Positions 1-64,000 of a stretch of DNA of 64,000 bases are shown in pieces. The stretch's first letter is position 1. Every line of letters begins with the position of its first letter. Both the position numbers and the translations under genes were made by a program. This DNA is from Nitrososphaera sp. (GTDB taxonomy: Archaea; Thermoproteota; Nitrososphaeria; Nitrososphaerales; Nitrososphaeraceae). The stretch lies in the NCBI RefSeq assembly GCF_013388945.1, contig NZ_JACAEH010000004.1, positions 1 to 64,000 of the forward strand. The letters are read 5' to 3'. The notes under the pieces are model-generated. The model did no database searches, had not been told where the DNA came from, and saw only the letters and a program-made list of their open reading frames with translations.

Positions 1-120
1 CTCCTTGCCGCCGCCGTGCACGAACACCAGCTGCTCTTTTTCTGCAATCGCCTTGATGTCGGCAAGCGTTGACGGGTGCAGCCCGTCAACGACGCTCCCG
101 CCTATCTTTATGACTATCAT
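1..120 (-). CDS. lysZ: LysZ/ArgB-type amino-acid kinase, N-terminal fragment
   Basis: The first 40 residues read MIVIKIGGSVVDG and end in VHGGGKE, the nucleotide-binding start of the amino-acid kinase family (acetylglutamate / LysW-aminoadipate kinase). The gene runs off the left edge. Its ATG shares four bases (ATGA) with the argC stop, so the two are translationally coupled. In the LysW pathway this kinase phosphorylates the side-chain carboxylate of LysW-bound aminoadipate or glutamate, giving the substrate for the argC product. Whether it serves lysine, arginine or both cannot be told from this fragment. Confidence 0.85.
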   Translation of the reverse strand, partial: MIVIKIGGSVVDGLHPSTLADIKAIAEKEQLVFVHGGGKE

Positions 121-1169
121 ACCGGGGTCAGCGGCGTGTACTTCAAGCCCTCTGTCTCCTCGTAGCCGAACATCACGTTCATGTTCTGTATCGCCGAGCC
201 TGCGGCGCCCTTCATGAGGTTGTCAGACGCCGACAGCGCCACTATCCTCTGGTTGTCCTCGTCTATGTCAAAGCCCACGTCGCAAAAGTTCGAGCCGACG
301 ACGAACTTGGGGTCCGGGAACTTGTAGAGGCCCTTCTTGTCCCGAATCAGCCTGACAAACGGCTCGCCCTTGTACGAGTTGCGGTACATCTTCCAGAGTT
401 CCAGCTCCTCTACCTTGCGCGTAAGGAACGTGTGGTTCGTGGTCAGGATTCCGCGGACGATGTTGACTGCGTGCGGGCTCATGCTGACCTTTATCTGCTT
501 CTTGGCAATTATCGAAAGCTCCTGCTCTATCTCGCCCGTGTGCCTGTGCTTTGCAGGCTTGTAGGGCCTGATGACTCCGTAGCGCATGGCGTGGTGCGTG
601 CCCGCGTTTGCCTTGGCGCCGGCTCCAGACGAGCCTATCTTGCTGTCGACCACGACGTGTTCGGTGTCTATGAGGTTGTTCTCTATGAGTGGCTTGAGCG
701 CAAGGAGCGACGTCACTGCCATGCAGCCGGGGCACGAGACGAGCTGCGCCTTCTTTATCTCCTCGCGGTGGAGCTCCGGCACCCCAAACACGCTCTTTGA
801 GAGCATGTCCGGGAAGGGGTGCTCCCACCCGTACCACTTGACATAGTCCTTCGGATTCTTCAGCCTAAAGTCGGCAGAAAGGTCGATTATCTTGACTCCC
901 CTGTCGTAGAGATCCTTGACTATTTTGTTGGCTTTTCCGTGCGGCACGGAGGTGAACACCATGTCGCAGCTGTTGGCAAGCTTTTCCATGTCCATGGGCG
1001 AGAACGTCAGGTCGATGAACCCTTTCAGGCTCGGGTGCACCCTGTGCACGTACTCGCCTGCCTTCTGCCTCGACGTCACCATGTTTATTTCCACCTTGGG
1101 GTGGGTGACAAGAAGCCTCAAGAGCTCGCCGCCGACGTAGCCTGAAGCGCCAACTACTCCGACCTTCAA
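117..1169 (-). CDS. argC: N-acetyl-gamma-glutamyl-phosphate / LysW-aminoadipyl-phosphate reductase
   Basis: A 350-residue NAD(P)-dependent semialdehyde dehydrogenase of the ArgC/LysY family. It opens with a Rossmann motif (VGVVGASGYVGGEL) and has the catalytic cysteine in SCPGC at about residue 149. It reduces the acyl phosphate made by the LysZ/ArgB kinase encoded just downstream (4-nt overlap). The start is TTG at 1169: a TAA directly precedes it, and GGAGG lies about 9 nt upstream as a Shine-Dalgarno sequence. The family's usual length is about 350. In archaea with one LysW system the enzyme often serves both lysine and arginine synthesis, and argG nearby fits that (inference). Confidence 0.92.
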   Translation of the reverse strand: MKVGVVGASGYVGGELLRLLVTHPKVEINMVTSRQKAGEYVHRVHPSLKGFIDLTFSPMDMEKLANSCDMVFTSVPHGKANKIVKDLYDRGVKIIDLSADFRLKNPKDYVKWYGWEHPFPDMLSKSVFGVPELHREEIKKAQLVSCPGCMAVTSLLALKPLIENNLIDTEHVVVDSKIGSSGAGAKANAGTHHAMRYGVIRPYKPAKHRHTGEIEQELSIIAKKQIKVSMSPHAVNIVRGILTTNHTFLTRKVEELELWKMYRNSYKGEPFVRLIRDKKGLYKFPDPKFVVGSNFCDVGFDIDEDNQRIVALSASDNLMKGAAGSAIQNMNVMFGYEETEGLKYTPLTPV

Positions 1170-1192
1170 TTACAAAGTTCCTCCATTGTCAT
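1166..1192 (-). other. Possible 8-codon leader ORF overlapping the argC start
   Basis: Between the promoter and argC lies ATG ACA ATG GAG GAA CTT TGT AAT TGA, reading MTMEELCN. Its TGA overlaps the argC TTG start (TTGA). It contains the GGAGG that would serve argC. It could couple translation to argC or be chance. Confidence 0.25.
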
Positions 1193-1221
1193 GCTTGGTG
1201 AGAATCAAGCCTTGGAAATGC

Positions 1222-1282
1222 CAATTTATATTTTTTGGACATATTTGACCCGATAGAGGTCAATAATGACCGAAACTGGTCA
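1222..1282 (-). promoter_or_regulatory. argC-lysZ promoter with two TGACC/GGTCA operators
   Basis: Read on the minus strand the order is operator, operator, TATA box, gene. The TATA-like run (CCAAAAAATATAAATTGG, 1221-1238) lies about 55 nt before argC. Directly upstream are two inverted repeats: TTGACC-N7-GGTCAA (1245-1263) and TGACC-N6-GGTCA (1267-1282). The same half-site and almost the same TATA sequence occur in front of argG at 4145-4203, so one regulator probably controls both units. The repeats fall in the 3' flank of the nitroreductase gene, whose stop is at 1288. Confidence 0.7.
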
Positions 1283-1287
1283 TCACG

Positions 1288-1812
1288 CTACTCTGCAACA
1301 TGCAGCAGGTCTTGCGGACCCCTTGTGGTCTTGTCCTTGGGTTTTTCAGCAGGGTATCCTATCGGCAGTATTGCAACGGGCCTCTGGTCCGCGGGCAGTC
1401 TTGCTATCTCTGACACCTTTTGCTCGTTAAATGCGCCTACCCACACTGTCGCAAGCCCCATGGCCTGGACCGTAAGCTGTGTGTACGCTGCAGCTATGGT
1501 GGCGTCCTGCACCGAAAAAAGCTTGGATCTTTCCCCGTACTTGTAGCCCGAGCGCACGGGGTTGGCGCAGAACAGGAGCACCAGGGGTGCCTGCGAGATA
1601 AATTCCTGATCCATGGCCGCGCCCACAAGCTGCTCCTTCATATTTTTGCTGCTTATCTGGTACACCTCAAATGACTGGAACCCGCCCGACGACGGCGTCA
1701 TGTCGCACACCTGCATTATTCTCTCAAGGACGGACTTGCCGACTGGCGTGTCCTTGAAAGCCCGGATGGACCTCCGCCCACGCACAACTTCAAAGAAGGA
1801 CTTTTCTTTCAT
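1288..1812 (-). CDS. Nitroreductase-family flavoprotein
   Basis: A 174-residue protein with the FMN-binding start of the nitroreductase family (VVRGRRSIRAFKDTPV) and the later stretch AAAYTQLTVQAMGLATVWVGAFNE. Members use FMN and NAD(P)H to reduce nitro compounds, quinones or flavins, and the substrate cannot be told here. It is slightly shorter than typical members (180-220). It lies upstream of argC on the same strand, but the argC unit has its own promoter in the gap, so this gene is probably independent. It ends in TAG. Confidence 0.85.
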   Translation of the reverse strand: MKEKSFFEVVRGRRSIRAFKDTPVGKSVLERIMQVCDMTPSSGGFQSFEVYQISSKNMKEQLVGAAMDQEFISQAPLVLLFCANPVRSGYKYGERSKLFSVQDATIAAAYTQLTVQAMGLATVWVGAFNEQKVSEIARLPADQRPVAILPIGYPAEKPKDKTTRGPQDLLHVAE

Positions 1813-1868
1813 GACGCGATTTTGTGTCGCCGGCGCTTAAAAGCAAGACGCAGGCAGTGCATTGCAGT

Positions 1869-2729
1869 CTATTTTTTTGCTATTCCTACCGCATAGTCTA
1901 TCATGGCGCCGGGAATGTCGTTTACAGAAACGCTTGCCGCGCCCCTGAATTCCACGGTGTTGTTCACTTCGTGAACGACAAGGCCGCGTGCCTTGTCCTC
2001 CATCAGGTCTACGCCCACTATGCCTCCGCCAACTGCTTTTGCGGCCCTCAACGCAAGGTCTTCAAGCTCCTTTGTCACCGGCGCAAGCTCGGCCTTGCCG
2101 CCCCTTGCGACGTTTGTGCGCCACTCGCCCTCGCCAGAATAACGGTAGATGGCAGTCACGACCTGCTCGCCCACCACAATGCAGCGCACGTCGCGTGGCG
2201 GCCTGTCTATCATCTCCTGGACATAATAGATCCTTGCAAGCGGGCTGTCGTTTTCCTCCCTCATCTCGACTATCATGTTTGCAGTCTCCTCATCGCGCAG
2301 CGGAAACACGCCCCTGCCCCATGAGCCTACAATCGGCTTTAGCACAAGCGGCAGGCCGGTCTTGCGTATCATCTCTATGGCAGTCTCTGCAGAAAACGCA
2401 AGCTGGGTCTTTGGCGTCGGTATGTTGTTCTTTGCCAGCGCAAGCGACGTGACAAGCTTGTTTCCGCAAATCTCGGCTGTTGAAAACGTGTTGATGACCG
2501 GGAAGTCAAGAAATTCCAAGCAGGCCGTCAGGTAGAGCCCCCGGTAATGGCTCACGCTCCTCTGCATTATCACGTCGCCTAAAGAAAAGTCGCTTTTCTT
2601 GCTCTCCGTGCTGACGGTGATGCCCTTGGCATCGACCATCTGCGCCTTGACGCCCTTTTCGAGCGCCTTGTCGTAGAGCGCCTTTTCCTCGAAGCGCACC
2701 TTGTCGTAGATTATGCAGACCTCGGCCAT
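1869..2729 (-). CDS. lysX: LysW-glutamate/aminoadipate ligase (ATP-grasp, LysX/ArgX)
   Basis: A 286-residue ATP-grasp ligase. Recognisable are the nucleotide-binding region (LPLVLKPIVGSWGRGVF) and the metal/substrate region ending in VVHEVNNTVEFRGA. It joins the amino group of alpha-aminoadipate (LysX) or glutamate (ArgX) to the C-terminal glutamate or equivalent residue of the carrier LysW. Its ATG overlaps the lysW stop by one base (TAATG), and argG precedes lysW, so argG-lysW-lysX is one operon. The specificity motif is not decisive to my eye. A bifunctional lysine/arginine role is likely in this lineage. Confidence 0.9.
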   Translation of the reverse strand: MAEVCIIYDKVRFEEKALYDKALEKGVKAQMVDAKGITVSTESKKSDFSLGDVIMQRSVSHYRGLYLTACLEFLDFPVINTFSTAEICGNKLVTSLALAKNNIPTPKTQLAFSAETAIEMIRKTGLPLVLKPIVGSWGRGVFPLRDEETANMIVEMREENDSPLARIYYVQEMIDRPPRDVRCIVVGEQVVTAIYRYSGEGEWRTNVARGGKAELAPVTKELEDLALRAAKAVGGGIVGVDLMEDKARGLVVHEVNNTVEFRGAASVSVNDIPGAMIDYAVGIAKK

Positions 2730-2902
2730 TACTGTCCCCAGTCTTCGCCCACTGTTTCTGCCGGCTTCAGCTCCACCTTGTCCGCGGCCTTGGTGGCTAT
2801 CTCAAAGTCGCCTCCGCAGTCCGGGCAGGTGACTATCTCTCCCACCACAGCGTCTTCGGGGATGCTGATGTCGGCTCCACATTCTTGGCATTCTTTTTTC
2901 AT
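2729..2902 (-). CDS. lysW: Amino-group carrier protein LysW
   Basis: A 57-residue acidic carrier with a zinc ribbon (CQEC at the N-terminus, CPDC about 23 residues later) and the C-terminal tail EDWGQ. The usual LysW tail is EDWGE, so the terminal glutamate that normally receives the substrate is glutamine here. That is either a variant or a sign that the tail is processed. The start MKKECQECG is chosen because its ATG shares ATGA with the argG stop. LysW holds intermediates by their alpha-amino group through LysX, the kinase and the reductase. Confidence 0.9.
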   Translation of the reverse strand: MKKECQECGADISIPEDAVVGEIVTCPDCGGDFEIATKAADKVELKPAETVGEDWGQ

Positions 2903-4116
2903 TTTTTGTTGCCTCCTTTTTGCTGCTGTTTCTTGCTGGCCGCGTCTGCAACCGAGTTTGCGGTTATCGATTGCAGTCCCCACAGCTCAACAAATCCCTT
3001 TGCCAAACTCTGGTCAAAGGTCGACCCGGCCGCATACGTCGCCAGGTCGTTCTTGTACAGGGAATAGCGCGACTTGCGTCCAACGACGCGAAGTGATCCA
3101 CGCTGCATCTTCAGTCGCACGGTACCGCTAACGCGGTTTTGCGTCGCGTCTATAAACCTATCCAAGTCTGAACGCAGCGGGTCCTGCCACAATCCTGCAT
3201 AGGCAAGCCACGCCCACTGCTCGTCAACCATCTTCTTGAAAGCAAGCTCGTGCTTTGTCAGGACCATCTTTTCAAGGTCCTTGTGCGCCTCTATGATGGC
3301 AAGTGCTGCCGGCGCCTCGTACACCTCGCGTGATTTTATCCCGACCACGCGGTCCTCGATGTGGTCGACGATCCCGACGCCGTGCGCGCCGGCCTTGTCG
3401 TTAACGTACCGTATCAAATCAATAATGGGCATGCGCTTGCCGTCGGCGGCCACCGGCGCGCCGTTTTCAAACTCGATTTCAAGGTATCCTGCCTTGTCGT
3501 TTTTGAAGTTTATGAACTGGAACGCCTCTTCTGGAGGCTCAAAGTCAGGGTCCTCTATGTCGCCACCTTCAACCGCCCTGCCCCAGAGGTTCAGGTCGAT
3601 GCTGTACTTTTTTGCCTCCGTGCTTATCGGGATGTTCTGCTCCTTGGCGTATTTTATCTCGACGTCGCGTGTAAGATTCATGTCGCGGATAGGCGCGATT
3701 ATCTTCAAGGCAGGGTTGAGCGCGCGCATGGTCACGTCAAAGCGTATCTGGTCGTTGCCCTTGCCGGTGCAGCCGTGCGCTATGGCTGTTGCGCCCTCCT
3801 TCTCTGCCACCTCTACTGTCTTTGCCGCTATGAGAGGGCGCGCAAGGGCTGTCGCTAGCGGGTACTTGTTCTGGTACAGGCCGTTTGCCTTGATGCTTGG
3901 GATGACGTAGTCGCGGGCAAACTCTTCCTTTGCGTCGACGTAGACGTGCTTGATGGCGCCTATCGCCTTTGACCTGCGCTCTATTTCTGCAAAGTCGTCA
4001 TCCTGGCCGCAGTCAACGGTTGCCGTGATGACGTCCATCTTGTGGAGCTTTTGCAGGTAGCGTATGCACACCGACGTGTCAAGCCCGCCGGAGTACGCGA
4101 GGACAACCTTTGCCAT
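2899..4116 (-). CDS. argG: Argininosuccinate synthase
   Basis: A 405-residue enzyme that joins citrulline and aspartate with ATP. The P-loop AYSGGLDTSV lies at the N-terminus, and GCTGKGNDQIRF is the conserved citrulline/aspartate region. The start MAKVVLAYSGG at 4116 is preferred over an ATG 21 nt upstream because a TATA-like box at 4146-4156 would start the mRNA close to it. It is the first gene of argG-lysW-lysX. A lysine/arginine carrier cotranscribed with argG supports a shared arginine role. Confidence 0.95.
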   Translation of the reverse strand: MAKVVLAYSGGLDTSVCIRYLQKLHKMDVITATVDCGQDDDFAEIERRSKAIGAIKHVYVDAKEEFARDYVIPSIKANGLYQNKYPLATALARPLIAAKTVEVAEKEGATAIAHGCTGKGNDQIRFDVTMRALNPALKIIAPIRDMNLTRDVEIKYAKEQNIPISTEAKKYSIDLNLWGRAVEGGDIEDPDFEPPEEAFQFINFKNDKAGYLEIEFENGAPVAADGKRMPIIDLIRYVNDKAGAHGVGIVDHIEDRVVGIKSREVYEAPAALAIIEAHKDLEKMVLTKHELAFKKMVDEQWAWLAYAGLWQDPLRSDLDRFIDATQNRVSGTVRLKMQRGSLRVVGRKSRYSLYKNDLATYAAGSTFDQSLAKGFVELWGLQSITANSVADAASKKQQQKGGNKK

Positions 4117-4144
4117 CTGACATGCGTTGCGTTTCAAGCACTAC

Positions 4145-4203
4145 ATTTATATTTTTTGGTCAGGAATGACCTAAATCAAGGTGGTATTGACCGATGTCGG
4201 TCA
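4145..4203. promoter_or_regulatory. argG promoter and shared operator region
   Basis: The TATA-like run ATTTATATTTTTTGG (4145-4159) matches that in front of argC and serves argG on the minus strand. Next to it are GGTCA-N4-TGACC (4158-4171) and the near-perfect palindrome TGACCGATGTCGGTCA (4188-4203). The latter contains the ATG (4194) of the divergent ACT-domain gene. A protein bound there would act on argG and could also block expression of the ACT gene. Confidence 0.65.
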
Positions 4204-4880
4204 GCGAGAAATCCATAACAAACGCGGTCAAGGAAGTCGTCAACAACGACCTGTCGTTCCAGGACTCGCTCCAGCGCGACTACTGCAACATCAGCGCGCT
4301 TGCAAGGATAATCAAGCCCCAGATAGACCAGATGCTCGGCAAGAACACGAGCGTCGAGAGCATCGTGACTGCGCTGAAAAGGTCAAGGCGCGACTATGAC
4401 GTGCCAGAGAGGCCGATTGCGGCCATCCTGGCAGGGAGCACCGTCAGCGTCAAGACAGATGTTGCAAAGCTGTCGGCCGCAAAGAGCAAGAGGAACATCG
4501 AAAAGATAGCCAGATCGCTGACCCAGAACGTCGACAACTACATCAGCGTGTCTGAAAGCATCATGTCAATCACGCTCATCTTTGACGACGCGCTCTTGGA
4601 CGACGTCAAGGCGATGTTTGGACAGCACGACATACTTGAAGTGGAAGACGACCTTGCAGCAATCATAGTGCACAGCCCGGAGGAGATAATCAAGACCCCC
4701 GGCTGCGCAATCGCGTTTTACAACCAGCTTGCGCGCAGGCACATCAACATAGAGGACACCGTCAGCGTCTACACGGACACCATCATGCTCGTGAGGATGG
4801 ACCAGGTAGGCAAGGCGTTTAACGCCCTCACGGACCTGATATCGGGCTCGAGAAAGCTCCCGAAAAAGAAGCACCGGTAA
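4194..4880 (+). CDS. ACT-domain protein, putative amino-acid-responsive regulator
   Basis: 228 residues. The N-terminal third (LSFQDSLQRDYCNISALARI) looks like a helical, possibly DNA-binding region. The C-terminal half (about 120-220) has the beta-alpha-beta pattern of ACT domains (SITLIFDDALLDDVKAMFG ... INIEDTVSVYTDTIMLVR), which bind amino acids. It is divergent from argG, with its start codon inside a TGACC/GGTCA palindrome. That placement makes it a candidate regulator of lysine/arginine genes, but this is inference. It may instead be a target of the regulator. A later start cannot be excluded. Confidence 0.6.
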   Translation: MSVSEKSITNAVKEVVNNDLSFQDSLQRDYCNISALARIIKPQIDQMLGKNTSVESIVTALKRSRRDYDVPERPIAAILAGSTVSVKTDVAKLSAAKSKRNIEKIARSLTQNVDNYISVSESIMSITLIFDDALLDDVKAMFGQHDILEVEDDLAAIIVHSPEEIIKTPGCAIAFYNQLARRHINIEDTVSVYTDTIMLVRMDQVGKAFNALTDLISGSRKLPKKKHR

Positions 4881-4913
4881 GGGTTTTTATCGTGCAAGGC
4901 CGAAGCTGGACTG

Positions 4914-5822
4914 ATGTACCGGCGCTACACGCTTGACGAGGTCAAGCGCAAGATCGTCGACGCCCTGCAGAACGCCGGGACCGGGCTTTCCGGGATAGAG
5001 CTTGCCGACAAGACAGGCCTGAACCGCATGACCATTACCAAATACCTGGACGTCATGCACGCAATAGGCCTTGTGAAAAAGAAAAAGGTCGGCACAGTCA
5101 ACGTGTGGTTTCTGGAAACAGGCGTCGCCGACATCGAGTTTCCTGTCAACTACAACCAGGTGCAGCAAAAGATGCTCGACTTTGCGCTTGCCGGCGAGGA
5201 GGAGCAGGCGCGCCGGCTGCTCGTGAGCGTGCTTAACTCAAACGTGGACCAGGTCAAGGTGCTGACAGACGTTATACTGCCGGCTGCAAAGACGGTCAGC
5301 GAGCTGTACAGCAGGGGCAGGATAGGCAAGACCGAGCGCATACACCTGTCAGAAGTGCTTGCCGAGCTTGTGGACCTTGTCAAGTTCAATGCCCGGCCTG
5401 CGGAGCCCAAGATGAACGCCCACGTCATCTGCGTGGCCGGCACGGACGACATGGTCCACCTTGCAAAAAGCGCCGCAGTCGCGTTCCAGGTGCTCGGGTG
5501 GGACTCGCAGTACGTCGGCAGCATCGAACAGGACATGGACCCGTTTTTCGATATAGACTTTCAGCGCTACCTCTCGCGGGTCTGGGGCAACAGGCGCGGG
5601 CTCTTGCTGGTCTGCATCCTCTCTTCAGGCGAGGGGCCCATGAGGCTGCTGGCCTCGACCACGAGGTCCATGAAGGGCAGGCTCAAGGGCGAGCTGCGCC
5701 TCGCAATAGTCGCCACGCCTGAGCTCCAGCAGGCCGGCGAGGAGGGGGCAGACCTGGTCGTGACAGACCTCCAGCAGGTCATCGACTGGGCCGAGCGCCA
5801 GTACGTGTCTGTCGCCAGTTAG
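4914..5822 (+). CDS. HTH regulator with degenerate B12-binding-like domain
   Basis: 302 residues in three parts: a winged helix (about 5-70), a helical bundle (about 85-160) resembling the cap of CarH/MerR-type cobalamin sensors (LYSRGRIGKTERIHLSE), and a Rossmann-like domain (about 168-300) resembling a B12-binding fold. The usual DxHxxG cobalamin ligand motif is altered to DMVHLAK (179-185), and the EH pair of the cap is ERIH, so cobalamin may not bind in the usual way. It begins 33 nt after the ACT gene on the same strand. Target genes are unknown. Confidence 0.6.
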   Translation: MYRRYTLDEVKRKIVDALQNAGTGLSGIELADKTGLNRMTITKYLDVMHAIGLVKKKKVGTVNVWFLETGVADIEFPVNYNQVQQKMLDFALAGEEEQARRLLVSVLNSNVDQVKVLTDVILPAAKTVSELYSRGRIGKTERIHLSEVLAELVDLVKFNARPAEPKMNAHVICVAGTDDMVHLAKSAAVAFQVLGWDSQYVGSIEQDMDPFFDIDFQRYLSRVWGNRRGLLLVCILSSGEGPMRLLASTTRSMKGRLKGELRLAIVATPELQQAGEEGADLVVTDLQQVIDWAERQYVSVAS

Positions 5823-6274
5823 AACGACGGGAAGGGCGTTATCGGCGGCACGTCGGGCACCAGCGCCTGCAGCGCGACTGTCACTATTGCCCCGATTATC
5901 ACAAACACTATTGTCGCAAGGAGAGCTATCGCAAGTGCCCTGAGCCAGCCCGTGTCAAAGCCTGCCTTGAACACGCCTAACCAGGCGACAAACGCCAGTA
6001 TGAAAGAGACTGCAGCGACGAAGAACCGCTCGCCGAGAGCCACAGAGAGCGCAAAGCTAGAGATGAAAAACACAATGGCATAGATTGCCGGCCCCACTGC
6101 CGTGACGAGCATCGCCCGGGTGAACCTGGCCTTTCCAAGCGTCAGGATCTTTGCCGCTATCCAGACCGGTACAGACACCGCTATCCAGAGTATGAGGAGC
6201 CCTGCAAGAAGGGCGATTACCACAAGCCCGAGGTCTGCGGCTCCTTGCAGCAGCGTCTGTTCAAGCAACACCAT
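5819..6274 (-). CDS. Small integral membrane protein, unknown function
   Basis: 151 residues with about four hydrophobic helices (for example LVVIALLAGLLILWIAVSV and AIYAIVFFISSFALSVAL) and a short proline-rich end. It converges on the HTH regulator with overlapping stop codons (TAG and TAA share bases). No family signature is recognised. It is probably a single-gene unit transcribed toward 5.8 kb. Confidence 0.6.
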   Translation of the reverse strand: MVLLEQTLLQGAADLGLVVIALLAGLLILWIAVSVPVWIAAKILTLGKARFTRAMLVTAVGPAIYAIVFFISSFALSVALGERFFVAAVSFILAFVAWLGVFKAGFDTGWLRALAIALLATIVFVIIGAIVTVALQALVPDVPPITPFPSF

Positions 6275-6337
6275 GTCTATTCTCTGTCAGGATTTAAGCC
6301 CTATCGGACACTTTTCTAGAAAAGAAAAAAGAGGGGG

Positions 6338-7303
6338 CTACGACCAGAGCCCAAAGCGCCCGGTCGCCCTGCCTACTGCCACGATGCCAACCACCGAAGC
6401 CACGCCTGCAGCCATTATCAGGGCAGCCAGCGGGAACTCGGGGACAACCGTCGTGCCAGTCACTTCAACTGTGTGCTCGCTGTGGTGGTAGTTTATCTCA
6501 AACGTCGCATCCGTCTGGGTCTGTGACTTTAGGATGACGTCGTTTGATTCCGCCGTCACAAGCTGGCCGTCGATAAGCACGGTCATCTCGCCGCTCAGCA
6601 TGGCCTTTGGTATCGTCACCTCGGCCGCGCCTGTTGTGCCTGTCTGGCCCTCGACTGTGAACGAGAGTCTCTTTGCCTCCTCGTTCAGCGTGACCTCGCT
6701 CACGTTAGAGTTGCTCGTGATGTCCACCGAGAACTGCTCGCCGCCAGAGGCCTCCACGTCAAAGGAGGCCGAGCTTCCGACCACAAACTCTGCCGAGGCT
6801 TCCAGCTTGGCTATGACGTCCGCGCTGAGCAGGCCCAGGACGCTTGCGCTCACCTCGATCTTCGAGTCGGCGCTGTATTCGCCTTCCTGGGCGCTTGCAG
6901 GCAGCGTTATCGTCGCAGAGTAGTTGCCGCTGCTGTCAACCGTCGCATTCTGCGTTGCGACCACCTGGCCGCTTGCGTTTTTGACGTTGACGCTGACAGT
7001 GTCTGACTGGGTCTCTTCTCTCATCTCTGACGACATCGAGCCTTCTATCCTCACCGTGTCGCCGGGCTTGTAGAGGTGGTATTCCGACTGCACCGTGAAC
7101 GAGCTGTCCGCATCAGCCTGGATCTTGGGGTACGATGTGCTGTACATTGTCTGGATTTGTCCGGTGGCAGAAGCCGATCCTGACGACTGCGCGGCAGCCG
7201 TCTGCAGCGCCGGCAGAAACGCCGTTGCTGCAAGCAGCGCGGCTATCACGGGGAGCGCCACGGCTGCCTTTGGAACATGCCTTGCCTTGTCACCGTTGTT
7301 CAT
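6338..7303 (-). CDS. Secreted surface protein with PEF-CTERM-like sorting tail
   Basis: 321 residues. A signal peptide (MNNGDKARHVPKAAVALPVI to LQTAAAQ) is followed by beta-rich, Ser/Thr/Val-rich repeats with phrases such as LYKPGDTVRIEGSM typical of archaeal surface adhesion domains. The C-terminus reads VVPEFPLAALIMA, then a hydrophobic helix and a basic end (GRATGRF), which is the layout of PEF-CTERM archaeosortase signals. The start at 7303 is preferred over 7315 because the TATA box TTTTATATC (7323-7331) lies about 25 nt upstream. It is probably cell-surface anchored. Confidence 0.75.
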   Translation of the reverse strand: MNNGDKARHVPKAAVALPVIAALLAATAFLPALQTAAAQSSGSASATGQIQTMYSTSYPKIQADADSSFTVQSEYHLYKPGDTVRIEGSMSSEMREETQSDTVSVNVKNASGQVVATQNATVDSSGNYSATITLPASAQEGEYSADSKIEVSASVLGLLSADVIAKLEASAEFVVGSSASFDVEASGGEQFSVDITSNSNVSEVTLNEEAKRLSFTVEGQTGTTGAAEVTIPKAMLSGEMTVLIDGQLVTAESNDVILKSQTQTDATFEINYHHSEHTVEVTGTTVVPEFPLAALIMAAGVASVVGIVAVGRATGRFGLWS

Positions 7304-7439
7304 GCAGTACGGCAAAGCGACATGATATAAAACATGTATGACATACCGTTATAGAATGTCGTTCTACTGCGCATGAGGAATTTTCCTGCCTGCAGGATGC
7401 TCTTGATGCTATTTCCGGGACAGGCAACCTGCGCGCAGG

Positions 7440-7775
7440 TCAGCCCTTCATGAAGCCAAAGACAAACGCGGCTGCAAAGCTTCCTGTGAGGGGGATGCCG
7501 ATGTTTGCAAGCGCCGAGAATGTCTGGTCGGCCGCGCTCGGTATCGTGCCTGTCGCGTTCTGGATTCCTTGCAGCGCGCCTTCAGAGGTTGCGGTGAATC
7601 TGTCCCAGTTTATAGTTATGATCTGCTGCTGCCACAGGTATCCAAGTGCTGCAAAGAACAGGCCGATTATCACCAGCATGAGCTTCATCACCTTCTTTAT
7701 CGCGTAGCCTATCAGAAAGCCGGCGACGCCTCCAAACCCTACCGACGCAAGCATTGAAGTCGGGTCAAAGCTCAC
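7440..7775 (-). CDS. FUN14-family membrane protein
   Basis: 111 residues with the FUN14 signature near the start (VGFGGVAGFLIGYAIKKVMK), a second hydrophobic helix (LMLVIIGLFFAALGYLW) and the INWDRF stretch typical of the family. FUN14 proteins are small multi-pass membrane proteins whose role in archaea is unknown. A TATA-like box (GTATAAATC, about 7799-7807) lies roughly 27 nt upstream of the ATG, so the mRNA is probably leaderless. Confidence 0.75.
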   Translation of the reverse strand: MSFDPTSMLASVGFGGVAGFLIGYAIKKVMKLMLVIIGLFFAALGYLWQQQIITINWDRFTATSEGALQGIQNATGTIPSAADQTFSALANIGIPLTGSFAAAFVFGFMKG

Positions 7776-7853
7776 GGCGGTACTTGGCAGGCAGGTTGAT
7801 TTATACTTGATAGAGGAATTGTCTACCTTGCAGGATTAACAATTGTTGACGTA

Positions 7854-7927
7854 TGGGCCGTAAGGGATTTGAACCCTCGACCTTTCGATTATCAGTCGAA
7901 CGCTCCACCAAGCTGAGCTAACGGCCC
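7854..7927 (-). tRNA. tRNA-Ile (GAT)
   Basis: A cloverleaf on the minus strand. Acceptor GGGCCGT pairs with ACGGCCC, the anticodon stem TTCGA/TCGAA holds loop CTGATAA (anticodon GAT), and the T-loop is GTTCAAATC. It has 74 nt including the discriminator A, no encoded CCA and no intron. A TATA-like AATTAAATAA lies about 25-30 nt upstream near 7950. Confidence 0.95.
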
Positions 7928-8068
7928 GTTCATGCAATCTATTCCGGCGTTATTTAATTGTGTAGCACCGGGTGCTGCCGGCCTGCGACCGGGCAGTCCG
8001 TGAGGCAGGTACAGGGTGTCCAGATGGCAACACCGGTACACTTTTAACCCCATAGGTCCGCATAACCT

Positions 8069-8389
8069 TTGGGACCTGAAATAGGCAAGAAAAAGGTACT
8101 TTCCGAGTCAGCGCTCAAGGAGATGGTCATACCGCAGGAGGGCGAGCTTTTGGGCAGGGTGATAAAGCTCGTCGGCGGCGACAACATCATAGTCAAGTGC
8201 ACTGACGGCAAGGTGCGCACCTGCAGGATCCGCGGCAAGATAAAGCGCAGGATGTGGATCCGCGACAACGACCTGGTTCTCATTGCCCCTTGGGACTTTC
8301 AGTCAGACCGCGCCGACATCATCTGGCGCTACATCTCGGCCCACGCAGAAAAGATGAAGGCCGACGGGCTTCTCCAGGGTCTCGACTGA
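8069..8389 (+). CDS. eif1A: Translation initiation factor 1A
   Basis: 106 residues matching aIF1A: an OB fold (EGELLGRVIKLVGGDNIIVK, VRTCRIRGKIKRRMWI) and the conserved end DRADIIWRYISAHAEKM. It promotes mRNA and initiator-tRNA binding to the 30S subunit. The start is TTG: an in-frame TAA lies three codons upstream, and a TATA-like CTTTTAAC at 8041-8048 fits a leaderless mRNA beginning at the TTG. Confidence 0.95.
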   Translation: MGPEIGKKKVLSESALKEMVIPQEGELLGRVIKLVGGDNIIVKCTDGKVRTCRIRGKIKRRMWIRDNDLVLIAPWDFQSDRADIIWRYISAHAEKMKADGLLQGLD

Positions 8390-8425
8390 TACTTTAAATT
8401 ATCATTGTTCTGGCTAGTTGGTTGT

Positions 8426-8519
8426 GGGCTGGTAGTTTAGTCCGGTAGAATACCTGCCTTGCATGCCGGTAAGGCAGAGGACACGTAGGTGGTCGTGGGT
8501 TCAAATCCCACCCAGTCCA
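8426..8519 (+). tRNA. tRNA-Ala (TGC) with a 20-nt intron
   Basis: Acceptor GGGCTGG pairs with CCAGTCC, the D-stem is GTTT/GAAT, and the T-arm is GTGGG-TTCAAAT-CCCAC. The anticodon stem closes only as CCTGC with GTAGG (one G-U pair), giving loop CTTGCA plus C38. That leaves a 20-nt intron at 8464-8483 in the canonical place between positions 37 and 38. The intron holds TGCC/GGCA, able to form the central helix of a bulge-helix-bulge splicing motif. Anticodon TGC, discriminator A. A TATA-like TACTTTAAAT lies at 8390-8399. Confidence 0.88.
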
Positions 8520-8522
8520 CTA

Positions 8523-8536
8523 CATTTTAAAAAATG
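8523..8536. terminator. Short A/T inverted repeat between convergent units
   Basis: CATTTT-AA-AAAATG directly after tRNA-Ala and before the 3' end of the minus-strand gene at 8541. It places a T-run after the transcript on either strand, so it may terminate both. Confidence 0.4.
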
Positions 8537-8540
8537 AGGG

Positions 8541-8798
8541 TCAGGCCTCTTTTTCCTTCTTTATGTTCAGCTCTGTCTCTTCTTCCACCTTCAGCGAGAG
8601 CTTGTACCACTTGCCGCCTATCTTGAAGCTGTACGCAGAGCTGTTGACGGCGTTGGTTCCCGAATATGCTGGGGTAAGCTTTTCCATGAGCCTGCCCCTC
8701 AGCTTCTCGACCTGATATTCCGCTATCAGGAGGTTGCCTACAATGTTCTCTAGCTCCGTGTCGCGGCGATCTATCTCCTGCCTCTTTCTAGTCTGCAT
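8541..8798 (-). CDS. Small conserved-looking protein, unknown function
   Basis: 85 residues, charged, with a helical first half (RRDTELENIVGNLLIAEYQV) and a beta-like second half (SFKIGGKWYKLSLKVEEET). No cysteines or membrane segments. The ATG lies inside the last codons of the upstream 50-residue ORF (11-nt overlap), so the two are probably cotranslated. Not recognised. Confidence 0.55.
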   Translation of the reverse strand: MQTRKRQEIDRRDTELENIVGNLLIAEYQVEKLRGRLMEKLTPAYSGTNAVNSSAYSFKIGGKWYKLSLKVEEETELNIKKEKEA

Positions 8799-8940
8799 TT
8801 TCTATGTACAGCCTGTTCCCTATCGTGTAGTGCACTTCCTCGATGTACCGCACGGTGTCAGTCACAGGAGTCGAGAGGTTTCCACCGCACACTGGCACCC
8901 CTTCTGTTGTTTCTTCTTCAATGAGTACCGTGTTGCTCAT
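8788..8940 (-). CDS. 50-residue microprotein upstream of the 85-residue gene
   Basis: Reads MSNTVLIEEETTEGVPVCGG and ends in YTIGNRLYIENAD, then TAG. It overlaps the next ORF by 11 nt in a different frame, typical of coupled archaeal genes. Acidic N-terminus, one cysteine, unknown function. A TATA-like CATAAAGG lies about 30 nt upstream, giving modest support for a real gene. Confidence 0.45.
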   Translation of the reverse strand: MSNTVLIEEETTEGVPVCGGNLSTPVTDTVRYIEEVHYTIGNRLYIENAD

Positions 8941-9058
8941 TGCAACTATTACGCAGAATTACCTAATAGGCCTTTATGCAAGAATTGCAAGTGTTGATGA
9001 ATCGCCCTCTGGGCGGGCGGTAAAGGCTGTCGCTGGCAGAGTCCGCCGTTAGATTCAA

Positions 9059-9240
9059 GTCAACTACCCATCAAAGCGCGGATTTCCTGCTTCAGTGATT
9101 CCGTATTAAATCTCTACAGGCGTGACTTCCCCATGTTGCACGGGTAGTTGCAGAAGCTTCAATCCCTCCTGCAGGATATTGAGAGCAGCGTTGTAGTCTC
9201 TATCGAGTACTGTGCCACATCTGCGGAGGTGGTTGACTAA
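9059..9240 (-). pseudogene. TnpB C-terminal remnant
   Basis: The minus strand translates as [20 protein letters not shown] and then EGLKLLQLPVQHGEVTPVEI before a stop. A frame change then gives TESLKQEIRALMG. This matches the end of the intact TnpB at 21270-22478 (VIDRDYNASLNILQRGL, REVTPVEI, SMKQEA). Only the RuvC-III region (with its Asp) and the tail survive. The end GGGTAGTTGAC resembles GGCAGTTCACG at the end of the intact copy, so this is probably the right end of an IS605/IS1341-type element. It lies directly in front of the P1 stalk gene. The rest of the 8941-9295 gap holds the P1 promoter and nothing else I recognise. Confidence 0.8.
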
Positions 9241-9295
9241 CGACTATAATTTCTCGGAAAGTTCAAATATGGTGCAAGTCGGAAAGCAGACTGCA

Positions 9296-9601
9296 ATGGA
9301 ATACGTATACGCTGCTTTGCTTCTGCACAAGCTAAAGCAGAATATCAGTGAAGATAATGTCAAGAATGTGGTCAAAGCCGCAGGCGTAAGCCCCGACGAC
9401 GTGAGGGTAAAAGCCCTCGTCGCCGCGCTCTCCGAGGTAAACATCGAAGAGGCACTCAAGGCAGCGCCGGTGGCAGTCGCAGCGGCGGCCCCAGCAGCAG
9501 GCGCAGCGCCTTCAGGCGGAGCGGCTCCGGCAAAGGAAGAGAAGAAGGACGAGAAGAAAGAGGAAGAAGCCCTCGAGGGACTCTCCTCTCTGTTCGGTTA
9601 A
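9296..9601 (+). CDS. rpl12: Ribosomal protein P1 (L12), large-subunit stalk
   Basis: 101 residues: a helical N-terminal dimer/P0-binding domain ([20 protein letters not shown]), an Ala/Pro hinge and the acidic end [11 protein letters not shown], which contacts translation factors. The start at MEYVYA fits the family. An in-frame ATG at 9269 would add nine residues, but TATA-like sequences at 9242-9251 and 9263-9270 favour the later start. L1 and P0 are 2-4 kb away on the other strand, whereas they usually adjoin P1. Confidence 0.93.
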
Positions 9602-9704
9602 GCCTTCCCCCTCTTTTCCCTTTTCACGTTCTTGCCATCTCTAGTTTTTACCTCTAGGTAATCTTTCCACACTGCTTTTTAGCGCTTGCCAGGCAGTCTT
9701 GCAC

Positions 9705-10928
9705 ATGAACAGTAGGGTGTTGGCCATTGCGCTTGCAGCCGTGCTGATCCTGGCCGCCGTGCCTTTGGGCGCCTCGGTCTGGGCCGACGACGACAAGGAA
9801 CGCAAGGCAAAAGACAAGATAGCGATAAAAGAGAACAAGCAGGCAAGGTTCGACGACGATGAAGATGAGCGAGCAAGCGCGTCGCTTGGAAGCCTCAAGG
9901 CGACCGGCAAGGGCATTGTTGTGGTAAAGAGCCCCGGCAGCGTCAAGACTTCAGACGCAACAGTCGACCTTTCAGGGACGGTGCTCAAGGACGCCGGCAA
10001 GAACGCCAAGGTGTCTGTGAACGGCACCGTCGCGTACGGAGGCGAGCAGTGGAAGGTGCGCGCAGAGGGGAAGGTGAAGGCCCAGAGCCAGTCTGACCTG
10101 GGCAGGTTCCAGCTGCACGGCAAGCTGTTCAAGGACGACGAGCGGGGCCAGATGAATTTCAGGCTCAACGCCATACTGCTCCCGGCGCAGGACGAGAACA
10201 CGTGGAAGTTCGTCGGCGAGTCGCCGGTGATAGTGGGCAGGCACGCAAGGATATACGCGCTTACAGGTGAGCTTGACCTTGACAGGACGCAGCCCGCGCC
10301 GCAGCCGGCCCCGGGCGACCTTGACCACTTTGTGATAACTCCAATAGGCAACCAGGTGGCAGGGACCGAGTTCACGTTCAAGGTGACCGCCGTCGACGAT
10401 GACGGCGACGTCAAGACCAACTATAACGGCACGGTCACGATAAGCACCAACGCCGGGACGTCTGCAAGCGGCCAGGCGCCCACCGTTACGCAGTCGTCCT
10501 ACACGTTCACCGCAAGCGACGCCGGCCAGCACGTGTTTGCGGCAAAGATGTTCAAGGCCGAGGGCAACGTGACTTTGACTGTCGCCGGCTCTGGCAAGAC
10601 TGCGACCAGCAACGCGTTTGAGGTCAAGCCCGCGGCCGTGTCAAGCGTGGCAATCTCGCCTGCCGGTGCGACCTTGAACGCCGGAGCTTCGGCGACGTTT
10701 AACGCGGCTGCCAAGGACGCGTACGGCAATTCCATAACGGGCGCCGCCTACGTCTGGGCGCTTGGCACGCCTTCGCTTGGAACGCTTGCCGTATCGTCTG
10801 ACACTGCAAGCGTGCTGTTCACGGCAGCAGGGGTGAGCGCCGCGTCTTCAAGCGCGCTGAGCGTTATTGCCACGCACGGCGGGGCAAGCGCGTCCAGCTC
10901 TGTGACTGTGACGGTGAATCCGGCGTAA
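9705..10928 (+). CDS. Secreted protein with Ig-like domains
   Basis: 407 residues. A signal peptide (MNSRVLAIALAAVLILAAVPLG to ASVWA) is followed by a very charged stretch (DDDKERKAKDKIAIKENKQ). Then come an unclassified beta-domain (about 70-200), a Pro-rich linker and two Ig/invasin-like domains (DHFVITPIGNQVAGTEFTF; SVAISPAGATLNAGASATF). It has no C-terminal membrane anchor, so it is probably released or bound to the S-layer. Start at ATG 9705 rather than TTG 9699. Not assigned to a named family. Confidence 0.75.
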   Translation: MNSRVLAIALAAVLILAAVPLGASVWADDDKERKAKDKIAIKENKQARFDDDEDERASASLGSLKATGKGIVVVKSPGSVKTSDATVDLSGTVLKDAGKNAKVSVNGTVAYGGEQWKVRAEGKVKAQSQSDLGRFQLHGKLFKDDERGQMNFRLNAILLPAQDENTWKFVGESPVIVGRHARIYALTGELDLDRTQPAPQPAPGDLDHFVITPIGNQVAGTEFTFKVTAVDDDGDVKTNYNGTVTISTNAGTSASGQAPTVTQSSYTFTASDAGQHVFAAKMFKAEGNVTLTVAGSGKTATSNAFEVKPAAVSSVAISPAGATLNAGASATFNAAAKDAYGNSITGAAYVWALGTPSLGTLAVSSDTASVLFTAAGVSAASSSALSVIATHGGASASSSVTVTVNPA

Positions 10929-10967
10929 AGCCGGCCTCCATTTTTATTATAACGGTATTACCAAATG

Positions 10968-10992
10968 GTCTACCAATTAGTAGACTTTATAT
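10968..10992 (+). promoter_or_regulatory. VapBC promoter with abutting palindrome
   Basis: The perfect inverted repeat GTCTAC-CAATTA-GTAGAC (10968-10985) sits against the TATA-like TTTATAT (10986-10992). It is the expected place for an antitoxin or toxin-antitoxin complex to repress its own operon. Confidence 0.6.
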
Positions 10993-11006
10993 CAGACAAC
11001 GGCGCG

Positions 11007-11261
11007 ATGTACTGCGTGAAAGGCGACAACACAGCGGTTGTGTCGGTCAAGGTTCCAAAGCGTATCAAAGAAAAGATGCGTTCGATAGACGTACAGTGGA
11101 GTGAAGTGCTGAGAAAGGCTATAGAAGCCAAGATAAAGGAACAGGAGAGGAAGCAAGCAGTGACGAGCTTTCTTGAATTCAGGAGCAAAAGCAAGGTGCC
11201 AAAGAACAAGACGCCCTACACTTCAGAAGTCCTGGTTAGAGAAACCAGGGAAGAAAGATGA
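11007..11261 (+). CDS. vapB: VapB-type antitoxin
   Basis: 84 residues from ATG 11007. VSVKVPKRIKEKMRS is the beta-strand/helix start of a ribbon-helix-helix DNA-binding domain, followed by a helix and a basic tail that would wrap the toxin. The longer reading from 10965 would begin upstream of the promoter, so 11007 is preferred. GTG 11016 also fits a leaderless mRNA. Its stop shares ATGA with vapC. It neutralises VapC and represses the operon. Confidence 0.75.
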   Translation: MYCVKGDNTAVVSVKVPKRIKEKMRSIDVQWSEVLRKAIEAKIKEQERKQAVTSFLEFRSKSKVPKNKTPYTSEVLVRETREER

Positions 11262-11671
11262 AGTACACTATTGATGCCAGCGTACTTGTCAAGGCGGTAG
11301 TGGATGAAGAACATTCCGAAAAAGCACTAAAGATTATTTCAGAACAAAAGGCAGTCCTCTACGCGCCAAACATCCTGTTCAGCGAAGTCGGGAGCGTGCT
11401 ATACAAGATGAGCAGGAGAGGCATCATAGAAAGGAGCTATGCTATTAAGGCTTACGAGAATCTTGTGAAATTGCCGATAGAAATTCAGGCTGAGGATTTG
11501 AGCCTGTTTCCCAGTGTCCTTGATATGTCGCTAAAGCTCGGGCTGCATTTTTACGATTGTCTGTACATACAAACGGCCAGAAAGACAGGCTCGATGCTGC
11601 TTTCATCCGACCGGAAGCTCCTTGACATAGCCAGCAAAGAGTGTACCGTAAAGAGCCTGCAAGATATTTGA
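11258..11671 (+). CDS. vapC: VapC-type PIN-domain ribonuclease toxin
   Basis: 137 residues. The four acidic PIN positions are visible: D in YTIDASVLVKA, E in ILFSEVGSVLYK, D in HFYDCLYIQTA and D in LSSDRKLLD. Such toxins cleave RNA, usually tRNA or rRNA, in a metal-dependent way. It is coupled to vapB by a 4-nt overlap. The module lies between the secreted-protein gene and the 3' end of the P0 gene, i.e. between the separated stalk genes. Confidence 0.88.
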   Translation: MKYTIDASVLVKAVVDEEHSEKALKIISEQKAVLYAPNILFSEVGSVLYKMSRRGIIERSYAIKAYENLVKLPIEIQAEDLSLFPSVLDMSLKLGLHFYDCLYIQTARKTGSMLLSSDRKLLDIASKECTVKSLQDI

Positions 11672-11720
11672 CCGAGAGCTAAGCGCGAGTCGGCATATTA
11701 CGCATGTGATTTATCCAAAG

Positions 11721-12608
11721 TTACTGGGCGGTGTAGCCCTTCTTCTTTGCCTCGCCAGCGACTGCCTGGGCCTTTGACTGCGCCCTTGGCAATACAAGGT
11801 CTGCAGTCTCGGCGGTGAGGTAGCCAGACTCGGCTGCAAGCGACCTTGCCTGCTGGTGAGCCTTGGCAAGCATCGGCTTGACGGTCTCTGGAGTCGCGTA
11901 GCCTGCCTCTGTGGCAAGCGCAAGCGCCTGCTGGAACGACCTGACAAGCTCGTTTCTGTATTCTGCCAGGTCTATCCTGAGGTCCGCCTCCTTGAAGAGA
12001 AGGCCCTCTGCTATTGCGAGGTTGACTGAAATGCCTGCCTCTATCGGCTTGATGTTGAGCTTGCTCATGAGCGACGCAAGCTGCTGGGATATCACGTCGC
12101 CCGGCTTTGCAACCACCGTGTCCTTGTTGACCCAGATGGTGCCCTGGTCTATCTTTGTCTGCACGTTTGCGACCTTGAACTCGGACAGCACGGGGCCCGG
12201 GGCGATGCCGGTGTTGCCTGCCGGGATGACTATCTCCTTTGTCGCAATGTCGCCACCCTTTGCGGCCAGCATTATCTTGTTCTGGCCAAATATCAGGTTG
12301 AGCTTGAACGGGCTGATGTTGGTGAACATGAGAGCGCACTGGCCCTCGAGGGCCTTGCTCATGTTCTCGAGCCCTGCCACGCCCTGCACCTTCTCAAACG
12401 CCCGCCTTGCGACCTGGTTCTTGACTATCCTTATCTTGATGTCGTCGCGGAACTTTTTGCGCAGGAGCATCAGCTGCGACGCGCGCACTTTTGTCATCTT
12501 GGAGAGCGCAATCACGTTGTACGACTTTGGCAGCTCCTGCAGCTCCTGGTACATCAGGCGCTTCTTCTTCGGGTAGCCCTTGCGGTGCACAACCACTGCT
12601 GTCGACAT
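11721..12608 (-). CDS. rplP0: Ribosomal protein P0 (L10)
   Basis: 295 residues. It has the rRNA-binding L10 domain (ELPKSYNVIALSKMTKVRASQ, IVKNQVARRAFE), the archaeal insertion domain (FQLNP-like ISPFKLNLIFGQNK, PAGNTGIAPGPVLSEF) and helical P1-binding spines (AEYRNELVRSFQQALALATE). The end reads AKKKGYTAQ and lacks the acidic GLGALFG-like tail seen in many archaeal P0 proteins and present in the P1 here. Its ATG overlaps the L1 stop by one base, so the two are cotranslated. Confidence 0.93.
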   Translation of the reverse strand: MSTAVVVHRKGYPKKKRLMYQELQELPKSYNVIALSKMTKVRASQLMLLRKKFRDDIKIRIVKNQVARRAFEKVQGVAGLENMSKALEGQCALMFTNISPFKLNLIFGQNKIMLAAKGGDIATKEIVIPAGNTGIAPGPVLSEFKVANVQTKIDQGTIWVNKDTVVAKPGDVISQQLASLMSKLNIKPIEAGISVNLAIAEGLLFKEADLRIDLAEYRNELVRSFQQALALATEAGYATPETVKPMLAKAHQQARSLAAESGYLTAETADLVLPRAQSKAQAVAGEAKKKGYTAQ

Positions 12609-13273
12609 TATTGCTCCTTCTCCTTCTTGAGCGCCGTAAGCTTGGCCTTCTTGCCCATCGTGAACTTGACGTGCGCGTTGCGGATGTTCTTGTCGCCCTG
12701 CGGGAGTTTCTTCTCTACCGCCGCCACGACGGCGCTTGCGTTCTCTGCAAGCTGGTCGTCTGAAAGCTTTTCGTCGCCTATCTTGACTGAGACGTTGAGC
12801 TGGCTCTTTGCCTTGACCCTCGCCGAGCCGCGGAACCTGCCAGCGATGTTCTCTATCGGGGCGCCGTAGGGGACCGGAGTCGGCATCTTGCCCTTTGGCC
12901 CGAGGAACTGCCCGAGAGACCTGCCGACTGCCGCCATCTGGTTGGTGTCTGACAGGAAAAAGTCGTGAGCCCTGACCATCTTGCGCGCCTCGCGCTTGTT
13001 AGTGCCGAGCCTGTCAAGCTCCTGCGGGTCCATGACGTGCTCGACGCCGGCGTTCTTTGCCCTGAGCGCCATGTCGCCAGAGCCCACCACGCATATCGTG
13101 GGGAGCCTGCTCGGCTTGTGCGGCAGGACCACCACCTCGTTGAGGTTGAAACCCTTCTTTACGTCTATATCCTTCAATACAAGTGTCAATTCGGCAGACT
13201 GGTTAAAGTTGCGCTTGCCGGCCCCTTCCCGGGCCATCTTTACCAGCTCCTTCAGTTGGCTGTCGCTGACCAT
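12608..13273 (-). CDS. rpl1: Ribosomal protein L1
   Basis: 221 residues with the L1 core (GPKGKMPTPVPYG, NVSVKIGDEKLSDDQLAENA). It binds 23S rRNA at the L1 stalk and in many prokaryotes its own mRNA. It heads the L1-P0 pair. A frameshifted TnpB gene ends 13 nt upstream on the same strand. The sequence TATATAAAATGG overlaps the start, and GATTAAAAGTG near 13300 is the better-spaced promoter, lying inside the TnpB tail. Confidence 0.95.
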   Translation of the reverse strand: MVSDSQLKELVKMAREGAGKRNFNQSAELTLVLKDIDVKKGFNLNEVVVLPHKPSRLPTICVVGSGDMALRAKNAGVEHVMDPQELDRLGTNKREARKMVRAHDFFLSDTNQMAAVGRSLGQFLGPKGKMPTPVPYGAPIENIAGRFRGSARVKAKSQLNVSVKIGDEKLSDDQLAENASAVVAAVEKKLPQGDKNIRNAHVKFTMGKKAKLTALKKEKEQ

Positions 13274-13285
13274 TTTATATAGGCA

Positions 13286-14585
13286 TCAGGGGAACAAGCC
13301 ACTTTTAATCTTTGTTCTGTCGAGTCCGTTTGGGCAGTTTGCAACTGCTTTAACGGTCAACTGACTCGGCTTCGTTGCATCGACTCTGAGGATTACTGGA
13401 AGATATTCCTCCAGATTCCCCCTCATTGCTTCATGTGCAACGCCTTTTGAATGGGCGAACATCATCCACCCTTTAAGAGACTGGTTCATTGCCGCCACTA
13501 CATCACGGTCTAGCCATCTCTTGCATGAAAGACACCATAGCTGCCTGCGATGGAGTTTATCATCGCGCTTTGCCCCTTGGAGTCTCTCCCCGCATTGAGG
13601 ACAAAGTGTAGATGTATGCTGGGTGTCTTTAACTGACAACTGTATAACAGGTATACCTAACCATTTAGCTTTGTATTCGATTTGCCTCTTGATCTCTCCA
13701 AAAGGCCAGGCATTTAGTCGTCGACGATAATCTCTTCCCTGGCCATTGCCACGGCGATACATTCTGCGTATGTTTGTAATGTTTTCAAATACTATGGCTT
13801 GTTCCTTAACAAGAGATCTATCCATAATGTTTTTTGATACGTTGTGAAGGATGTGGTTAATTCTGTTCTTTCTCCTCTTTCCATACTTTGAAACCAACTT
13901 TCTGCGAATACGATTATCGTTTCTCCTGAAGGATTTTACCACGTCATTAGTGGATTCTGCAATTTCAGCAGCTTGAGACAAGTCGTATTGTACTATTTCT
14001 TTGAAATTGCCGTATGTCACATTGCGGAGGTTTCTGTCAATCCCTGCAGCACTTGTGCAATTCGTCTCACCAACAGCTTTTGAGTACGATATGCTAACTG
14101 TAGTAGGAGTAAGTGTGAAAGAGCGGATATTTAGATCCGGGTCAGACGACAGTACATGTTGAGTATACTTGTTCAGAGGGATCTCAAAGCACTCCCTTTT
14201 CGCAACCGGAACCCCAAGCGTGTTGTTTGATACCTTGAAACCGTAGCATGAAATCAGCTGAGGTTTTAAGGTGTATGGACTTTTAGTCCGAACGCCCCTT
14301 TTCAGAGACTTCTTTCTAGCAGACAAAATTCCTGCTGCTCTGGAGATTGCAGAGCTTGTAATAGTTAAGCATGTCATACTTTGCGAGTTGTTTATGGGCT
14401 AATTGCGACAGCTTTTTCATGTTAGAAGTATCGTTTTCTAATCCAATACGTATGCACTCGTTGACCATCTGACGAAAGATATCGAGCATCTTCAAGATTC
14501 TTCCGTCAGGTTCGTAGTGTTGTTTCACGGACTTGATAGCTGACACACACTCGGATTTGGTCGTGGAAGCTTTGTGCACGGTCAT
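13286..14585 (-). pseudogene. tnpB: TnpB (IS1341-type), split by a 2-nt deletion
   Basis: Two overlapping frames together match the intact TnpB at 32279-33475. The N-terminal frame (14585 to about 14350) ends YYKLCNLQ and the second resumes AISRAAGIL. The intact copy reads YYKLCAIS with TGCGCAAT, and here it is TGCAAT, so one GC is lost near 14349. RuvC residues (GIDRNLRN, VFENITNIRR, DRDVVAAMN) and the zinc finger (CPQC, CLSC) are otherwise kept, so the lesion is recent. The last codons probably run past the element's right end into host DNA. No TnpA partner is present. Confidence 0.85.
13334..13348 (-). repeat. Hairpin at the right end of the TnpB element
   Basis: GCAGTT-TGC-AACTGC is a perfect 6-bp stem with a 3-nt loop near the 3' end of the split tnpB. 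IS200/IS605-family elements end in such hairpins, which also form part of the omega-RNA. Assignment as the right end is inference. Confidence 0.45.
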
Positions 14586-14854
14586 GCAGCCACGCCAATA
14601 CAGGTATTTAATGACAGCAGTACTCTTGGGAGAGGGGGTGTATGCAGTTCAAGTAGCAGTTGGGTAGAACAAGTCTTTAGGATTTGCTTCTCACTTGAAA
14701 AGGCGTAACAAGGCAGGAAATCGCATAGATGAGACCGGTTTAAGGTGTATTCTGAAATGCGGTCAATACGGACATCACGAGGTTGCTCTACAGTGCAACC
14801 GTGTCTCTGCAAAACCTTAAGAACATCACGCCAGCTGTGGTTTCGAAGGGACAT
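14582..14854 (-). pseudogene. HicA-type toxin, degenerate
   Basis: The start MSLRNHSWRDVLKVLQRHGC matches the HicA at 24669 (MSLKNHGWREIRALGHFGY). After about residue 25 the sequence no longer fits: the catalytic G-S-H motif (RQSGSHIVLKN in the other copy) is absent, and the tail runs into the left end of the TnpB element. It overlaps hicB by 29 nt. The toxin is probably inactive, leaving an orphan antitoxin. Confidence 0.6.
14621..14643 (-). repeat. Left-end motif of the TnpB element
   Basis: Read on the minus strand, ACACCCCCTCTCCCAAGAGT precedes the tnpB start by about 35 nt. It resembles the C-rich motif ending in GTGTTCCAG before the other two tnpB genes (21219, 32219). It is probably the element's left end and cuts into the tail of hicA. 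Confidence 0.45.
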
Positions 14855-15056
14855 CTTTTGTTGCTTTAAGGACCAACTGGATGGCTTCCTTCATATTCTT
14901 TTTCAATTCATCCATTGTCCTGCCGGCAGTGATTGCTGCAGGTAGTTCCACGCACTTTCCAGAATAGGCGTACTTTTCCTTTTTGTCATGATGGACTCGC
15001 GCGGTGTACGTCTTTTTGCCTACCTTGACTGGAATCAGTGCGTCTACCACGATCAT
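14826..15056 (-). CDS. hicB: HicB-family antitoxin
   Basis: 76 residues with the HicB core: a degenerate RNase-H-like fold (YTARVHHDKKEKYAYSGKCV ... LPAAITAGRTMDELKKNMKEA IQLVLKA). Such proteins bind and neutralise HicA and often repress the operon. Its partner, immediately downstream, is degraded. A decayed copy of a host gene 3' end (15107-15153) lies just upstream. Confidence 0.75.
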   Translation of the reverse strand: MIVVDALIPVKVGKKTYTARVHHDKKEKYAYSGKCVELPAAITAGRTMDELKKNMKEAIQLVLKATKDVPSKPQLA

Positions 15057-15106
15057 CTATCACTTGTATCCTGACAGATTTATGGATTTGGGTTGCTGCA
15101 TTGGCA

Positions 15107-15153
15107 TCACTTGAACGACGCCAGGATGCGGGCAAAGAGCGAGATCTGAAGCC
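15107..15153 (-). repeat. Decayed copy of the 3' end of the gene at 15864
   Basis: The minus strand encodes RLQISLFARILASFK and a stop. The intact gene at 15864-16814 ends ALQISLFARIRASFK and a stop. DNA identity is high over about 44 bp. The copy lies beyond vapC, so the vapBC module is bracketed by two copies of this gene end. Confidence 0.75.
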
Positions 15154-15187
15154 GTTGCTGAACACTTGTGATGACTGGCTTCCAGCT

Positions 15188-15577
15188 TTACCATCCGTCT
15201 ACCGTAAGCCCGGGTACCCTTTCAAAGTGCTTGGCATTTCTGGTAATCAGGGTTTGCTTGTTTGCCAAGGCAATGCTGGCGATGAATAGGTCGAGCTCGC
15301 CTATTGAATTTGACTTTAATCTTTCTGATAGCTCGCCCCACAGCATGGCAGAGTCATAATTTAGATCGAGTATCTGGAATCTCGCCAGGTCGTCCTTTAC
15401 ATTCGCAAGCGCTCGCGTCTTGTTTTTTGCCCGGTTGGCACCATGGTATAACTCGGCCACCGTTATAGCGGTGGTAAGGACGTTCTCGCCATTCGCTTCG
15501 AATTCCTGCAGTTTCTCTAACGCTTTCTGATTCTTCCTACCCAAGTCGATGAGAAAATCGGTGTCAACACAAACCAT
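15188..15577 (-). CDS. vapC: VapC-type PIN-domain ribonuclease toxin
   Basis: 129 residues with PIN acidic residues in VDTDFLIDLGRK, TVAELYHGA, GELDLFIASIALA and ITRNAKHFERV. The last position is N rather than D, which is common in this subgroup. Start ATG overlaps the vapB stop region (15577). A metal-dependent RNase toxin. The module sits directly downstream of the secreted/membrane gene at 15864, with a decayed copy of that gene's 3' end on the far side. Confidence 0.87.
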   Translation of the reverse strand: MVCVDTDFLIDLGRKNQKALEKLQEFEANGENVLTTAITVAELYHGANRAKNKTRALANVKDDLARFQILDLNYDSAMLWGELSERLKSNSIGELDLFIASIALANKQTLITRNAKHFERVPGLTVDGW

Positions 15578-15810
15578 CAGAGCTCGACCTTTCTGGTCTT
15601 GAAGTTCTTGCGCAGTTCGCGACTCGCCGCTTCTATTGCGTCCGCCAAGTCAGGGTTGGTTTCCCTTTCAAGAAAATAGGCACGGATAGTGGCTGGGTTG
15701 CCCTTTCCGAATTTGCGGAGTATCACATCTGAAAAGGACTCGCCTTCCTTCTTTTCGGCTTTGAGCGCCTTGTAAGCTTCATCCGAGATGGTGATCGTGG
15801 TGCTAGGCAT
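15577..15810 (-). CDS. vapB: VapB antitoxin, DUF217-type
   Basis: 77 residues from MPSTTITISDEAYKALKAEK, then GESFSDVILRKFGKG, the usual start of the DUF217/VapB antitoxins that partner PIN toxins. The ATG at 15810 is preferred over 15831, which lies within the operator repeats. Transcribed toward vapC. Two 10-bp direct repeats lie between its TATA-like box and the start. Confidence 0.82.
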   Translation of the reverse strand: MPSTTITISDEAYKALKAEKKEGESFSDVILRKFGKGNPATIRAYFLERETNPDLADAIEAASRELRKNFKTRKVEL

Positions 15811-15822
15811 ATTCCCAAATAA

Positions 15823-15842
15823 TACATGCACTTACATGCACT
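15823..15842 (-). promoter_or_regulatory. vapBC operator: two tandem 10-bp repeats
   Basis: TACATGCACT occurs twice with no gap (15823-15832, 15833-15842), one helical turn apart, each holding the palindrome TGCATG. A TATA-like TTTAAG lies just upstream on the minus strand (15843-15850). It is a likely binding site for VapB. Confidence 0.55.
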
Positions 15843-15863
15843 TAAATCTTTTTGGAACCGTAG

Positions 15864-16814
15864 CTATTTGAAAGACGCCCGGATGCGGGCAAACAAGGAT
15901 ATCTGCAGCGCTATGATGATTGAGATGAGTGCAAGTATCGGGATTATGAGCGAGTTTATCTGGCCCGACGCCTGCTGGAGGTCTGCCACCTCCTGCCTTA
16001 TCGTCGACGTGGCGTTCACCATGGCCGACTTGGTCTCGTTCAGCTCCCGGCTCGTGTCAGCCAGCTCTACCTTCAGCGTGTTTATCGACTCCTGCACCTG
16101 GCCTATGCTGCTGCCGCTTGACACAACCTTGGAGTCGTGCGCCAAATAGCCCCTGTGGAAAGCCACCGCGTGTATGATGTACGAGCCCTCTTCGGCCAGC
16201 TTGACGTCAGAGTAGTAGATGCCTTCGTGGAGCTTGTTGAACTTGCCGGCGAGGTTTATCGTAGTGTTGCCGGAGTGTATGTGCGATGATGCGAGAAACT
16301 CTGCAGGGTCGGCGTTTACAAGCGCGCCGTCAAACGTGACCTGCACGAATATCCGAAACGTCCTGCCCACCGATATCTCTGTGGGCGAGTCGAGCTTGAC
16401 CGCCAGGACGTGCTGCGGAGGCGTCGACCCCAGCACCGACTCTCTGTCGGTAAAGGTCACCTGCAGGGCGGCCTTGTCCTCCGGGAATCTGGACGAGCTG
16501 ACCTCGATGGTATAGGTGCCAAAGGTAAAGTTCCTAGTCGGCTCGGGCCACTGCATGAGCTGTGTTGTAAACGAGCCGTTGATGTCGGCGTATATCGTGT
16601 CCACCTTGGCGGTCCTGCCTGCAGGATCGATTATCTTGACAAAGAGCGCGTCTGAAGAGCTGACCTTGCCGTACAGGACCAGCGTGTCTCCGGGTATGAA
16701 GAAGGACTGGTTGACTTTGACGATGAAGCGCTGGGAAGTCTGCGCAAAAGAATCAACCGGCACGGAAATTATCAGTATTGCGACTAAAAGGCCGATAACG
16801 GTTATCTTGAACAT
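15864..16814 (-). CDS. Secreted protein with coiled coil and C-terminal membrane anchor
   Basis: 316 residues. A signal peptide (MFKITVIGLLVAILIISVPV to SFAQ), two beta-rich domains (NQSFFIPGDTLVLYGKVSS; AVKLDSPTEISVGRTFRI), a coiled coil at about 240-285 (INTLKVELADTSRELNETK) and a terminal helix (LIIPILALISIIIALQISLF) followed by a basic end. The layout is that of a stalk anchored in the membrane and reaching toward the S-layer. It lies 35 nt after the S-layer gene, past a terminator-like hairpin, so it may be an S-layer anchor (inference). Confidence 0.7.
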   Translation of the reverse strand: MFKITVIGLLVAILIISVPVDSFAQTSQRFIVKVNQSFFIPGDTLVLYGKVSSSDALFVKIIDPAGRTAKVDTIYADINGSFTTQLMQWPEPTRNFTFGTYTIEVSSSRFPEDKAALQVTFTDRESVLGSTPPQHVLAVKLDSPTEISVGRTFRIFVQVTFDGALVNADPAEFLASSHIHSGNTTINLAGKFNKLHEGIYYSDVKLAEEGSYIIHAVAFHRGYLAHDSKVVSSGSSIGQVQESINTLKVELADTSRELNETKSAMVNATSTIRQEVADLQQASGQINSLIIPILALISIIIALQISLFARIRASFK

Positions 16815-16835
16815 AAAAAAGGAAAAGAGAGGGGG

Positions 16836-16855
16836 AGTTAGGTTCCCACCTAACT
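16836..16855 (-). terminator. Hairpin terminator overlapping the S-layer stop codon
   Basis: AGTTAGGT-GGGA-ACCTAACT forms a perfect 8-bp stem with a 4-nt loop on the minus strand and includes the TAG stop of the S-layer gene. A pyrimidine tract ending in TTTTTT follows before the next gene. It would reduce readthrough from a very highly expressed gene. Confidence 0.65.
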
Positions 16856-19800
16856 CACTGTGACGTCTTGTGTTACGACTTCAGACAGGATCTGTGGGTT
16901 GTCGAGGCTCGACAGCACGAATACCCTGATCTGGTAGTCACCAGACGCAGATGGTACCCAAGAGCTGCCTATACCGCTTGTACCGCCCGCAGCTATCGTA
17001 GCTGTCACGAGGCTGTTCTGCACGGTAAAGCCGTCGGCGTCCCTCACTTCAATGAGTGCGGTTACAGTCCTGGCTATCGGGTCGTTGTTCTTGATGTTGG
17101 TGTTGATGAACACCTGGCCGCCTGCAGAGATCTCGGAGATCTGGCCGCCGGTGATGTCTGTGAATGCTGGTGCGCTTGGTGTTGTTGTTTCTGTGCTTGC
17201 AGAGAGACCCATTGTTGTCGTGACGCGGAACTTCTGTGTTGATCCTGCCAGCGTGCCGTTCTGGTCGAACTTCTGCCTGAAGGCTGCCGGGAACGCGTCC
17301 TCGTACTCAATGGTGACTATGTCGCCATTGCCTACCTGGAGTGCGCCTGTCGAGAATGTGCTCGACGTCTGGATCTGTGCCACGAATATTCCGGATGTGT
17401 TGCTGGTCTCTATCGCCTGGACGTTTGTCAGGCCGACTGCATCTGTTGTCGATGTTGCGCGTATGGTGAGTATGTCTGCTGTGTCTGGATCCCTGTTGGC
17501 GTCTGGGTCGTTGATAGTCAGCATGATCGGGTCACCGATCGAGTAACTCTCCTTGTCGAAGGTCATCGTCGGGTCGACGCTGACTACGTTGATGGTCCTT
17601 GTGACCGTTGTCCTCTGGCCTGCTGAGCCGCTCTCGTCCTCATACCTGATGGAGACGATGTCGCCCGGCAGTGCGTTGATGGTCACGTCATTGGCTGGAC
17701 CTGGTGTCGGAGCACCTGCTGCCTGCGCCGGGTTCAGTCTGACCTTGCCTTCAAAGACTCCAGTGTTGGGACCTGTCTCGTCTACGTTGAGGTCTGCCCT
17801 GCTTGCCGCGCCCCTGTCAGACACTGCAGTTACCCTGCCTGCGACAGTCTGCTTGGCTGCTGGGTTGGTGTTCAGGTCGCTGTCGGTGATAGTCACGAGG
17901 ATCTGTGTTCCTGGGCCTACAATCTCTGGCGAGACAACCATGCCACCAGTTGACGAGGTTGTCCTGAGTGTCAGGTCAATCTGGGTCTGGGTGCTTGTTG
18001 CTGCTGGCCATGCTGCAGAGCCGGGGATGCTTGGTGTCAGGTCGTAGTAGCGCAGCCTAAAGTCAGTGTCTGCCTGAACTTGGAGCACTACGCCGCCCAC
18101 AGTCGATGTACCGATGGTCAGTGACTTGCTGAATATGCCTGTGTTCACACCTGTCTCGTCGAGTGCCTGTGCCCTGTTCTGTATTGTGCCTGTGGCATCA
18201 GTCCACCTGAGACCGACGGTTACCTGTTCTGCTATTGTAGCGTCCCTGTTGCCGTCTTCATCCCTTACGGTGATGGTGATGCTCTGGCCGTTGGCAATGA
18301 TTGTTGTGTTGGTCGAGAGGATTGCGTTCCTTGCGGTGAAGCCTACGCTGACAGTGTCGGCATCATCGTTGGTGCCAAACGTGTTGTCCTGTCCTGCGTA
18401 TTCAAGCTTCATCTTGGAGCCGATCCACTGTGCCGGTGTGTCGTTTGGCAGGAAGTTCACCTGTATCACGCCAGTGAACACGCCTGTGTCAAAGCCTGTT
18501 TCCTTGATTGCAGTGCTCACCTGGATGTTTCCGTTTCCTGCGAACGCGTTGCCGTTCGAGTCAAGGAAGGTGATCCTGAGCTTGTTGTTCAAGGTTAAGC
18601 CTGCCGGCGGGACTGCTGTCGCTCCCGTGCCTGCGATCAGTGTGTCTTCTGCAAGTGAGTTGTTGTTTGCGCCTGCGTCAACGATGGTCACGCTTACGAG
18701 CTGGTTGCCGAGGTTGGCAAATGCAGGACCTACGTTCAGGCCGCTGTCAGCTACTGCTGCAAGACCGCCGTTCCTTGGAACACCGATTGTCTGTCTGTCG
18801 ACGCTCAGTGTTGGCTTTGTCAGGCCGATTGTGACGCTTGCGGTTGTTTCTGGCCTTACTGCAAGGTTCTGGTCAAGCTGCGACCTTACTGCGAACTGGA
18901 CCGAGTCGCCGTCGATGAACGCGAATCCACCGCCGACTGCTGCAGTCAGCTGCTGCAGGTTGACAGATGCCATGAAGGTGCTCGAGTCAGTGCCGTTTTC
19001 TGTGAAGGTCACGGAGAACGGTGACGTCAGCTGCCTTTCAGCACCAGAGAACCTGATCCTAAGGTCGAATGGGCTCTGCAGAGCGCCTGGGAGGTTGACT
19101 GCTGTGTATGCAGTTGTCGCACCACCAGCAAAGTTGACAGTGTATGATTCCTGTGCTGAAGAATCATCGTTTATGTCTGGGTCAACCAGCATAAGGCCGA
19201 CTACTGAGGACTTGGATGCTGTTGTCCTGTCTGCTGTGAGTGCCGCAGGTGTGTCTGTCAGCTGGAATGTGAGCTTGGAGCTTACGCCGCCAAGGTCGAT
19301 TCCGTCAAGGTCGATTGATACCTGGTTCTCGGTAACGCCGCCTACTGCAGCAGCAGTAATGGCGTTGTCTAGATTAAGGTCGAACCTGACGGTTGATTCG
19401 TTGATTGCTGTTCCAGCTGCGGGTGTTTGTCCAATAGCGCCGTTTCCGGTGATGTCTATTGTGAGTGCAGTGTTCTCATTGAGTGCAAGCCCGTTGACTG
19501 TGTCAGAGAAGTCGCCGTCGCCGTTGATGTCCACTCTGATGTTGGCTTCGATGATGCCGTTGACTGTGTCAAGGATGTCGCCGTCGCCGTTCAGGTCAAC
19601 CCTGACGGAGCTTTCGACTACTGTTGCTACTGGGTTGTCAGTGAAGTCGCCGTCGCCGTTCCAGTCAACTCTGACAGCGTTTGTCGCTGCTTCGTTGAAT
19701 GCTGCCCTCAGGTAGTAGACATCAAGGTATTCCACTGTGATGTCGTTGCCCTGTGTTACGCCAAGGATACCCTGGCCTGCGACTGTCGCGCTGCCGAATG

Positions 19801-20992
19801 TCAGGTCGATGTCGTCGCCTGCATAGTCTGGGATCAGCTGGTTGCTGTTCAGGCCGTTTTCTGTAAGGTCGAACAGTGTTGTTACACCGCCAGTTGTGAT
19901 CCTAAGTGCGCCGACTTGGCCCTGTGTGGTGCGCGAGTTGGTGTTCCTGTCAAGGTCGGTTACCATGAGCGGGAGTTCGCTTGCGAATGACTGTCCACTG
20001 AGTGTGTTGAAGATACCCCTCTGGCTCTGGACCGTGTATGATGCAGTGCCAGTTGCGAGTATGCCCGCCGCAATGCCATAGTTGGTCGATGTTACTGCTG
20101 GGTTGATGACTGCGCCGCCGCCTGCCGGGTCGTTGAACGCCTTGTAGTCGTTCACAACGAGCGACCTGCTGACAGAGTCCTGTCCAACTGCGAGTGTTCC
20201 AGCGGTAAGTGCGAGCGAGGTTAGCTCGAACACGGCTGTGTTCGGACCTGTTTCAGTGAATGTTGCTGCTGCAAGACCTGCAGAGTCACCAGCGTTGGTG
20301 AGTATGACGTTGCCTGCAAGCTCAGTAACCACGTTGGCTGCTGTCGGGTCGAGGTTAGCGTCCTGGTCCTTGAAGGTGGTGATTATGTTTCCACCGGGGC
20401 CGTATGCCGACCTGTCGATCGAGATTGTTGCAGTGCTATCGTCCCATGTCATTGTCTTTGTCACGCCGCTTGCAGATACCTGGACTGAAGCGCCTTCAAC
20501 GATGTTGGCTGCGTTCACTGCCAGTTCTGCATTCACGTTGTTACCTGCTGTTGCACCATAGTTGGCGCCTACACCAGCCGGACCAATGTGAAGACGTGTG
20601 AATGTTGTAGCGGAGAATGGAGTTGCTGGTGTCAATGGTTCATTTGCTTCGGCCGCGTTATTGTCCACCTTGATGTACAAGAGGAACAAACCGCTGGTCG
20701 TACCAGTCTCAAGGAGCTGGTATGTGTTGGAAGCGCCAAAGGCGTTTACCGTGACCGGGAGCTGTCCCTGTGCTGTGTCAGATGCGTGCGATGATACGCT
20801 GATGAGTACTTCAGCCCACGCTGGACCGAAGAACTTGTTGCCATGGATGTCTGTGCTTGTTGTTATAGTCGTAGTGCCCTGTGCGTTGGCACTAGGTGCC
20901 AGTGGCAGAAGAGCGATGGTGCCAAGCAAAAGTATGGCAGCCAATGCTATCGAGCCTACTGACCGTTTGCTAAGGCTATTCTTACCGTCCAT
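16850..20992 (-). CDS. slaA: Putative S-layer protein
   Basis: 1380 residues. A signal peptide (SIALAAILLLGTIALLPL to SANAQ) is followed by many repeated beta-sandwich units marked by phrases such as ETGPNTAVFELTS, ETGVNTGIFSKSL and ETGFDTGVFTGV. Residues about 430-560 hold at least three Asp-rich calcium loops (RVDWNGDGDFTDN, RVDLNGDGDILDT, RVDINGDGDFSDT) and weaker relatives. Size, composition and context suit the surface-lattice protein of Nitrososphaera-type archaea. No C-terminal anchor is seen, so anchoring probably needs a partner. The start lies about 30 nt after a strong TATA box. Confidence 0.85.
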   Translation of the reverse strand: MDGKNSLSKRSVGSIALAAILLLGTIALLPLAPSANAQGTTTITTSTDIHGNKFFGPAWAEVLISVSSHASDTAQGQLPVTVNAFGASNTYQLLETGTTSGLFLLYIKVDNNAAEANEPLTPATPFSATTFTRLHIGPAGVGANYGATAGNNVNAELAVNAANIVEGASVQVSASGVTKTMTWDDSTATISIDRSAYGPGGNIITTFKDQDANLDPTAANVVTELAGNVILTNAGDSAGLAAATFTETGPNTAVFELTSLALTAGTLAVGQDSVSRSLVVNDYKAFNDPAGGGAVINPAVTSTNYGIAAGILATGTASYTVQSQRGIFNTLSGQSFASELPLMVTDLDRNTNSRTTQGQVGALRITTGGVTTLFDLTENGLNSNQLIPDYAGDDIDLTFGSATVAGQGILGVTQGNDITVEYLDVYYLRAAFNEAATNAVRVDWNGDGDFTDNPVATVVESSVRVDLNGDGDILDTVNGIIEANIRVDINGDGDFSDTVNGLALNENTALTIDITGNGAIGQTPAAGTAINESTVRFDLNLDNAITAAAVGGVTENQVSIDLDGIDLGGVSSKLTFQLTDTPAALTADRTTASKSSVVGLMLVDPDINDDSSAQESYTVNFAGGATTAYTAVNLPGALQSPFDLRIRFSGAERQLTSPFSVTFTENGTDSSTFMASVNLQQLTAAVGGGFAFIDGDSVQFAVRSQLDQNLAVRPETTASVTIGLTKPTLSVDRQTIGVPRNGGLAAVADSGLNVGPAFANLGNQLVSVTIVDAGANNNSLAEDTLIAGTGATAVPPAGLTLNNKLRITFLDSNGNAFAGNGNIQVSTAIKETGFDTGVFTGVIQVNFLPNDTPAQWIGSKMKLEYAGQDNTFGTNDDADTVSVGFTARNAILSTNTTIIANGQSITITVRDEDGNRDATIAEQVTVGLRWTDATGTIQNRAQALDETGVNTGIFSKSLTIGTSTVGGVVLQVQADTDFRLRYYDLTPSIPGSAAWPAATSTQTQIDLTLRTTSSTGGMVVSPEIVGPGTQILVTITDSDLNTNPAAKQTVAGRVTAVSDRGAASRADLNVDETGPNTGVFEGKVRLNPAQAAGAPTPGPANDVTINALPGDIVSIRYEDESGSAGQRTTVTRTINVVSVDPTMTFDKESYSIGDPIMLTINDPDANRDPDTADILTIRATSTTDAVGLTNVQAIETSNTSGIFVAQIQTSSTFSTGALQVGNGDIVTIEYEDAFPAAFRQKFDQNGTLAGSTQKFRVTTTMGLSASTETTTPSAPAFTDITGGQISEISAGGQVFINTNIKNNDPIARTVTALIEVRDADGFTVQNSLVTATIAAGGTSGIGSSWVPSASGDYQIRVFVLSSLDNPQILSEVVTQDVTVS

Positions 20993-21009
20993 TTAGCTTA
21001 GGTGCCGTA

Positions 21010-21030
21010 ACTAACAGTTAGTATATAAAA
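21010..21030 (-). promoter_or_regulatory. S-layer gene promoter
   Basis: On the minus strand TTTTATATAC (21021-21030) is a good TATA box about 30 nt before the ATG. It is followed by the palindrome ACTAACTGTTAGT (21010-21022), between the TATA box and the start. The palindrome may be an operator or mark the 5' end of the mRNA. The rest of 21031-21214 is A/T-rich with no gene recognised. Confidence 0.6.
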
Positions 21031-21218
21031 CTTATGAACAATTCGTTCACAGACTCTCATTTACGCACAGAACTGCATCAATAATGCTTAATTCTTGCAT
21101 TGCTTTGTTGAAGCATATAACTTTATTTCTTTTCTAAGTAATGAAAGCTCGAAATACCGTCTAAGAAATGGCCAAAAATCTATGGTTTTTGAATCTAGCA
21201 AATTATTTCGTTACTTTT

Positions 21219-21247
21219 GACTCCCCCTCCCCCTCGGGTGTTCCAGA
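21219..21247 (+). repeat. Left-end motif of TnpB element
   Basis: GACTCCCCCTCCCCCTCGGG is followed by TGTTCCAG, 23-50 nt before tnpB. The same C-rich block and GTGTTCCAG occur before the tnpB at 32279, though the two proteins belong to different subgroups. Confidence 0.5.
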
Positions 21248-21269
21248 TTTTAAATAGCGCGTTACGACA

Positions 21270-22478
21270 TTGCAACTTGACTTGCGGAGCTTCAAGTTCC
21301 GTCTTTACCCCAACAAAGATCAAGAAAAGCGATTTGCGAATGTTCTTGAAGTTAACCGCATTATTTACAATTATTTCGTTCTCAATAGTTTTAGAAGCAG
21401 AAATGACATGAACTATGCTCTGACAGAACTGAAGGAACAGCAACCAATTCTCTGTAATTATCACTCAAAGATGCTGCAGATGGTGTCAACGAAGGTAGAA
21501 GGAGCGTGGAAAGCACTCGCAAAGCTGAAGAAGCGCGGCCACCAGTCAGGCAAGGGCAAGCTTTTGCTCTTGAAACAGTGTAATTCATTTACATACAATC
21601 AGACGGGCTACAGCATTGATGGCAATAAATTGTATCTATCCAAAATAGGCAGAATCAGGATAGTTTTGCATCGCCAACCTATCAATGTCAAGCAGGTTAC
21701 GGTATGCAGGCAGAACGGGCGCTGGTATGCAGTGGTAGCGTGTGAGAACTCCAAGCCCATATTCAAGTTCATAGACCCGCGCAGATCTGTAGGGATTGAT
21801 GTTGGTATTACCAAGTTTGCCCATGACTCTGATAACTATGCGACGGAAAATCCTTTATTCCTAACAAATATGCTCAAGCCGCTAAGGCGCGCGCAGCGGA
21901 GGGTATCCCGCAGAAAGAAAGGTTCTCACAATAGAGAGAAGGCCAAGTCGTGGATAGCACGTCTTCATGAAAGGATAGCGAACAAACGCCTTAATTTCTT
22001 GCACAAGGTCTCCACCAGATATGCAACTCGGTACGACCTCATATTCTTGGAGCGGCTGCGCACACGGAATATGGTAAAGAATCATAGACTTGCACGTCGT
22101 ATACTGGATTCTGGCTGGGGCACCTTCACGAAAATGCTGCAATACAAGTCCAAGATGGTGATGGAAGTGGAACCGCACAATACATCTGTGAACTGCTCCG
22201 GGTGCGGTAATCCTGTTCCAAAGACATTGATGATGCGTACGCACAGATGCGAAATGTGCTGCCTTGTCATAGACAGGGACTATAATGCAAGTCTGAACAT
22301 TCTGCAGCGCGGTTTGGCGTTGCTCAACCTACCGGTGGGACGCCGGGAAGTCACGCCTGTGGAGATTGCACCTCTACTCGTCAACGGTGACGGGCATGCG
22401 CGGTCAATGAAGCAGGAAGCCTCATCATTGTGTGTTGGCAGTTCACGAACAAAATGTTCATTCTCAATGTCAGTGTGA
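21270..22478 (+). CDS. tnpB: RNA-guided endonuclease TnpB (IS605/IS1341 family)
   Basis: 402 residues. A typical TnpB start (LRSFKFRLYPNKDQEKRF), RuvC-I Asp in SVGIDVGITKF, RuvC-II Glu in IFLERLRTRNM, zinc finger CSGC/CEMC and RuvC-III Asp in VIDRDYNASLNIL are all present, so it looks active. TnpB uses an omega-RNA from the element's right end to cut DNA and keep the element. No TnpA is adjacent. The mobile unit probably ends near GGCAGTTCACG (22437-22447), so the last residues may be host-encoded. Start TTG is assumed. Confidence 0.88.
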   Translation: MQLDLRSFKFRLYPNKDQEKRFANVLEVNRIIYNYFVLNSFRSRNDMNYALTELKEQQPILCNYHSKMLQMVSTKVEGAWKALAKLKKRGHQSGKGKLLLLKQCNSFTYNQTGYSIDGNKLYLSKIGRIRIVLHRQPINVKQVTVCRQNGRWYAVVACENSKPIFKFIDPRRSVGIDVGITKFAHDSDNYATENPLFLTNMLKPLRRAQRRVSRRKKGSHNREKAKSWIARLHERIANKRLNFLHKVSTRYATRYDLIFLERLRTRNMVKNHRLARRILDSGWGTFTKMLQYKSKMVMEVEPHNTSVNCSGCGNPVPKTLMMRTHRCEMCCLVIDRDYNASLNILQRGLALLNLPVGRREVTPVEIAPLLVNGDGHARSMKQEASSLCVGSSRTKCSFSMSV

Positions 22479-22667
22479 TTCCCAAGATAATGCTTATTTC
22501 TTGATTTCGTAGAAAGCTTTTCGACGCATTCTGCTGTCGAGCACACTTTTTTACAAAGCTCTTAAAATCCGAAGACCTGTGGTATTGTTAATTGCTTTTA
22601 TGAGCACTATATTGCCACTTGAGAGGATTTGTGTTATTGATATTTTTCATAGTCAACCTGTGTCCTT

Positions 22668-23666
22668 TTACCCAAGGACGTGGCGCACAAGCTCCTCCAC
22701 GTTCGATACTCCAACGACCTCTATCCTGCCGTCCTGGAATTGCTGCACCATTGGAACAAGAAGCTTGTCTGCGCCAAACGCGCTCGCAGCGTCTGCCTTG
22801 CCGGCAAGCCCTCCAACCCTCCCTATGGTGCCGTCAGACCTTATCGTGCCTGTTACAAGAACAGAACTGTCGGGCTGCTTTTCTGTCAGGCCGGCTATCA
22901 TCATGGCAGTCATCGCCGCGCCGGCAGAGGGCCCGTCTACTGTTATCAGGCCGTCGCTGTTGTTGACAAGCCGTATGATAATGTCCTTGTCAGAAACTGC
23001 GATGCCCGTGTAATCTGCTGCGACTGCCGCCGCGGTCCTTACCGCCTCCTGAAAGCCCGTCTGGTAATCGACGTTGCTCACGTCGACGGATATTCGCCCA
23101 TCGCCGGAGCCGATTATTTCAAGCTCCATCGGAAACACGACGCCGGCACCGTTTTCATCGACGCCAAGGCCGAAATAGGAAACGTGAACGCGCCTTGCAG
23201 ACGCGTTTTCAAGGATAAGGTCGGCCAGGTCCGCGTCCTTGGCCTGTATCTCTGACCGCAGCGATGCAATGTCCTGCTCTAGCAGGATTGCCTGCGACTG
23301 AAGCTGACCAAGCTCGTCCTGCAGCTGCTCGACCTGTTTTGTTTTTTCGGCAATCTGGCTTTCCTGCGAATCTATCTCCCTGGCAAGGGCCCCAATTTCA
23401 CTTTGCAGCTCTTCGAGCTGCGCGCTCTTGGTTTCAAGCTCTGTCCGCTGGCTAGCTATCAATGAGGTGTATTCGTCAATTGTCGTTTTCTGCTGTTCTG
23501 CCTGAAGCGACTTGTCGGCGAGCTCTGAGGAAAGGCTGTTTATTGTGGCTGTCTGCTGGCCGTAGACCAGAAGGCTGGCGGAAACTGATACCGCGGCAAT
23601 AATGGCTAGTGCAACCCTACCTGCTCCGAGGCTCGTGTCCAGGCTACCTCTTGTATCGTATGACAG
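22668..23666 (-). CDS. Membrane-anchored Lon-like (S16) protease
   Basis: The C-terminal half is a Lon protease domain with the catalytic Ser in VDGPSAGAAMT and Lys in GGLAGKADAA. Before it is a long coiled coil (TELETKSAQLEELQSEIGAL), and at the N-terminus a membrane helix (VALAIIAAVSVSASLLVYG). The frame is open back to a TAG just above 23666, but no ATG, GTG or TTG occurs before 23462, which lies after the membrane helix. Translation would need CTG at 23666 or 23642, or the gene is truncated. There is no AAA domain. Such proteins process secreted or membrane substrates (family knowledge). Confidence 0.7.
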   Translation of the reverse strand: MSYDTRGSLDTSLGAGRVALAIIAAVSVSASLLVYGQQTATINSLSSELADKSLQAEQQKTTIDEYTSLIASQRTELETKSAQLEELQSEIGALAREIDSQESQIAEKTKQVEQLQDELGQLQSQAILLEQDIASLRSEIQAKDADLADLILENASARRVHVSYFGLGVDENGAGVVFPMELEIIGSGDGRISVDVSNVDYQTGFQEAVRTAAAVAADYTGIAVSDKDIIIRLVNNSDGLITVDGPSAGAAMTAMMIAGLTEKQPDSSVLVTGTIRSDGTIGRVGGLAGKADAASAFGADKLLVPMVQQFQDGRIEVVGVSNVEELVRHVLG

Positions 23667-23742
23667 ATTCTACAATTAAGTTTGCTGTAACAACGTTCTG
23701 TTGATCTTGGGTTTTGGTCAGACCTAGATATGTGAGAGAATT

Positions 23743-24498
23743 TCAATTATAGCCCCTGTAATAGACCTTGATGTAATAATGGTCTGTGTTGGTAGCCCAT
23801 GCGGTAGCATCCTGAATTGCTGGTGTTATGGTGTACGTGAAGCTCTTTTCCTGGTTCTGGTTTGCCAGCCCTGACTGTCTCCTGAAAGCTCCAACACCAT
23901 TATCAGGCAAAAACCATGCTCCTAGAATTGTGCCGCCACGTATCATGTCACTTCGTACCATGCTAACGCGCTGTACTGACGACGTTCCTGACTGTGCTGT
24001 TGCAGCTCCAAGTGCCACGTTTATGACGTTGGCTATGGTAGGGGGATTGGCGTCTACCAGATCAACACCGCATTGTACGTTGCCCGCGACTGTCACACCG
24101 TTTTTCCATTCAATCCCGGTTATCTTGTAGAACTTGTATGTGGTAGGCAGGGTGAAGAATGCATAATGGCGTATGTCGTTGCGAACTGTGGTTTGGCCAT
24201 TATCAGTTACAGGTGTAGTACTCTCCTCACCTGCTTCAGGACCAAATACGATCTTGTTTGTTAATGTCTGTATGCTTGCTTCGTCGATTATCTGTTCCCA
24301 AGCGCTATTTGCAGCATTGCGTCTGTAAAGGACACCTGTAGAAAATCCCGACCCAGAAGACGTGCAAAACGCAAGCATTCCCGGCGTTGCAGCCACGCCG
24401 GCAATGTTTGCACCAGTCTCCACCAGCACCGTCTTCCTGTTCAGCCTGTCAGCCGTCAGCCTGTCAGAAACGTCAAACTTGCTGCCATCAGAGCCCAT
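23743..24498 (-). CDS. Unrecognised 251-residue protein, tail-fibre-like composition
   Basis: MGSDGSKFDVSDRLTADRLN is followed by Gly/Ser/Thr/Asn-rich beta-like sequence (LAFCTSSGSGFSTGVLYRR; SFTYTITPAIQDATAWATN) and an aromatic end (HYYIKVYYRGYN). No signal peptide or membrane segment. Composition and order recall virion fibre or receptor-binding proteins, but no motif proves it. It lies beyond a decayed rad50 3' end copy and a HicBA pair, so it may be cargo of an integrated element. Confidence 0.5.
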   Translation of the reverse strand: MGSDGSKFDVSDRLTADRLNRKTVLVETGANIAGVAATPGMLAFCTSSGSGFSTGVLYRRNAANSAWEQIIDEASIQTLTNKIVFGPEAGEESTTPVTDNGQTTVRNDIRHYAFFTLPTTYKFYKITGIEWKNGVTVAGNVQCGVDLVDANPPTIANVINVALGAATAQSGTSSVQRVSMVRSDMIRGGTILGAWFLPDNGVGAFRRQSGLANQNQEKSFTYTITPAIQDATAWATNTDHYYIKVYYRGYN

Positions 24499-24569
24499 GC
24501 AGTTATTCTTCCACGCGGCTTAAAAAGAACTAATTTTCATTGTCGTTTCGGTGAAACGTCGCCATATTT

Positions 24570-24622
24570 TCGCATTACCTTGATCCGCCAGAGGCCATTG
24601 AGAACTTACACGGCGTCCAGAT
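24570..24622 (-). repeat. Decayed copy of the rad50 3' end
   Basis: The minus strand reads KFSMASGGSR, against RFSMTSDGSK at the end of rad50. At DNA level the stretch around CACGGCGTCCA and GATCCG matches 25257-25312 with two small gaps. It brackets the HicBA module together with the true rad50 end. It sits within the 24499-24668 gap, which is otherwise featureless. Confidence 0.75.
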
Positions 24623-24668
24623 TCACTCTCACGCCTATCCTTTTGTTTCATTGCAGCGGACTTTTAGA

Positions 24669-24881
24669 CTATAGTTTCCTAACAAAATCTTCTTTCTTTA
24701 TCTCTGCTTCCAGCAGAATAGCCCGTAGAGTTCCTTCAGGGAGAGGGTCGCGCCTTGGAACTGAAACTGCCATGCCTTTCGAGTTCTTCAGAACGATATG
24801 GCTTCCTGACTGTCTTACCGGAACATAACCAAAATGACCCAAGGCCCTTATTTCACGCCAGCCGTGATTCTTCAGACTCAA
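24669..24881 (-). CDS. hicA: HicA-type mRNA interferase toxin
   Basis: 70 residues: a dsRBD-like fold with the catalytic His in VRQSGSHIVLKN, and the usual end PLPEGTLRAILLEAEIKKED. HicA cleaves mRNA independently of ribosomes. It follows hicB by 9 nt on the same strand. The order antitoxin then toxin matches the degenerate copy at 14.6-15.1 kb, and the N-termini are clearly related. Confidence 0.88.
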   Translation of the reverse strand: MSLKNHGWREIRALGHFGYVPVRQSGSHIVLKNSKGMAVSVPRRDPLPEGTLRAILLEAEIKKEDFVRKL

Positions 24882-24890
24882 GAATTCTAT

Positions 24891-25124
24891 TCAGCTTGAA
24901 ATTTCGATTACTTCTTTTCTGTACTTTCCTTTCTTTGCTTCTTCTTCCAACACATCGAGGATAAGAGATATTGCATCCTTCATATTGACTTTTAACTCTT
25001 CTATGGTTTTGCCATAGCTTACAGCGCCGCGCAGTTCAAGACATCTTCCAGTAAAACCGCCTTCAGGCTCTTCTTGCACCAGTATTGTAAACTTACGCTT
25101 ACCCACTTTGTTGGTAAGTTTCAT
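24891..25124 (-). CDS. hicB: HicB-family antitoxin
   Basis: 77 residues with the HicB core (KFTILVQEEPEGGFTGRCLE, LRGAVSYGKTIEELKVNMKD, AISLILDVLEEE). The partner of the HicA downstream. A TATA-like sequence (GGTTATAA region, about 25152-25158) lies upstream. The module begins about 125 nt after the rad50 stop. Confidence 0.85.
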   Translation of the reverse strand: MKLTNKVGKRKFTILVQEEPEGGFTGRCLELRGAVSYGKTIEELKVNMKDAISLILDVLEEEAKKGKYRKEVIEISS

Positions 25125-25250
25125 TAGTCATTACAAGATAGAGTAAAAGCGGTTATAAGGATTCCGGATTGCACTGTAGTTACGAGCCAACAGCAATTGA
25201 CTGCATTAAAGAACTAATCTCCTAGCTAGTTCCACTGGAAACGCGACCCC

Positions 25251-27344
25251 TCACTCCCGCACCACCTTCGATCCGTCAGACGTCATCGAGAACCTGAACA
25301 CGGCGTCCACTTCCGAGTCTTCGAATATGTCCGCGTCATGCGTGATTATCACCAGCTGCGCAAGCGGGCCTGCGCCTTCCCTGAACGCGTCTGATATTAT
25401 CCTGACAAGGGCCTTGCGCCTCTCCTCGTCAAGGTGCGTCGTCGGCTCGTCAAGGATGACAAAATCAAGCTTGCTTGAGCCCATCATGTATGCGATCCCA
25501 AGCCTGACTGCAAGCGCAACTGCCACCTTCTCGCCGCCTGACAGCGAGTCCATGTCCACCTCGCCGCTCTTGCCGTAGCAGGTGATGACGATGTCCCGGG
25601 CCTTTTCCGCAAGCTCCACCCTCGATATGCCTATGTTAAAGAGCGACGCGTATTCCGATGCTTTTTTCGACACGGTTGCAAGCGCCCAGGAGCGCAGGCT
25701 CATGCCGACTGCCCCGTCGCGGTTGTAGACGTGCTAGCGTATCCTTTCAAGCGTGCCGACAAACTCTGACGCCTGCGAAAGACGAGCAAGCGCTTTCCGG
25801 GCAGACTCGATCGTCGTCTTGGCGTCATCTATAGCACGCTGGTGGTTGCCCATCCTCCTGTTTGCGTCAAGCAGCTTTTGCGAGAGGGTGCCCTTTTCCA
25901 GCTTGGCGTTTGTGTAAGCAGCCTGAGAAAAGCCCCTGACCTTCTCCCTCAGTGACGTAATCTCGGTAGCAAGCGACTGCGAGTGGCCGTCGACTGCAAG
26001 AAGCATCGGATCCTCGACCCTGTTCATGACCTTTGGAAGCTTTGCAAGTGTCGCCTGCATCTGTACAAGCTCTTGCCGCAGCTTTTCAAGGTCGCCTGCT
26101 GATTCTATAGAATTGTCTGAAAGGAACTTTTCTGCGGACGCTATGCGCCTGTCAAGCTCTGCCAGCCTCTTTTCCTCCCTGCCAAGCTCCACCTTGCCCA
26201 CCTGCAGCCTGGACCGCTCGGCCTCCTTCCTTGCCAGCTCGGTCTTGATGTGCGACGTGTCAAACATGCTGTCCACCTTTTCCACCTGCGAGCCGCACAC
26301 CGGGCACTTGCCGTCCTGTACCTGCAGCCTGCCGGCGCACTCCAAGAATCCCCTGAGCCTGCCAAAGTCGCCCTCGTTTTCCACCATCCTTGTCTGGATT
26401 TCTTCAAGCTCTGCGCCGACCATTTTCAGGCGCATCTGCGTCTCGTCCCTGCCACCTACAAGCGCCAGCGCGTCGCCTGCCTCCGCTATCGTCCTCTCTA
26501 GCTTTTTGGCGTCGGCTTCAAGCTGTAATCTCTTTTCGCGCACGTGGCGCAGGAGCAGCTCCTCCCGGGTCGCAAGCTCCCTGCTCTGCGCAATCATGGG
26601 CTCCAGGCGCTCCATCTCCTGCTCCAGGCCGCGTATCCTGCCTTCGAGCAGGATTTTCTCGTCCTCGAACTCGTGCAGGAGCGATTCTGCCTGTGCAAGC
26701 TCTTTTTCCTTGTCGGCTACGAGCTGCTGGACTCGGGGAATGTCCTCGTCGCTGTATCCGGTCTCGTCGCGCAGGCGATCGCGAAAACCAGACACCACGT
26801 CTCTCATCGTCGAAAATGCAAGGTCCAGTCTGTCTATGCCTATCAGGCCGTTCACGAGCTCCTTGAACTCCCTCGGCTGAGCCTCGACTATCCTGACAAG
26901 CTCGCCCTGCTGCACCACCGCTGCCACGCGCAGTTTTTTGTAGTCAAGACCCAGCACCTTTGCCACTTCGGCGCTTGTGGACTCGCCGTACTGCCTGCGC
27001 TCGCCGCCTGCAAGCTTTTTGTTAACAGCCGTGCCGTTTTCAGACAGGAGCTCGAGCTGCGAAAACGCGGCCGTGCCGGAAGGCGCAAGCGACCTTGTGG
27101 CCTGGAACTCTTTTGAATTCAGCGTAAAGCGCATCCGCACCATCGCCTGCCCCTGGCAGCCGCGCCTTACCAGGTTCTTGTTGGCCTTTCTTGTGTGCTC
27201 GCCAAACAGCGCGTACGTGATGGCGTCGATGACAGAGGACTTGCCCGAGCCGTTGTGCCCCACAAAGACCGTTATGCCCCTCCCAAACGCAAGCGTCGTG
27301 TCCCTGTGCGAGATGAAGTCCTTCATCTCGATATCTTTTATCAC
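25251..27344 (-). CDS. rad50: Rad50 ATPase, interrupted by an in-frame TAG
   Basis: The N-terminal part (536 codons) has Walker A (GHNGSGKSSVIDAI), long coiled coils and the zinc-hook CPVC near residue 346. After one TAG at 25734-25736 the same frame continues HVYNRDGAVGMSLRSWAL to the ABC signature (LSGGEKVAVALA), Walker B (FVILDEPTTHLDEE) and the end. No other lesion is seen. Without readthrough the protein lacks half of its ATPase site. The start GTG overlaps the mre11 stop (GTGA). Rad50 works with Mre11 in double-strand-break end processing. Readthrough, a recent nonsense mutation or a base-call error are all possible. Confidence 0.85.
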
Positions 27345-28471
27345 GGTCCCGCCCTCCTCTTGAACGCCTCCCAGGCTATCTCGAGCGCTTCCCCGGCGTC
27401 GCCGGCAGCGGCTGGCCCCAGCAGGTCGTTTATTGCAAGACTCGCAAGCTCGTCGGAGCCCAGCGCTTCCTTTGACAGCCGCAAGAGCTCGGCGTCAAGG
27501 TCTGCCGGCCGCTCGTCGTAAACCTGCATAGGCTGCTCCTGCTCGAGCGGCTGCCAGACGTAGTGCAGGCACGCGTCGTTGAGCCGGACAAGGTTTGCCG
27601 CAATCACCTTCGAGTCGATGTTCCTGCCGGCAATCTCCACCCTTACCACCGGCTTTTTTGCCAAGCTTTTCGCCTTGCTCACTATGCCCTGTATCCCTTC
27701 TGCTATCTTGCCGTAGTCTAGCGTCGCCTTGAACTGCGGCCGGCGGTGCAGCGGCACCCAGTTGACCGACGCCTCCTCCCCGGACATGTCCACCAGCGCA
27801 AACCCCTTTTCCACTTCCTTGATGCCCTCGCTCGGCGTCAGGTCCAGAGAACCGGGATAGACGAGCGGCCCGCCAAGGTGCTCAAAGCGCTTCTCGATGT
27901 GGTCGTGGTAGTGGCCCAGCGCGTAATAGTGGAAACTGGCAGGGATGTCAGTCGAGTTCATCTCGCCGGCAAACTTGTTAAAGTCAGACAGCCCCTGGTG
28001 CAGGACAAGCATCCTCTTGCCTGCGTGGCGCTCTGCGAGCTTGCCGGCCTGCTGCAGGTTGTTCACGAGCGAGTCGATGTTGTTCCGGCGCTCCTTGTTG
28101 GCGCCAAACACCGCAAGGCCGTCGACCACGAGCGGCTCGTCCAGCCGCAAGCGCCGTGCAAGTCCCAGGCTGCCAAACACGTAGGCAAAAGGCACGTCGC
28201 GAAGGCGGCTGATGTCGTGCTCGCCGAGGATGAACGCGGCAGGTATCTGCTTTTCCTTCAGCCTCTTCAGCCCTTCTGCGAGCTTGAAAGTGGCCCTGCC
28301 GTTTGGCCTCGGCGTGTGGAATATGTCGCCTGCAATTATCGCCAGTTTCACGCGCTCTTTAATCGAGATGTCGACTGCTTCAAGGAACGTCTCGTAGACG
28401 TCCTCCTCCCTCTCTTCGAGGTTGAACTGGGAATATCCAAGGTGCAGGTCGGACATGTGCGCGACTAGCAT
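27341..28471 (-). CDS. mre11: Mre11 DNA double-strand-break repair nuclease
   Basis: 376 residues of the calcineurin-like phosphoesterase fold with metal-site motifs SDLHLG, GDIFHT, LGEHD, VLHQG and LGHYHDH. The usual GNHD is GEHD here, an unusual substitution at a conserved active-site position. It forms the nuclease dimer of the Mre11-Rad50 complex. It follows herA by 9 nt and overlaps rad50 by 4 nt. The reading frame is intact. Confidence 0.93.
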   Translation of the reverse strand: MLVAHMSDLHLGYSQFNLEEREEDVYETFLEAVDISIKERVKLAIIAGDIFHTPRPNGRATFKLAEGLKRLKEKQIPAAFILGEHDISRLRDVPFAYVFGSLGLARRLRLDEPLVVDGLAVFGANKERRNNIDSLVNNLQQAGKLAERHAGKRMLVLHQGLSDFNKFAGEMNSTDIPASFHYYALGHYHDHIEKRFEHLGGPLVYPGSLDLTPSEGIKEVEKGFALVDMSGEEASVNWVPLHRRPQFKATLDYGKIAEGIQGIVSKAKSLAKKPVVRVEIAGRNIDSKVIAANLVRLNDACLHYVWQPLEQEQPMQVYDERPADLDAELLRLSKEALGSDELASLAINDLLGPAAAGDAGEALEIAWEAFKRRAGP

Positions 28472-28480
28472 GGCGCTTCA

Positions 28481-30004
28481 CTAATCGGGCGAATAGCCGG
28501 AGGGGATGTACGACTCGGACGACTCTTTTGCCATCTCCTTTGCCTGTGCAAGGCGCTGCCACTGCTCGACAGCGTCCAGGTCGCCGCCGGTCTTGCGGCC
28601 CTTGACCTCCTCTATCCTGACAAACGCCGGCAGGTTCACCCACTGGCCCGCAAGTATGGCCTCCCCGGAGTTGAGCGACGTCAATTGTTCTATCAGGTCG
28701 CGGCTCAGAGCCTCGCTTGCCGCCGCCACCTGCGCCTGGTCGTCCTGCTGGATCATGCGCATGACAGCAAGCGAGCCCATCTGGCTCAGGATGTTGGCGT
28801 CGATGCTCCTTGGCCTCTGCGACACTATGACAAGCCCGAGGCCGAACTTGCGGCCCTCCCTTGCCACCTTTGAGGCATAGTATTTTGTCTCAGTCTCTTC
28901 CCCCTTTGGTATGAACACGTGCGCCTCTTCTATTACTGCAAGCACGGGCGCCAGAAAGCGCGGGTCTACTTTTCCGCCGCTCCTGCCCTTCTTGCGGTCT
29001 TCGAGCAGCTCCTGCAGGTAGAAGGAGACGACGATGTTGGCCTGCCTCTCCGTCAGTTCCACGAGGTTGATGATGTTTATCTTGCCGTTCTTTATCAGGG
29101 CAAGCGGGTCCGCAAGGCCGGCGTCCAGGATCTTTGAAAAGCGCCTCCTTGCGTCCTGTATCTTGTCCACGACTTTTTCAGACGCCTCCTTGTAGCCCTT
29201 CTCCCTGCCGGCCTCCGCCGCGGCGTCGACAAGCGCGTTCCAAAAGTCGTCGTCCTTGCGCTTTTTCACCTCGTCTGTGAACGCCACCCGGAGCACGTGC
29301 AGCTGGTTGGACGCGTTCTTCTGGATCTCGATTACCTCTGCAAACTCCTCCGTCGCCAGAAACCGCGGGTTTATCCGCGCGTCCATCCTGTTGCTGTTTG
29401 GTATGTCAAGGTACGTGTAGTCTTCGTGGTAGTCAAACACCACCATCGTGCCGTGTATGTCAGAGACCTCCTTTGTCAGAAGCGACACGAGGTTGCTCTT
29501 GCCCATCCCGGTCATCGCAAGTATGGCCAGGTGCCGTGAGACGACCTTGTTGATGTTCACGCCCACCTGCACCTCTGGGTTGCGCAAGAGCGAGCCCACC
29601 TTTATCCAGCCGTGGCTTGAGGGCGAGAATATCGACGAGAGGTCCTCTGCCGTTGCTTCAGACACTTCGGTGCCCGGCTCCGCAGGCACGGGCGGTATCA
29701 TCGCCCGGCCCTTTTTCAGAGAATCAAGATATCCAAGTATGCGCACGGTGCCCTTGTAGCTCTTGTCCCGCCTGTTCTCTGCGGCGACCTGCCTGCTTTC
29801 AAACGCTTCCTCATAATTGCCTATGTCGTCGCCAAGAGCCCCGCTTGTTATCGACGAGCGCTCTATGAGCCCGAGCACGCCCCCGTCGCCATAGTCAAGG
29901 ACGACGTACTCGCCGATGCTAACCGGCCTCTTTGACTCGAAGGTGACCTCGTCTGGCCGGGCCCGGCCCACCACTATCCCGAGGCTCTCACTCGTCAAGC
30001 GCAT
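28481..30004 (-). CDS. herA: HerA hexameric DNA helicase/translocase
   Basis: About 507 residues: an N-terminal HAS barrel (VGRARPDEVTFESKRPVSIG) and a FtsK-like ATPase with Walker A (AMTGMGKSNLVSLL), Walker B (LAVIEEAHVFIP) and an arginine-finger region (REGRKFGLGLVIVSQRPRS). It pumps DNA for resection with NurA and Mre11-Rad50. Start ATG at 30004 is preferred to GTG 30013. It overlaps the nurA stop. Ends in TAG, 9 nt before mre11. Confidence 0.93.
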   Translation of the reverse strand: MRLTSESLGIVVGRARPDEVTFESKRPVSIGEYVVLDYGDGGVLGLIERSSITSGALGDDIGNYEEAFESRQVAAENRRDKSYKGTVRILGYLDSLKKGRAMIPPVPAEPGTEVSEATAEDLSSIFSPSSHGWIKVGSLLRNPEVQVGVNINKVVSRHLAILAMTGMGKSNLVSLLTKEVSDIHGTMVVFDYHEDYTYLDIPNSNRMDARINPRFLATEEFAEVIEIQKNASNQLHVLRVAFTDEVKKRKDDDFWNALVDAAAEAGREKGYKEASEKVVDKIQDARRRFSKILDAGLADPLALIKNGKINIINLVELTERQANIVVSFYLQELLEDRKKGRSGGKVDPRFLAPVLAVIEEAHVFIPKGEETETKYYASKVAREGRKFGLGLVIVSQRPRSIDANILSQMGSLAVMRMIQQDDQAQVAAASEALSRDLIEQLTSLNSGEAILAGQWVNLPAFVRIEEVKGRKTGGDLDAVEQWQRLAQAKEMAKESSESYIPSGYSPD

Positions 30005-30827
30005 CCCTCGCACCCTGCTCGTGCTGCAAGCTGAATATGCTCACGAGCTTGTCTATATCATCATTGCTCACCTTGCAGTTGTTGTGCGCAAGTTTCAGGC
30101 AGTAGGGGTAGCCACCGACGCTGTGATAGCTCAGTTTGTCCAAAAGGCTTTTCAGCTCCTGCTCGCTTGTACTCCCAAGCACCTCTATCCTGACCATCGG
30201 CGTGTGCTCCTTGAGCCGGGCGTAGACTTCGAATATTTTCGCAAACTCTGACTTTACTTCCACCGGCGCGCTAAAGCCCGTCGCATGGTTGCTTGCGCGG
30301 TTGTAGTAGTAGATGTCGCCGGCCCGAGAGCCCAGCGCGCCAAACTGCCCCCTGCTCTCTGAGCTTTTTGAAATGAAAACGGAATTGCCGTATTTTTTAA
30401 CCATGTCGCCTGCGACAGACAGCCCTTTGCCGTTTGTCCTTGCCACAAGCGAGCCGTCGATGCAGATGACGTCGGCCTCCTTGCCTTCTGCCGCCTTCTG
30501 CGCGACCGACGCCTCCATCAGCATGGCCTTTGATTCAAGCGAGTCGCGCCGGGCAGAATCTGCAAGCTCGTCTTCAAACTCTGAAGCCAGGACTTTGTTG
30601 GCGCTTGTTACCGCTACCGCGTCTATGACATACAGGTTGAGGCCCTGAAAAGCCCGCTTGTTCCAGCTGCTGTCAACCCCGGCAGACTCGCATTTTTGCT
30701 GTACCGGCTCGTAGGGAATCCATCTGGACGACGCCTAGGCCACTATGCGCCCGTGGTTTGCATCTTTTATCTTTGAGACCTTTTTCTCCCTGTTCCTCAG
30801 GGCGTCAAGGTATACCTCTTTGAGCAA
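29988..30827 (-). CDS. nurA: NurA nuclease, interrupted by an in-frame TAG
   Basis: From TTG 30827 the frame reads LLKEVYLDALRNREKKVSKI and continues to a TAG at 30735-30737 (codon 31). It then goes on without another stop through SSRWIPYEPVQQKC and the catalytic Asp motif VICIDGSLVART to the end at 29988. Full length would be 279 codons. The first start after the TAG is ATG 30524, which would lose about 100 residues but keep the IDGS motif. NurA is the 5'-3' nuclease partner of HerA. First gene of the repair operon, 30 nt after the oxidase gene. Confidence 0.75.
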
Positions 30828-30857
30828 GCAAAATCAGGATACCTGAGCCGTGCTAGC

Positions 30858-32150
30858 TTAAAAACGATCCATCCTGCCGGCTATCTCGGCCGGATCCCAG
30901 AGCGTCCTTGCCCTGCCGGCTTCAAGCGCGCCCATCTCTATCAGCTGCGCAGATATCGCTGCCGCCACGGGAAGGGCGCCGGTCGCGCCGGGCGAGTTGT
31001 AGTTCAGCACATGTAGAGACCAGTCCCTTTTTACAACAAGGGTGTCGGGCACGAACCTGCCTGCGCTGTCAACCACCGACGACCTTATGCCGGCGGTGCC
31101 CCTTTCGGTAAACGCCGAAGGCCTGATGGCCGGCAGGAATTCCTTCACCCTGTTTATCATCGCGGTCTTTGACAGCGAGCTTTTAAGCTCGGTGCTTGCA
31201 AGGGAGACGAACTTTCTGTCAAACGCCACCTTGCGGGCGCCGGTCCTCGACGACTCTAGCATCTTTGGTATCATGTCAGCCAGGTTGCGCGCAAGGCCGT
31301 AGGCGTAGGGCCCAAAAACAGGCACCGCGTTTGGCCCCACCTCGCGCCTGCCGTCGGCCCTCACTATCCAGTGCGGGTCGAGGAACGGGTACTCGGCGTG
31401 CCTTGGCACCGAGTATATCGAAAGCTTTGTCAGGTCGTGGTATTGCTCCGGCGCCTGCCAGTACTCGCCACGGAAGTGCAGGTCGGTATATTCCTTTGCA
31501 ACGCCCATCCAGTGCGCGATGTCGACCGCGTTGCCGCCGGCCGCATTTACGATGAACTCGGCCTCCAGCTCGCCGATGTCTGTCGATATGGCGTATGCCC
31601 CTCTGCGCGAGATCCTGGTCGCCTTGCGGCCCAAAAGCACGGTGCACCCAAATGACCGCAGGTCCTGCAAAAGCGCCCTTGTAAAGGCGCCATAGTCTAC
31701 CGAGCCATCCTTTGAGCAGTATATCGCCGACTCGCACCTGACGTTTGGCTCCATCTCTGCCACCTGCCCCTTGTAGAGGAAGCGCAGTTCGTGCTTCTCA
31801 AGGCCGTTTGCCTCGCCCCAGGCGATGTATTTGTGTAATCGTTCAATGCCACTGTCGTCAAGCGCCACTTCAAGCACGCCGTCGCGCACAAAGGGCAGGC
31901 GCTTTTCCTTTGCAAACCTTTCCCACATTTCAAAGCCAAGGTACGCGGCCTTGGCAAACGTCTTTTTCTTTGCAGGGTCGTACAGGAAGGGGGCGTGCAC
32001 CTTGCCGGTGTTCCTGCTGCTCGTGTGCCTTGCGATGTCGCGCTCCTGCTCTATCAGGGCCACCGAGGACGGGTCCTTTGCCTGACCCGACAGAAAGTAC
32101 GCTATAGAGGTTCCAAGCACTCCGCCGCCTATAACCGCGACCTTGTACAA
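30858..32150 (-). CDS. lhgO: FAD-dependent oxidoreductase, L-2-hydroxyglutarate dehydrogenase-like
   Basis: 430 residues of the D-amino-acid-oxidase fold. It has the dinucleotide site AVIGGGVLGTSIAYFL, the SSRNTGKVHAPFLY flavin region, IVNAAGGNAVDIAHWMG and the HFRGEYW motif of the LhgO family. It would oxidise L-2-hydroxyglutarate or a related 2-hydroxy acid. Start TTG 32150 (no in-frame ATG nearby). It lies upstream of the repair operon on the same strand. A TATA-like TTTTTAAG at its 3' end could give nurA its own promoter. Confidence 0.82.
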   Translation of the reverse strand: MYKVAVIGGGVLGTSIAYFLSGQAKDPSSVALIEQERDIARHTSSRNTGKVHAPFLYDPAKKKTFAKAAYLGFEMWERFAKEKRLPFVRDGVLEVALDDSGIERLHKYIAWGEANGLEKHELRFLYKGQVAEMEPNVRCESAIYCSKDGSVDYGAFTRALLQDLRSFGCTVLLGRKATRISRRGAYAISTDIGELEAEFIVNAAGGNAVDIAHWMGVAKEYTDLHFRGEYWQAPEQYHDLTKLSIYSVPRHAEYPFLDPHWIVRADGRREVGPNAVPVFGPYAYGLARNLADMIPKMLESSRTGARKVAFDRKFVSLASTELKSSLSKTAMINRVKEFLPAIRPSAFTERGTAGIRSSVVDSAGRFVPDTLVVKRDWSLHVLNYNSPGATGALPVAAAISAQLIEMGALEAGRARTLWDPAEIAGRMDRF

Positions 32151-32218
32151 GCACTGTCATGGACAGAGCGGCGACTAATAACCTTGCGAGCTGTAAAACC
32201 GGCCTTGTTAACTTGCCT

Positions 32219-32246
32219 ACTCCCCCTCCCCTCAAGGTGTTCCAGT
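32219..32246 (+). repeat. Left-end motif of TnpB element
   Basis: ACTCCCCCTCCCCTCAAGGT is followed by GTTCCAG. It is the counterpart of the motif at 21219 and lies about 35 nt before tnpB. It marks the probable left end of the insertion. Confidence 0.5.
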
Positions 32247-32278
32247 TCTTTAATACAAGATGGATGTATGAGCAATAA

Positions 32279-33475
32279 TTGTCTGCAGTAACAGTCGTCA
32301 AGTGCGTCAAGCAGCCCTACCTACCCAACGAAAAAACATTGGCTATGATGGAAACATTCAGGCAGATGGTAAACGACTGTGTTAGGATCGCACTTCAAAA
32401 CAATGCTTCCACGATGAAAAAACTCTCAAAGCTCTGCTATCCACTACTCGCCAACTACGATGTCGTATCCTATTACAAGCTGTGCGCAATTTCCCATGCT
32501 GCTGGCATCCTTGCCAATAGGAAGAAATCCATCAAGCGCGGTTTGCAGCCAAGGCAGCCCTACGCGACGAGACCTCTCCTCATATCTTGCTATGGTTTCA
32601 AGATTGAGAATGATGTTTTGAAAGTTCCACTCGGCGACAGACAGTACTTTGACATTCCCCTAAATGCATACGTCAAGAACATACTGACAGATCCTTCGTT
32701 GCAGGTTCGTTCTTTCACCCTTACAACCAGCAATACTGTGAGCATCTGCTACTCCAAAGAAGTAGCAGAGATTGAATGTACAGGCGTAGAAGGAGTAGAC
32801 AGGAACCTCAGAAACCTGACTGTAGGCAACAATAAGAACGTAATGCAGTACGACTTGTCAAAAGCGGTCGGCATTGCAGAAAACACCCGTTCCATAGTTA
32901 AGTCGTTCAAGCGCAACGATGTCAGAATCAGAAAGAAAATAACAAGCAAGTATGGCCGGCGGAGAAAGAGCAGGATAGGTCAACTGCTACATCATGTTTC
33001 AAAGGCGGTTGTACAAGAAGCCAAGCAGAACAAAGTGGCTATAGCATTTGAGGACATACGGCATATCCGCAGGCTGTACCAGCGAGGCAACGGTCAAGGA
33101 AAGAATTACCGCTCAAAGATGAATGGATGGTCTCTTGCCGAGATAAAACGCCTGATAACGTACAAAGCGGAATGGGAAGGCGTACGCATATTCCAGTTAT
33201 CCATAAAAGAAACGAGAGGCACGTCTCAGCTCTGCCCACGATGCAGGAAGAAGATAACCCAAGTGGACAGGCGTCAGCTGTACTGTGCCGAATGCAAGAA
33301 ATGGATGGACAGGGACTTGGTAGCAGCCATGAACCTTTCTATCAGAGGGCTGGCTCGGTTCGCCAGTTCACAAGGGCTTGCAGGTGAAGCGATGAGGGGG
33401 AACGTGGAGAAGGAACCACTAATCCTCAGAGTCGATGCAAGCAAGTTGACTTTCAGGCGCAAGCCCACAAGTTAA
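32279..33475 (+). CDS. tnpB: RNA-guided endonuclease TnpB (IS1341-type), intact
   Basis: 398 residues, the intact relative of the split gene at 13286-14585. RuvC-I Asp in EGVDRNLRNL, RuvC-II Glu in IAFEDIRHIRRLYQRGNGQG, zinc finger CPRC/CAEC and RuvC-III Asp in MDRDLVAAMNLS are present. Start TTG. It is inserted between the oxidase gene (divergent) and polB. No TnpA or guide-RNA gene is recognisable beyond the motif at 32219. The omega-RNA is expected from the 3' end of this gene and about 30 nt beyond it. Confidence 0.87.
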   Translation: MSAVTVVKCVKQPYLPNEKTLAMMETFRQMVNDCVRIALQNNASTMKKLSKLCYPLLANYDVVSYYKLCAISHAAGILANRKKSIKRGLQPRQPYATRPLLISCYGFKIENDVLKVPLGDRQYFDIPLNAYVKNILTDPSLQVRSFTLTTSNTVSICYSKEVAEIECTGVEGVDRNLRNLTVGNNKNVMQYDLSKAVGIAENTRSIVKSFKRNDVRIRKKITSKYGRRRKSRIGQLLHHVSKAVVQEAKQNKVAIAFEDIRHIRRLYQRGNGQGKNYRSKMNGWSLAEIKRLITYKAEWEGVRIFQLSIKETRGTSQLCPRCRKKITQVDRRQLYCAECKKWMDRDLVAAMNLSIRGLARFASSQGLAGEAMRGNVEKEPLILRVDASKLTFRRKPTS

Positions 33476-33502
33476 CAGAGCCTAAAACCTTAATACGATA
33501 TC

Positions 33503-36208
33503 GTGCCAGTTTCAGTCAAGTTGGCGCAGCAGGAAGTCTCTGAGAGGAGGAAAAGATATGACGACCTGCCGGAGCTCCCGGAAGGAAGGCCGGCGCTGCT
33601 GCTGTCTGCCATCTACTCTGGCGAGGAGAAGAAGGCCTACCTAAAGTTCTACGACCCGAGCGAGAACGTCGTCTACCACTGGCGCGACAGGACCGGCCAC
33701 AGGCCTTACTGCTACAGCAAGGCCCAGTACGCAGACATTGTCGACGGCATTGCCGCAAAGGAGTCGAAATACACAGTCGAGCGCGTCAGGAGAAAGGACG
33801 TCATTGCAGACAAGGAGATCGACGTGCTAAAGATATCGGCGCCCGACCCGCTTTCAATAGGCGGCACCGACAACAGCATCCGCGAAAAAGTGCGCTGCTG
33901 GGAAGCCGACATAAAATACCATGAAAACTACCTTTACGACAACGGCCTGATTGCAGGGCTTTACTACATGCGCCGGGGCGACAAGATAGAGCCTCACATG
34001 TACCAGATAACCGAGAAGGTCCAGATGGAGCTAACGAGCCTGATATGGGACAAGATAAAGGAAGAGGGCGAGGCGGGCAAGGAATACCGGCAGTATGTGA
34101 CAAACTGGGCCAACCTGCTCAACCAGCCGATCCCCGAGCTGAGGCGTGTCGCAGTCGACATCGAGGTCGAGACCGAGGAAGGGCGTATGCCGACGGCCAG
34201 AGAGCACGAAAAGCGGGTGAGCGCGGTCGGCTTTGCAGGAAGCGACGGGTTGCGCAAGGTACTGGTGCTTGGCGACAATGTTGTCGACAACGGACAGCCG
34301 CTCATCAAGGAAGCCGAAGTGTGCAAGACCGAAAAGGAGCTTTTGGAAAAGGCGTTTGCGATAATCAACACGTACCCGATTATCCTGACCTTTAACGGCG
34401 ACGACTTTGACCTGCCGTACCTTTACGCAAGGTCGCAGGACCCCCGCATCGACACGAAGGAGGGCAAGGTTATCCCCAAGGACCAGGTGCCAATAGTTGT
34501 CAAGAAGGAGTCGTTCATCAAGCACGGCATGCAGGCAGAGCCTGTCGGGATACGCCACGGCATGCACATCGACCTTTTCAGGACGTTCCAGAACCGCTCG
34601 ATACAGATCTACGCCTTCTCTAGAAAGTACACCGAGTTTACCCTGAACGCGATATGCGAGGCGCTTCTTGAAGATTCAAAGATGGAATTTGAGGGCGACA
34701 TCAGCGAGCTTCCTATGCAAAAGCTCGCAGAATACTGCCTGAAAGACGCAGACCTTACCTACAGGCTGACAAGCTTTGGCGACAACCTGCTCATGAAATT
34801 GCTCGTTGTAATCGCGAGGATAGGCAGGCTGTCTGTCGACGACATCGCCCGGTTTGGCGTCAACCAGTGGATAAGGGGCATCCTGTACTACGAGCACAGG
34901 CAGCGCAACGAGCTGATTCCGCGCACAGACGAGCTTGAAGAAAAGGGCACCGCGTCTACTGCTGCCGTCATAAAGGAAAAGAAATACCGCGGGGGAGAGG
35001 TTGTAGAGCCGACTCCGGGCATCCACTTTAACGTCGTGGTGCTGGACTTTGCCAGCCTGTACCCGAGCATAATCAAAGTCCACAACCTCTCATACGAGAC
35101 GATAAACTGTGTGCACGACCCATGCAAGAAGACAGGCAGGATAGAGGGCACGACCCACTGGGTCTGCCAGCAGCGCAAAGGCTTGTCGTCACTGCTGATA
35201 GGGTCGCTCCGGGACCTGAGGGTAAACTACTACAAGCACCTGTCAAAGGACAAGACGCTACCGCCGCAGGAGCGCCAGCTCTACAACGTCGTCAGCCAGG
35301 CTATCAAGGTCATTTTGAACGCAAGCTATGGCGTCATGGGCGCAGAGATATTCCCGCTTTACTGCCTGCCTGTCGCCGATGCAACAGCTGCAATTGGCAG
35401 GAACACCATCCATGCGACCATCAACAAGTGCAAGGAGCTCGGCATTGAAGTGGTATACGGCGACACTGATTCGCTGTTCCTCAAAGAGCCGGCTAAAGAG
35501 TCGATTGACAAGGTCATCGAGTGGGCCAAGGACAACCTCGGCGTAGACCTCGAGATAGACAAGCAGTACAGGTACGTGGTATTCAGCAGCCTGAAAAAGA
35601 ACTACCTCGGCGTTTTGCCTGACGGCACGGTAGACGTCAAGGGGCTGACTGGCAAAAAGTCGCACACGCCTCCTTTCATACGCAGCGCCTTTTACGAGAT
35701 CCTCGGGATCCTGGGCAAGGTAAACTCGCAGAAGGACTTTGAAACTGCCAGAGAAAGCATCAAGAGCATAATCCAGCGCGACGCCAAGAACCTGGAATCG
35801 CACGCAATCCCGCTGCAGGACCTGAGCTTCAACGTCATGATAAACAAGTCGCTGAGCTCGTACGGCAAGAAGGTGAACTCGACAAAGACGATGGACGGCA
35901 AGGAGGCGCAGGTGGAGACCTTCAAGGGCCTGCCCCAGCACATCAAGGCCGCAAAGCTGCTTGCAGACAGGGGCAGGGAGATAAAGGCCGGCGACATCAT
36001 TTCTTTCGTAAAGACAAAGGCCGGCGACGGGGTCAAGCCTGTCGAGCTTGCCAAGGCCGACGAGATAGACACCGACAAGTACCTGGAGACCATGGAGTCG
36101 ACGCTTGACCAGGTGCTTGCAGCACTCAACTTTGACTTCAAGTCGATGCTGGGCAAGCCCCGGCAGCAGAGCCTGGACGAGCTCTTTTGGAGCAAGCCTC
36201 CGATGTAG
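33503..36208 (+). CDS. polB: Family-B DNA polymerase
   Basis: 901 residues. Exonuclease motifs AVDIEVETEEG, LTFNGDDFDLPYL and YCLKDADLTYRL; polymerase motifs LDFASLYPSIIK, KVILNASYGVMG and VYGDTDSLFL. This is a proofreading replicative or repair polymerase. Start GTG 33503, just after the TnpB insertion. TTAATACGATATCG (about 33490-33503) is the only promoter-like sequence between, so the insertion may have changed its control. Confidence 0.95.
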   Translation: MPVSVKLAQQEVSERRKRYDDLPELPEGRPALLLSAIYSGEEKKAYLKFYDPSENVVYHWRDRTGHRPYCYSKAQYADIVDGIAAKESKYTVERVRRKDVIADKEIDVLKISAPDPLSIGGTDNSIREKVRCWEADIKYHENYLYDNGLIAGLYYMRRGDKIEPHMYQITEKVQMELTSLIWDKIKEEGEAGKEYRQYVTNWANLLNQPIPELRRVAVDIEVETEEGRMPTAREHEKRVSAVGFAGSDGLRKVLVLGDNVVDNGQPLIKEAEVCKTEKELLEKAFAIINTYPIILTFNGDDFDLPYLYARSQDPRIDTKEGKVIPKDQVPIVVKKESFIKHGMQAEPVGIRHGMHIDLFRTFQNRSIQIYAFSRKYTEFTLNAICEALLEDSKMEFEGDISELPMQKLAEYCLKDADLTYRLTSFGDNLLMKLLVVIARIGRLSVDDIARFGVNQWIRGILYYEHRQRNELIPRTDELEEKGTASTAAVIKEKKYRGGEVVEPTPGIHFNVVVLDFASLYPSIIKVHNLSYETINCVHDPCKKTGRIEGTTHWVCQQRKGLSSLLIGSLRDLRVNYYKHLSKDKTLPPQERQLYNVVSQAIKVILNASYGVMGAEIFPLYCLPVADATAAIGRNTIHATINKCKELGIEVVYGDTDSLFLKEPAKESIDKVIEWAKDNLGVDLEIDKQYRYVVFSSLKKNYLGVLPDGTVDVKGLTGKKSHTPPFIRSAFYEILGILGKVNSQKDFETARESIKSIIQRDAKNLESHAIPLQDLSFNVMINKSLSSYGKKVNSTKTMDGKEAQVETFKGLPQHIKAAKLLADRGREIKAGDIISFVKTKAGDGVKPVELAKADEIDTDKYLETMESTLDQVLAALNFDFKSMLGKPRQQSLDELFWSKPPM

Positions 36209-36239
36209 GTTTATTATCAAGCGCAATAGAAGTTGCACC

Positions 36240-37169
36240 GTGGAACCGGGGCTCTTGCGCCTTTTCACGGTGCCGGAAAAAACCAGGGCAGGCTACAGCT
36301 TTGCAGACACGCCGGTCAGGATTTCGTTCAAGGAAGCAAGGACAATAATGTACGGCGTGCCGCTCGATGCCACGACCAGCTTTGGCAAGGGGACGTCGCG
36401 GGGCCCGGAGGCAATCAGGATGACCTCGGCGCGCCAGATAGAGACGTTTGTCATGGACGAGGGCGCCGACATTTACGAGCTGAACTCGATATTCGACCTC
36501 GGGGACCTCAGGATTCCAAAGGCAGGCGTCGCAAAAACGCTTGCATTTCTTGACAAGACCATACCGGAAGTGGTCGGCGCGCTAAGGAAGGACGGCAAGG
36601 TGCCGGTGATGCTTGGAGGTGAGCACACGCTTTCGTATTATCAACTAAAGGCGCTTGCAGGCGAAAAGCCCTTTGTAGTGCACTTTGACGCGCACCGGGA
36701 CATGAAGCCCGAGTACGAGGGCATTGAGTTCTGCCACACGACGCCCTTTTACCACCTGCTGAAATACATCCCGGGAAGGGATTTCGTGCAGATAGGCATA
36801 AGGCAGGCCGACAGGCAGGAAAACGAGTTTGCCGCCAAAAACGGCGTCACCACGTTTGACGCGTGGCAGGTCCACGAAGACATCTCGCGCGTCGCAAGCT
36901 ATCTCAAAGGCGCTACTGCAGGCAGAAACATCTACATCTCGTTTGACATCGACGCTTACGACCTGCCCTATGTGCCGTGCACGGGCACACCGGAGCCGTT
37001 CGGGCTCGACCCGTTCCAGGTACTGTTTTTGTTAAAGGCGATACACCCGACCGCGCGCCTTGTCGGCATGGACATGGTGGAAGTGGGATTGAAAAACGAC
37101 GACTACAGGGAAGGCGCGCTTGCGACGCAGACGCTTTTGCGGATACTGTCGCGCAGGTACGCACGCTAG
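36240..37169 (+). CDS. speB: Agmatinase/arginase-family ureohydrolase
   Basis: 309 residues with manganese-site motifs GGEHTLSYY, HFDAHRDMK and SFDIDAYDLPYVPCTGTPEP. The family usually has GGDHSI, DAHTD and DxDxxDP, so it is somewhat divergent, but all metal ligands appear present. It probably removes urea from agmatine, leading to polyamines. Start GTG 36240 lies 30 nt after TTTATTATC (36209-36217), so it is leaderless, and the longer frame overlapping polB is excluded. Confidence 0.82.
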   Translation: MEPGLLRLFTVPEKTRAGYSFADTPVRISFKEARTIMYGVPLDATTSFGKGTSRGPEAIRMTSARQIETFVMDEGADIYELNSIFDLGDLRIPKAGVAKTLAFLDKTIPEVVGALRKDGKVPVMLGGEHTLSYYQLKALAGEKPFVVHFDAHRDMKPEYEGIEFCHTTPFYHLLKYIPGRDFVQIGIRQADRQENEFAAKNGVTTFDAWQVHEDISRVASYLKGATAGRNIYISFDIDAYDLPYVPCTGTPEPFGLDPFQVLFLLKAIHPTARLVGMDMVEVGLKNDDYREGALATQTLLRILSRRYAR

Positions 37170-37204
37170 AGGATCGTACAGCGACGTTAATCCAATCATT
37201 CACA

Positions 37205-37257
37205 AAAATTGCACCATTTTTTCGTGCTTAAAATGATACATGCTGCATCATTTTTTC
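37205..37257. repeat. Dispersed 53-bp palindromic repeat, copy A
   Basis: About 47 of 53 bases match 62042-62094 (AAAATTG, CATTTTTTCGTGCT, AAAATG, TACATG, CATTTTTTC in the same order). The core 37230-37254 is a 25-nt inverted repeat (AAAATGAT/ATCATTTT arms). It lies between the convergent agmatinase and ThrRS genes, where it could act as a terminator. The other copy is not at gene ends. Confidence 0.6.
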
Positions 37258-37304
37258 CACTGGAAACGCGCGTGTATCTGGTAAGAGCCGTGCCCGTACG
37301 TAAA

Positions 37305-39197
37305 TCAAGCCATGATCTGCGGCCTGGCAGACAAATAGCGCGGCAGGTTCAGCGGGAGGTACGGCTTGTCCTTTGTCTGCGCCTTTACCTCGCTCACGAG
37401 CTCTTCCATGGTCATCTCTCTTTGCTTTCCTTCCAGCCTGTCTCGCACTACAAGCTTGCCTGACGCCATCTCCTTGTCGCCAATGACGACGGTGTAGCGT
37501 ATCCACTCTGTCTCTGACTCGCGGATCTTTTTTCCGACAGACTCGTCCCTGTCGTCAAAGTCCGCGCGTACCTGGCTTGCAGTGAGCTGCGAAAGTATGT
37601 TGTCGCAGTACTGCACGTGCTCCTTCCCCACAGAAACGACCCTGACCTGAGTGTGAGCAAGCCACAGCGGGAACGACGGCACGCCGCCTGCCTTTGACAC
37701 CTTGGCGGCCTTTTCCATGAGCGCGTACATGACGCGCTCGATGGCGCCTGAAGGCGAGTTGTGCAGGATTATCGGGTTCTTTTTCGTCCCGTCCTCGTCC
37801 ACGTACTCGATGCCGTAGCGCTTGCCGTTTTCCACGTCTATCTGGTCGGTGGACAAAGCGGACGCCTTGTTGAGCCCGTCGATGTAGTTGAACTCCCACT
37901 TTAGCGTGAAGTAGAAGAAGCGCTCCTTCCAGACCTCCGCAAGCACGGGCCGGCCGAACCTGCCGATTATCTCTGTTATGAACTCCTTGTTCTCGTTCCA
38001 GAAATCCTCGGTGAACCTGATAGCCATCTCGACGTCCTCGTTCTGCAGGCCAAGGGCGTTTATCACGCTTATCGAAAGCTCAAAGCGCTTGCGGAACTCC
38101 TCCTTTGCCTGCCCCAGGTCCTTGCAAAAGGCGTGGCAGTCTGGCATGGTAAAGGCGCGCAGACGGCGCAGACCGACAAGCTCGCCTGATTTTTCGCGCC
38201 GAAACGAGTACCTTGTCAGCTCGTACAATTTGAACGGCATGTGCTTGTACGACACGTTCATGTCTTTTGCTATCAGGAACTGGCCAAAGCACGCTGCAAA
38301 CCGCAGGAATAGCTGTTTGCTGTCTGACTGGATGTTGTACTGCCGGGCGGGGAAGCGGTTGAAGTAGCTCTCCATCGACGGGTGCTTTGTGTCGTACATG
38401 ATAGGAGTCTCGACTTCGATGCCGCCGTACTCCATGACCCTGCGCGTCACATATTGTTCTATGAGCGACTTCATGAGCCGGCCCTTTGGGTAAAAGCGCA
38501 TGTTGCCGGCGTCAGACGCCGGCTCGTAATCTGCAATGGCCATCTTTTTCATCAGCCTGACGTGCTCTGGCTGCTGGTTTACCGCCCTGTTCTTTGATAT
38601 CTCGTAGTTTGTAAGGATCTGCAGGTTTGCGTCCTGTTTCTTGAACTTGTATTCTGCCACCGGAGTGAGCACTCCGCCGGGCTGCAGGATGTACCACGTC
38701 GATTTCAGTTTCTCCTCGTTCTTCAGTGCAGTAGATTCCTTGCCCTCGTCGTGTCCATGCTCGTGCAGGTGGACCTCGCCGGCCTGCTTTGATATCTCCT
38801 TGGCGTTTTCAGCAAGCGGGTGACCCTTTACCTTGATGTTGAAAGCCTTTGTCCAGCCAAACGGGGAGCGGTGGACCTCGGCCACCGATTCTTTAGCAAA
38901 CTTTTCCACCGCCCTGACCACGCCTGCCGCCACGTCCGGCGGCGCAAGGTCGGAGCTGAGGTGCGCATAAGGGTAAATCAGAAGGCGCGGGCACTTGACC
39001 GTGTCCATGTACTTCTTTATCTCGCCGGCAGCCTCTTTTGCGACTGTCTCGTCGTCGCCTGACTCGACTGCCACAAATGCAACCACAAGATCGTCGAGCC
39101 TTACCTTTTGCTTTGACGCTATCTCCTCGGCGCTTTTTATCTCCTTTTCAACCGGCTCGTACTCGATAAAGTCGGAATGAAGCTGCAAAAGGCGCAT
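37305..39197 (-). CDS. thrS: Threonyl-tRNA synthetase, archaeal type
   Basis: 630 residues. The N-terminal domain (about 1-140) is the archaeal editing domain related to D-Tyr-tRNA deacylase (MRLLQLHSDFIEYEPV). The class II core has motif 2 (RYSFRREKSGELVGLRRLRAF) and motif 3 near NSPSGAIERVMYALM, and the C-terminus is the anticodon-binding domain (FPLWLAHTQVRVVSVG). It charges tRNA-Thr and hydrolyses Ser-tRNA-Thr. Confidence 0.96.
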   Translation of the reverse strand: MRLLQLHSDFIEYEPVEKEIKSAEEIASKQKVRLDDLVVAFVAVESGDDETVAKEAAGEIKKYMDTVKCPRLLIYPYAHLSSDLAPPDVAAGVVRAVEKFAKESVAEVHRSPFGWTKAFNIKVKGHPLAENAKEISKQAGEVHLHEHGHDEGKESTALKNEEKLKSTWYILQPGGVLTPVAEYKFKKQDANLQILTNYEISKNRAVNQQPEHVRLMKKMAIADYEPASDAGNMRFYPKGRLMKSLIEQYVTRRVMEYGGIEVETPIMYDTKHPSMESYFNRFPARQYNIQSDSKQLFLRFAACFGQFLIAKDMNVSYKHMPFKLYELTRYSFRREKSGELVGLRRLRAFTMPDCHAFCKDLGQAKEEFRKRFELSISVINALGLQNEDVEMAIRFTEDFWNENKEFITEIIGRFGRPVLAEVWKERFFYFTLKWEFNYIDGLNKASALSTDQIDVENGKRYGIEYVDEDGTKKNPIILHNSPSGAIERVMYALMEKAAKVSKAGGVPSFPLWLAHTQVRVVSVGKEHVQYCDNILSQLTASQVRADFDDRDESVGKKIRESETEWIRYTVVIGDKEMASGKLVVRDRLEGKQREMTMEELVSEVKAQTKDKPYLPLNLPRYLSARPQIMA

Positions 39198-39229
39198 GCT
39201 CTGTCACTCTGTCCATGCTAATTTATGGA

Positions 39230-39436
39230 TTAGCCCCATCTTGCCCGCTCGTTTTCCCTGTCTTCCTTGGTAGCCTTTTTCCACTCTTTGTAGTGCACGT
39301 GGCAGAGGTAGACGCGCTTGGCGCCACCGAGGCCCATGTCCGGCGCCATCGACGCCTTGGTTCCGCTCATCGAGCGCTCGGCAGGGTTCTCGCACCCGCT
39401 CACGCTGCAGGAAATGCCCTTTTCGACCCGTCCCAT
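39230..39436 (-). CDS. Small Cys/His protein, unknown function
   Basis: 68 residues (MGRVEKGISCSVSGCENPAE ... KRVYLCHVHYKEWKK) with CxxxxxC and CxxH, a likely zinc site. Start ATG 39436 follows TTTTTATATTC by about 25 nt, so it is leaderless. The basic, hydrophilic end suggests nucleic-acid contact. Divergent from the next small gene. Confidence 0.65.
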   Translation of the reverse strand: MGRVEKGISCSVSGCENPAERSMSGTKASMAPDMGLGGAKRVYLCHVHYKEWKKATKEDRENERARWG

Positions 39437-39515
39437 GACTGCAGGATCAACCTGTCGAGAATATAAAAAGCCTACTTCAGCTATCTTAATACCAAGCTTT
39501 TGCCCATCAACGGCA

Positions 39516-39659
39516 TTGCCGTACAACGAGCCCCTGTGCAGGAAGTGCCTCCACCCGATGGAACTTCATTCGTACGTCCTTGCGCGCGTCGACGGCAAAG
39601 AAGCTCGGCGCTGCTCCATCGGAACGTGCACCTGCATAGTGATGGCCCAGGTCGAATAG
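39516..39659 (+). CDS. 47-residue cysteine-rich microprotein
   Basis: From TTG 39516: LPYNEPLCRKCLHPMELHSY, then ARRCSIGTCTCIVMAQVE. Five cysteines in a CxxC...CxxxxCxC pattern suggest a zinc ribbon. TTAATACC (39487-39494) lies about 25 nt upstream. The longer frame runs back through the divergent gene and is rejected. Confidence 0.6.
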   Translation: MPYNEPLCRKCLHPMELHSYVLARVDGKEARRCSIGTCTCIVMAQVE

Positions 39660-39701
39660 TTGCACAATCTTTATAGCAAACGTTTTTTCGGTATAGGTGG
39701 G

Positions 39702-39785
39702 ATGTCTGAAGACGACGACTTTGAGGACGAGTTCGAAGACGAGGACGACGACGAGTCGGCTGACGACGACAGCGACGACGAGTAG
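39702..39785 (+). CDS. 27-residue polyacidic microprotein
   Basis: MSEDDDFEDEFEDEDDDESA and DDDSDDE, then TAG. About 21 of 27 residues are Asp or Glu. GGTGG precedes the ATG, and a TATA-like CTTTATAGC lies at 39669-39677 (about 30 nt upstream), so it has its own expression signals. It could mimic DNA, bind metal, or act as an acidic partner of basic proteins. Coding status is inferred. Confidence 0.5.
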   Translation: MSEDDDFEDEFEDEDDDESADDDSDDE

Positions 39786-39799
39786 CCGGCTTTTACTTT

Positions 39800-40108
39800 T
39801 TATCGTTTCAGCCTGTCGTACTGCATCTTGAAAAGTTCCAAGAGCGCCTGCACGTCATCGTCGCTTTTGATGTAAAATGTCACCCAGCCTGATTCCGGCA
39901 GGACGTGGTGGGGCGACGCCCGGCCTTTTTCCACAAGGTCGTTTCTCTGGCCCATGGGAAACGGCAGGTCGGCCCAGCTCGAGTCGTGAATGTGGCCCAT
40001 CTCCCGGCCGGCCACCCGGAACTCGACTCCGCCAAACCTGTGCGCGCCGGCAGTGACGCCGGGCCACGCCATCAGCTCCTTCTTTATCTTCTCAAAGGCG
40101 CATGCCAT
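39800..40108 (-). CDS. Luciferase-domain (DUF5519-like) protein
   Basis: 102 residues with the family's run: TAGAHRFGGVEFRVAGREMGH, DLPFPMGQRNDLVEKGRASP and HHVLPESGWVTFYI. Function of the family is unknown. Single domain, no signal. Start ATG 40108. Confidence 0.8.
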   Translation of the reverse strand: MACAFEKIKKELMAWPGVTAGAHRFGGVEFRVAGREMGHIHDSSWADLPFPMGQRNDLVEKGRASPHHVLPESGWVTFYIKSDDDVQALLELFKMQYDRLKR

Positions 40109-40170
40109 ACAAGATATTCCATGCCGGCGTATTTAACAGTAGCAATACCTGACTTGGCTTGTAATCCCTA

Positions 40171-40476
40171 CTATACCCTCAGCCCAAAGCCCTCGGCAAA
40201 GCCCTTGAACTGCCGGTAGGTCTTTAGAAACTCCATGCCCTTCTCGCTTATCTGGTACCTCGATTCTTCCGGGACCTCTTTGAGGAGCCCCGATGCCTTG
40301 AGCTCTGACACAAGCGACGAGAGCCTCCTGTGCGGGACGTTTGCGCGCCTGATGAGGTGCGTCACCGTTGCGCCCTTGTCGTGCCCCTCGTAGCTGTATT
40401 CCCTCGCCGTGTCCAGAATGTCCGCTATTATGCTGATATGAGTCCTATACCCCGTCAACTTTTTCAACCCTTCCAA
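40171..40476 (-). CDS. Winged-helix DNA-binding protein
   Basis: 101 residues: an archaeal winged helix (ISIIADILDTAREY, GATVTHLIRRANVPHRRLSS, YQISEKGMEFLKTYRQFKGF). It overlaps the upstream membrane-protein gene by 32 nt, so the two are cotranscribed and it may regulate in response to that protein's signal (inference). Confidence 0.75.
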   Translation of the reverse strand: MEGLKKLTGYRTHISIIADILDTAREYSYEGHDKGATVTHLIRRANVPHRRLSSLVSELKASGLLKEVPEESRYQISEKGMEFLKTYRQFKGFAEGFGLRV

Positions 40477-41074
40477 GCCCCAGTCTCGAGAACGGCACGA
40501 CCATGAGGCCGAATCCTGCCACCTTGGCTAAAAGGGCGGGGAGCGCAAACGCGCCGGGAAAGATAAAACCGTACCACGCGACAATCTCTGCCGCCGCCAG
40601 GGTGCCAAGACCAGATCCAATCATGAGTGTACTGCTCTTCCTGGTCTGCATGTACGATGCCATTGTCTCTATCGACACATATACTAATAGAATAAAAGAA
40701 ATTGACCTGACAAGATGTTCTATTGAATTACCCGGGATTATGAAGGGTGCTGTCGTGAACGGTATGAACAGCAGTGCCGTCCCGCGCTTTGAAGGCAGGA
40801 AATCAAACGACGACTTTAGCCCGTGGGACATGGCAATGAAAAAGTAGCCCACCGCCTGGGCGGTCAGGCCGGCAGTATTGATGGCGACTGAAAGCCCGGG
40901 GCCGGCGAAAAGCGCCGAGGCGAGCATGACAAAGCCCGCGGATATAGAAATGAACGCGATGGTGAGCCGGAGCAGGTTGGGGCTCCCGACGGCAGCATAG
41001 CCGGCGTACGCAAACCTCCCTATGAACACGGAAATCGCCAGGCCGACGAGGTTTGCCGCAAGCTCGATCTCCAA
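40445..41074 (-). CDS. Polytopic membrane protein (about 7 helices)
   Basis: 209 residues with evenly spaced hydrophobic segments (ANLVGLAISVFIGRFAYAGY, FISISAGFVMLASALFAGPG, GTLAAAEIVAWYGFIFPGAF). No family recognised. Paired with the winged-helix gene at its 3' end, an arrangement seen for membrane sensor/regulator pairs. Confidence 0.6.
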   Translation of the reverse strand: MEIELAANLVGLAISVFIGRFAYAGYAAVGSPNLLRLTIAFISISAGFVMLASALFAGPGLSVAINTAGLTAQAVGYFFIAMSHGLKSSFDFLPSKRGTALLFIPFTTAPFIIPGNSIEHLVRSISFILLVYVSIETMASYMQTRKSSTLMIGSGLGTLAAAEIVAWYGFIFPGAFALPALLAKVAGFGLMVVPFSRLGLGRVEKVDGV

Positions 41075-41106
41075 CTGGAAAAATGCACGGTTGCAGAGTT
41101 AATAAA

Positions 41107-41274
41107 CTAGCGCTTGTAGTCGCTCAGGATGTCCTTGTACCTGGCGTCCTTGTAGGCGATGTGCTTGACATAGTCGCCGTAGGTCATGTCAAAGCCGCAT
41201 GCAGAACACCTTACATAGGAAAAGTCGTCAGCCAGCTCGGCTATCTTTTTGCAGTCCGGGCAGGGCACCTTCAT
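41107..41274 (-). CDS. 55-residue zinc-ribbon protein
   Basis: MKVPCPDCKKIAELADDFSY, VRCSACGFDMTYGDYVKHIA: two CxxC pairs. Start ATG 41274 lies about 25 nt after TTATTATATC (41293-41302 on the minus strand). Related in style to transcription-elongation zinc ribbons. Function unknown. Confidence 0.72.
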   Translation of the reverse strand: MKVPCPDCKKIAELADDFSYVRCSACGFDMTYGDYVKHIAYKDARYKDILSDYKR

Positions 41275-41372
41275 CGCATGTTCTTTCCTTAAAAGATATA
41301 ATAACTTTCTTGGGCGCGATTCTGGTGCATTCTGGAAAAAGGTTCTTAAGCGCAGCATGCGAAGTTTACCCG

Positions 41373-41696
41373 ATGGACAGCAGCCTCAAGCCGGTCATAA
41401 AAAGGCAGGTCATATTCGTCGGCGCAAGCCTTGGCGCCGGGCTTTTGCTCACCTACTTTTTCGGCTTTTTCGTAGGCATGGCTGCAAACGTCGCGATATT
41501 TGTGGCGGCGATATTTTTCATCAGGTGGCGCCAGCAAAAGGCGCTCAGGTCGCTTGGGCTTGGTAGCCAGACTGCCGGGCGCGGCTTTGAGCAGGAAGGC
41601 GTCAAGCTGAAATACGTCTGCCTGTCCTGCGGCGCAGAAGTCAAGGGCACCAAGTGCGGAGCATGCGGGTCACAGATGAAAAAGCCTCTCTTTTAA
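41373..41696 (+). CDS. Membrane protein with C-terminal zinc ribbon
   Basis: 107 residues from ATG 41373 (MDSSLKPVIKRQVIFVGASL). Two membrane helices (about 12-52) and a cytoplasmic or external zinc ribbon (YVCLSCGAEVKGTKCGACG). Divergent from the 55-residue zinc-ribbon gene. A small membrane tether of unknown function. Confidence 0.7.
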   Translation: MDSSLKPVIKRQVIFVGASLGAGLLLTYFFGFFVGMAANVAIFVAAIFFIRWRQQKALRSLGLGSQTAGRGFEQEGVKLKYVCLSCGAEVKGTKCGACGSQMKKPLF

Positions 41697-41734
41697 GCCA
41701 ACTTATAATAATGGCAAGCGCGAAAGAGCCGCAG

Positions 41735-41992
41735 ATGAGCAAGACCTGCCTGAAATGCGGCAAGGGCATCGAAGAGCCACACGACGACCCTGCAGCAGAA
41801 AAGTACCCGGCATGCAACGCGTGCTGGAAGGAGTGGACAACCTACGCCATCATGGTGATGAACGAGCTTCGGCTCGACATGTCGCTTCCCGAGCACAGGA
41901 AGGCGCTGCGCAAGTACGAGCGGGCTTTCTTTGGGCTTGAAAAGGGCGTCGGCGAGGTACAGAAGAACCCCGAGCAGCCGCCGTCACACTAG
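41735..41992 (+). CDS. Fe(2+)-trafficking protein-like (YggX family resemblance)
   Basis: 85 residues. CLKCG and CNAC form a zinc or iron site, then KEWTTYAIMVMNELRLDMSL and PEHRKALRKYERAFFG resemble the INE-L-PEHR-L region of bacterial YggX. Start MSKTCLKCG at 41735 is favoured by TTATAATAAT at 41701-41710; ATG 41711 is the alternative. It converges on the next gene with 9-nt overlap. Confidence 0.6.
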   Translation: MSKTCLKCGKGIEEPHDDPAAEKYPACNACWKEWTTYAIMVMNELRLDMSLPEHRKALRKYERAFFGLEKGVGEVQKNPEQPPSH

Positions 41993-42472
41993 GCCCAGGG
42001 CCTTTTTCGAGGGCTCTGGTATCAGCGCTATGAGCGCATCCCTCTTTGGCAGCGAGAAAAGCACTTCTTTAAACGAGTCTGCCAGAATCAGCCGCTCGCG
42101 CCCTTGAAGCGACAGAAATGTGGCTGTCAGCGCCTGAAAGTTCAGCTTTTGGAGCGACTCTGGCTGCAAGAGTATCTGTTTGCAGTATACCGAAAATATC
42201 ACCGTGCGCTGGGCCGCGTCAAAGCCTGCAAGCACCTCAAGCCATGTCTTGACAAGCACCGAGAGCTTGGCTGGCGCTATGGTGGGCGCCGCAGATAGAG
42301 CGAGTGCAATCGTGTCCTGCCTGTCGCGCTCGCTCATGCCGAAAAACTCGGTCAGCCTCTTTTGCAGCATCGGCCTGCGCAAAAAGTCCGGCAGGTTTGC
42401 CAGTATCTGGATGATGTTGCCTGCCGCGCCGTTCAGGTCCTGGCCCACGGCGCCTCTTCTGCGCCGGCTCAA
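41984..42472 (-). CDS. Helical protein of unknown function
   Basis: 162 residues from TTG 42472 (LSRRRRGAVGQDLNGAAGNI). Almost entirely amphipathic helix (LPDFLRRPMLQKRLTEFFGM, LSVLVKTWLEVLAGFDAAQR). The basic N-terminus could touch nucleic acid. It shares a single TATA-like box with purA in the opposite direction. Confidence 0.6.
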   Translation of the reverse strand: MSRRRRGAVGQDLNGAAGNIIQILANLPDFLRRPMLQKRLTEFFGMSERDRQDTIALALSAAPTIAPAKLSVLVKTWLEVLAGFDAAQRTVIFSVYCKQILLQPESLQKLNFQALTATFLSLQGRERLILADSFKEVLFSLPKRDALIALIPEPSKKALGLV

Positions 42473-42490
42473 TTTAATCGCTCCCGGATG

Positions 42491-42499
42491 AATTAAATA
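42491..42499. promoter_or_regulatory. Shared divergent TATA box for purA and the 162-residue gene
   Basis: AATTAAATA lies 27 nt (centre to start) before purA ATG 42522 and 23 nt before TTG 42472 on the other strand. It is nearly symmetric, so one box may serve two leaderless mRNAs. Confidence 0.5.
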
Positions 42500-42521
42500 G
42501 CAACGCAATGGAATGCAAGCC

Positions 42522-43523
42522 ATGCCGTGCCTTGTGACAGTGGGTGGATTCTTTGGTGACGAGGGAAAGGGCAAGATAGTCGCGTACCTTGCCAAGCGCG
42601 ACAACCCGACAATCGCCGTGAGGGGCGGCGTGGGCCCTAACGCCGGCCACACGTTTGCGTTTGAGGGCAAGGAATACAAGGTGCGGATGCTCCCGAGCGC
42701 CGCGCTCAACCCGTCCACGCGGCTTTTGATAGGGGCTGGCGTGCTTGTCAACCCCAGGATCCTGCTAAACGAAATAGCGATGTTCAAGGCAGACGACAGG
42801 ACGTATGTTGACGCCCAGTGCGGCATAATTGAACAGCAGCACATCGACCGCGACAAGTCTGAAGACCATCTGAAGAGCAAGGTTGGCACCACTGGAACCG
42901 GCACCGGCCCGGCAAACGCCGACAGGGCGCTCCGAACGCTCAAGCTGGCAAAGGATATCCCCGAGCTTTCGCTCTACATAGAGGATGTCAGCAACTCGGT
43001 CAACTTTGCGCTTGAGGCCGGCGAGAAGGTGCTGGTTGAAGGCACGCAGGGCACGTATCTCTCGCTGTTCCACGGCGGATACCCGTACGTCACCTCTAGG
43101 GACGTGACAGCGTCCGGGATATGCTCAGACGTCGGCATCGGACCAAAGAGGGTCGACGACGTTCTTGCGGTGTTCAAGGCCTACGTGACAAGGGTGGGCG
43201 GCGGTCCCCTTGAAAACGAGCTTTCAGAGGAGGAGGCCAAAAAGCGCGGCTGGCTCGAGTTTGGAAGTGTGACTGGCAGGCAGAGGAGGGCCGCGCCGTT
43301 TGACTTTGAGCTTGCAAAAAAGGCAGTCAGGCTGAACAGCGCGACGCAGATAGCGGTGACAAAGATGGACGTGCTGTTTCCAGAATGCGCCAGGATGCGC
43401 GACTGGAACAAGCTTTCGGCAGGCGCCAAAAAGTTTGTCGAAGAAATAGAGGGCGAGCTTGGAGTCAAGGTCACGCTCATTGGCACGGGTCCCGAGCTTG
43501 ACGACGTGGTCGACAGGCGCTAG
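42522..43523 (+). CDS. purA: Adenylosuccinate synthetase, short archaeal form
   Basis: 333 residues with VGGFFGDEGKGKIVAYLA (GTP loop, catalytic Asp), VRGGVGPNAGHTF (catalytic His) and VTKMDVLFP near the end. It converts IMP and aspartate to adenylosuccinate with GTP. About 100 residues shorter than the bacterial enzyme, as known for some archaea. Start at MPCLV (42522), 27 nt after the TATA box centre. Confidence 0.94.
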   Translation: MPCLVTVGGFFGDEGKGKIVAYLAKRDNPTIAVRGGVGPNAGHTFAFEGKEYKVRMLPSAALNPSTRLLIGAGVLVNPRILLNEIAMFKADDRTYVDAQCGIIEQQHIDRDKSEDHLKSKVGTTGTGTGPANADRALRTLKLAKDIPELSLYIEDVSNSVNFALEAGEKVLVEGTQGTYLSLFHGGYPYVTSRDVTASGICSDVGIGPKRVDDVLAVFKAYVTRVGGGPLENELSEEEAKKRGWLEFGSVTGRQRRAAPFDFELAKKAVRLNSATQIAVTKMDVLFPECARMRDWNKLSAGAKKFVEEIEGELGVKVTLIGTGPELDDVVDRR

Positions 43524-43810
43524 GATTTTGCAAGGGCTGCCTTGAGCGCGTCGCGGCAGGCGCGAAGATCGTAGAGTAGTTTTTTCTTGTCACCTGACAC
43601 ATCAAGGCGCGACAGGCGCGACCTTGCGTCTGCAAGCAGGTCGTCTTTTTTTGCATTCCTCTTTGGAGGCGCCGGTGGTTCCTCAAGCTCGAGGGCGTGG
43701 CGCATCTTGACGTCCAGTATAGCCGACTCGACTGCCACGTAGGCGCGCCAGAGCGAGCCCTTTTCAAGGTGCTCCTGCGCAGACTGGATAAGCCTGCCGA
43801 GCCGGTCCAA
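43520..43810 (-). CDS. Small helical protein, unknown
   Basis: 96 residues (LGRLIQSAQEHLEKGSLWRA YVAVESAILDVKMRHAL ... KKKLLYDLRACRDALKAAL). Two helical hairpins around a Pro/Lys linker, resembling a TPR- or MIT-like helix pair. Start TTG 43810. Its stop overlaps the purA stop from the other strand. No family assigned. Confidence 0.55.
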   Translation of the reverse strand: MDRLGRLIQSAQEHLEKGSLWRAYVAVESAILDVKMRHALELEEPPAPPKRNAKKDDLLADARSRLSRLDVSGDKKKLLYDLRACRDALKAALAKS

Positions 43811-43864
43811 CGATGCGGTAACAGCGGATGGCTTTAATACTCTATTCTTTCAACCTATGGCGAT

Positions 43865-44542
43865 TTGCGGCTCAAGGCGCCCTGCTACATCGCGCTGGCA
43901 GGCCTGAAGGACTTTGGAAGGCTCGTGTGCGCGCTCGAGCGCGCGCCTATGCCGGCTTTCTCGCTCAAGCTCGGAGGCAGGATGGTCCTTGCCGCGCAGC
44001 ATGACATTATCGACGGAAGGCCGGTCATATACTACGCAGAGGCCGACGCCGGCAAGGCGCAGTACCTCGCCTACAGGGCGTCGGGCGGGACGGAGGAAGT
44101 GATGCTTGCAGATTCCGTCGGCAACCCGACGTTTGTATACTCGCCGATTCTGCGCGTAGAAAAGTTCCCGGCTGTGCTTTCCAGGTCTGCCAAGATAGAG
44201 AAAAAGGCAGGGTATACCGTGATAAAGCTGTCAGACCTGGCGTCTCTCGCCAAGGTGGCAGCATACAAGACGATATACGAGGAAGCCCCGCTCCCGCTGT
44301 TTCTGTCCAAAGAGCGCGGCAAAGTCATAATCGGCACCCCCATGAGCGTGTCTGACAACGACTCGCCGGCGTACTATTACTACGTGCTACTTGGAGATAC
44401 CGTGCAGGAGCCGTTTTTGCGCTATTCAAGCCAGAGGGCGGAGCAGCCGGTGTTCACCACCTCGCTTGAAGAGCACGGCTACATCTACCTCAAGGTGGTA
44501 AGGCTTGCGGGCGATCACCCGCTGGTAAAGGCCTATGACTAG
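43865..44542 (+). CDS. Unrecognised 225-residue protein in the pyrF unit
   Basis: A mixed alpha/beta protein with no signal or membrane helix (CYIALAGLKDFGRLVCALER; LARLAGDHPLVKAYD-like end). Start TTG 43865. Its 3' end overlaps pyrF by 8 nt, so the two are cotranslated, hinting at pyrimidine metabolism or regulation, but nothing in the sequence confirms that. Confidence 0.6.
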   Translation: MRLKAPCYIALAGLKDFGRLVCALERAPMPAFSLKLGGRMVLAAQHDIIDGRPVIYYAEADAGKAQYLAYRASGGTEEVMLADSVGNPTFVYSPILRVEKFPAVLSRSAKIEKKAGYTVIKLSDLASLAKVAAYKTIYEEAPLPLFLSKERGKVIIGTPMSVSDNDSPAYYYYVLLGDTVQEPFLRYSSQRAEQPVFTTSLEEHGYIYLKVVRLAGDHPLVKAYD

Positions 44543-45278
44543 CTTTTCAGAGCGCATGGCAAAGGCTGCGAAAAAGAGCAGGATAGTGCTTGCGCTTGAC
44601 CCCGTGTCGCGCAAGAGCAACCTGAAATACGCTACCGGCAACATCAGGGCAGTCGCCGAGCACGTGTGCGCCGTCAAGATAAACTTCCACCTGCTCCTGC
44701 CGCTTTCAACAAGCCAGATAAAAGAGATAACCGAGCTTGCGCACGACAAGGGTCTGCAGTGCATAGCCGACATCAAGCTGAACGACATCGACAACACCAA
44801 CGAGATAGCGCTCGAGCAGCTCCAGAAGATGGGCTTTGACGCGGTGATCGCAAACCCGTTCATGGGCACGTCCACCCTGACGGCGCTCGTGCAGGCGGCC
44901 CACAAGAAAAACATGGGGGTGATTGCGCTCGTCTACATGAGCCACCCCGACGCGTCCGAGGGCTACGGCCTTGAGACAAGCGAGGACATGATGTACAGGA
45001 TATTCTTTGGCCGGGCCATCACGGCCCGGGCAGACGGCATCATAATAGGCGCGACCCAGTCGGAGATCCTAAAGGAGATATCCAAGAAAAAGAAGGAGCT
45101 GGGGGTCCCGCTTGACGTATACTCGCCCGGGGTCGGGGTGCAGGGCGCCGACGCGGTGACAGCTGCAAAGAACGGTTCTGACTATTTGATAGTCGGCAGG
45201 GCGATAATAGAGGCAAGGGACCCGGCAAAGCAGGCCCGGCAGATGAACGAGGAAGTCATGCGGGCATTTTCTGCATGA
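44535..45278 (+). CDS. pyrF: Orotidine 5'-phosphate decarboxylase
   Basis: 247 residues. LALDPVSRKSNL (first Asp), VKINFHLLLP (Lys) and the catalytic ADIKLNDIDNTN (DxKxxDI) are seen, then SPGVGVQG and the phosphate-binding DYLIVGRAI. It makes UMP from OMP. Of the longer OMPDC subtype. It converges on the Nudix gene with 23-nt overlap. Confidence 0.94.
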   Translation: MTSFSERMAKAAKKSRIVLALDPVSRKSNLKYATGNIRAVAEHVCAVKINFHLLLPLSTSQIKEITELAHDKGLQCIADIKLNDIDNTNEIALEQLQKMGFDAVIANPFMGTSTLTALVQAAHKKNMGVIALVYMSHPDASEGYGLETSEDMMYRIFFGRAITARADGIIIGATQSEILKEISKKKKELGVPLDVYSPGVGVQGADAVTAAKNGSDYLIVGRAIIEARDPAKQARQMNEEVMRAFSA

Positions 45279-45678
45279 ACGCCCGCGCAGCTGCGAGCAG
45301 GTTCTTGGCGTTTTTGAATGTGAGCTGCTTCATCGCGTCGTCGTATTTCCTCCACGCATAGCCGGTGTGCTCGTGCGATATGACCACGTCCTTGGCCCGA
45401 GTCTGCGCAAGGAAAAGCGCGACCTCCTTTGTCACCAGGCGCTTGCCCTTCCTGTACCTGTACGACACGACCTGCCTGAACCCCTCTATGAACGTGAGGT
45501 CGGTGATGCCCGTCTCCTCTCTTATTTCCCTGATTGCAGTCTGCCTCTCGGTCTCGCCGGCCTCGATGTTGCCCTTTGGAAAGTCCCAGTGGCCCGCCCC
45601 GTAATGCAGGAGCAGGTACTCCGGCTCGGGGCCGTCGGCATTGAAGATGACCGCCCCTGCTGACCGCTCGTCGACCAC
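45256..45678 (-). CDS. Nudix hydrolase (diadenosine-tetraphosphatase type)
   Basis: 140 residues with the full Nudix box GNIEAGETERQTAIREIREE TGI and the start ERSAGAVIFNADGPEPEYLL typical of Ap4A hydrolases. Start GTG 45678 lies about 27 nt after AAAATATAC on the minus strand (45700-45708), so it is leaderless. It removes Ap4A or similar stress nucleotides. Confidence 0.88.
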   Translation of the reverse strand: MVDERSAGAVIFNADGPEPEYLLLHYGAGHWDFPKGNIEAGETERQTAIREIREETGITDLTFIEGFRQVVSYRYRKGKRLVTKEVALFLAQTRAKDVVISHEHTGYAWRKYDDAMKQLTFKNAKNLLAAARAFMQKMPA

Positions 45679-45709
45679 ACAAGTGTGTTGTCAGGCTTGT
45701 TTGTATATT

Positions 45710-45850
45710 TTATCCCTCAAAATCCCCGGGGGATTCGGGCTCTGCCGTCGCCGGCGCATAGTCGTGCACGTCCTCCCACTCCTGCTGGGTCATCCAGTAG
45801 CCGCAGAACCATTTCTGCGCCTGCGCGTCGTACTGTCCGTGCTCTGGCAT
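45710..45850 (-). CDS. 46-residue acidic protein
   Basis: MPEHGQYDAQAQKWFCGYWM TQQEWEDVHDYAP. Aromatic-rich with an acidic Pro-rich tail. Start ATG 45850 is about 23 nt after CTAAATAGC on the minus strand. Function unknown. The longer frame reads back through the DUF373 gene and is rejected. Confidence 0.55.
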   Translation of the reverse strand: MPEHGQYDAQAQKWFCGYWMTQQEWEDVHDYAPATAEPESPGDFEG

Positions 45851-45876
45851 GGCTCTTTTGGAAAAGGGCGCGCTAT

Positions 45877-47043
45877 TTAGTGTTTCACAGAGTCGCGCGG
45901 GTGCCTGTGCCTGTAGCGCTGGTAAAAGAACGCGGCGGCTACGAGCGACACTGCAAGCCCTATGAGGAGAGACGAGATGAGTGTGAACGGGCTGGTACCT
46001 TCGGTGAGCACCGAGGCAAACTGGACCATCGGTATGTACAGCAGGCCCAGCACGACGAGCCGCAGTATGTCTGACATCTCCCGCGAGCTTCCCTTGAGCC
46101 AGTTGCCCAAAAACACGCCGCCAAGCACTGTGGCTATGCCTATCCAAAGGAGCGTAATCGTGCCCTTGGCAAAGCCGCCCACCACGTCCTTGTTGGCAAG
46201 TATCTCTAGCACCGTCATGTCCCGCACGGGGATGTTTGGAGGTATGCTCGATATGCCGTTTGCAATTGCGGCAAGTATGATGAGGACGCCTCCGATGACA
46301 GAGAACAGCTTGATAAAGTCTGTCGGGCCCATCTTGCTTACAGAGCTCACGGCCTTGTCGATGTCAAACGCCCTGACCACGAACGCGCCGCCAAGGATAG
46401 CAAGTATCATTACTGTGAGCCACTTTGTCTGCTCAAACGCGACTGCAAGGCCGCCTGCAAGGAGCAGCGCGCCGGGCACGCCCAAAAAGAACTTGGAGTA
46501 CTGCGGGTCGTACATCATGGCCTTTACGTACCTGCCAAACACCGCGTACGAGTATTCGACGCTCCTGCTGTGCCTGATTATTATGCGCTGTACCGAAACT
46601 ACGGGAAGCCTCGACTGGATGACAGGAAGCACCGTCTCGTCGTCCTCGCCGTCTGACACGATGACAGCGCCTGTCGCGTCGTACTTTTCAAGGATCGCCT
46701 TGACTTCGCGGCTTATCTTTTCGTCGGCTTCGATGCCGCGGTTGAACTTGCCTGCCACTATGGCGACTTCTGCCGCGTAGCCCTTGCTGACAAGCTCTTC
46801 ATAGTGCTTGACTGCCGCAAATATGGCGTTTGCGTCGGCGTCCTCCGGGTCTTCTATTGCAAGCCGGGTGCCGGCGTTGATGCACTGGTCGCGGCCGACG
46901 ACGGGGGTCTCTATGCCGCCCTTTGAGCCTATGTCGTCGTCCCTGTCGATGCAGAGTACAAGAAGTCGGCTCTGGGAAGCTTCTGTGCCCTTTGGGACCT
47001 CCAGTTTATGGTTCCGCTCATAGTCTACGGGCTGGTGTGGCAT
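45877..47043 (-). CDS. DUF373-family membrane protein
   Basis: 388 residues. A soluble N-terminal part (SRLLVLCIDRDDDIGSKGGI; AVIVSDGEDDETVLPVIQSR) with conserved acidic motifs, then about nine membrane helices from residue 180 on. This is an archaeal family of unknown function. Start ATG 47043, downstream of GATTAAATTAATTAAG. Confidence 0.85.
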   Translation of the reverse strand: MPHQPVDYERNHKLEVPKGTEASQSRLLVLCIDRDDDIGSKGGIETPVVGRDQCINAGTRLAIEDPEDADANAIFAAVKHYEELVSKGYAAEVAIVAGKFNRGIEADEKISREVKAILEKYDATGAVIVSDGEDDETVLPVIQSRLPVVSVQRIIIRHSRSVEYSYAVFGRYVKAMMYDPQYSKFFLGVPGALLLAGGLAVAFEQTKWLTVMILAILGGAFVVRAFDIDKAVSSVSKMGPTDFIKLFSVIGGVLIILAAIANGISSIPPNIPVRDMTVLEILANKDVVGGFAKGTITLLWIGIATVLGGVFLGNWLKGSSREMSDILRLVVLGLLYIPMVQFASVLTEGTSPFTLISSLLIGLAVSLVAAAFFYQRYRHRHPRDSVKH

Positions 47044-47126
47044 TTGCCGCGTTTTACAAGTTGGCCGTACAGCTTAATTAATTTAATCAACCGATGCCGA
47101 GGGGAGACGGTTTGTTTCAGGGCGTC

Positions 47127-47723
47127 TCACGATGGACGGAAGTTGAGGCAGACGAGGTACATCTCGCTGCTCTCCTGGCGGCTTGCCTGAGGCTTGCTGA
47201 CAAGCACCTTGCCAAAGCTCTTCCTCATCTCCTCTTTCAGCTCGCTCAGGAACTCGCCCTCGAACACCTTGAACACCGCGCTGCCGCCGGCGCCAAGGAC
47301 CTGCCTTGCAAGCGCAAGGGCGCTCCTCGTGAGGTCCATCTGCCGGGCGTGGTCCACCTCCCACATGCCACTGACGTTTGGCGCAAGGTCCGACAATACG
47401 ACGTCGGCGTGGCCGCCAAGTGCCTCGACCAGGCTCTTTACAGACGCAGGGTCGTCGATGCTGCCCTGGAGGATGGTTGCGCCAGCTACGGGCTCGACTG
47501 CCTTGAGGTCGATGCCTGCAACCTTGCCGGCGCTCCCGACGATGCCAGCGGCCACCTGGAGCCACCCGCCGGGGGCGCAGCCGATATCGGCCACCTTCTG
47601 GCCTTTCTTGAGAACGTGGTAAGAATCGTTAATCTGCTTGAGCTTGTATGCGGCCCTGCTCCTGAAGCCCTGGTCGCGTGCAAGCTTGCGGTAGTGGTCC
47701 CGCCGGGCGTCTGCGAGCCTCAT
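47127..47723 (-). CDS. rlmE: 23S rRNA 2'-O-ribose methyltransferase RlmE (FtsJ/RrmJ)
   Basis: 198 residues with FRSRAAYKLKQI (catalytic Lys), SAM loop VADIGCAPGGWLQV, catalytic Asp in VVLSDLAPNVSG and Lys/Glu in VFKVFEGE, completing the K-D-K-E set. It methylates U in the A-loop of 23S rRNA. Overlaps the upstream Rpc34-like gene by 4 nt. Confidence 0.93.
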   Translation of the reverse strand: MRLADARRDHYRKLARDQGFRSRAAYKLKQINDSYHVLKKGQKVADIGCAPGGWLQVAAGIVGSAGKVAGIDLKAVEPVAGATILQGSIDDPASVKSLVEALGGHADVVLSDLAPNVSGMWEVDHARQMDLTRSALALARQVLGAGGSAVFKVFEGEFLSELKEEMRKSFGKVLVSKPQASRQESSEMYLVCLNFRPS

Positions 47724-48121
47724 TTCGAGGCTTCTGCGTCCTGCTTCTTGTGGTTTACAAGGTCAAGGGATGAAATAAGCCAGTTTTCGATAAAAGTGCA
47801 CGTAATCGGGCTGTACGAGCCGTCAAGGGAGCACATGTGCTCCACCGGGCACGTCAGGCACGGGGCGTTCTCGACGCTTGCGGTGTCGATGGGCAGTTTT
47901 GTGGCGAACAGCTTGTATGTCCACCTGCCGTTTTCCAGCATCTTCTCGCGCCTTATAAGAGACCTGCGTTCCAGCCTTATGGCGACCCTCGAGCCATCCC
48001 TGCTGGTGAGATCGAGCTCTTTCCACAGCTCGGACTGGAGTATCCCGTCCTTGCCGTTTGAGACAATGGTCCGAAAGACCTTGCCGGTAAGGTCTTCAAT
48101 CTGTGCTTCATCAAGTTTCAA
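47720..48121 (-). CDS. Winged-helix Fe-S protein resembling RNA polymerase III subunit Rpc34
   Basis: 133 residues. A winged helix (about 10-75: TIVSNGKDGILQSELWKELD) followed by four cysteines in APCLTCPVEHMCSLDGSYSPITC-type spacing (CxxCxxxxxC then C), a pattern known from archaeal Rpc34-like proteins that carry a [4Fe-4S] cluster. It may act in transcription with TFB/TBP or RNA polymerase. Coupled to rlmE by a 4-nt overlap. ATG about 27 nt after a TATA-like GTAAAAATAG. Confidence 0.72.
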   Translation of the reverse strand: MKLDEAQIEDLTGKVFRTIVSNGKDGILQSELWKELDLTSRDGSRVAIRLERRSLIRREKMLENGRWTYKLFATKLPIDTASVENAPCLTCPVEHMCSLDGSYSPITCTFIENWLISSLDLVNHKKQDAEASK

Positions 48122-48177
48122 CCAGCAACAACCCCGAAGATGCTATTTTTACGTTAAACTGATAAATAATCCTTTTC

Positions 48178-48201
48178 GGCAGGCGCACTCAGGCGCCTGC
48201 C
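48178..48201. repeat. GC-rich inverted repeat
   Basis: GGCAGGCGC-ACTCAG-GCGCCTGCC, a perfect 9-bp stem just after the VOC gene stop. No T-run follows on the minus strand, so a terminator role is uncertain. Confidence 0.5.
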
Positions 48202-48208
48202 TGGGCGC

Positions 48209-48577
48209 CTATTTGGCGTTCTTGTCGTCCTGAATTATGCCAAATATGTTCCCCTCGGTGTCCTGGCAGGTCGCAAACCAGCCCACGCCGGGTATCGGGG
48301 TCTTTGGCTGGAGTATCTTGCCACCGTTGCTCTGGATCTTCTTGGAGAATTGTTCGACATCGGGGACGCCTATCGTGTTCATGTTGGGCATCCCTGACTC
48401 GCCCTTCTTCGAGATGCCGCCGTTTATCCCCGGCTCCTTGTCGCTGCCGGTAGTAGCCATGTAATATTCCATGGGACCGTCCCATTTCTGGAACTTCCAC
48501 CCAAACACAGTCTCGTAGAACCTCATCGCCCTCTTCGGGTCGTCAGCCGTCAGGTCAAAATGAATTGGTCGAGGCAT
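48209..48577 (-). CDS. VOC-family (glyoxalase-like) protein
   Basis: 122 residues: PIHFDLTADDPKRAMRFYET VFGW and the second half GWFATCQDTEGNIFGIIQDD, the two beta-alpha-beta-beta-beta modules of the family. Metal ligands are H and E. Substrate unknown. Start ATG 48577. Confidence 0.85.
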   Translation of the reverse strand: MPRPIHFDLTADDPKRAMRFYETVFGWKFQKWDGPMEYYMATTGSDKEPGINGGISKKGESGMPNMNTIGVPDVEQFSKKIQSNGGKILQPKTPIPGVGWFATCQDTEGNIFGIIQDDKNAK

Positions 48578-48639
48578 GGAGCTAGATGGGGTCCGAGCTA
48601 TTTAAAGATGCTTACAAAAAGTAAGTAGGAGAAAGGAAG

Positions 48640-50151
48640 TTACTTGCCCTTTGTCCCGAATATCTTGTCGAAATAGTCCGAGTTCTCGGTTGCCATCTCG
48701 GCGGCCTCGCCCTCGTTTATGTTGGCAAGGTTCTTGGCAAGCCTCTTCTTGTACTCGAGCTGCATCTGCCTCGCTATCTGGATGCGCTGGGCCTGCGGCG
48801 AGCCGGCGCCGTGCATCGACTCTGTCAGGTAGCCCACGGCGTTTCTGCCAAGCGTCATGTTCTCTATCAGCCGCAGTATCCTCATCCTGTTCTCGGTAGA
48901 GACGCCCTTTCTGCCCTTCAGGTACTTTTCAAGGAGCGGCCCCGTCGCCGGGCTCCTGAAATCGCGCTCTGACGGCATGGTGACCATGAGCCCGCCAGCG
49001 ATATCCTGCGCGAGGCGGCCTATCTCGTACGGGAACCTGGTGACGTTGTGCTTGCACACGTTTGCCAGCATGTCGTCGCACTGCCAGTTGCCAGACGCCG
49101 TCTTGTGCGCCTGGTACGACGATGCGATGCCTGCAGCAAATATCGTCTCGTTGAGGTGCGTCATTTCCACCAGCTTGTCCTTGATGTGCGACGCGCTTGT
49201 CACGCCGTTGTAATCGGCGATAGCAGCAGCTGCTCCAATGAGCACGTCACCAAGGCCGGTCTTGCAGACGTACGAGCGGCGGTGGTAGCACGTGAACCTT
49301 TCAACGAGCATCGCCGCAAACTCGTACTCGCCGTCCATGAATATCAGGTCGTTTGGAATGAACACGTTGTCAAAGATTATCATGGCCTCCTGGCCTGCAA
49401 ACTTGCTGTTGCCTGCATCCATGTCGCCGTCGTCCATGCTCCTTGTGTCGCACGACTGCCTGCCGTAGATGTAGGTGATGCCGGGTGCGTCCACCGGGAC
49501 TGCGCCGACTATTGCATAGTTCTTGTCCTCGGCCTTTAGCCTCATGGTGGGCATGACAAGTATCCAGTGCGAGTTGATGCAGCCTGTCTGGTGCGCCTTT
49601 GCGCCCGTGATATAGACGCCCTTTGCGTCCCTCTTTGTTATGTGCACGAACATGTCCGGGTCGGGCTGCTGCGACGGCGAAAGGCTGCGGTCGCCCTTGA
49701 CATCGGTCATCGCGCCGCCTATGACATAGTTTTCCTGCTGCATCTTTTTGATGAACTCTTTGAGCCTGTCGTGGTATTTCGTCTTGTGCTTCTGGTCGAT
49801 TTCAAAAGTGGTAGAATAAAGCGAGTTGAGCGCGTCCATGCCGACGCAGCGCTGGAAGCACGTGCCTGTTAATTGCCCGAGCCGGCGCTGCATCCGGTTC
49901 TGGTTGACAAGGTCCTCGGCGCTCTCTGCCACGTGCAGGAATCGGTTGACTGAAATGCTTGAAAGCGATGATTTTGCTGATGCAAGCTCCGGGTCCTCGA
50001 CTGCCAGGTCATAGGTTGCCGCCACCGCGTTGATTGATGGCCGGATCATTGGGTGATCCACCGGTTCTTTTACCAGCTCTCCAAAAAGGTACACCTTTAG
50101 GTTCCTTCCCCTGAGGCTCTTGATGTACTCGGCCCCATTCTTTATTGGCAT
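48640..50151 (-). CDS. abfD: 4-hydroxybutyryl-CoA dehydratase / vinylacetyl-CoA isomerase
   Basis: 503 residues. The Fe-S ligands are visible: GTCFQRCVG (two Cys), then CYHRRSYVCKTG (His and Cys). It dehydrates 4-hydroxybutyryl-CoA to crotonyl-CoA by a radical mechanism using a [4Fe-4S] cluster and FAD. It is a marker of the 3-hydroxypropionate/4-hydroxybutyrate cycle, the CO2-fixation path of Nitrososphaera-type archaea. Start at MPIKNGAEYIKS (50151) rather than 50169, because the TATA box CGTATAAATAAG (50173-50184) is 29 nt upstream. Confidence 0.94.
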   Translation of the reverse strand: MPIKNGAEYIKSLRGRNLKVYLFGELVKEPVDHPMIRPSINAVAATYDLAVEDPELASAKSSLSSISVNRFLHVAESAEDLVNQNRMQRRLGQLTGTCFQRCVGMDALNSLYSTTFEIDQKHKTKYHDRLKEFIKKMQQENYVIGGAMTDVKGDRSLSPSQQPDPDMFVHITKRDAKGVYITGAKAHQTGCINSHWILVMPTMRLKAEDKNYAIVGAVPVDAPGITYIYGRQSCDTRSMDDGDMDAGNSKFAGQEAMIIFDNVFIPNDLIFMDGEYEFAAMLVERFTCYHRRSYVCKTGLGDVLIGAAAAIADYNGVTSASHIKDKLVEMTHLNETIFAAGIASSYQAHKTASGNWQCDDMLANVCKHNVTRFPYEIGRLAQDIAGGLMVTMPSERDFRSPATGPLLEKYLKGRKGVSTENRMRILRLIENMTLGRNAVGYLTESMHGAGSPQAQRIQIARQMQLEYKKRLAKNLANINEGEAAEMATENSDYFDKIFGTKGK

Positions 50152-50299
50152 GATGACGTACTTCGGCATGTTCTTATTTATACGTTCAGCACCACTATTC
50201 TGGCAAAAAGTTGCGTATTTCGTCGGCTTTTTGGCGGAAATTTAGTACAGACTAATGGACAAGATCTGGACTAAAGCTTAATGCAGAGATGACGCACGA

Positions 50300-50518
50300 T
50301 TGGTTGTGGACCGCGAAAAAATCATAACGGCCGCAATAATGGCAGGGCTGTTTGGCGGGCTCGTCGGCGGGCCGGTGGCAAGCCTGTCCGATTACTATGC
50401 GCCACCTGAAAAGAGGTTTTGGCTTTTCATCATCCCCGAGTTCATCGGATTTATCTGCATGGGGCTCATGGTCTACTACGGCAGGTCCAGGAAAAAGAAG
50501 GCAGACCTTGATCATTGA
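50300..50518 (+). CDS. Small two-helix membrane protein
   Basis: 72 residues (IITAAIMAGLFGGLVGGPVA; FWLFIIPEFIGFICMGLMVY), basic C-terminus. Start TTG 50300 or GTG 50306. Converges on the metalloprotease gene with 7-nt overlap. Unknown. Confidence 0.6.
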   Translation: MVVDREKIITAAIMAGLFGGLVGGPVASLSDYYAPPEKRFWLFIIPEFIGFICMGLMVYYGRSRKKKADLDH

Positions 50519-51030
50519 ATGTAGGACTGGCTCGACTTGTCAAAATCCTTGACCACATGGAATTCCCGGCCAAACTGCGTCTGCACCATCGTCCGCAGCT
50601 GCGGGAAAAGCGACGACGGGTCCTCCTTTGCCATCCTGGTAGAGCTGTGGTCGTCGCCCAGGGCATCCTTGCAAAGCTCGAAGGTCATCTGCCTCACTCT
50701 GTTCTCGTCGGTTATCCCTAGGCTGTGCAGGTACTCGTGCGCAAGCACCATGAAGAGGTAGGCGTTGTATTCCCCTTCCGAGCCTGAGAGCTTGCGTATC
50801 GCCGCCAAGACGTAGCTGTTCATGACTATGACGTTTGAGCCAAGGATGTGGTACGCCCCTAGGTTTGTGGGCATCACCTGCAAAATCAGGCTCAGTCCGG
50901 CCCTGTGCATCTTGAACTTGTCAAATACAGCAGACTTGACCATCTCAAAGGCCTCGTCAAAGTTCTTGATGCCTGCCACCTTTGCCTGAAACGCCGCCTG
51001 CCTTTCTGTGACCACGATTATCTTCCGCAT
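50512..51030 (-). CDS. HExxH metalloprotease-like protein
   Basis: 172 residues from MRKIIVVTERQAAFQAKVAG. The motif MVLAHEYLHSLGI (HExxH) near residue 115 is a zinc site followed by a short tail. Not linked to a named family. No signal peptide, so probably cytoplasmic. The frame upstream of 51030 is noise over the apt gene. Confidence 0.65.
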   Translation of the reverse strand: MRKIIVVTERQAAFQAKVAGIKNFDEAFEMVKSAVFDKFKMHRAGLSLILQVMPTNLGAYHILGSNVIVMNSYVLAAIRKLSGSEGEYNAYLFMVLAHEYLHSLGITDENRVRQMTFELCKDALGDDHSSTRMAKEDPSSLFPQLRTMVQTQFGREFHVVKDFDKSSQSYIQ

Positions 51031-51106
51031 GCCAGCCGTATAAAGTGGCCGGTAAGCCGGGGCTGACTTCGGAATCTTTTTTACCGCCAAAAAGCGCCTA
51101 CTTTTC

Positions 51107-51640
51107 GTGGCGCCCAGACTCAACCTTGACAGGATAATCACAAAGCACCCGGACTTTCCCAAGCCGGGCATACTGTTTCGGGACATCAACCCGGTTTTCA
51201 GAAACGCCGACGCGCTCAAGTACGTCGCAGGCGCGTTCTCAAAGACGTTCCCGAAGTCGAAATTCGACTCTGTCGCCGGCATCGAGTCAAGGGGCTTCAT
51301 AGTCGCCACGGCGCTTGCAATGAAGGCCGGCAAGGGCGTCGTCATGATAAGGAAGGCCGGCAAGCTTCCAGGCAACACGATAAAAAAATCGTACGACATC
51401 GAGTACGGTAGCGCGACTATGGAAGTGCAGAACGGCGCGGTGAAAAAGGGCGGCAGGATACTCGTTGCCGACGACCTCATCGCCACCGGCGGCACTGCGG
51501 TAGCGGCGGCGCAGCTGGTCGAGGAGCTGGGCGGCAAGGTGGCCGGCTTTGCGTTTGTGATAGAGCTTGCAGGGCTAAAGGGCGCGGACAGGCTGCGCGA
51601 CATGGGCTACAAGGTAGAGTCGCTGGTGGTGTACGACTGA
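51107..51640 (+). CDS. apt: Adenine phosphoribosyltransferase
   Basis: 177 residues with the PRPP-binding loop [15 protein letters not shown] and [15 protein letters not shown]. It converts adenine and PRPP to AMP. Start GTG 51107. Overlaps mtnP (TGATG), so adenine released by mtnP is recycled by apt. Confidence 0.92.
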
Positions 51641-52434
51641 TGGAAAAGGCAGACATCGGCATCATAGGCGGAACCGGCGTCTACGACGCGGGGCTGTTTT
51701 CTGACAAGAAGGAAATAAAGCTGCACACGCCGTACGGCGAGCCTTCTGACACTATAACTATAGGCGAGTACGCAGGCAGGAAGGTCGCGTTCCTGCCAAG
51801 GCACGGCAAGGGCCACAGAATCCCCCCTCACAAGATAAACGCCCGGGCAAACGTGTGGGCCCTCAAGCAGCTTGGCGTAAAGCGCATAATAGCGCCCTCG
51901 GCGGTGGGCAGCCTACAGGAGGGCTACAAGCCCGGACACATCGCGCTTCCAGACCAGTTCATCGACTTTACAAAGGGGCGCGACTACACCTTCTACGACG
52001 GCGGGCAGGTCGCTCATGTTTCTATGGCAGACCCGTTCTGCTCGGAGCTTCGCGACGTTGCGGCAGCGACAATCAAAAAGCTCGGCTTTGAATTCCACGT
52101 CAAGGCCACGTACGTCTGCGTCGAAGGCCCGCGGTTTTCCACAAGGGCAGAGTCAAAGCTGTTCCGCGACGTGATGAAGGCAGACATCATCGGCATGACG
52201 CTCGTGCCCGAGTGCACCCTTGCCCGCGAGGCAGAGATCTGCTACCTCTCGATAGCGACTGTCACCGACTATGACGTGTGGGCTGACATACCCGTCAGCT
52301 CCAAGGAAGTGATTGAAACGCTGCACAAAAACGTCGAAAAGACGAAAAAACTGGTGGCAGAGCTGATACCTGCCGTGCCGCTAGAGCGGACAAGGTGCGC
52401 CTGCGGGAGCGCGCTTGAAGGCGCGCTACTCTGA
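51640..52434 (+). CDS. mtnP: S-methyl-5'-thioadenosine phosphorylase
   Basis: 264 residues: [15 protein letters not shown], the phosphate site [20 protein letters not shown] and the substrate-binding [20 protein letters not shown]. It cleaves methylthioadenosine, a by-product of polyamine synthesis, to adenine and methylthioribose-1-phosphate. Cotranslated with apt. Confidence 0.93.
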
Positions 52435-52716
52435 CGGCGGCTTTATCCCTTCGGGGAGCGTCACGTCGCCTTCGACTATCTTGCGCTGGATCGTCATGAC
52501 AAGCGCGTCCGGGTCAAAGCCCATCTTTGCCACTTTTGCTAGCGTAGTCTTTGACACTGTGACGCTTGCGTTGTGGCCGCCGATGCGCCCAAACGCAATG
52601 GCGGAAAAGCGGAATTCCTGCCCCTTGAGGACGAAATAGCCTGTCAGCTTGCTTGCAATCTCGCTTCCCGACGCGTTTTTGACAAACACGGTGACAGGGA
52701 TGTCGTCAGAGTGCAT
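52426..52716 (-). CDS. Unrecognised 96-residue protein
   Basis: [20 protein letters not shown], beta-rich first half, then helical [23 protein letters not shown] overlaps the next gene's stop (TGATG). Cotranscribed with the 135-residue gene. Converges on mtnP. No function assigned. Confidence 0.6.
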
Positions 52717-53123
52717 CACTTGCCGTCCACTTCCATGTTGCGGTTGACGTTTTCCTTGACAGAAAAGCTCCACCATTCAGGGTCTTTTATGGCATAGTCC
52801 CTGACGTCGACTTCGACTGCCTTGTCGTCGGCGTCTTCAAATCTGAATCTCCCTTCCTTTGGAAGTTTCACCAGCCGCCAGCGCAGGTGGCCCTTCCTTG
52901 ACCTGCTGACTGCGACTGCCCACTCTTCCTCCGGCTTTTTCTTGGGCATGCCGATGTAGTCGACTATCTCGAGTATCCCGAGGCGCTTTTCTTCGCAGAA
53001 CATCTCCTTCGTGAGGAGGCTGCGCCACACGTCGACAGAGCCCAGCGTCCTGCCGGCCTCGTTTATGTTGATGACCCCGAAATACACGACCTTGTCGCCG
53101 CCTGTCGGGTCAGAAGTCGTCAT
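52716..53123 (-). CDS. Unrecognised 135-residue protein
   Basis: Soluble alpha/beta protein (VVYFGVININEAGRTLGSVD; WAVAVSRSRKGHLRWRLVKL) rich in Trp and charged residues. Coupled by overlap to the 96-residue gene. Likely the first of the pair. Not recognised. Confidence 0.6.
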   Translation of the reverse strand: MTTSDPTGGDKVVYFGVININEAGRTLGSVDVWRSLLTKEMFCEEKRLGILEIVDYIGMPKKKPEEEWAVAVSRSRKGHLRWRLVKLPKEGRFRFEDADDKAVEVDVRDYAIKDPEWWSFSVKENVNRNMEVDGK

Positions 53124-53146
53124 GATGTATTTGAGCGCCTGCAGGC

Positions 53147-53506
53147 CTATTTAGTTCTTGCATCCTCGTACGGCTTTTCAAGCACTATTCCGATGTTGTC
53201 GACCCGAAGGTTCTTCTTGAAGGGTATGCCGTCCTCTGCGCACCGGCGCCTGTAGCGGTTTGTTATCGCAAAGCGCGGGTGCAATGATTCGAATTCTGTT
53301 TTCGTAATCTCGATGGCCATGCCCCGGCCCACAAGCGACTTTGCTATCTCTTGCGCGCGTTGCTCGCCGCAGGAAAGCGACTTTGCTATCTTGGCCGCAT
53401 CCATCTTGCCGTTCTTCACTATTGCCACAAACGCCCGGGCCTCCTCTGCGCTTATCTTTAATTCTTCTACGATGGCCTGCTCGACGTTTGCTAGGTTGAC
53501 TGCCAT
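53147..53506 (-). CDS. TrmB-like winged-helix protein
   Basis: 119 residues: EEARAFVAIVKNGKMDAAKI AKSLSCGEQRAQEIAKSLVG, a helix-turn-helix of TrmB type, then a short C-terminal part (NRYRRRCAEDGIPFKKNLRV). ATG overlaps the ferritin-like gene stop. A regulator coupled to an iron or oxidant-defence gene is plausible. Confidence 0.7.
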   Translation of the reverse strand: MAVNLANVEQAIVEELKISAEEARAFVAIVKNGKMDAAKIAKSLSCGEQRAQEIAKSLVGRGMAIEITKTEFESLHPRFAITNRYRRRCAEDGIPFKKNLRVDNIGIVLEKPYEDARTK

Positions 53507-53997
53507 TACCTGACTTCCAGCGACATCAGTATGTCTTCGGTGTGCTGCTCGTCCTTGACCTCGTCCGCAAGGATCGTTGTCGCAAGGTTGTAAGTGACGT
53601 AATCGCCAAGCTCAAGCGCCTTTTTGGCAAGCGCGTTATAGTTTTCGACTGCTTTTCCCTCGAACTTTGTCGCCCGCTCCAATGCAGACCTGAGGGTGAG
53701 GTGCTTGACAGGGTCGAGCGGGCCAATGGTGCTGAGCCTCTCCCACTCTGACGGGTTGCTGGGCGCCTTGCCCCCGAGCTCGGAGATCCTGTTTGCCAAA
53801 AGCTCTGCGTGCATCAGCTCGCCGGTTGCCTGCGTCTTTAGCGCCTGCGCGTAGGTGACGAGCCCTATTCCTTCCATGTTTATGCCGACGTACCAGAAAT
53901 AGTGGAATATCCGCATCTCGTCTGAATACGCCTTTTTCAGAGTCTCGATTATGACCTGCGCGTTCTTGCCAAGGATCTTTTTCTCGGTCTTGCCCAT
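53506..53997 (-). CDS. Ferritin-like (Dps/bacterioferritin-type) protein
   Basis: 163 residues in a four-helix bundle with carboxylate/His ligands in AYSDEMRIFHYFWYVGINME, GELMHAELLANRISELGG and DEVKDEQHTEDIL. It stores iron or detoxifies peroxide. Coupled to the TrmB-like gene by overlap. Start ATG 53997. Confidence 0.82.
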   Translation of the reverse strand: MGKTEKKILGKNAQVIIETLKKAYSDEMRIFHYFWYVGINMEGIGLVTYAQALKTQATGELMHAELLANRISELGGKAPSNPSEWERLSTIGPLDPVKHLTLRSALERATKFEGKAVENYNALAKKALELGDYVTYNLATTILADEVKDEQHTEDILMSLEVR

Positions 53998-54021
53998 GCC
54001 TCAATGTACGCGCAGTGGTAT

Positions 54022-54933
54022 TTAAAACTGGACGAGGTTGCGGTATTTTTCGTACCTTTCCTCGACGTCGCTCTGGGTTAGCGCAAGCAGGCGCTTGACG
54101 CCAAAGTCCTCCACGGCAAACGAGCCCATGACGTTGCCGTATATCACGGCCTCTTTCATGGTGCGGAAATCAATGCGCCCCTTGCGCGCAATGTGGCCCA
54201 GAAATCCGCCGGCAAACGAGTCGCCGGCGCCCGTCGGGTCCGTTATCTCGTCCAGGAAAAACGCGGCCGCTGGAAAAACCTGGCCCTCCCTGTCAAAGAG
54301 CACGGCGCCGTGCTCGCCTTTTTTTATTATCGCAAATTTCGGCCCCATTGCAAGGATCTTTTTCGCACACCTCGCAAGGTTGGCCTCGTCGCAGAGAAGC
54401 CTTGCCTCGCTGTCGTTTATCACCACGCCGTCGGTCCTGCCTATCATCTCTGCGACCTTTTTGGGCGCGGTCTGGATCCAGTACTCTATCGTGTCGCACA
54501 CCACCAGCTTGGGATTGTCAAAGAGCTTCAAGATCTTGATGTTCTGCGCAGGATCGTTGTTGGCAAGATAGACGTACTCTGACTTGGCGTACTGTTCCGG
54601 TATGACCGGATCGAAATTTGCAATCACGTTGAGCTCTGTCTTTAGGGTCGTCCTGCTTGAAAGGTTGTAGTCAAAAGAAGAGTCGTAGTGGAAGCACTTG
54701 CCGCCCCTGACAGTCACTATGCCTTTTGTGTCGACGCCCTTTTTCTGGAGCGCCGAGATATTCTCGCCGGGCATGTCCTCGCCTATCGCCGCAACCATTG
54801 CCGTTTTCGTGAACGCGCTTGCCGCAAGCGAGGCAAATGTGGCGGCCCCTCCCAGGATCCGCTCCTCTGTGCGAAACGGCGTCCGGGTGGTGTCAAGGGC
54901 CATCGTGCCAAAGACGGTGAGCAACAGTTGCAC
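54022..54933 (-). CDS. PfkB-family sugar/nucleoside kinase
   Basis: 303 residues, ribokinase fold: GGAATFASLAASAFTKTAMV near the start and catalytic DPTGAGDSFAGGFLGHI near residue 230. Substrate unknown (an adenosine or sugar kinase is possible). Start GTG 54933; TTG 54924 fits a leaderless mRNA from CATTTATTTG slightly better. Confidence 0.85.
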   Translation of the reverse strand: MQLLLTVFGTMALDTTRTPFRTEERILGGAATFASLAASAFTKTAMVAAIGEDMPGENISALQKKGVDTKGIVTVRGGKCFHYDSSFDYNLSSRTTLKTELNVIANFDPVIPEQYAKSEYVYLANNDPAQNIKILKLFDNPKLVVCDTIEYWIQTAPKKVAEMIGRTDGVVINDSEARLLCDEANLARCAKKILAMGPKFAIIKKGEHGAVLFDREGQVFPAAAFFLDEITDPTGAGDSFAGGFLGHIARKGRIDFRTMKEAVIYGNVMGSFAVEDFGVKRLLALTQSDVEERYEKYRNLVQF

Positions 54934-55012
54934 TTTTTTCAGCGTGCAAATAAATGCTTAGCTTTCAGTCACGGCCAATGATTTTGGCAGGGAAGACGAC
55001 TAGGATTTATCA

Positions 55013-55192
55013 TCACCTAAAGCCGGCCCGAATTCCCTGCTTTCCCAGATAGTCGAGGTACGGGTCCCCGTATTCGTAATTCTTGAACTTTTTCCTTCGG
55101 TGCACTTTCATGTGGTTCTTCAGGCGCCACTCGTCTGCAAGCTCGGCGTCGCAAACCTTGCACTTGAATTTCTTTTTGTTGATATAGGTCAT
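55013..55192 (-). CDS. 59-residue C2H2 zinc-finger protein
   Basis: MTYINKKKFKCKVCDAELAD, then WRLKNHMKVHRRKKFKNYEY: a C-x2-C-x12-H-x4-H finger with a basic C-terminal tail. It is too short for most gene callers. Start ATG 55192, about 20-25 nt after TTTATATTTC (55206-55215 on the minus strand). A likely DNA- or RNA-binding protein. Confidence 0.72.
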   Translation of the reverse strand: MTYINKKKFKCKVCDAELADEWRLKNHMKVHRRKKFKNYEYGDPYLDYLGKQGIRAGFR

Positions 55193-55254
55193 GGGACTTT
55201 ATGAAATATAAAGTTCAGACGATTCTCGTCGTGCAAAAAAGAGTGGGGGTGAGA

Positions 55255-56439
55255 TTAGAGCATCGATTCTCCGTCAAGGATTGCCACTGTCACCTCGCCG
55301 TCGACTATCTCTATGTGCCCGTCGTGCGACTGGCCTTCTGTGTCCATCACGCCGAACTCGAGGTGGTATTCATTTTCGCTTATCTGTGCCACCATGTCGG
55401 TATGCAGGTCAAGCTCGTCGTCTATCTCTATGCCGAGCCCTGACAGCTTGGAGAGTATGAACTCCCGTGCCGCCGCGACCGCAGCCATAGATCCGTCCTC
55501 GCCTTCGTCTGCGACACCGCCACTGATGAAGTAGGTGATGCTCACGGTGCTCGTTACCTCCTGTTCGCCCGGCAGGATCTGCGTGTCTGCCTTCAGTGCT
55601 TCTGGGGTGCTGTAGAAGATGGGGAAGTGTACGTCGTTCAGGGTCACAGAGTGTATGCCCGACACCTGCATGCCAAGCGCGTCGGCCGCTGCGTCGGCCC
55701 TTTGCCTTGCGTCGGCTATAGCGTCTGCGATGAGCCCGTCGCGGACATCTTGCTGTTTTTCAGAAGACAGGAAGAAGTACACGCCGCTGACGTTGTTTGC
55801 CCCTGCCTCAATTGCCGTGTCTATTACTTGGCCTGCGTCTACTTCACCGTCTGCGTCAAGGGTGACGCTGATGCTGCTTGAGGCCTTGTAGCCGGTTATC
55901 TCAGTCTGCTGGCACTCTGGAGGCGGCGGGTAGATCTCTATGCACACCCGGTCCGAGCTGTTACCGTACACCGGATAGACGCTGTACGAGCTAGTGCTCA
56001 TCTGCTCTTCCGCGATGCCAAGCTCCTGAAGGGCCGCAATGACTGTGGCAGTCATGTTGGCGTTCTGCGAAGCCGCTTCCCGGGCGGTCTCGCCGCTGGT
56101 CTCGACTCCGACTGTCACGGTGAACCTGTCTGGCTGCGTCTTGGTCGTCGCAGAACCAGAAGTCGTCAGCGTGGCCTTGTCGCTGTCATCTATGGGCGCA
56201 GAGATGAGTTCTGCATCTTCAGCACAGTGCACCAGCGAAGGGTCGGTGGCGCAATCGACGTCGTCTGCGCTTGTAACCGGCGGCTGCGTGCTTGTCTGGT
56301 TGCCGTTGTCCTGAGCAGTCGCGCTCTGCGGGGCCATCAGCTGGCCCGTCGCAAAGACTGCCGCCAAAAGTCCCGCCGCAAGTATCCCTGCAAGCAGGAT
56401 CCTCTGGTTTTTGGTTTGCGTTGTTTTGCCGTCTGACAT
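55255..56439 (-). CDS. Secreted SIMPL-domain (DUF541) protein
   Basis: 394 residues. A signal/anchor helix (ILLAGILAAGLLAAVFATGQ), a low-complexity linker, then a SIMPL domain (about 110-310) with DRFTVTVGVETSGETAREA and ADARQRADAAADALGMQVSG. SIMPL proteins are periplasmic or extracellular with unclear roles in stress. The C-terminal about 80 residues have a further beta-domain. Start ATG 56439, downstream of TTCTAAATG. Confidence 0.85.
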   Translation of the reverse strand: MSDGKTTQTKNQRILLAGILAAGLLAAVFATGQLMAPQSATAQDNGNQTSTQPPVTSADDVDCATDPSLVHCAEDAELISAPIDDSDKATLTTSGSATTKTQPDRFTVTVGVETSGETAREAASQNANMTATVIAALQELGIAEEQMSTSSYSVYPVYGNSSDRVCIEIYPPPPECQQTEITGYKASSSISVTLDADGEVDAGQVIDTAIEAGANNVSGVYFFLSSEKQQDVRDGLIADAIADARQRADAAADALGMQVSGIHSVTLNDVHFPIFYSTPEALKADTQILPGEQEVTSTVSITYFISGGVADEGEDGSMAAVAAAREFILSKLSGLGIEIDDELDLHTDMVAQISENEYHLEFGVMDTEGQSHDGHIEIVDGEVTVAILDGESML

Positions 56440-56603
56440 TTTCGCAGGCGTTGTACAGGAGCACATCGTAGGAAAACCTAACATTTAGAACGCGTTCCAC
56501 GCCCTGTTCTGCATTCCAGAACGCGATTTTTCACTCTAAAACCCCAAAATGGCTGTAAAATTTGCCACTATCATTAAATAACAAACAGGGCAACCGGCAA
56601 GCA

Positions 56604-57179
56604 TTGAAGCTGGTAATCGCCATCACCGGCGCGTCGGGCGTCATATACGGCCTGAGGGCGCTTGAGGTGCTCAAGAGGCTTGGAATAGAGACGCACCTCA
56701 TCCTGAGCGAGTGGGGCGAAAAGACGATCAAGATAGAGACCGACAGGGACGGCGACTATGCAAGGTCCCTTGCGACCCGGGTCTACGACGACTCGAATAT
56801 GGCCGCTCCTGTTTCGTCAGGGTCGTTCAAGACAGACGGCATGGCAGTGATACCCTGCAGCATGAGGACCCTTGCCAGCATCGCAAACGGGCTTGACGAC
56901 ACGCTGGTGGCAAGGGCCGCCGGCGTCTGCATCAAAGAGTCCCGCAAAGTGGTGCTGGTGCCAAGGGAAGCCCCGCTATCAAGGATACACCTTGAAAACA
57001 TGTACAAGCTTGCCGGCCTTCCAAACGCCGTAATCATGCCTGCGATGCCGGGGTTCTACCACCGCCCAAAGACAATGGAGGAGCTTGTAGACCACGTCGT
57101 CGGCAAAGTCTTGGACCAGTTTGGCATACAGCACGAGCTTTTCAAGAGATGGGGCGAAAAGGCCGGCACCAACTTTTGA
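56604..57179 (+). CDS. ubiX: Flavin prenyltransferase UbiX
   Basis: 191 residues with LVIAITGASGVIYGLRALEV, the FMN site VIPCSMRTLASIANG and REAPLSRIHLENMYKLAG. It makes prenyl-FMN for a UbiD-type decarboxylase (no ubiD in the window). Start TTG 56604, about 30 nt after CATTAAATAAC. Confidence 0.92.
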   Translation: MKLVIAITGASGVIYGLRALEVLKRLGIETHLILSEWGEKTIKIETDRDGDYARSLATRVYDDSNMAAPVSSGSFKTDGMAVIPCSMRTLASIANGLDDTLVARAAGVCIKESRKVVLVPREAPLSRIHLENMYKLAGLPNAVIMPAMPGFYHRPKTMEELVDHVVGKVLDQFGIQHELFKRWGEKAGTNF

Positions 57180-57288
57180 TTCTATAAGGTTTTATAATCT
57201 CGGATTTGTAATTAACTCGTGGCTGCCGAAGGGGTGAGGCGGGATAGCTAGGTACAAAAAGACCTACTCCAGCCGGTCGGTAAACTTT

Positions 57289-57699
57289 GTGATCCCTCTT
57301 TTAGCCATGATGCTGGTAGGCGGCATGTACGTCCTTGCTTCCCGGGGTGGCCAGGACGGCGCAAGCTTCATCATGATTACCATAGCCGCAGGGCTTGTCG
57401 TGTACTGGGTGTGGGAGCTGCGCAAGATATCAAGGCCTTCTGAGCAAAAGATGCCCCGCGAAGTAGAGCAGAAGGACTGGGTCTACGACCTGATAAAGAA
57501 CAACGACGAGATGGTGTTCGTCGCAGAGGTGCCGGGCCCGGAGGACCAGATAAACGTGAGGCTTGCGGCGGGCATCCTGCGCATAAAGGGCGGCCAGAAC
57601 TTTTCAAAGGACGTGCAGCTGGACCTGACGTCTGAGATGGGCATATCCGACTACAAGTACCGCAACGGCGTGCTCACGATAAAGATCCAGAAAGTCTAG
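57289..57699 (+). CDS. Membrane-anchored Hsp20-like (CS-fold) protein
   Basis: Two membrane helices (IPLLAMMLVGGMYVLA; FIMITIAAGLVVYWVW) and then an alpha-crystallin/CS-like domain (DEMVFVAEVPGPEDQINVRL AAGILRIKGG) ending in VLTIKIQKV. The frame is open upstream from ATA 57244 (IARYKKTYSSRSVNFV) but has no standard start. A leaderless GTG at 57219 would be in frame only if one G of GGCGGGATA were absent. GTG 57289 is given as the minimal start. It is either truncated or has a 1-nt error. Confidence 0.6.
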   Translation: MIPLLAMMLVGGMYVLASRGGQDGASFIMITIAAGLVVYWVWELRKISRPSEQKMPREVEQKDWVYDLIKNNDEMVFVAEVPGPEDQINVRLAAGILRIKGGQNFSKDVQLDLTSEMGISDYKYRNGVLTIKIQKV

Positions 57700-58265
57700 A
57701 GTTCCGTGTTGTCTTCCCACAGGCGCATCTTGTCTTCCTTGTCGCGCCTGCGCGCTTCCTGCAGCATGTTGTAGACCGTCTTGTGCATGCTCCCCTTTGC
57801 AAGCTGGTCTATTGCTTCTGTCGCAAGCCTGATCTCGTGGTACGTCCCGATGAGCCCTACTGTGTGGCCGTACACAGAGATGTAGGCGCCTGTCAGCTCT
57901 TCGATGGTCCTTCGCGCTTTTCCGCCCTCGCCTATTATCCTGCCGCGTATGCGCGCAAGTGCGCTTGGCGACTTGCCGGCATAGTCGCGAAGGTCAAGTT
58001 GCTGGTAGACTTCTTCCTCCCCGAAAAGGCGCATGGCTCGCTCTGGCGAAAAACCGCGTGCGATTGCAGACACTATCTCGACAGCCTTGAACATCTCCAT
58101 CTGCTCCACCGGCTTGTCGCCTTTTACCATCGCGTCGCCTGATTCGCTGTCAACCTCTATTGCGACGCCGCACTTTTTCTCGATGTCCTGCTTTACCTTG
58201 CCGCTCTTGCCTATCAGGGCGCCTATCCTCTCCCGGGGAATCTTGACGGTATGGGCAAAGCTCAT
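57696..58265 (-). CDS. KH-domain ribosome assembly protein (Dim2/Pno1-like)
   Basis: 189 residues with two KH domains (IPRERIGALIGKSGKVKQDI; RIRGRIIGEGGKARRTIEEL). Archaeal Dim2 works with aNob1 in 3'-end maturation of 16S rRNA. Its ATG overlaps rio1's stop by 4 nt. Last gene of DUF424-rio1-KH. Confidence 0.88.
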   Translation of the reverse strand: MSFAHTVKIPRERIGALIGKSGKVKQDIEKKCGVAIEVDSESGDAMVKGDKPVEQMEMFKAVEIVSAIARGFSPERAMRLFGEEEVYQQLDLRDYAGKSPSALARIRGRIIGEGGKARRTIEELTGAYISVYGHTVGLIGTYHEIRLATEAIDQLAKGSMHKTVYNMLQEARRRDKEDKMRLWEDNTEL

Positions 58266-59062
58266 GTCGATATCTTCTCTACAAGCCGGCCTGCATCGAG
58301 CACCTCGATGCCCCGCTTTGCAAAGAACCTGTTCACGTTTTGTATGTCGCGCACTAAAAACTGTTTTGAATTGGGATGGCGGACGTCAACTGCTGAGCCA
58401 AAGTCAAAAAGCATGACTTCCCCTGCCGGGCTCTTGAAGATGTTGTATTCTGACAGGTCGGCGTGAACAAGGTTGGCCTTTTGGTACAGCATCGTTACCT
58501 GCCTGACGACCTCGTCGTAGTCTGCCTGCGTCACCTCGCCGTCGCCAAGCGGGATTGCTACGTGCCCCTCCTCGTCGCCGATGTACTCCATCACAAGCAC
58601 GTTCTTTTCAACCGCTATCGGGGCCGGCACCTTCACGCCGGCGTCGTGTGCCGTCTTTAAGTTCTTGAACTCTTTTTTGGCCCACGCCGCTATAAAGCTC
58701 CTCGTGTCCTTCTTTATGTCTGAAAAGCGCGGGTCGCCGGCGATGTACTGCATCCTCTTCTTGAACTCGGCGCTGACTGTCAGGTATATCTTGACCGCGA
58801 CGTGCCTTCCTTCAGGCGTCTCGGCAATGTAGAGCTTTGATTCCTTGCCGGACGCAAAGTGGCTCCTGACTGATTTTAGTATGCCATCGTCTACCATCTT
58901 TGCAATCACTTTCAGGGTAGGCAGATCGAATACCCCCTCCATCACTTGGTAGTCTTCGGACCTTTTCTCCAAAAGCCGGCTTTCGCGCTCGCGCTTGTCG
59001 TAGCGCCTGTCGGCCCGCGCAGCTGCCTTGTTGTCGTCTGCCCGTTCCCTCATGAGCATCAC
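58262..59062 (-). CDS. rio1: RIO1-type serine kinase/ATPase
   Basis: 266 residues: SGKESKLYIAETPEGRHVAV KIY (ATP Lys), catalytic LVHADLSEYNIF (HxD) and metal LFDFGSAVD. It is an ATPase-driven switch in 40S/30S maturation. It sits between DUF424 and the KH gene with 4-nt overlaps on both sides. Confidence 0.94.
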   Translation of the reverse strand: MMLMRERADDNKAAARADRRYDKRERESRLLEKRSEDYQVMEGVFDLPTLKVIAKMVDDGILKSVRSHFASGKESKLYIAETPEGRHVAVKIYLTVSAEFKKRMQYIAGDPRFSDIKKDTRSFIAAWAKKEFKNLKTAHDAGVKVPAPIAVEKNVLVMEYIGDEEGHVAIPLGDGEVTQADYDEVVRQVTMLYQKANLVHADLSEYNIFKSPAGEVMLFDFGSAVDVRHPNSKQFLVRDIQNVNRFFAKRGIEVLDAGRLVEKIST

Positions 59063-59364
59063 GTTTGCTGGAACTTGAATATCATCAAAAACGGCACGCC
59101 GGATATCCGCTTTACAGAGGTCTCTTTTGCCATGCCCATCTCAAGCGCCTGTCCCACGATGCTGTTGCCCACCAGGTTTGCAATGGCGCACTTTTTGAGG
59201 AGCTCGCCGGCGTGGTCGCTCTCGATGACCTCCTGCTGGAAATATTCCTTCGTAATGTTTATCACAAGACCGTCCTGCTCAAGCCTGCTCCCCACAAGGG
59301 ACAGGTCGCAGATGTCCACCATGAGCGACCCCTGGTAAGGCGTGGTCCTTGCCGCGTACAACAA
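59059..59364 (-). CDS. DUF424-family protein
   Basis: 101 residues: YQGSLMVDICDLSLVGSRLE, then VIESDHAGELLKKCAIANLV and PFLMIFKFQQ. A small archaeal family of unknown role, often beside translation genes. Start TTG 59364. First gene of the ribosome-biogenesis operon. Confidence 0.8.
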   Translation of the reverse strand: MLYAARTTPYQGSLMVDICDLSLVGSRLEQDGLVINITKEYFQQEVIESDHAGELLKKCAIANLVGNSIVGQALEMGMAKETSVKRISGVPFLMIFKFQQT

Positions 59365-59396
59365 GTGTCCTTGTGCGAAGAGCGTAATGAGGCTTT

Positions 59397-60218
59397 CTAA
59401 CCGTAGGTCTCTATCTTGATGTCAAACGAGCCGTCCTTGCGCCTGTTGCGGTTGCTCACAAACCCCAGCGGCTGCAGGATTGCTATCACGCTGTCGATTG
59501 TGCCCTGGTAGCCGCAGATGTGGAAGAACGTGTTTTCAGGCGCGACCCTGTGCCCGAGCGCCTTTTCAAGCTCCGACCTGCCGCCGTTTGGCACGAGGAG
59601 CGACTCGACCCTGCCCGTGCGGCCCGTCCAGCCCTGCGACGCAGGGTCGTTTGGCCTGCTGACTGTTGGCAGGTAGACAAAATTGGGGTTTTCTTTAGCC
59701 ATCTTTTCAAACATGTCACGGTAGCCAAGCTCCCGGGCGCTCCTTGCGCCGTGCAGGACTGCAACCTTTCTCTTCGAGCCGGCAGCCTTTAGGTGGAGCG
59801 CATAGCTGACAAAGGGCGCAAGCCCGGTGCCTGAAGCGACGAGCACGAGCGTCCTGTCGTCGGGCGTGCCGTCGGCCTTTTTGTCCTCCAGCGTAAAGGC
59901 GCCGGCTGGTTTTCGCCAGTACAGCCTGTCGCCGACTTTCATGTTGAAAAGCGCTGTCGTGAACTTGCCGGGCACAGGCTCCGTGGCCCACTTGATGTAC
60001 AGTTCAAAGTAGCGCTTTTCCTCAGGTGGCGACGAGAGCGAGTAGGCGCGGTTTGTTACCCTGTCGTCGCCGTCAAGCTTTAGCCCGAGCGTTATGAACT
60101 GCCCGGGTTTGAAATCCGGGACCGGGCTCGAGTCGTCGGGCTGTATCCTCAATATTGCAAGGTCAGGGGTCAGGTCTTCCCTGTATGATATCCTGCCAAG
60201 CATGGGCTGCACGCTCAT
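59397..60218 (-). CDS. fpr: Ferredoxin-NADP reductase
   Basis: 273 residues: FAD motif RAYSLSSPPEE, FKPGQFITLGLKL, NADP site LVASGTGLAPFVSYAL and the end ICGYQGTIDSVI. It transfers electrons between ferredoxin and NADP(H). Start ATG 60218, about 25 nt after AAAAATATAC (60240-60249, minus strand), so it is leaderless. The divergent gene probably uses the other side of the same A/T block. Confidence 0.9.
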   Translation of the reverse strand: MSVQPMLGRISYREDLTPDLAILRIQPDDSSPVPDFKPGQFITLGLKLDGDDRVTNRAYSLSSPPEEKRYFELYIKWATEPVPGKFTTALFNMKVGDRLYWRKPAGAFTLEDKKADGTPDDRTLVLVASGTGLAPFVSYALHLKAAGSKRKVAVLHGARSARELGYRDMFEKMAKENPNFVYLPTVSRPNDPASQGWTGRTGRVESLLVPNGGRSELEKALGHRVAPENTFFHICGYQGTIDSVIAILQPLGFVSNRNRRKDGSFDIKIETYG

Positions 60219-60278
60219 ATACAATTGTGGCAGGGTCAGAGTATATTTTTATTTGGTGCCGTTTCACCCTACGGCGAC

Positions 60279-60809
60279 TTGGCAAGCGCAAAAGGCATAG
60301 CCATAATGGCCGCAATCGTGGTTGGCGTGGTAGGGGCAAGCATGTTCATCTGGTTCGGGCCGCAGGGCCAGCCCAACGACGCCAGCTTTGGAGAGGACGT
60401 GACTGCAAACAACATCAACAGCTTTTTGCCCGAGTACGCGCTTGGCCTGATCTACACCAAGCACCACAACCTCGATGCGGAAGTGCAGCTTGACTATGAC
60501 AAGTGGAAAGGCGGCGACCTGGACTCCTCGCGGATGCTCCGAACCATAGACGACGCAAAGGCCGATGTCGCACAGATGCGAGGGGCGTTTGACGCGGCTA
60601 CGCCGCCGGAGGAGTGGAAGGAGAGCTTTGACCACTATGCTGCAGCGCTTGCGAGCTACTCGAGCTACCTTGGAGAAATGGAAGAGCTAGTCAGGGACGG
60701 AGACAAGAACGCCGACGAGACGGCGCTTGAGCAGTACCACCAAGAGTCAGATGACCATGTAGAGCTTGCCACATCGGCCTTCCCGGTCGATCCGCTCAAC
60801 ACTAGCTGA
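60279..60809 (+). CDS. Membrane-anchored extracytoplasmic protein, unknown function
   Basis: 176 residues: an N-terminal helix (IAIMAAIVVGVVGASMFIWF), then a hydrophilic, helical domain with repeated acidic segments (DASFGEDVTANNINSFLPEY; SYLGEMEELVRDGDKNADET). Start TTG 60279 placed about 30 nt after TATATTTTTATTT. No family recognised. It overlaps the trm1 stop by 8 nt. Confidence 0.65.
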   Translation: MASAKGIAIMAAIVVGVVGASMFIWFGPQGQPNDASFGEDVTANNINSFLPEYALGLIYTKHHNLDAEVQLDYDKWKGGDLDSSRMLRTIDDAKADVAQMRGAFDAATPPEEWKESFDHYAAALASYSSYLGEMEELVRDGDKNADETALEQYHQESDDHVELATSAFPVDPLNTS

Positions 60810-61929
60810 GCGCCTGCAGTACATGGTCTATCCTTGCGTCTGTCTTGAATCCGCCGGTATTCATGGAAGCCCTTGATGCTTTGTAGCCGGTTGCCTGCAG
60901 TTTTTCCACTATCTTGGCTACAGAGTGCGGGTTCGTGTGCATCTTTGACGAAATCTCGTCGCCCTTGAAGTAATACGGAACATCGATCTCGCCTGCCGCC
61001 GCGTCCAGTATTTTCCTGCATTTTTCGTCGCCGCCCTCGGCCATTTTTGTGACAAACGGTGCGTCCTGCAGTGGCGCAGTCCAGAGTAGCCCCGCGGTCT
61101 TCATGCTGTGCTGGCACAGCTCGCACTTGGCATTTTCGTATTCCTTTGCGGCAAGCCGGTGGCCGCAGTTGAAGCAGTGGCGTATGTAGCCGAGGTTTGA
61201 ATAGACGTCGTTTGCCTCGCTCGAGCTGACGTTCACCTGCGCGTAGACGCGCAGATAGTGCATCGTGGCGTGCGCAAACACCGGCTTTATCGCAAGCTCG
61301 AGCCGGGACGCGGTGAGCGCCATGAGCGAGGTGAGGAGCCTGACTGCAGTCTCGTTGCCGTAGCCGTTGTTGAGCGGCCGGCCGTAGTAGCGCCGGAGGC
61401 AGACCTCCGGGTAGACGCCGCAAAGGACCGCGGTGTCAGTCGCGGTTATCGACACCAGCCCGCCGTCAAGGGCCGCGCGAAGCACGCAGTCGACGTGCCT
61501 TGCAGGCGTGCCAAAAGGGTCAAGGTCGACTATGCCAAAGCGCTCTTCCCTGTCGTTGCCATTTAGGAGGAACTTGCACACCTCGTTTACTGAAAACCTG
61601 CATTTTGCCGAAACGCCGTTCAGCTCGGCTGCTTTTTTGGCGGCTTTTATTGCAGACGGGTTGGCGTCGTTGCCGTACACCTGCTCTATCTCCGGCACCT
61701 CGACTGCCACGCGCAGCGCCCGGGCGCCGACGCCCGTAAAGCCGTCGGCAAGCGTCCGCTCTTTGAGCCGGGGCGCATAGGCCCGATATGCAAGCACCGA
61801 GAGATCGCGGTTGAGCTTTGCGGCAGGGTTGAAAAAGGCCGGCGTCTTTGGCGGCACCTTCTCTGTCAGCGACAAAGGAGGAACGAGCAGTTTCGTCCGC
61901 CCTTCCACTATCTCCGTGAACCCTTCCAC
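60802..61929 (-). CDS. trm1: tRNA (guanine26-N2)-dimethyltransferase Trm1
   Basis: 375 residues: FFNPAAKLNRDLSVLAYRAY, LADGFTGVGARALRVAVEVP (SAM), catalytic VDLDPFGTP and a zinc finger CFNC...CELC. It dimethylates G26 of tRNA. Start GTG 61929, about 25 nt after ACAATAAATAGC, so it is leaderless. Confidence 0.94.
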   Translation of the reverse strand: MEGFTEIVEGRTKLLVPPLSLTEKVPPKTPAFFNPAAKLNRDLSVLAYRAYAPRLKERTLADGFTGVGARALRVAVEVPEIEQVYGNDANPSAIKAAKKAAELNGVSAKCRFSVNEVCKFLLNGNDREERFGIVDLDPFGTPARHVDCVLRAALDGGLVSITATDTAVLCGVYPEVCLRRYYGRPLNNGYGNETAVRLLTSLMALTASRLELAIKPVFAHATMHYLRVYAQVNVSSSEANDVYSNLGYIRHCFNCGHRLAAKEYENAKCELCQHSMKTAGLLWTAPLQDAPFVTKMAEGGDEKCRKILDAAAGEIDVPYYFKGDEISSKMHTNPHSVAKIVEKLQATGYKASRASMNTGGFKTDARIDHVLQALS

Positions 61930-62041
61930 GCAGAGGTCAGCGCGGGGGCGCTATTTATTGTCAAGCGGTTTTGTAAAAAAAAGTCCGCCTTAAAAGAACC
62001 AATTCTGCGCACGAGATTGTTTTTGCCTCTTGCCATCATGC

Positions 62042-62094
62042 AAAATTGTATCATTTTTTCGTGCTCAAAATGTTACATGATGTAACATTTTTTC
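62042..62094. repeat. Dispersed 53-bp palindromic repeat, copy B
   Basis: Copy of 37205-37257. Its core 62067-62091 is a perfect 25-nt palindrome (12-bp arms AAAATGTTACAT/ATGTAACATTTT around a single G). The outer motif CATTTTTTCGTGCT is conserved. One base pair differs compensatorily between copies (A-T against T-A). It lies between the divergent trm1 and rnhB. Confidence 0.65.
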
Positions 62095-62108
62095 TGCAGG
62101 TAGAAAAG

Positions 62109-62202
62109 GGGTCAGGACCTGTCCGGATTGGGTACAGAGTCCGACCCTGGCTTTGTAAATGTGCAGGCAGAGGCATCTAGAGGCGGCTTTTTTTACAAAG
62201 CC
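62109..62202 (+). ncRNA. Candidate structured RNA upstream of rnhB
   Basis: Two hairpins in series. The first (62109-62147) is GGGTC-A-GGACCTGT paired with ACAG-A-GTCCGACCC, 13 bp with opposite single-A bulges and an 11-nt loop. The second (62149-62202) closes with 11-bp arms GGCTTTGTAAA/TTTACAAAGCC. They lie upstream of rnhB's own TATA-like box (about 62216-62226), so this is not simply its 5' leader. Transcription is not shown. Confidence 0.4.
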
Positions 62203-62252
62203 TTGTCAAGCGCAATCTTAATAGCTAACCGTCTTTTTCAAATACACGGCTT

Positions 62253-62897
62253 ATGCTCATAGGCGGCGTCGACGAGGCAGGGAGGGGCTCCATTCTGGGG
62301 CCGCTTGTGGTCGCCGGCGTGTCTGTGCGCGAGTCCAAAGTCCTGAAGCTGAAGCGGATGGGCGTCAAGGACTCCAAGAAGCTGACGCCAAAGGCCCGCG
62401 AAAGGCTCTATGACGAAATAGTCAGCCTTGCAGACCATTACCACATACACACGATAAAATCCGCCGAGGTGGACAGCCACGTGCTTGAGCGAGGGCTGAA
62501 CAGGCTCGAGGCGATGGCGATGGCGCACGTGATAGGCAGGATAAAGGTCGACGAGGTGTACGTCGACTGCTGCGATACAAACCCGGAGCGCTACAGGGAG
62601 CACATTGCCTGCCACCTAAAGAGCGCGCCGGCGATACACTCGCTGCACCACGCAGACAGGATAAACGTCGTCGTGTCGGCCGCGTCGATACTTGCCAAGG
62701 TCGAGCGCGACTTTGAGATCCAAAAGCTGCGCAAAAAGCACCGCAACATAGGCTCGGGCTACCCGTCTGACGAAAAGACAATGCTCTTTATCCGCAACTG
62801 GGTCGCCCGCAAAAAGAGCGCGCCTGCTTTTGCCAGAAAGTCCTGGAAGCCGATGCGGGTTTTGCTTGAGGGACTGGAGCAGAGGACGCTTGTCTAG
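62253..62897 (+). CDS. rnhB: Ribonuclease HII
   Basis: 214 residues with [20 protein letters not shown] (first acid pair), [12 protein letters not shown] and [20 protein letters not shown]. It removes RNA from RNA-DNA hybrids and single ribonucleotides. ATG about 30 nt after TCTTAATAGC. It converges on flpA with a 4-nt overlap. Confidence 0.95.
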
Positions 62898-63565
62898 GGC
62901 TTGAACACGCAGTATATCATGCCGTGGTCCTTGTCAAACGGCTCGAGGTTGATTATCTGCTCGACTGCAAAGCCGGCCTTTTCCAGCTTTTTCGCCTCCT
63001 GCACGACGACTGCCTTTGGGTCCATCGTCACGTCGATGCTGCGCGTCTTTACGACAAGGAGCATCACGCCGCCCGGCTTGAGGTAGGCCTGGCAGTTTGT
63101 GATTGCAATCTCTGTCTGGTCCGGCTGGGCAATATCGCAGTAGACGACGTCGACCTTGCCAAAGACCGAAAAATACGACTGCGGCCGCCTGGCGTCCTCT
63201 AGGACCGGCACGACGTTTTTGCGCTTTGATGCCACGTTCTCTATCAATTCGCGGGCGACGCGCGGCGCCGGCTCTACTGCAAATACTATCCCCGCGTTTC
63301 CAACGATGTCAGATACGTGGCTCACCGTGGTGCCTGTTGAGGCTCCGAGGTACAGCACCTTTGTGCCGTGCTTTATCGGCATGCCCTTCAACCCCTTGCG
63401 CATGGCGCCGGCAAGCTTGCTCCTGTAAGGGTCCCACAGCCGGTACTCGTCGCCGTCCTGCTTGACCAGCTTTTCGCCGTAGACGCTGTTTCCAGGCACC
63501 AGGTTCAAAGTCGCCGCGTGCTTTTCGCCTGCGACGTAGATCCACTTAATACCGTCGTTTTCCAA
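62894..63565 (-). CDS. flpA: Fibrillarin-like rRNA/tRNA 2'-O-methyltransferase
   Basis: 223 residues from TTG 63565 ([20 protein letters not shown]). SAM-binding [20 protein letters not shown], acid motif [11 protein letters not shown], and [16 protein letters not shown]. It is the catalytic subunit of archaeal box C/D RNPs with Nop5 and L7Ae. The frame continues upstream with nop5-derived sequence, without a stop, because of a frameshift in nop5 (see that entry). Confidence 0.9.
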
Positions 63566-64000
63566 AGCGCTTTCGGTCCTTTCCCGGTCCGCCCCTGCTC
63601 GGGCCGCCAAATCCCCTGTCGCGGCCTCTATCGCGTCCTCCGCCGCCAAACCTGCGCCTGCCACCAAATCCGCGCCTTCCACCTTCGCGGCGCTCGTGCT
63701 CGACGTGCTTTCTCTCGCGCTCCTTTTCAGGAACGGGCTCCTTGTACTTTCGCGTATCTCCTCGAGCCGGGTGTTAAGTTTCTCGGTTATCGCGGCGTCC
63801 TTGCCCTCGTGGCGGTAATAGTCAATCCTCGCCGCTATTGCGACCTTTGAGGCTATTGCCCTTGCAATCTTGCCCCTCTGCCACTTTGGAGCAGAATGGA
63901 TGAGCGGGTGCTGGAAAAGTATTCCGTGCTTTGGCGGCCGCGCGCCGGTCTTGAGCGCCCTGAAAAGCGCCTTTTCTGCGCCAAGGACCTGAATAGTGCT
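63546..64000 (-). CDS. nop5: Nop5 (box C/D RNP scaffold), C-terminal part with apparent frameshift
   Basis: The right edge encodes the Nop5 core [40 protein letters not shown]. After LEEIRE the frame changes: at 63748-63750 the coding strand has GAAAG where GAAAAG would keep reading [20 protein letters not shown] and an RGG-rich tail ([20 protein letters not shown]) ending KRRY then TAA at 63546. As written, the core frame instead reads through into flpA. A 1-nt base-call error is the simplest cause. Confidence 0.78.

Follow-up and report, generated by a model that had tools for sequence, protein, structure and literature searches.

Insertion accompanied by a long target duplication was reportedly described for restriction-modification genes by Nobusato in 2000 and by Furuta in 2010. 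According to two summaries of that work (PMC3874152, PMC1643837), such genes are reported to insert with long and variable target duplications of about 100 bp. Integrated elements of Thaumarchaeota, recognised by their integrase, measure 2.6 to 140 kb (the smallest, of 2.6 kb, being cryptic), have att sites with a median length of 17 bp and occupy tRNA genes in 39 of 68 cases and 3'-distal regions of coding sequences (CDSs) in 14 of 68 (PMC6563490). In Sulfolobus islandicus, degenerate insertion sequence (IS) elements flank vapBC loci (PMC3718332). No description of toxin-antitoxin (TA) pairs flanked by duplicated gene ends was found among the open-access papers searched.

Two such arrangements are analysed here in the window, the whole 64,000-nucleotide stretch of DNA under study, which belongs to contig 31 of a Nitrososphaera genome of 1.99 Mb. 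The window features treated here are on the minus strand (Table 1). An earlier sequence-only reading of the window had called the underlying mechanism undescribed, which is not supported as stated: restriction-modification genes provide a precedent, with duplications of about 100 bp (PMC3874152), and larger elements are known to integrate at gene 3' ends in Thaumarchaeota (PMC6563490).

Duplicated gene ends around two toxin-antitoxin pairs in the window

The end of rad50 (25208-25309) aligns with a second copy (24524-24619) over about 100 columns at a local score of 54, and none of 5000 dinucleotide shuffles scored above 33. This gapped repeat escapes a direct self-BLAST of the window. The similarity crosses the stop codon of rad50 at 25251 as far as +50 and terminates in the exact 11-mer ATTAGTTCTTT. 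The copy had been rightly recognised in the sequence-only reading by its peptide KFSMASGGSR, but the limits given there, 24570-24622, cover the coding part alone. Relative to the intact end, the far copy carries one 2-bp and one 1-bp gap and is therefore a decayed remnant. Between the two copies, as had also been proposed, lies hicBA, a predicted TA pair whose HicA domain (PF07927) scores above the Pfam cut-off and whose HicB match (PF15919, E=0.011) falls below it. No pair of inverted repeats was found in 24480-25330, which holds the rad50/hicBA insert. Beyond the far copy, the adjacent sequence matches the region before the homologue of the 251-residue gene in the related genome G014. Since this homologue is also found downstream of rad50 in G014, the 251-residue gene, previously taken for cargo, is probably a resident neighbour.

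The rad50 gene of the window also contains an in-frame TAG (25734-25736, minus strand) at a position where the related genome G011 has serine, either a sequencing error or a real truncation; the homologue in G008 has one TAG too in the matched region.

Table 1. Window features of the rad50 and 316-residue gene loci
Feature	Position	Strand	Basis or remark
rad50, host gene	25251..27344	-	ORFs 25734-27344 and 25251-25703; Pfam SMC_N/SbcC_Walker_B
Intact rad50 3' end, near repeat copy	25208-25309	-	last ~57 bp coding and ~50 bp past stop; alignment
hicB-type antitoxin, 77 aa (predicted)	24891..25124	-	weak PF15919 match, E=0.011, below Pfam cut-off; adjoins HicA
hicA toxin, 70 aa (predicted)	24669..24881	-	PF07927 E=3.7e-13, 49.8 bits vs cut-off 27
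Decayed far copy of rad50 3' end and its downstream 50 bp	24524..24619	-	score 54 vs 5000-shuffle maximum 33
251-aa gene, probably resident downstream neighbour of rad50	23743..24498	-	homologue 0.9 kb downstream of rad50 in G014/L033
316-aa gene; intact 3' end 15868-15931 is near repeat copy	15864..16814	-	ORF and alignment
vapB antitoxin	15577..15795	-	PF02697 E=3.3e-18
vapC toxin (PIN)	15188..15577	-	PF01850 E=5.4e-19
Far copy of 316-aa gene 3' end	15111..15177	-	starts -61 from stop relative to G008 empty site; alignment
Second hicB (14826-15056) and hicA-like remnant	14582..15056	-	PF15919 E=1.4e-4, below cut-off; later cargo between far copy and L1
TnpB/OrfB-type gene, further cargo	13286..14585	-	PF07282 E=3.7e-15
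Ribosomal protein L1	12608..13273	-	directly after 316-aa gene at empty site of G008 and G003

The second gene-end duplication that had been pointed out, around vapBC, was likewise recovered: the end of the 316-residue gene (15868-15931) and its copy (15111-15177) align at a score of 50, compared with a shuffle maximum of 35, and the repeat is 42-67 bp long. Alignments no better than shuffled controls are thereby ruled out at both window loci. In 15090-15960, which holds the vapBC insert, two weak inverted pairs were seen, one of them 13 nt at 85%. Terminal inverted repeats of the IS or MITE type were not found at the insert ends, and the window inserts contain hicBA or vapBC only, with no integrase inside.

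For the 316-residue gene, the uninterrupted arrangement is preserved in relatives. In G008, its homologue is followed by 62 bp and then by the gene for ribosomal protein L1, and in G003 the homologue also stands directly before L1. The same interval holds vapBC, the far copy, the second hicB with a hicA-like remnant (an ORF with no Pfam match) and the TnpB gene in the window; two PIN toxin genes, VapB, an HTH gene and one further gene in G012; vapBC and genes that are RelBE-like by eye in G011; and unrelated genes in G014. In G012, a decayed far gene-end copy continues directly into the promoter and start codon of native L1, and when aligned to the empty site of G008 the far copies of the window and of G012 both begin at -61 relative to the stop. 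This comparison of sequences shows the junction between the 316-residue gene and L1 as a recurrently used insertion place, the insertions in the window and in G012 being one old event or two.

Gene ends at other loci and in relatives

The end of rad50 has been used repeatedly: by hicBA in the window's own genome (G000), by a vapB'-vapC fragment with a rad50-end copy in G011, and in G014 by a gene, RelE-like by eye, which separates rad50 from the homologue of the 251-residue gene. In G011, the rad50-end copy spans 30 codons and lies 7.7 kb downstream of rad50, 72 bp beyond the vapB'-vapC fragment, with other cargo in the separating 7.7 kb. The fragment matches, at 100% identity over 455 bp, a portion of a complete vapBC located elsewhere in G011; this piece of vapB and vapC is present at L032:5805-6259 and at L049:1437-1891, where it lacks the vapB start and adjoins the rad50-end fragment. 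Contig scans with the 251-residue protein and the rad50 C-terminus yielded no nearer relative and, in any species, no rad50 directly beside the 251-residue gene; the rad50 insertion is therefore without an empty site of its own.

In the window's own genome, the end of a 331-residue gene flanks a VapC/MazE-type pair with a repeat of 44 to about 90 bp, the gene-end copy reading ASQAAKPDSTPA* vs ASQATRPDSAPA*, with a stop in both. A tRNA-Arg 3' end is repeated (23 bp, one mismatch) around HicAB, and this unit is common to G007 and G000 (L108 and L133) at 85% DNA identity, the similarity ending at the far repeat. A tRNA-Ala 3' end is present in three copies on a single contig, in a tandem array whose second and third copies enclose a PIN/AbrB-type pair. 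There (G000:C9:11502-38482; L110, L264, L265), the three tRNA-Ala(CGC) 3' ends bound a stretch of 25.7 kb and then a TA unit of 1.2 kb; the longer stretch carries genes for a BsaWI-type restriction enzyme, a DNA methylase, a KAP NTPase and a Schlafen AlbA_2 protein, and no integrase was present among the proteins scanned in it.

The tandem position of a TA pair behind the 25.7 kb stretch, together with the 7.7 kb and other cargo that separate rad50 from its copy in G011, would fit an origin of the cassettes as remnants, whereby integrase-carrying elements brought a replacement end to genes and tRNAs at their 3' ends and all but the addictive TA pair was later deleted. Integrase-bearing elements of Thaumarchaeota are known to integrate at such places, 14 of 68 in CDS 3' regions (PMC6563490), and the third-position bias described below is compatible with foreign ends carried by an element. 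However, the inserts repeatedly consist of precisely a single TA pair, with short spacers on either side and both repeats surviving, the CDS repeats far exceed the reported att sites (median 17 bp) in length, and the only tyrosine recombinase detectable with Pfam (PF00589) in the window's own genome is on a different contig, C22. This origin is considered rather unlikely.

Further repeats were found in relatives. The 3' end of an 84-residue gene is repeated around HicBA in G029, and in G015 the promoter and 5' part of a tRNA-Gly gene are repeated around vapBC. The 5' part of an epimerase gene is repeated around vapBC in G087, and G040 has an apparently intergenic 80-bp repeat. In G037, the 5' part of a 137-residue gene is repeated around HicBA over 266 bp at 96% identity, and the native upstream sequence stands next to the intact copy, not the far copy, so that this locus is no textbook target duplication. 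Overall, the CDS repeats are imperfect and measure about 42-266 bp, and those of tRNA 3' ends 19-23 bp. As 3' ends of CDSs and of tRNAs as well as some 5' ends are among these repeats, the targets are gene ends of any kind, with 3' ends the most frequent. The earlier proposal of cassette insertion at gene 3' ends thus stands as to insertion with end duplication and recurrence and was too narrow as to the target, which includes tRNA 3' ends and some 5' ends.

Some repeats of other kinds were also encountered. A 922-residue gene of G005, tried as a further CDS case, was rejected, its copy being a C-terminal anchor common with the neighbouring gene. At L129:5748-6649, also in G005, hicB is partly duplicated on either side of hicA. 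Similar GC-rich sequence, possibly a dispersed repeat, flanks a vapB and a hicBA locus in genus g43 (L181 and L215). The window itself has a 53-bp direct repeat (37205-37257 and 62042-62094), 87% identical and 25 kb apart.

The enrichment of TA genes between such repeats, which the sequence-only reading had proposed to examine, was supported. Within Nitrososphaera and its order, TA-sized flanking direct repeats (local score of at least 40, inner gap of at most 1100 bp, 900-bp flanks) were detected at 14 of 87 TA loci vs 1 of 371 control genes, the latter made up of 341 ORFs of matching size from random stretches and 30 Usp genes (Fisher p = 4e-10). A few of the positives represent tandem hicB or possible dispersed repeats, TA loci from one genome are not entirely independent of each other, and the loci taken from across the order are best-scoring family members rather than a random draw. 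The test covered stretches totalling 1.2 Mb and loci chosen by family rather than whole genomes. Within islands, 6 of 44 TA loci vs 2 of 164 tests of non-TA ORFs were positive (p = 0.001), both of the latter at one locus, the cupin gene end of G015, which is the sole non-TA positive locus there. At this locus (L122:16906-17950), the copy of the cupin gene 3' end lies beyond a 141-residue gene of unknown family, amid five vapC genes. A scan centred on genes, covering 1219 gene ends, agreed with this result, and all shuffles stayed below a score of 32.

Chance, shared domains or tandem paralogues do account for the anchor match of the 922-residue gene and in part for the hicB duplication of L129. 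As a general explanation they are highly improbable in view of the shuffle tests, the empty sites, the tRNA-end repeats and the enrichment tests, and for the two window cases they are already contradicted. Because of the repeats, the empty sites and the 14/87 vs 1/371 enrichment, TA cassettes are taken to insert recurrently at gene ends and to be flanked there by direct repeats that measure about 20-270 bp.

Possible route of insertion

Starting from the repeats, the cassettes between them, the empty site between the 316-residue gene and L1, the gene ends re-used in several species and the TA enrichment, the reading we favour, and hold to be probable though far from certain, is that compact TA cassettes join resident genes at the 3' end by a recombination-type route akin to long target duplication, after which the far end copy decays. 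A cassette would comprise the two TA genes, their promoter and roughly 5-150 bp, and would enter the 3' end of a resident gene, as hicBA at rad50 and vapBC at the 316-residue gene. Upstream of the cassette the gene end would then be complete, leaving the host gene unbroken, and a second end copy would lie downstream. The route may involve strand invasion or end joining at the gene end, and not a transposase borne by the cassette. An insertion that restored the gene would for this reason be tolerated; such insertions would survive selection, the addiction property would then retain the cassette, and the far copy would decay because it is functionless.

Against this reading, repeat lengths vary widely among loci, rad50 has yielded no empty site, and no conserved junction sequence, as looked for on the basis of the earlier reading, was seen by eye. 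Another possibility is the action in trans of a site-specific recombinase on integrase-less TA cassettes bearing an att-like gene end. Such an enzyme would agree with the breakpoint at -61 that is identical in two species and with the 19-23 bp of the tRNA 3' end repeats, a length typical of att sites. It is nonetheless improbable, given that the CDS repeats are imperfect and about 42-266 bp long, that several targets are 5' ends, and that neither a shared core motif nor a candidate recombinase was identified.

In four other pairs of copies, the differences number 8, 10 and 34 at the first, second and third codon positions (34 of 52 at the third), and changed stop codons are still stops. Neutral decay after a simple target duplication would give about 1:1:2, a weaker bias, which also speaks against the favoured reading; the excess over that ratio is modest. 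As the differences fall mainly at third codon positions, the comparison suggests that near or far copies, in some cases at least, evolved as functional ends in another lineage before the two met. Coding-like divergence between copies, and the re-use of orthologous gene ends across species, would also be expected from homologous single-crossover integration of a relative's DNA already bearing a TA pair behind the same gene. Such an event, however, leaves the first insertion at each gene unexplained and would have to rely on copies that share only 40-100 bp at about 80% identity; it is judged less probable still than a recombinase in trans. A retrocopy model, with the copies as ends of 5'-truncated transcripts, was dropped because it gives no account of a TA pair lying between parent and copy and does not hold for repeats at 5' ends. 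Target duplication is consequently preferred to remnants of larger elements, these to a trans-acting recombinase, and the latter to homologous integration.

In a broader and much more tentative reading, type II TA pairs could themselves be mobile cassettes of minimal size, entering gene ends by a dedicated route that restores the host gene without an element-encoded recombinase, and the same route may serve restriction-modification genes. The footprint of gene end, TA pair and second gene end, together with the empty sites, provides a searchable signature with defined junctions and a lead on the unsolved question of how TA pairs move between genomes. It would also explain the presence of TA pairs beside housekeeping genes without harm to these genes.

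Comparison with known systems

Like the vapBC loci of Sulfolobus islandicus, the present cassettes are mobile archaeal TA pairs; unlike them, the two window cassettes are bounded by no IS remnant or inverted repeat, though TnpB genes are near. With the thaumarchaeal integrated elements they share the lineage, the target class (a tRNA or CDS 3' end, with 5'-end exceptions) and a gene end restored by element-derived sequence, whereas they are mostly about 0.6-0.85 kb, without integrase, and have long imperfect CDS repeats.

The likeness to long target duplication, as summarised for restriction-modification genes, consists of an addiction-type pair with no transposase of its own, variable direct repeats of about 100 bp and a single target copy at the empty site. 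Flanking direct repeats of that order were found for rad50 and the 316- and 331-residue genes, and a single target copy without insert in relatives for the 316-residue gene/L1 locus only (G008, G003). The present cases differ in being archaeal type II TA pairs, mostly at gene ends, with copies that have often diverged as coding sequence does, and in that one locus (G037) is not a simple duplication. By the tests made, the present cassettes are a full member of neither class and combine features of long target duplication with those of the thaumarchaeal elements.
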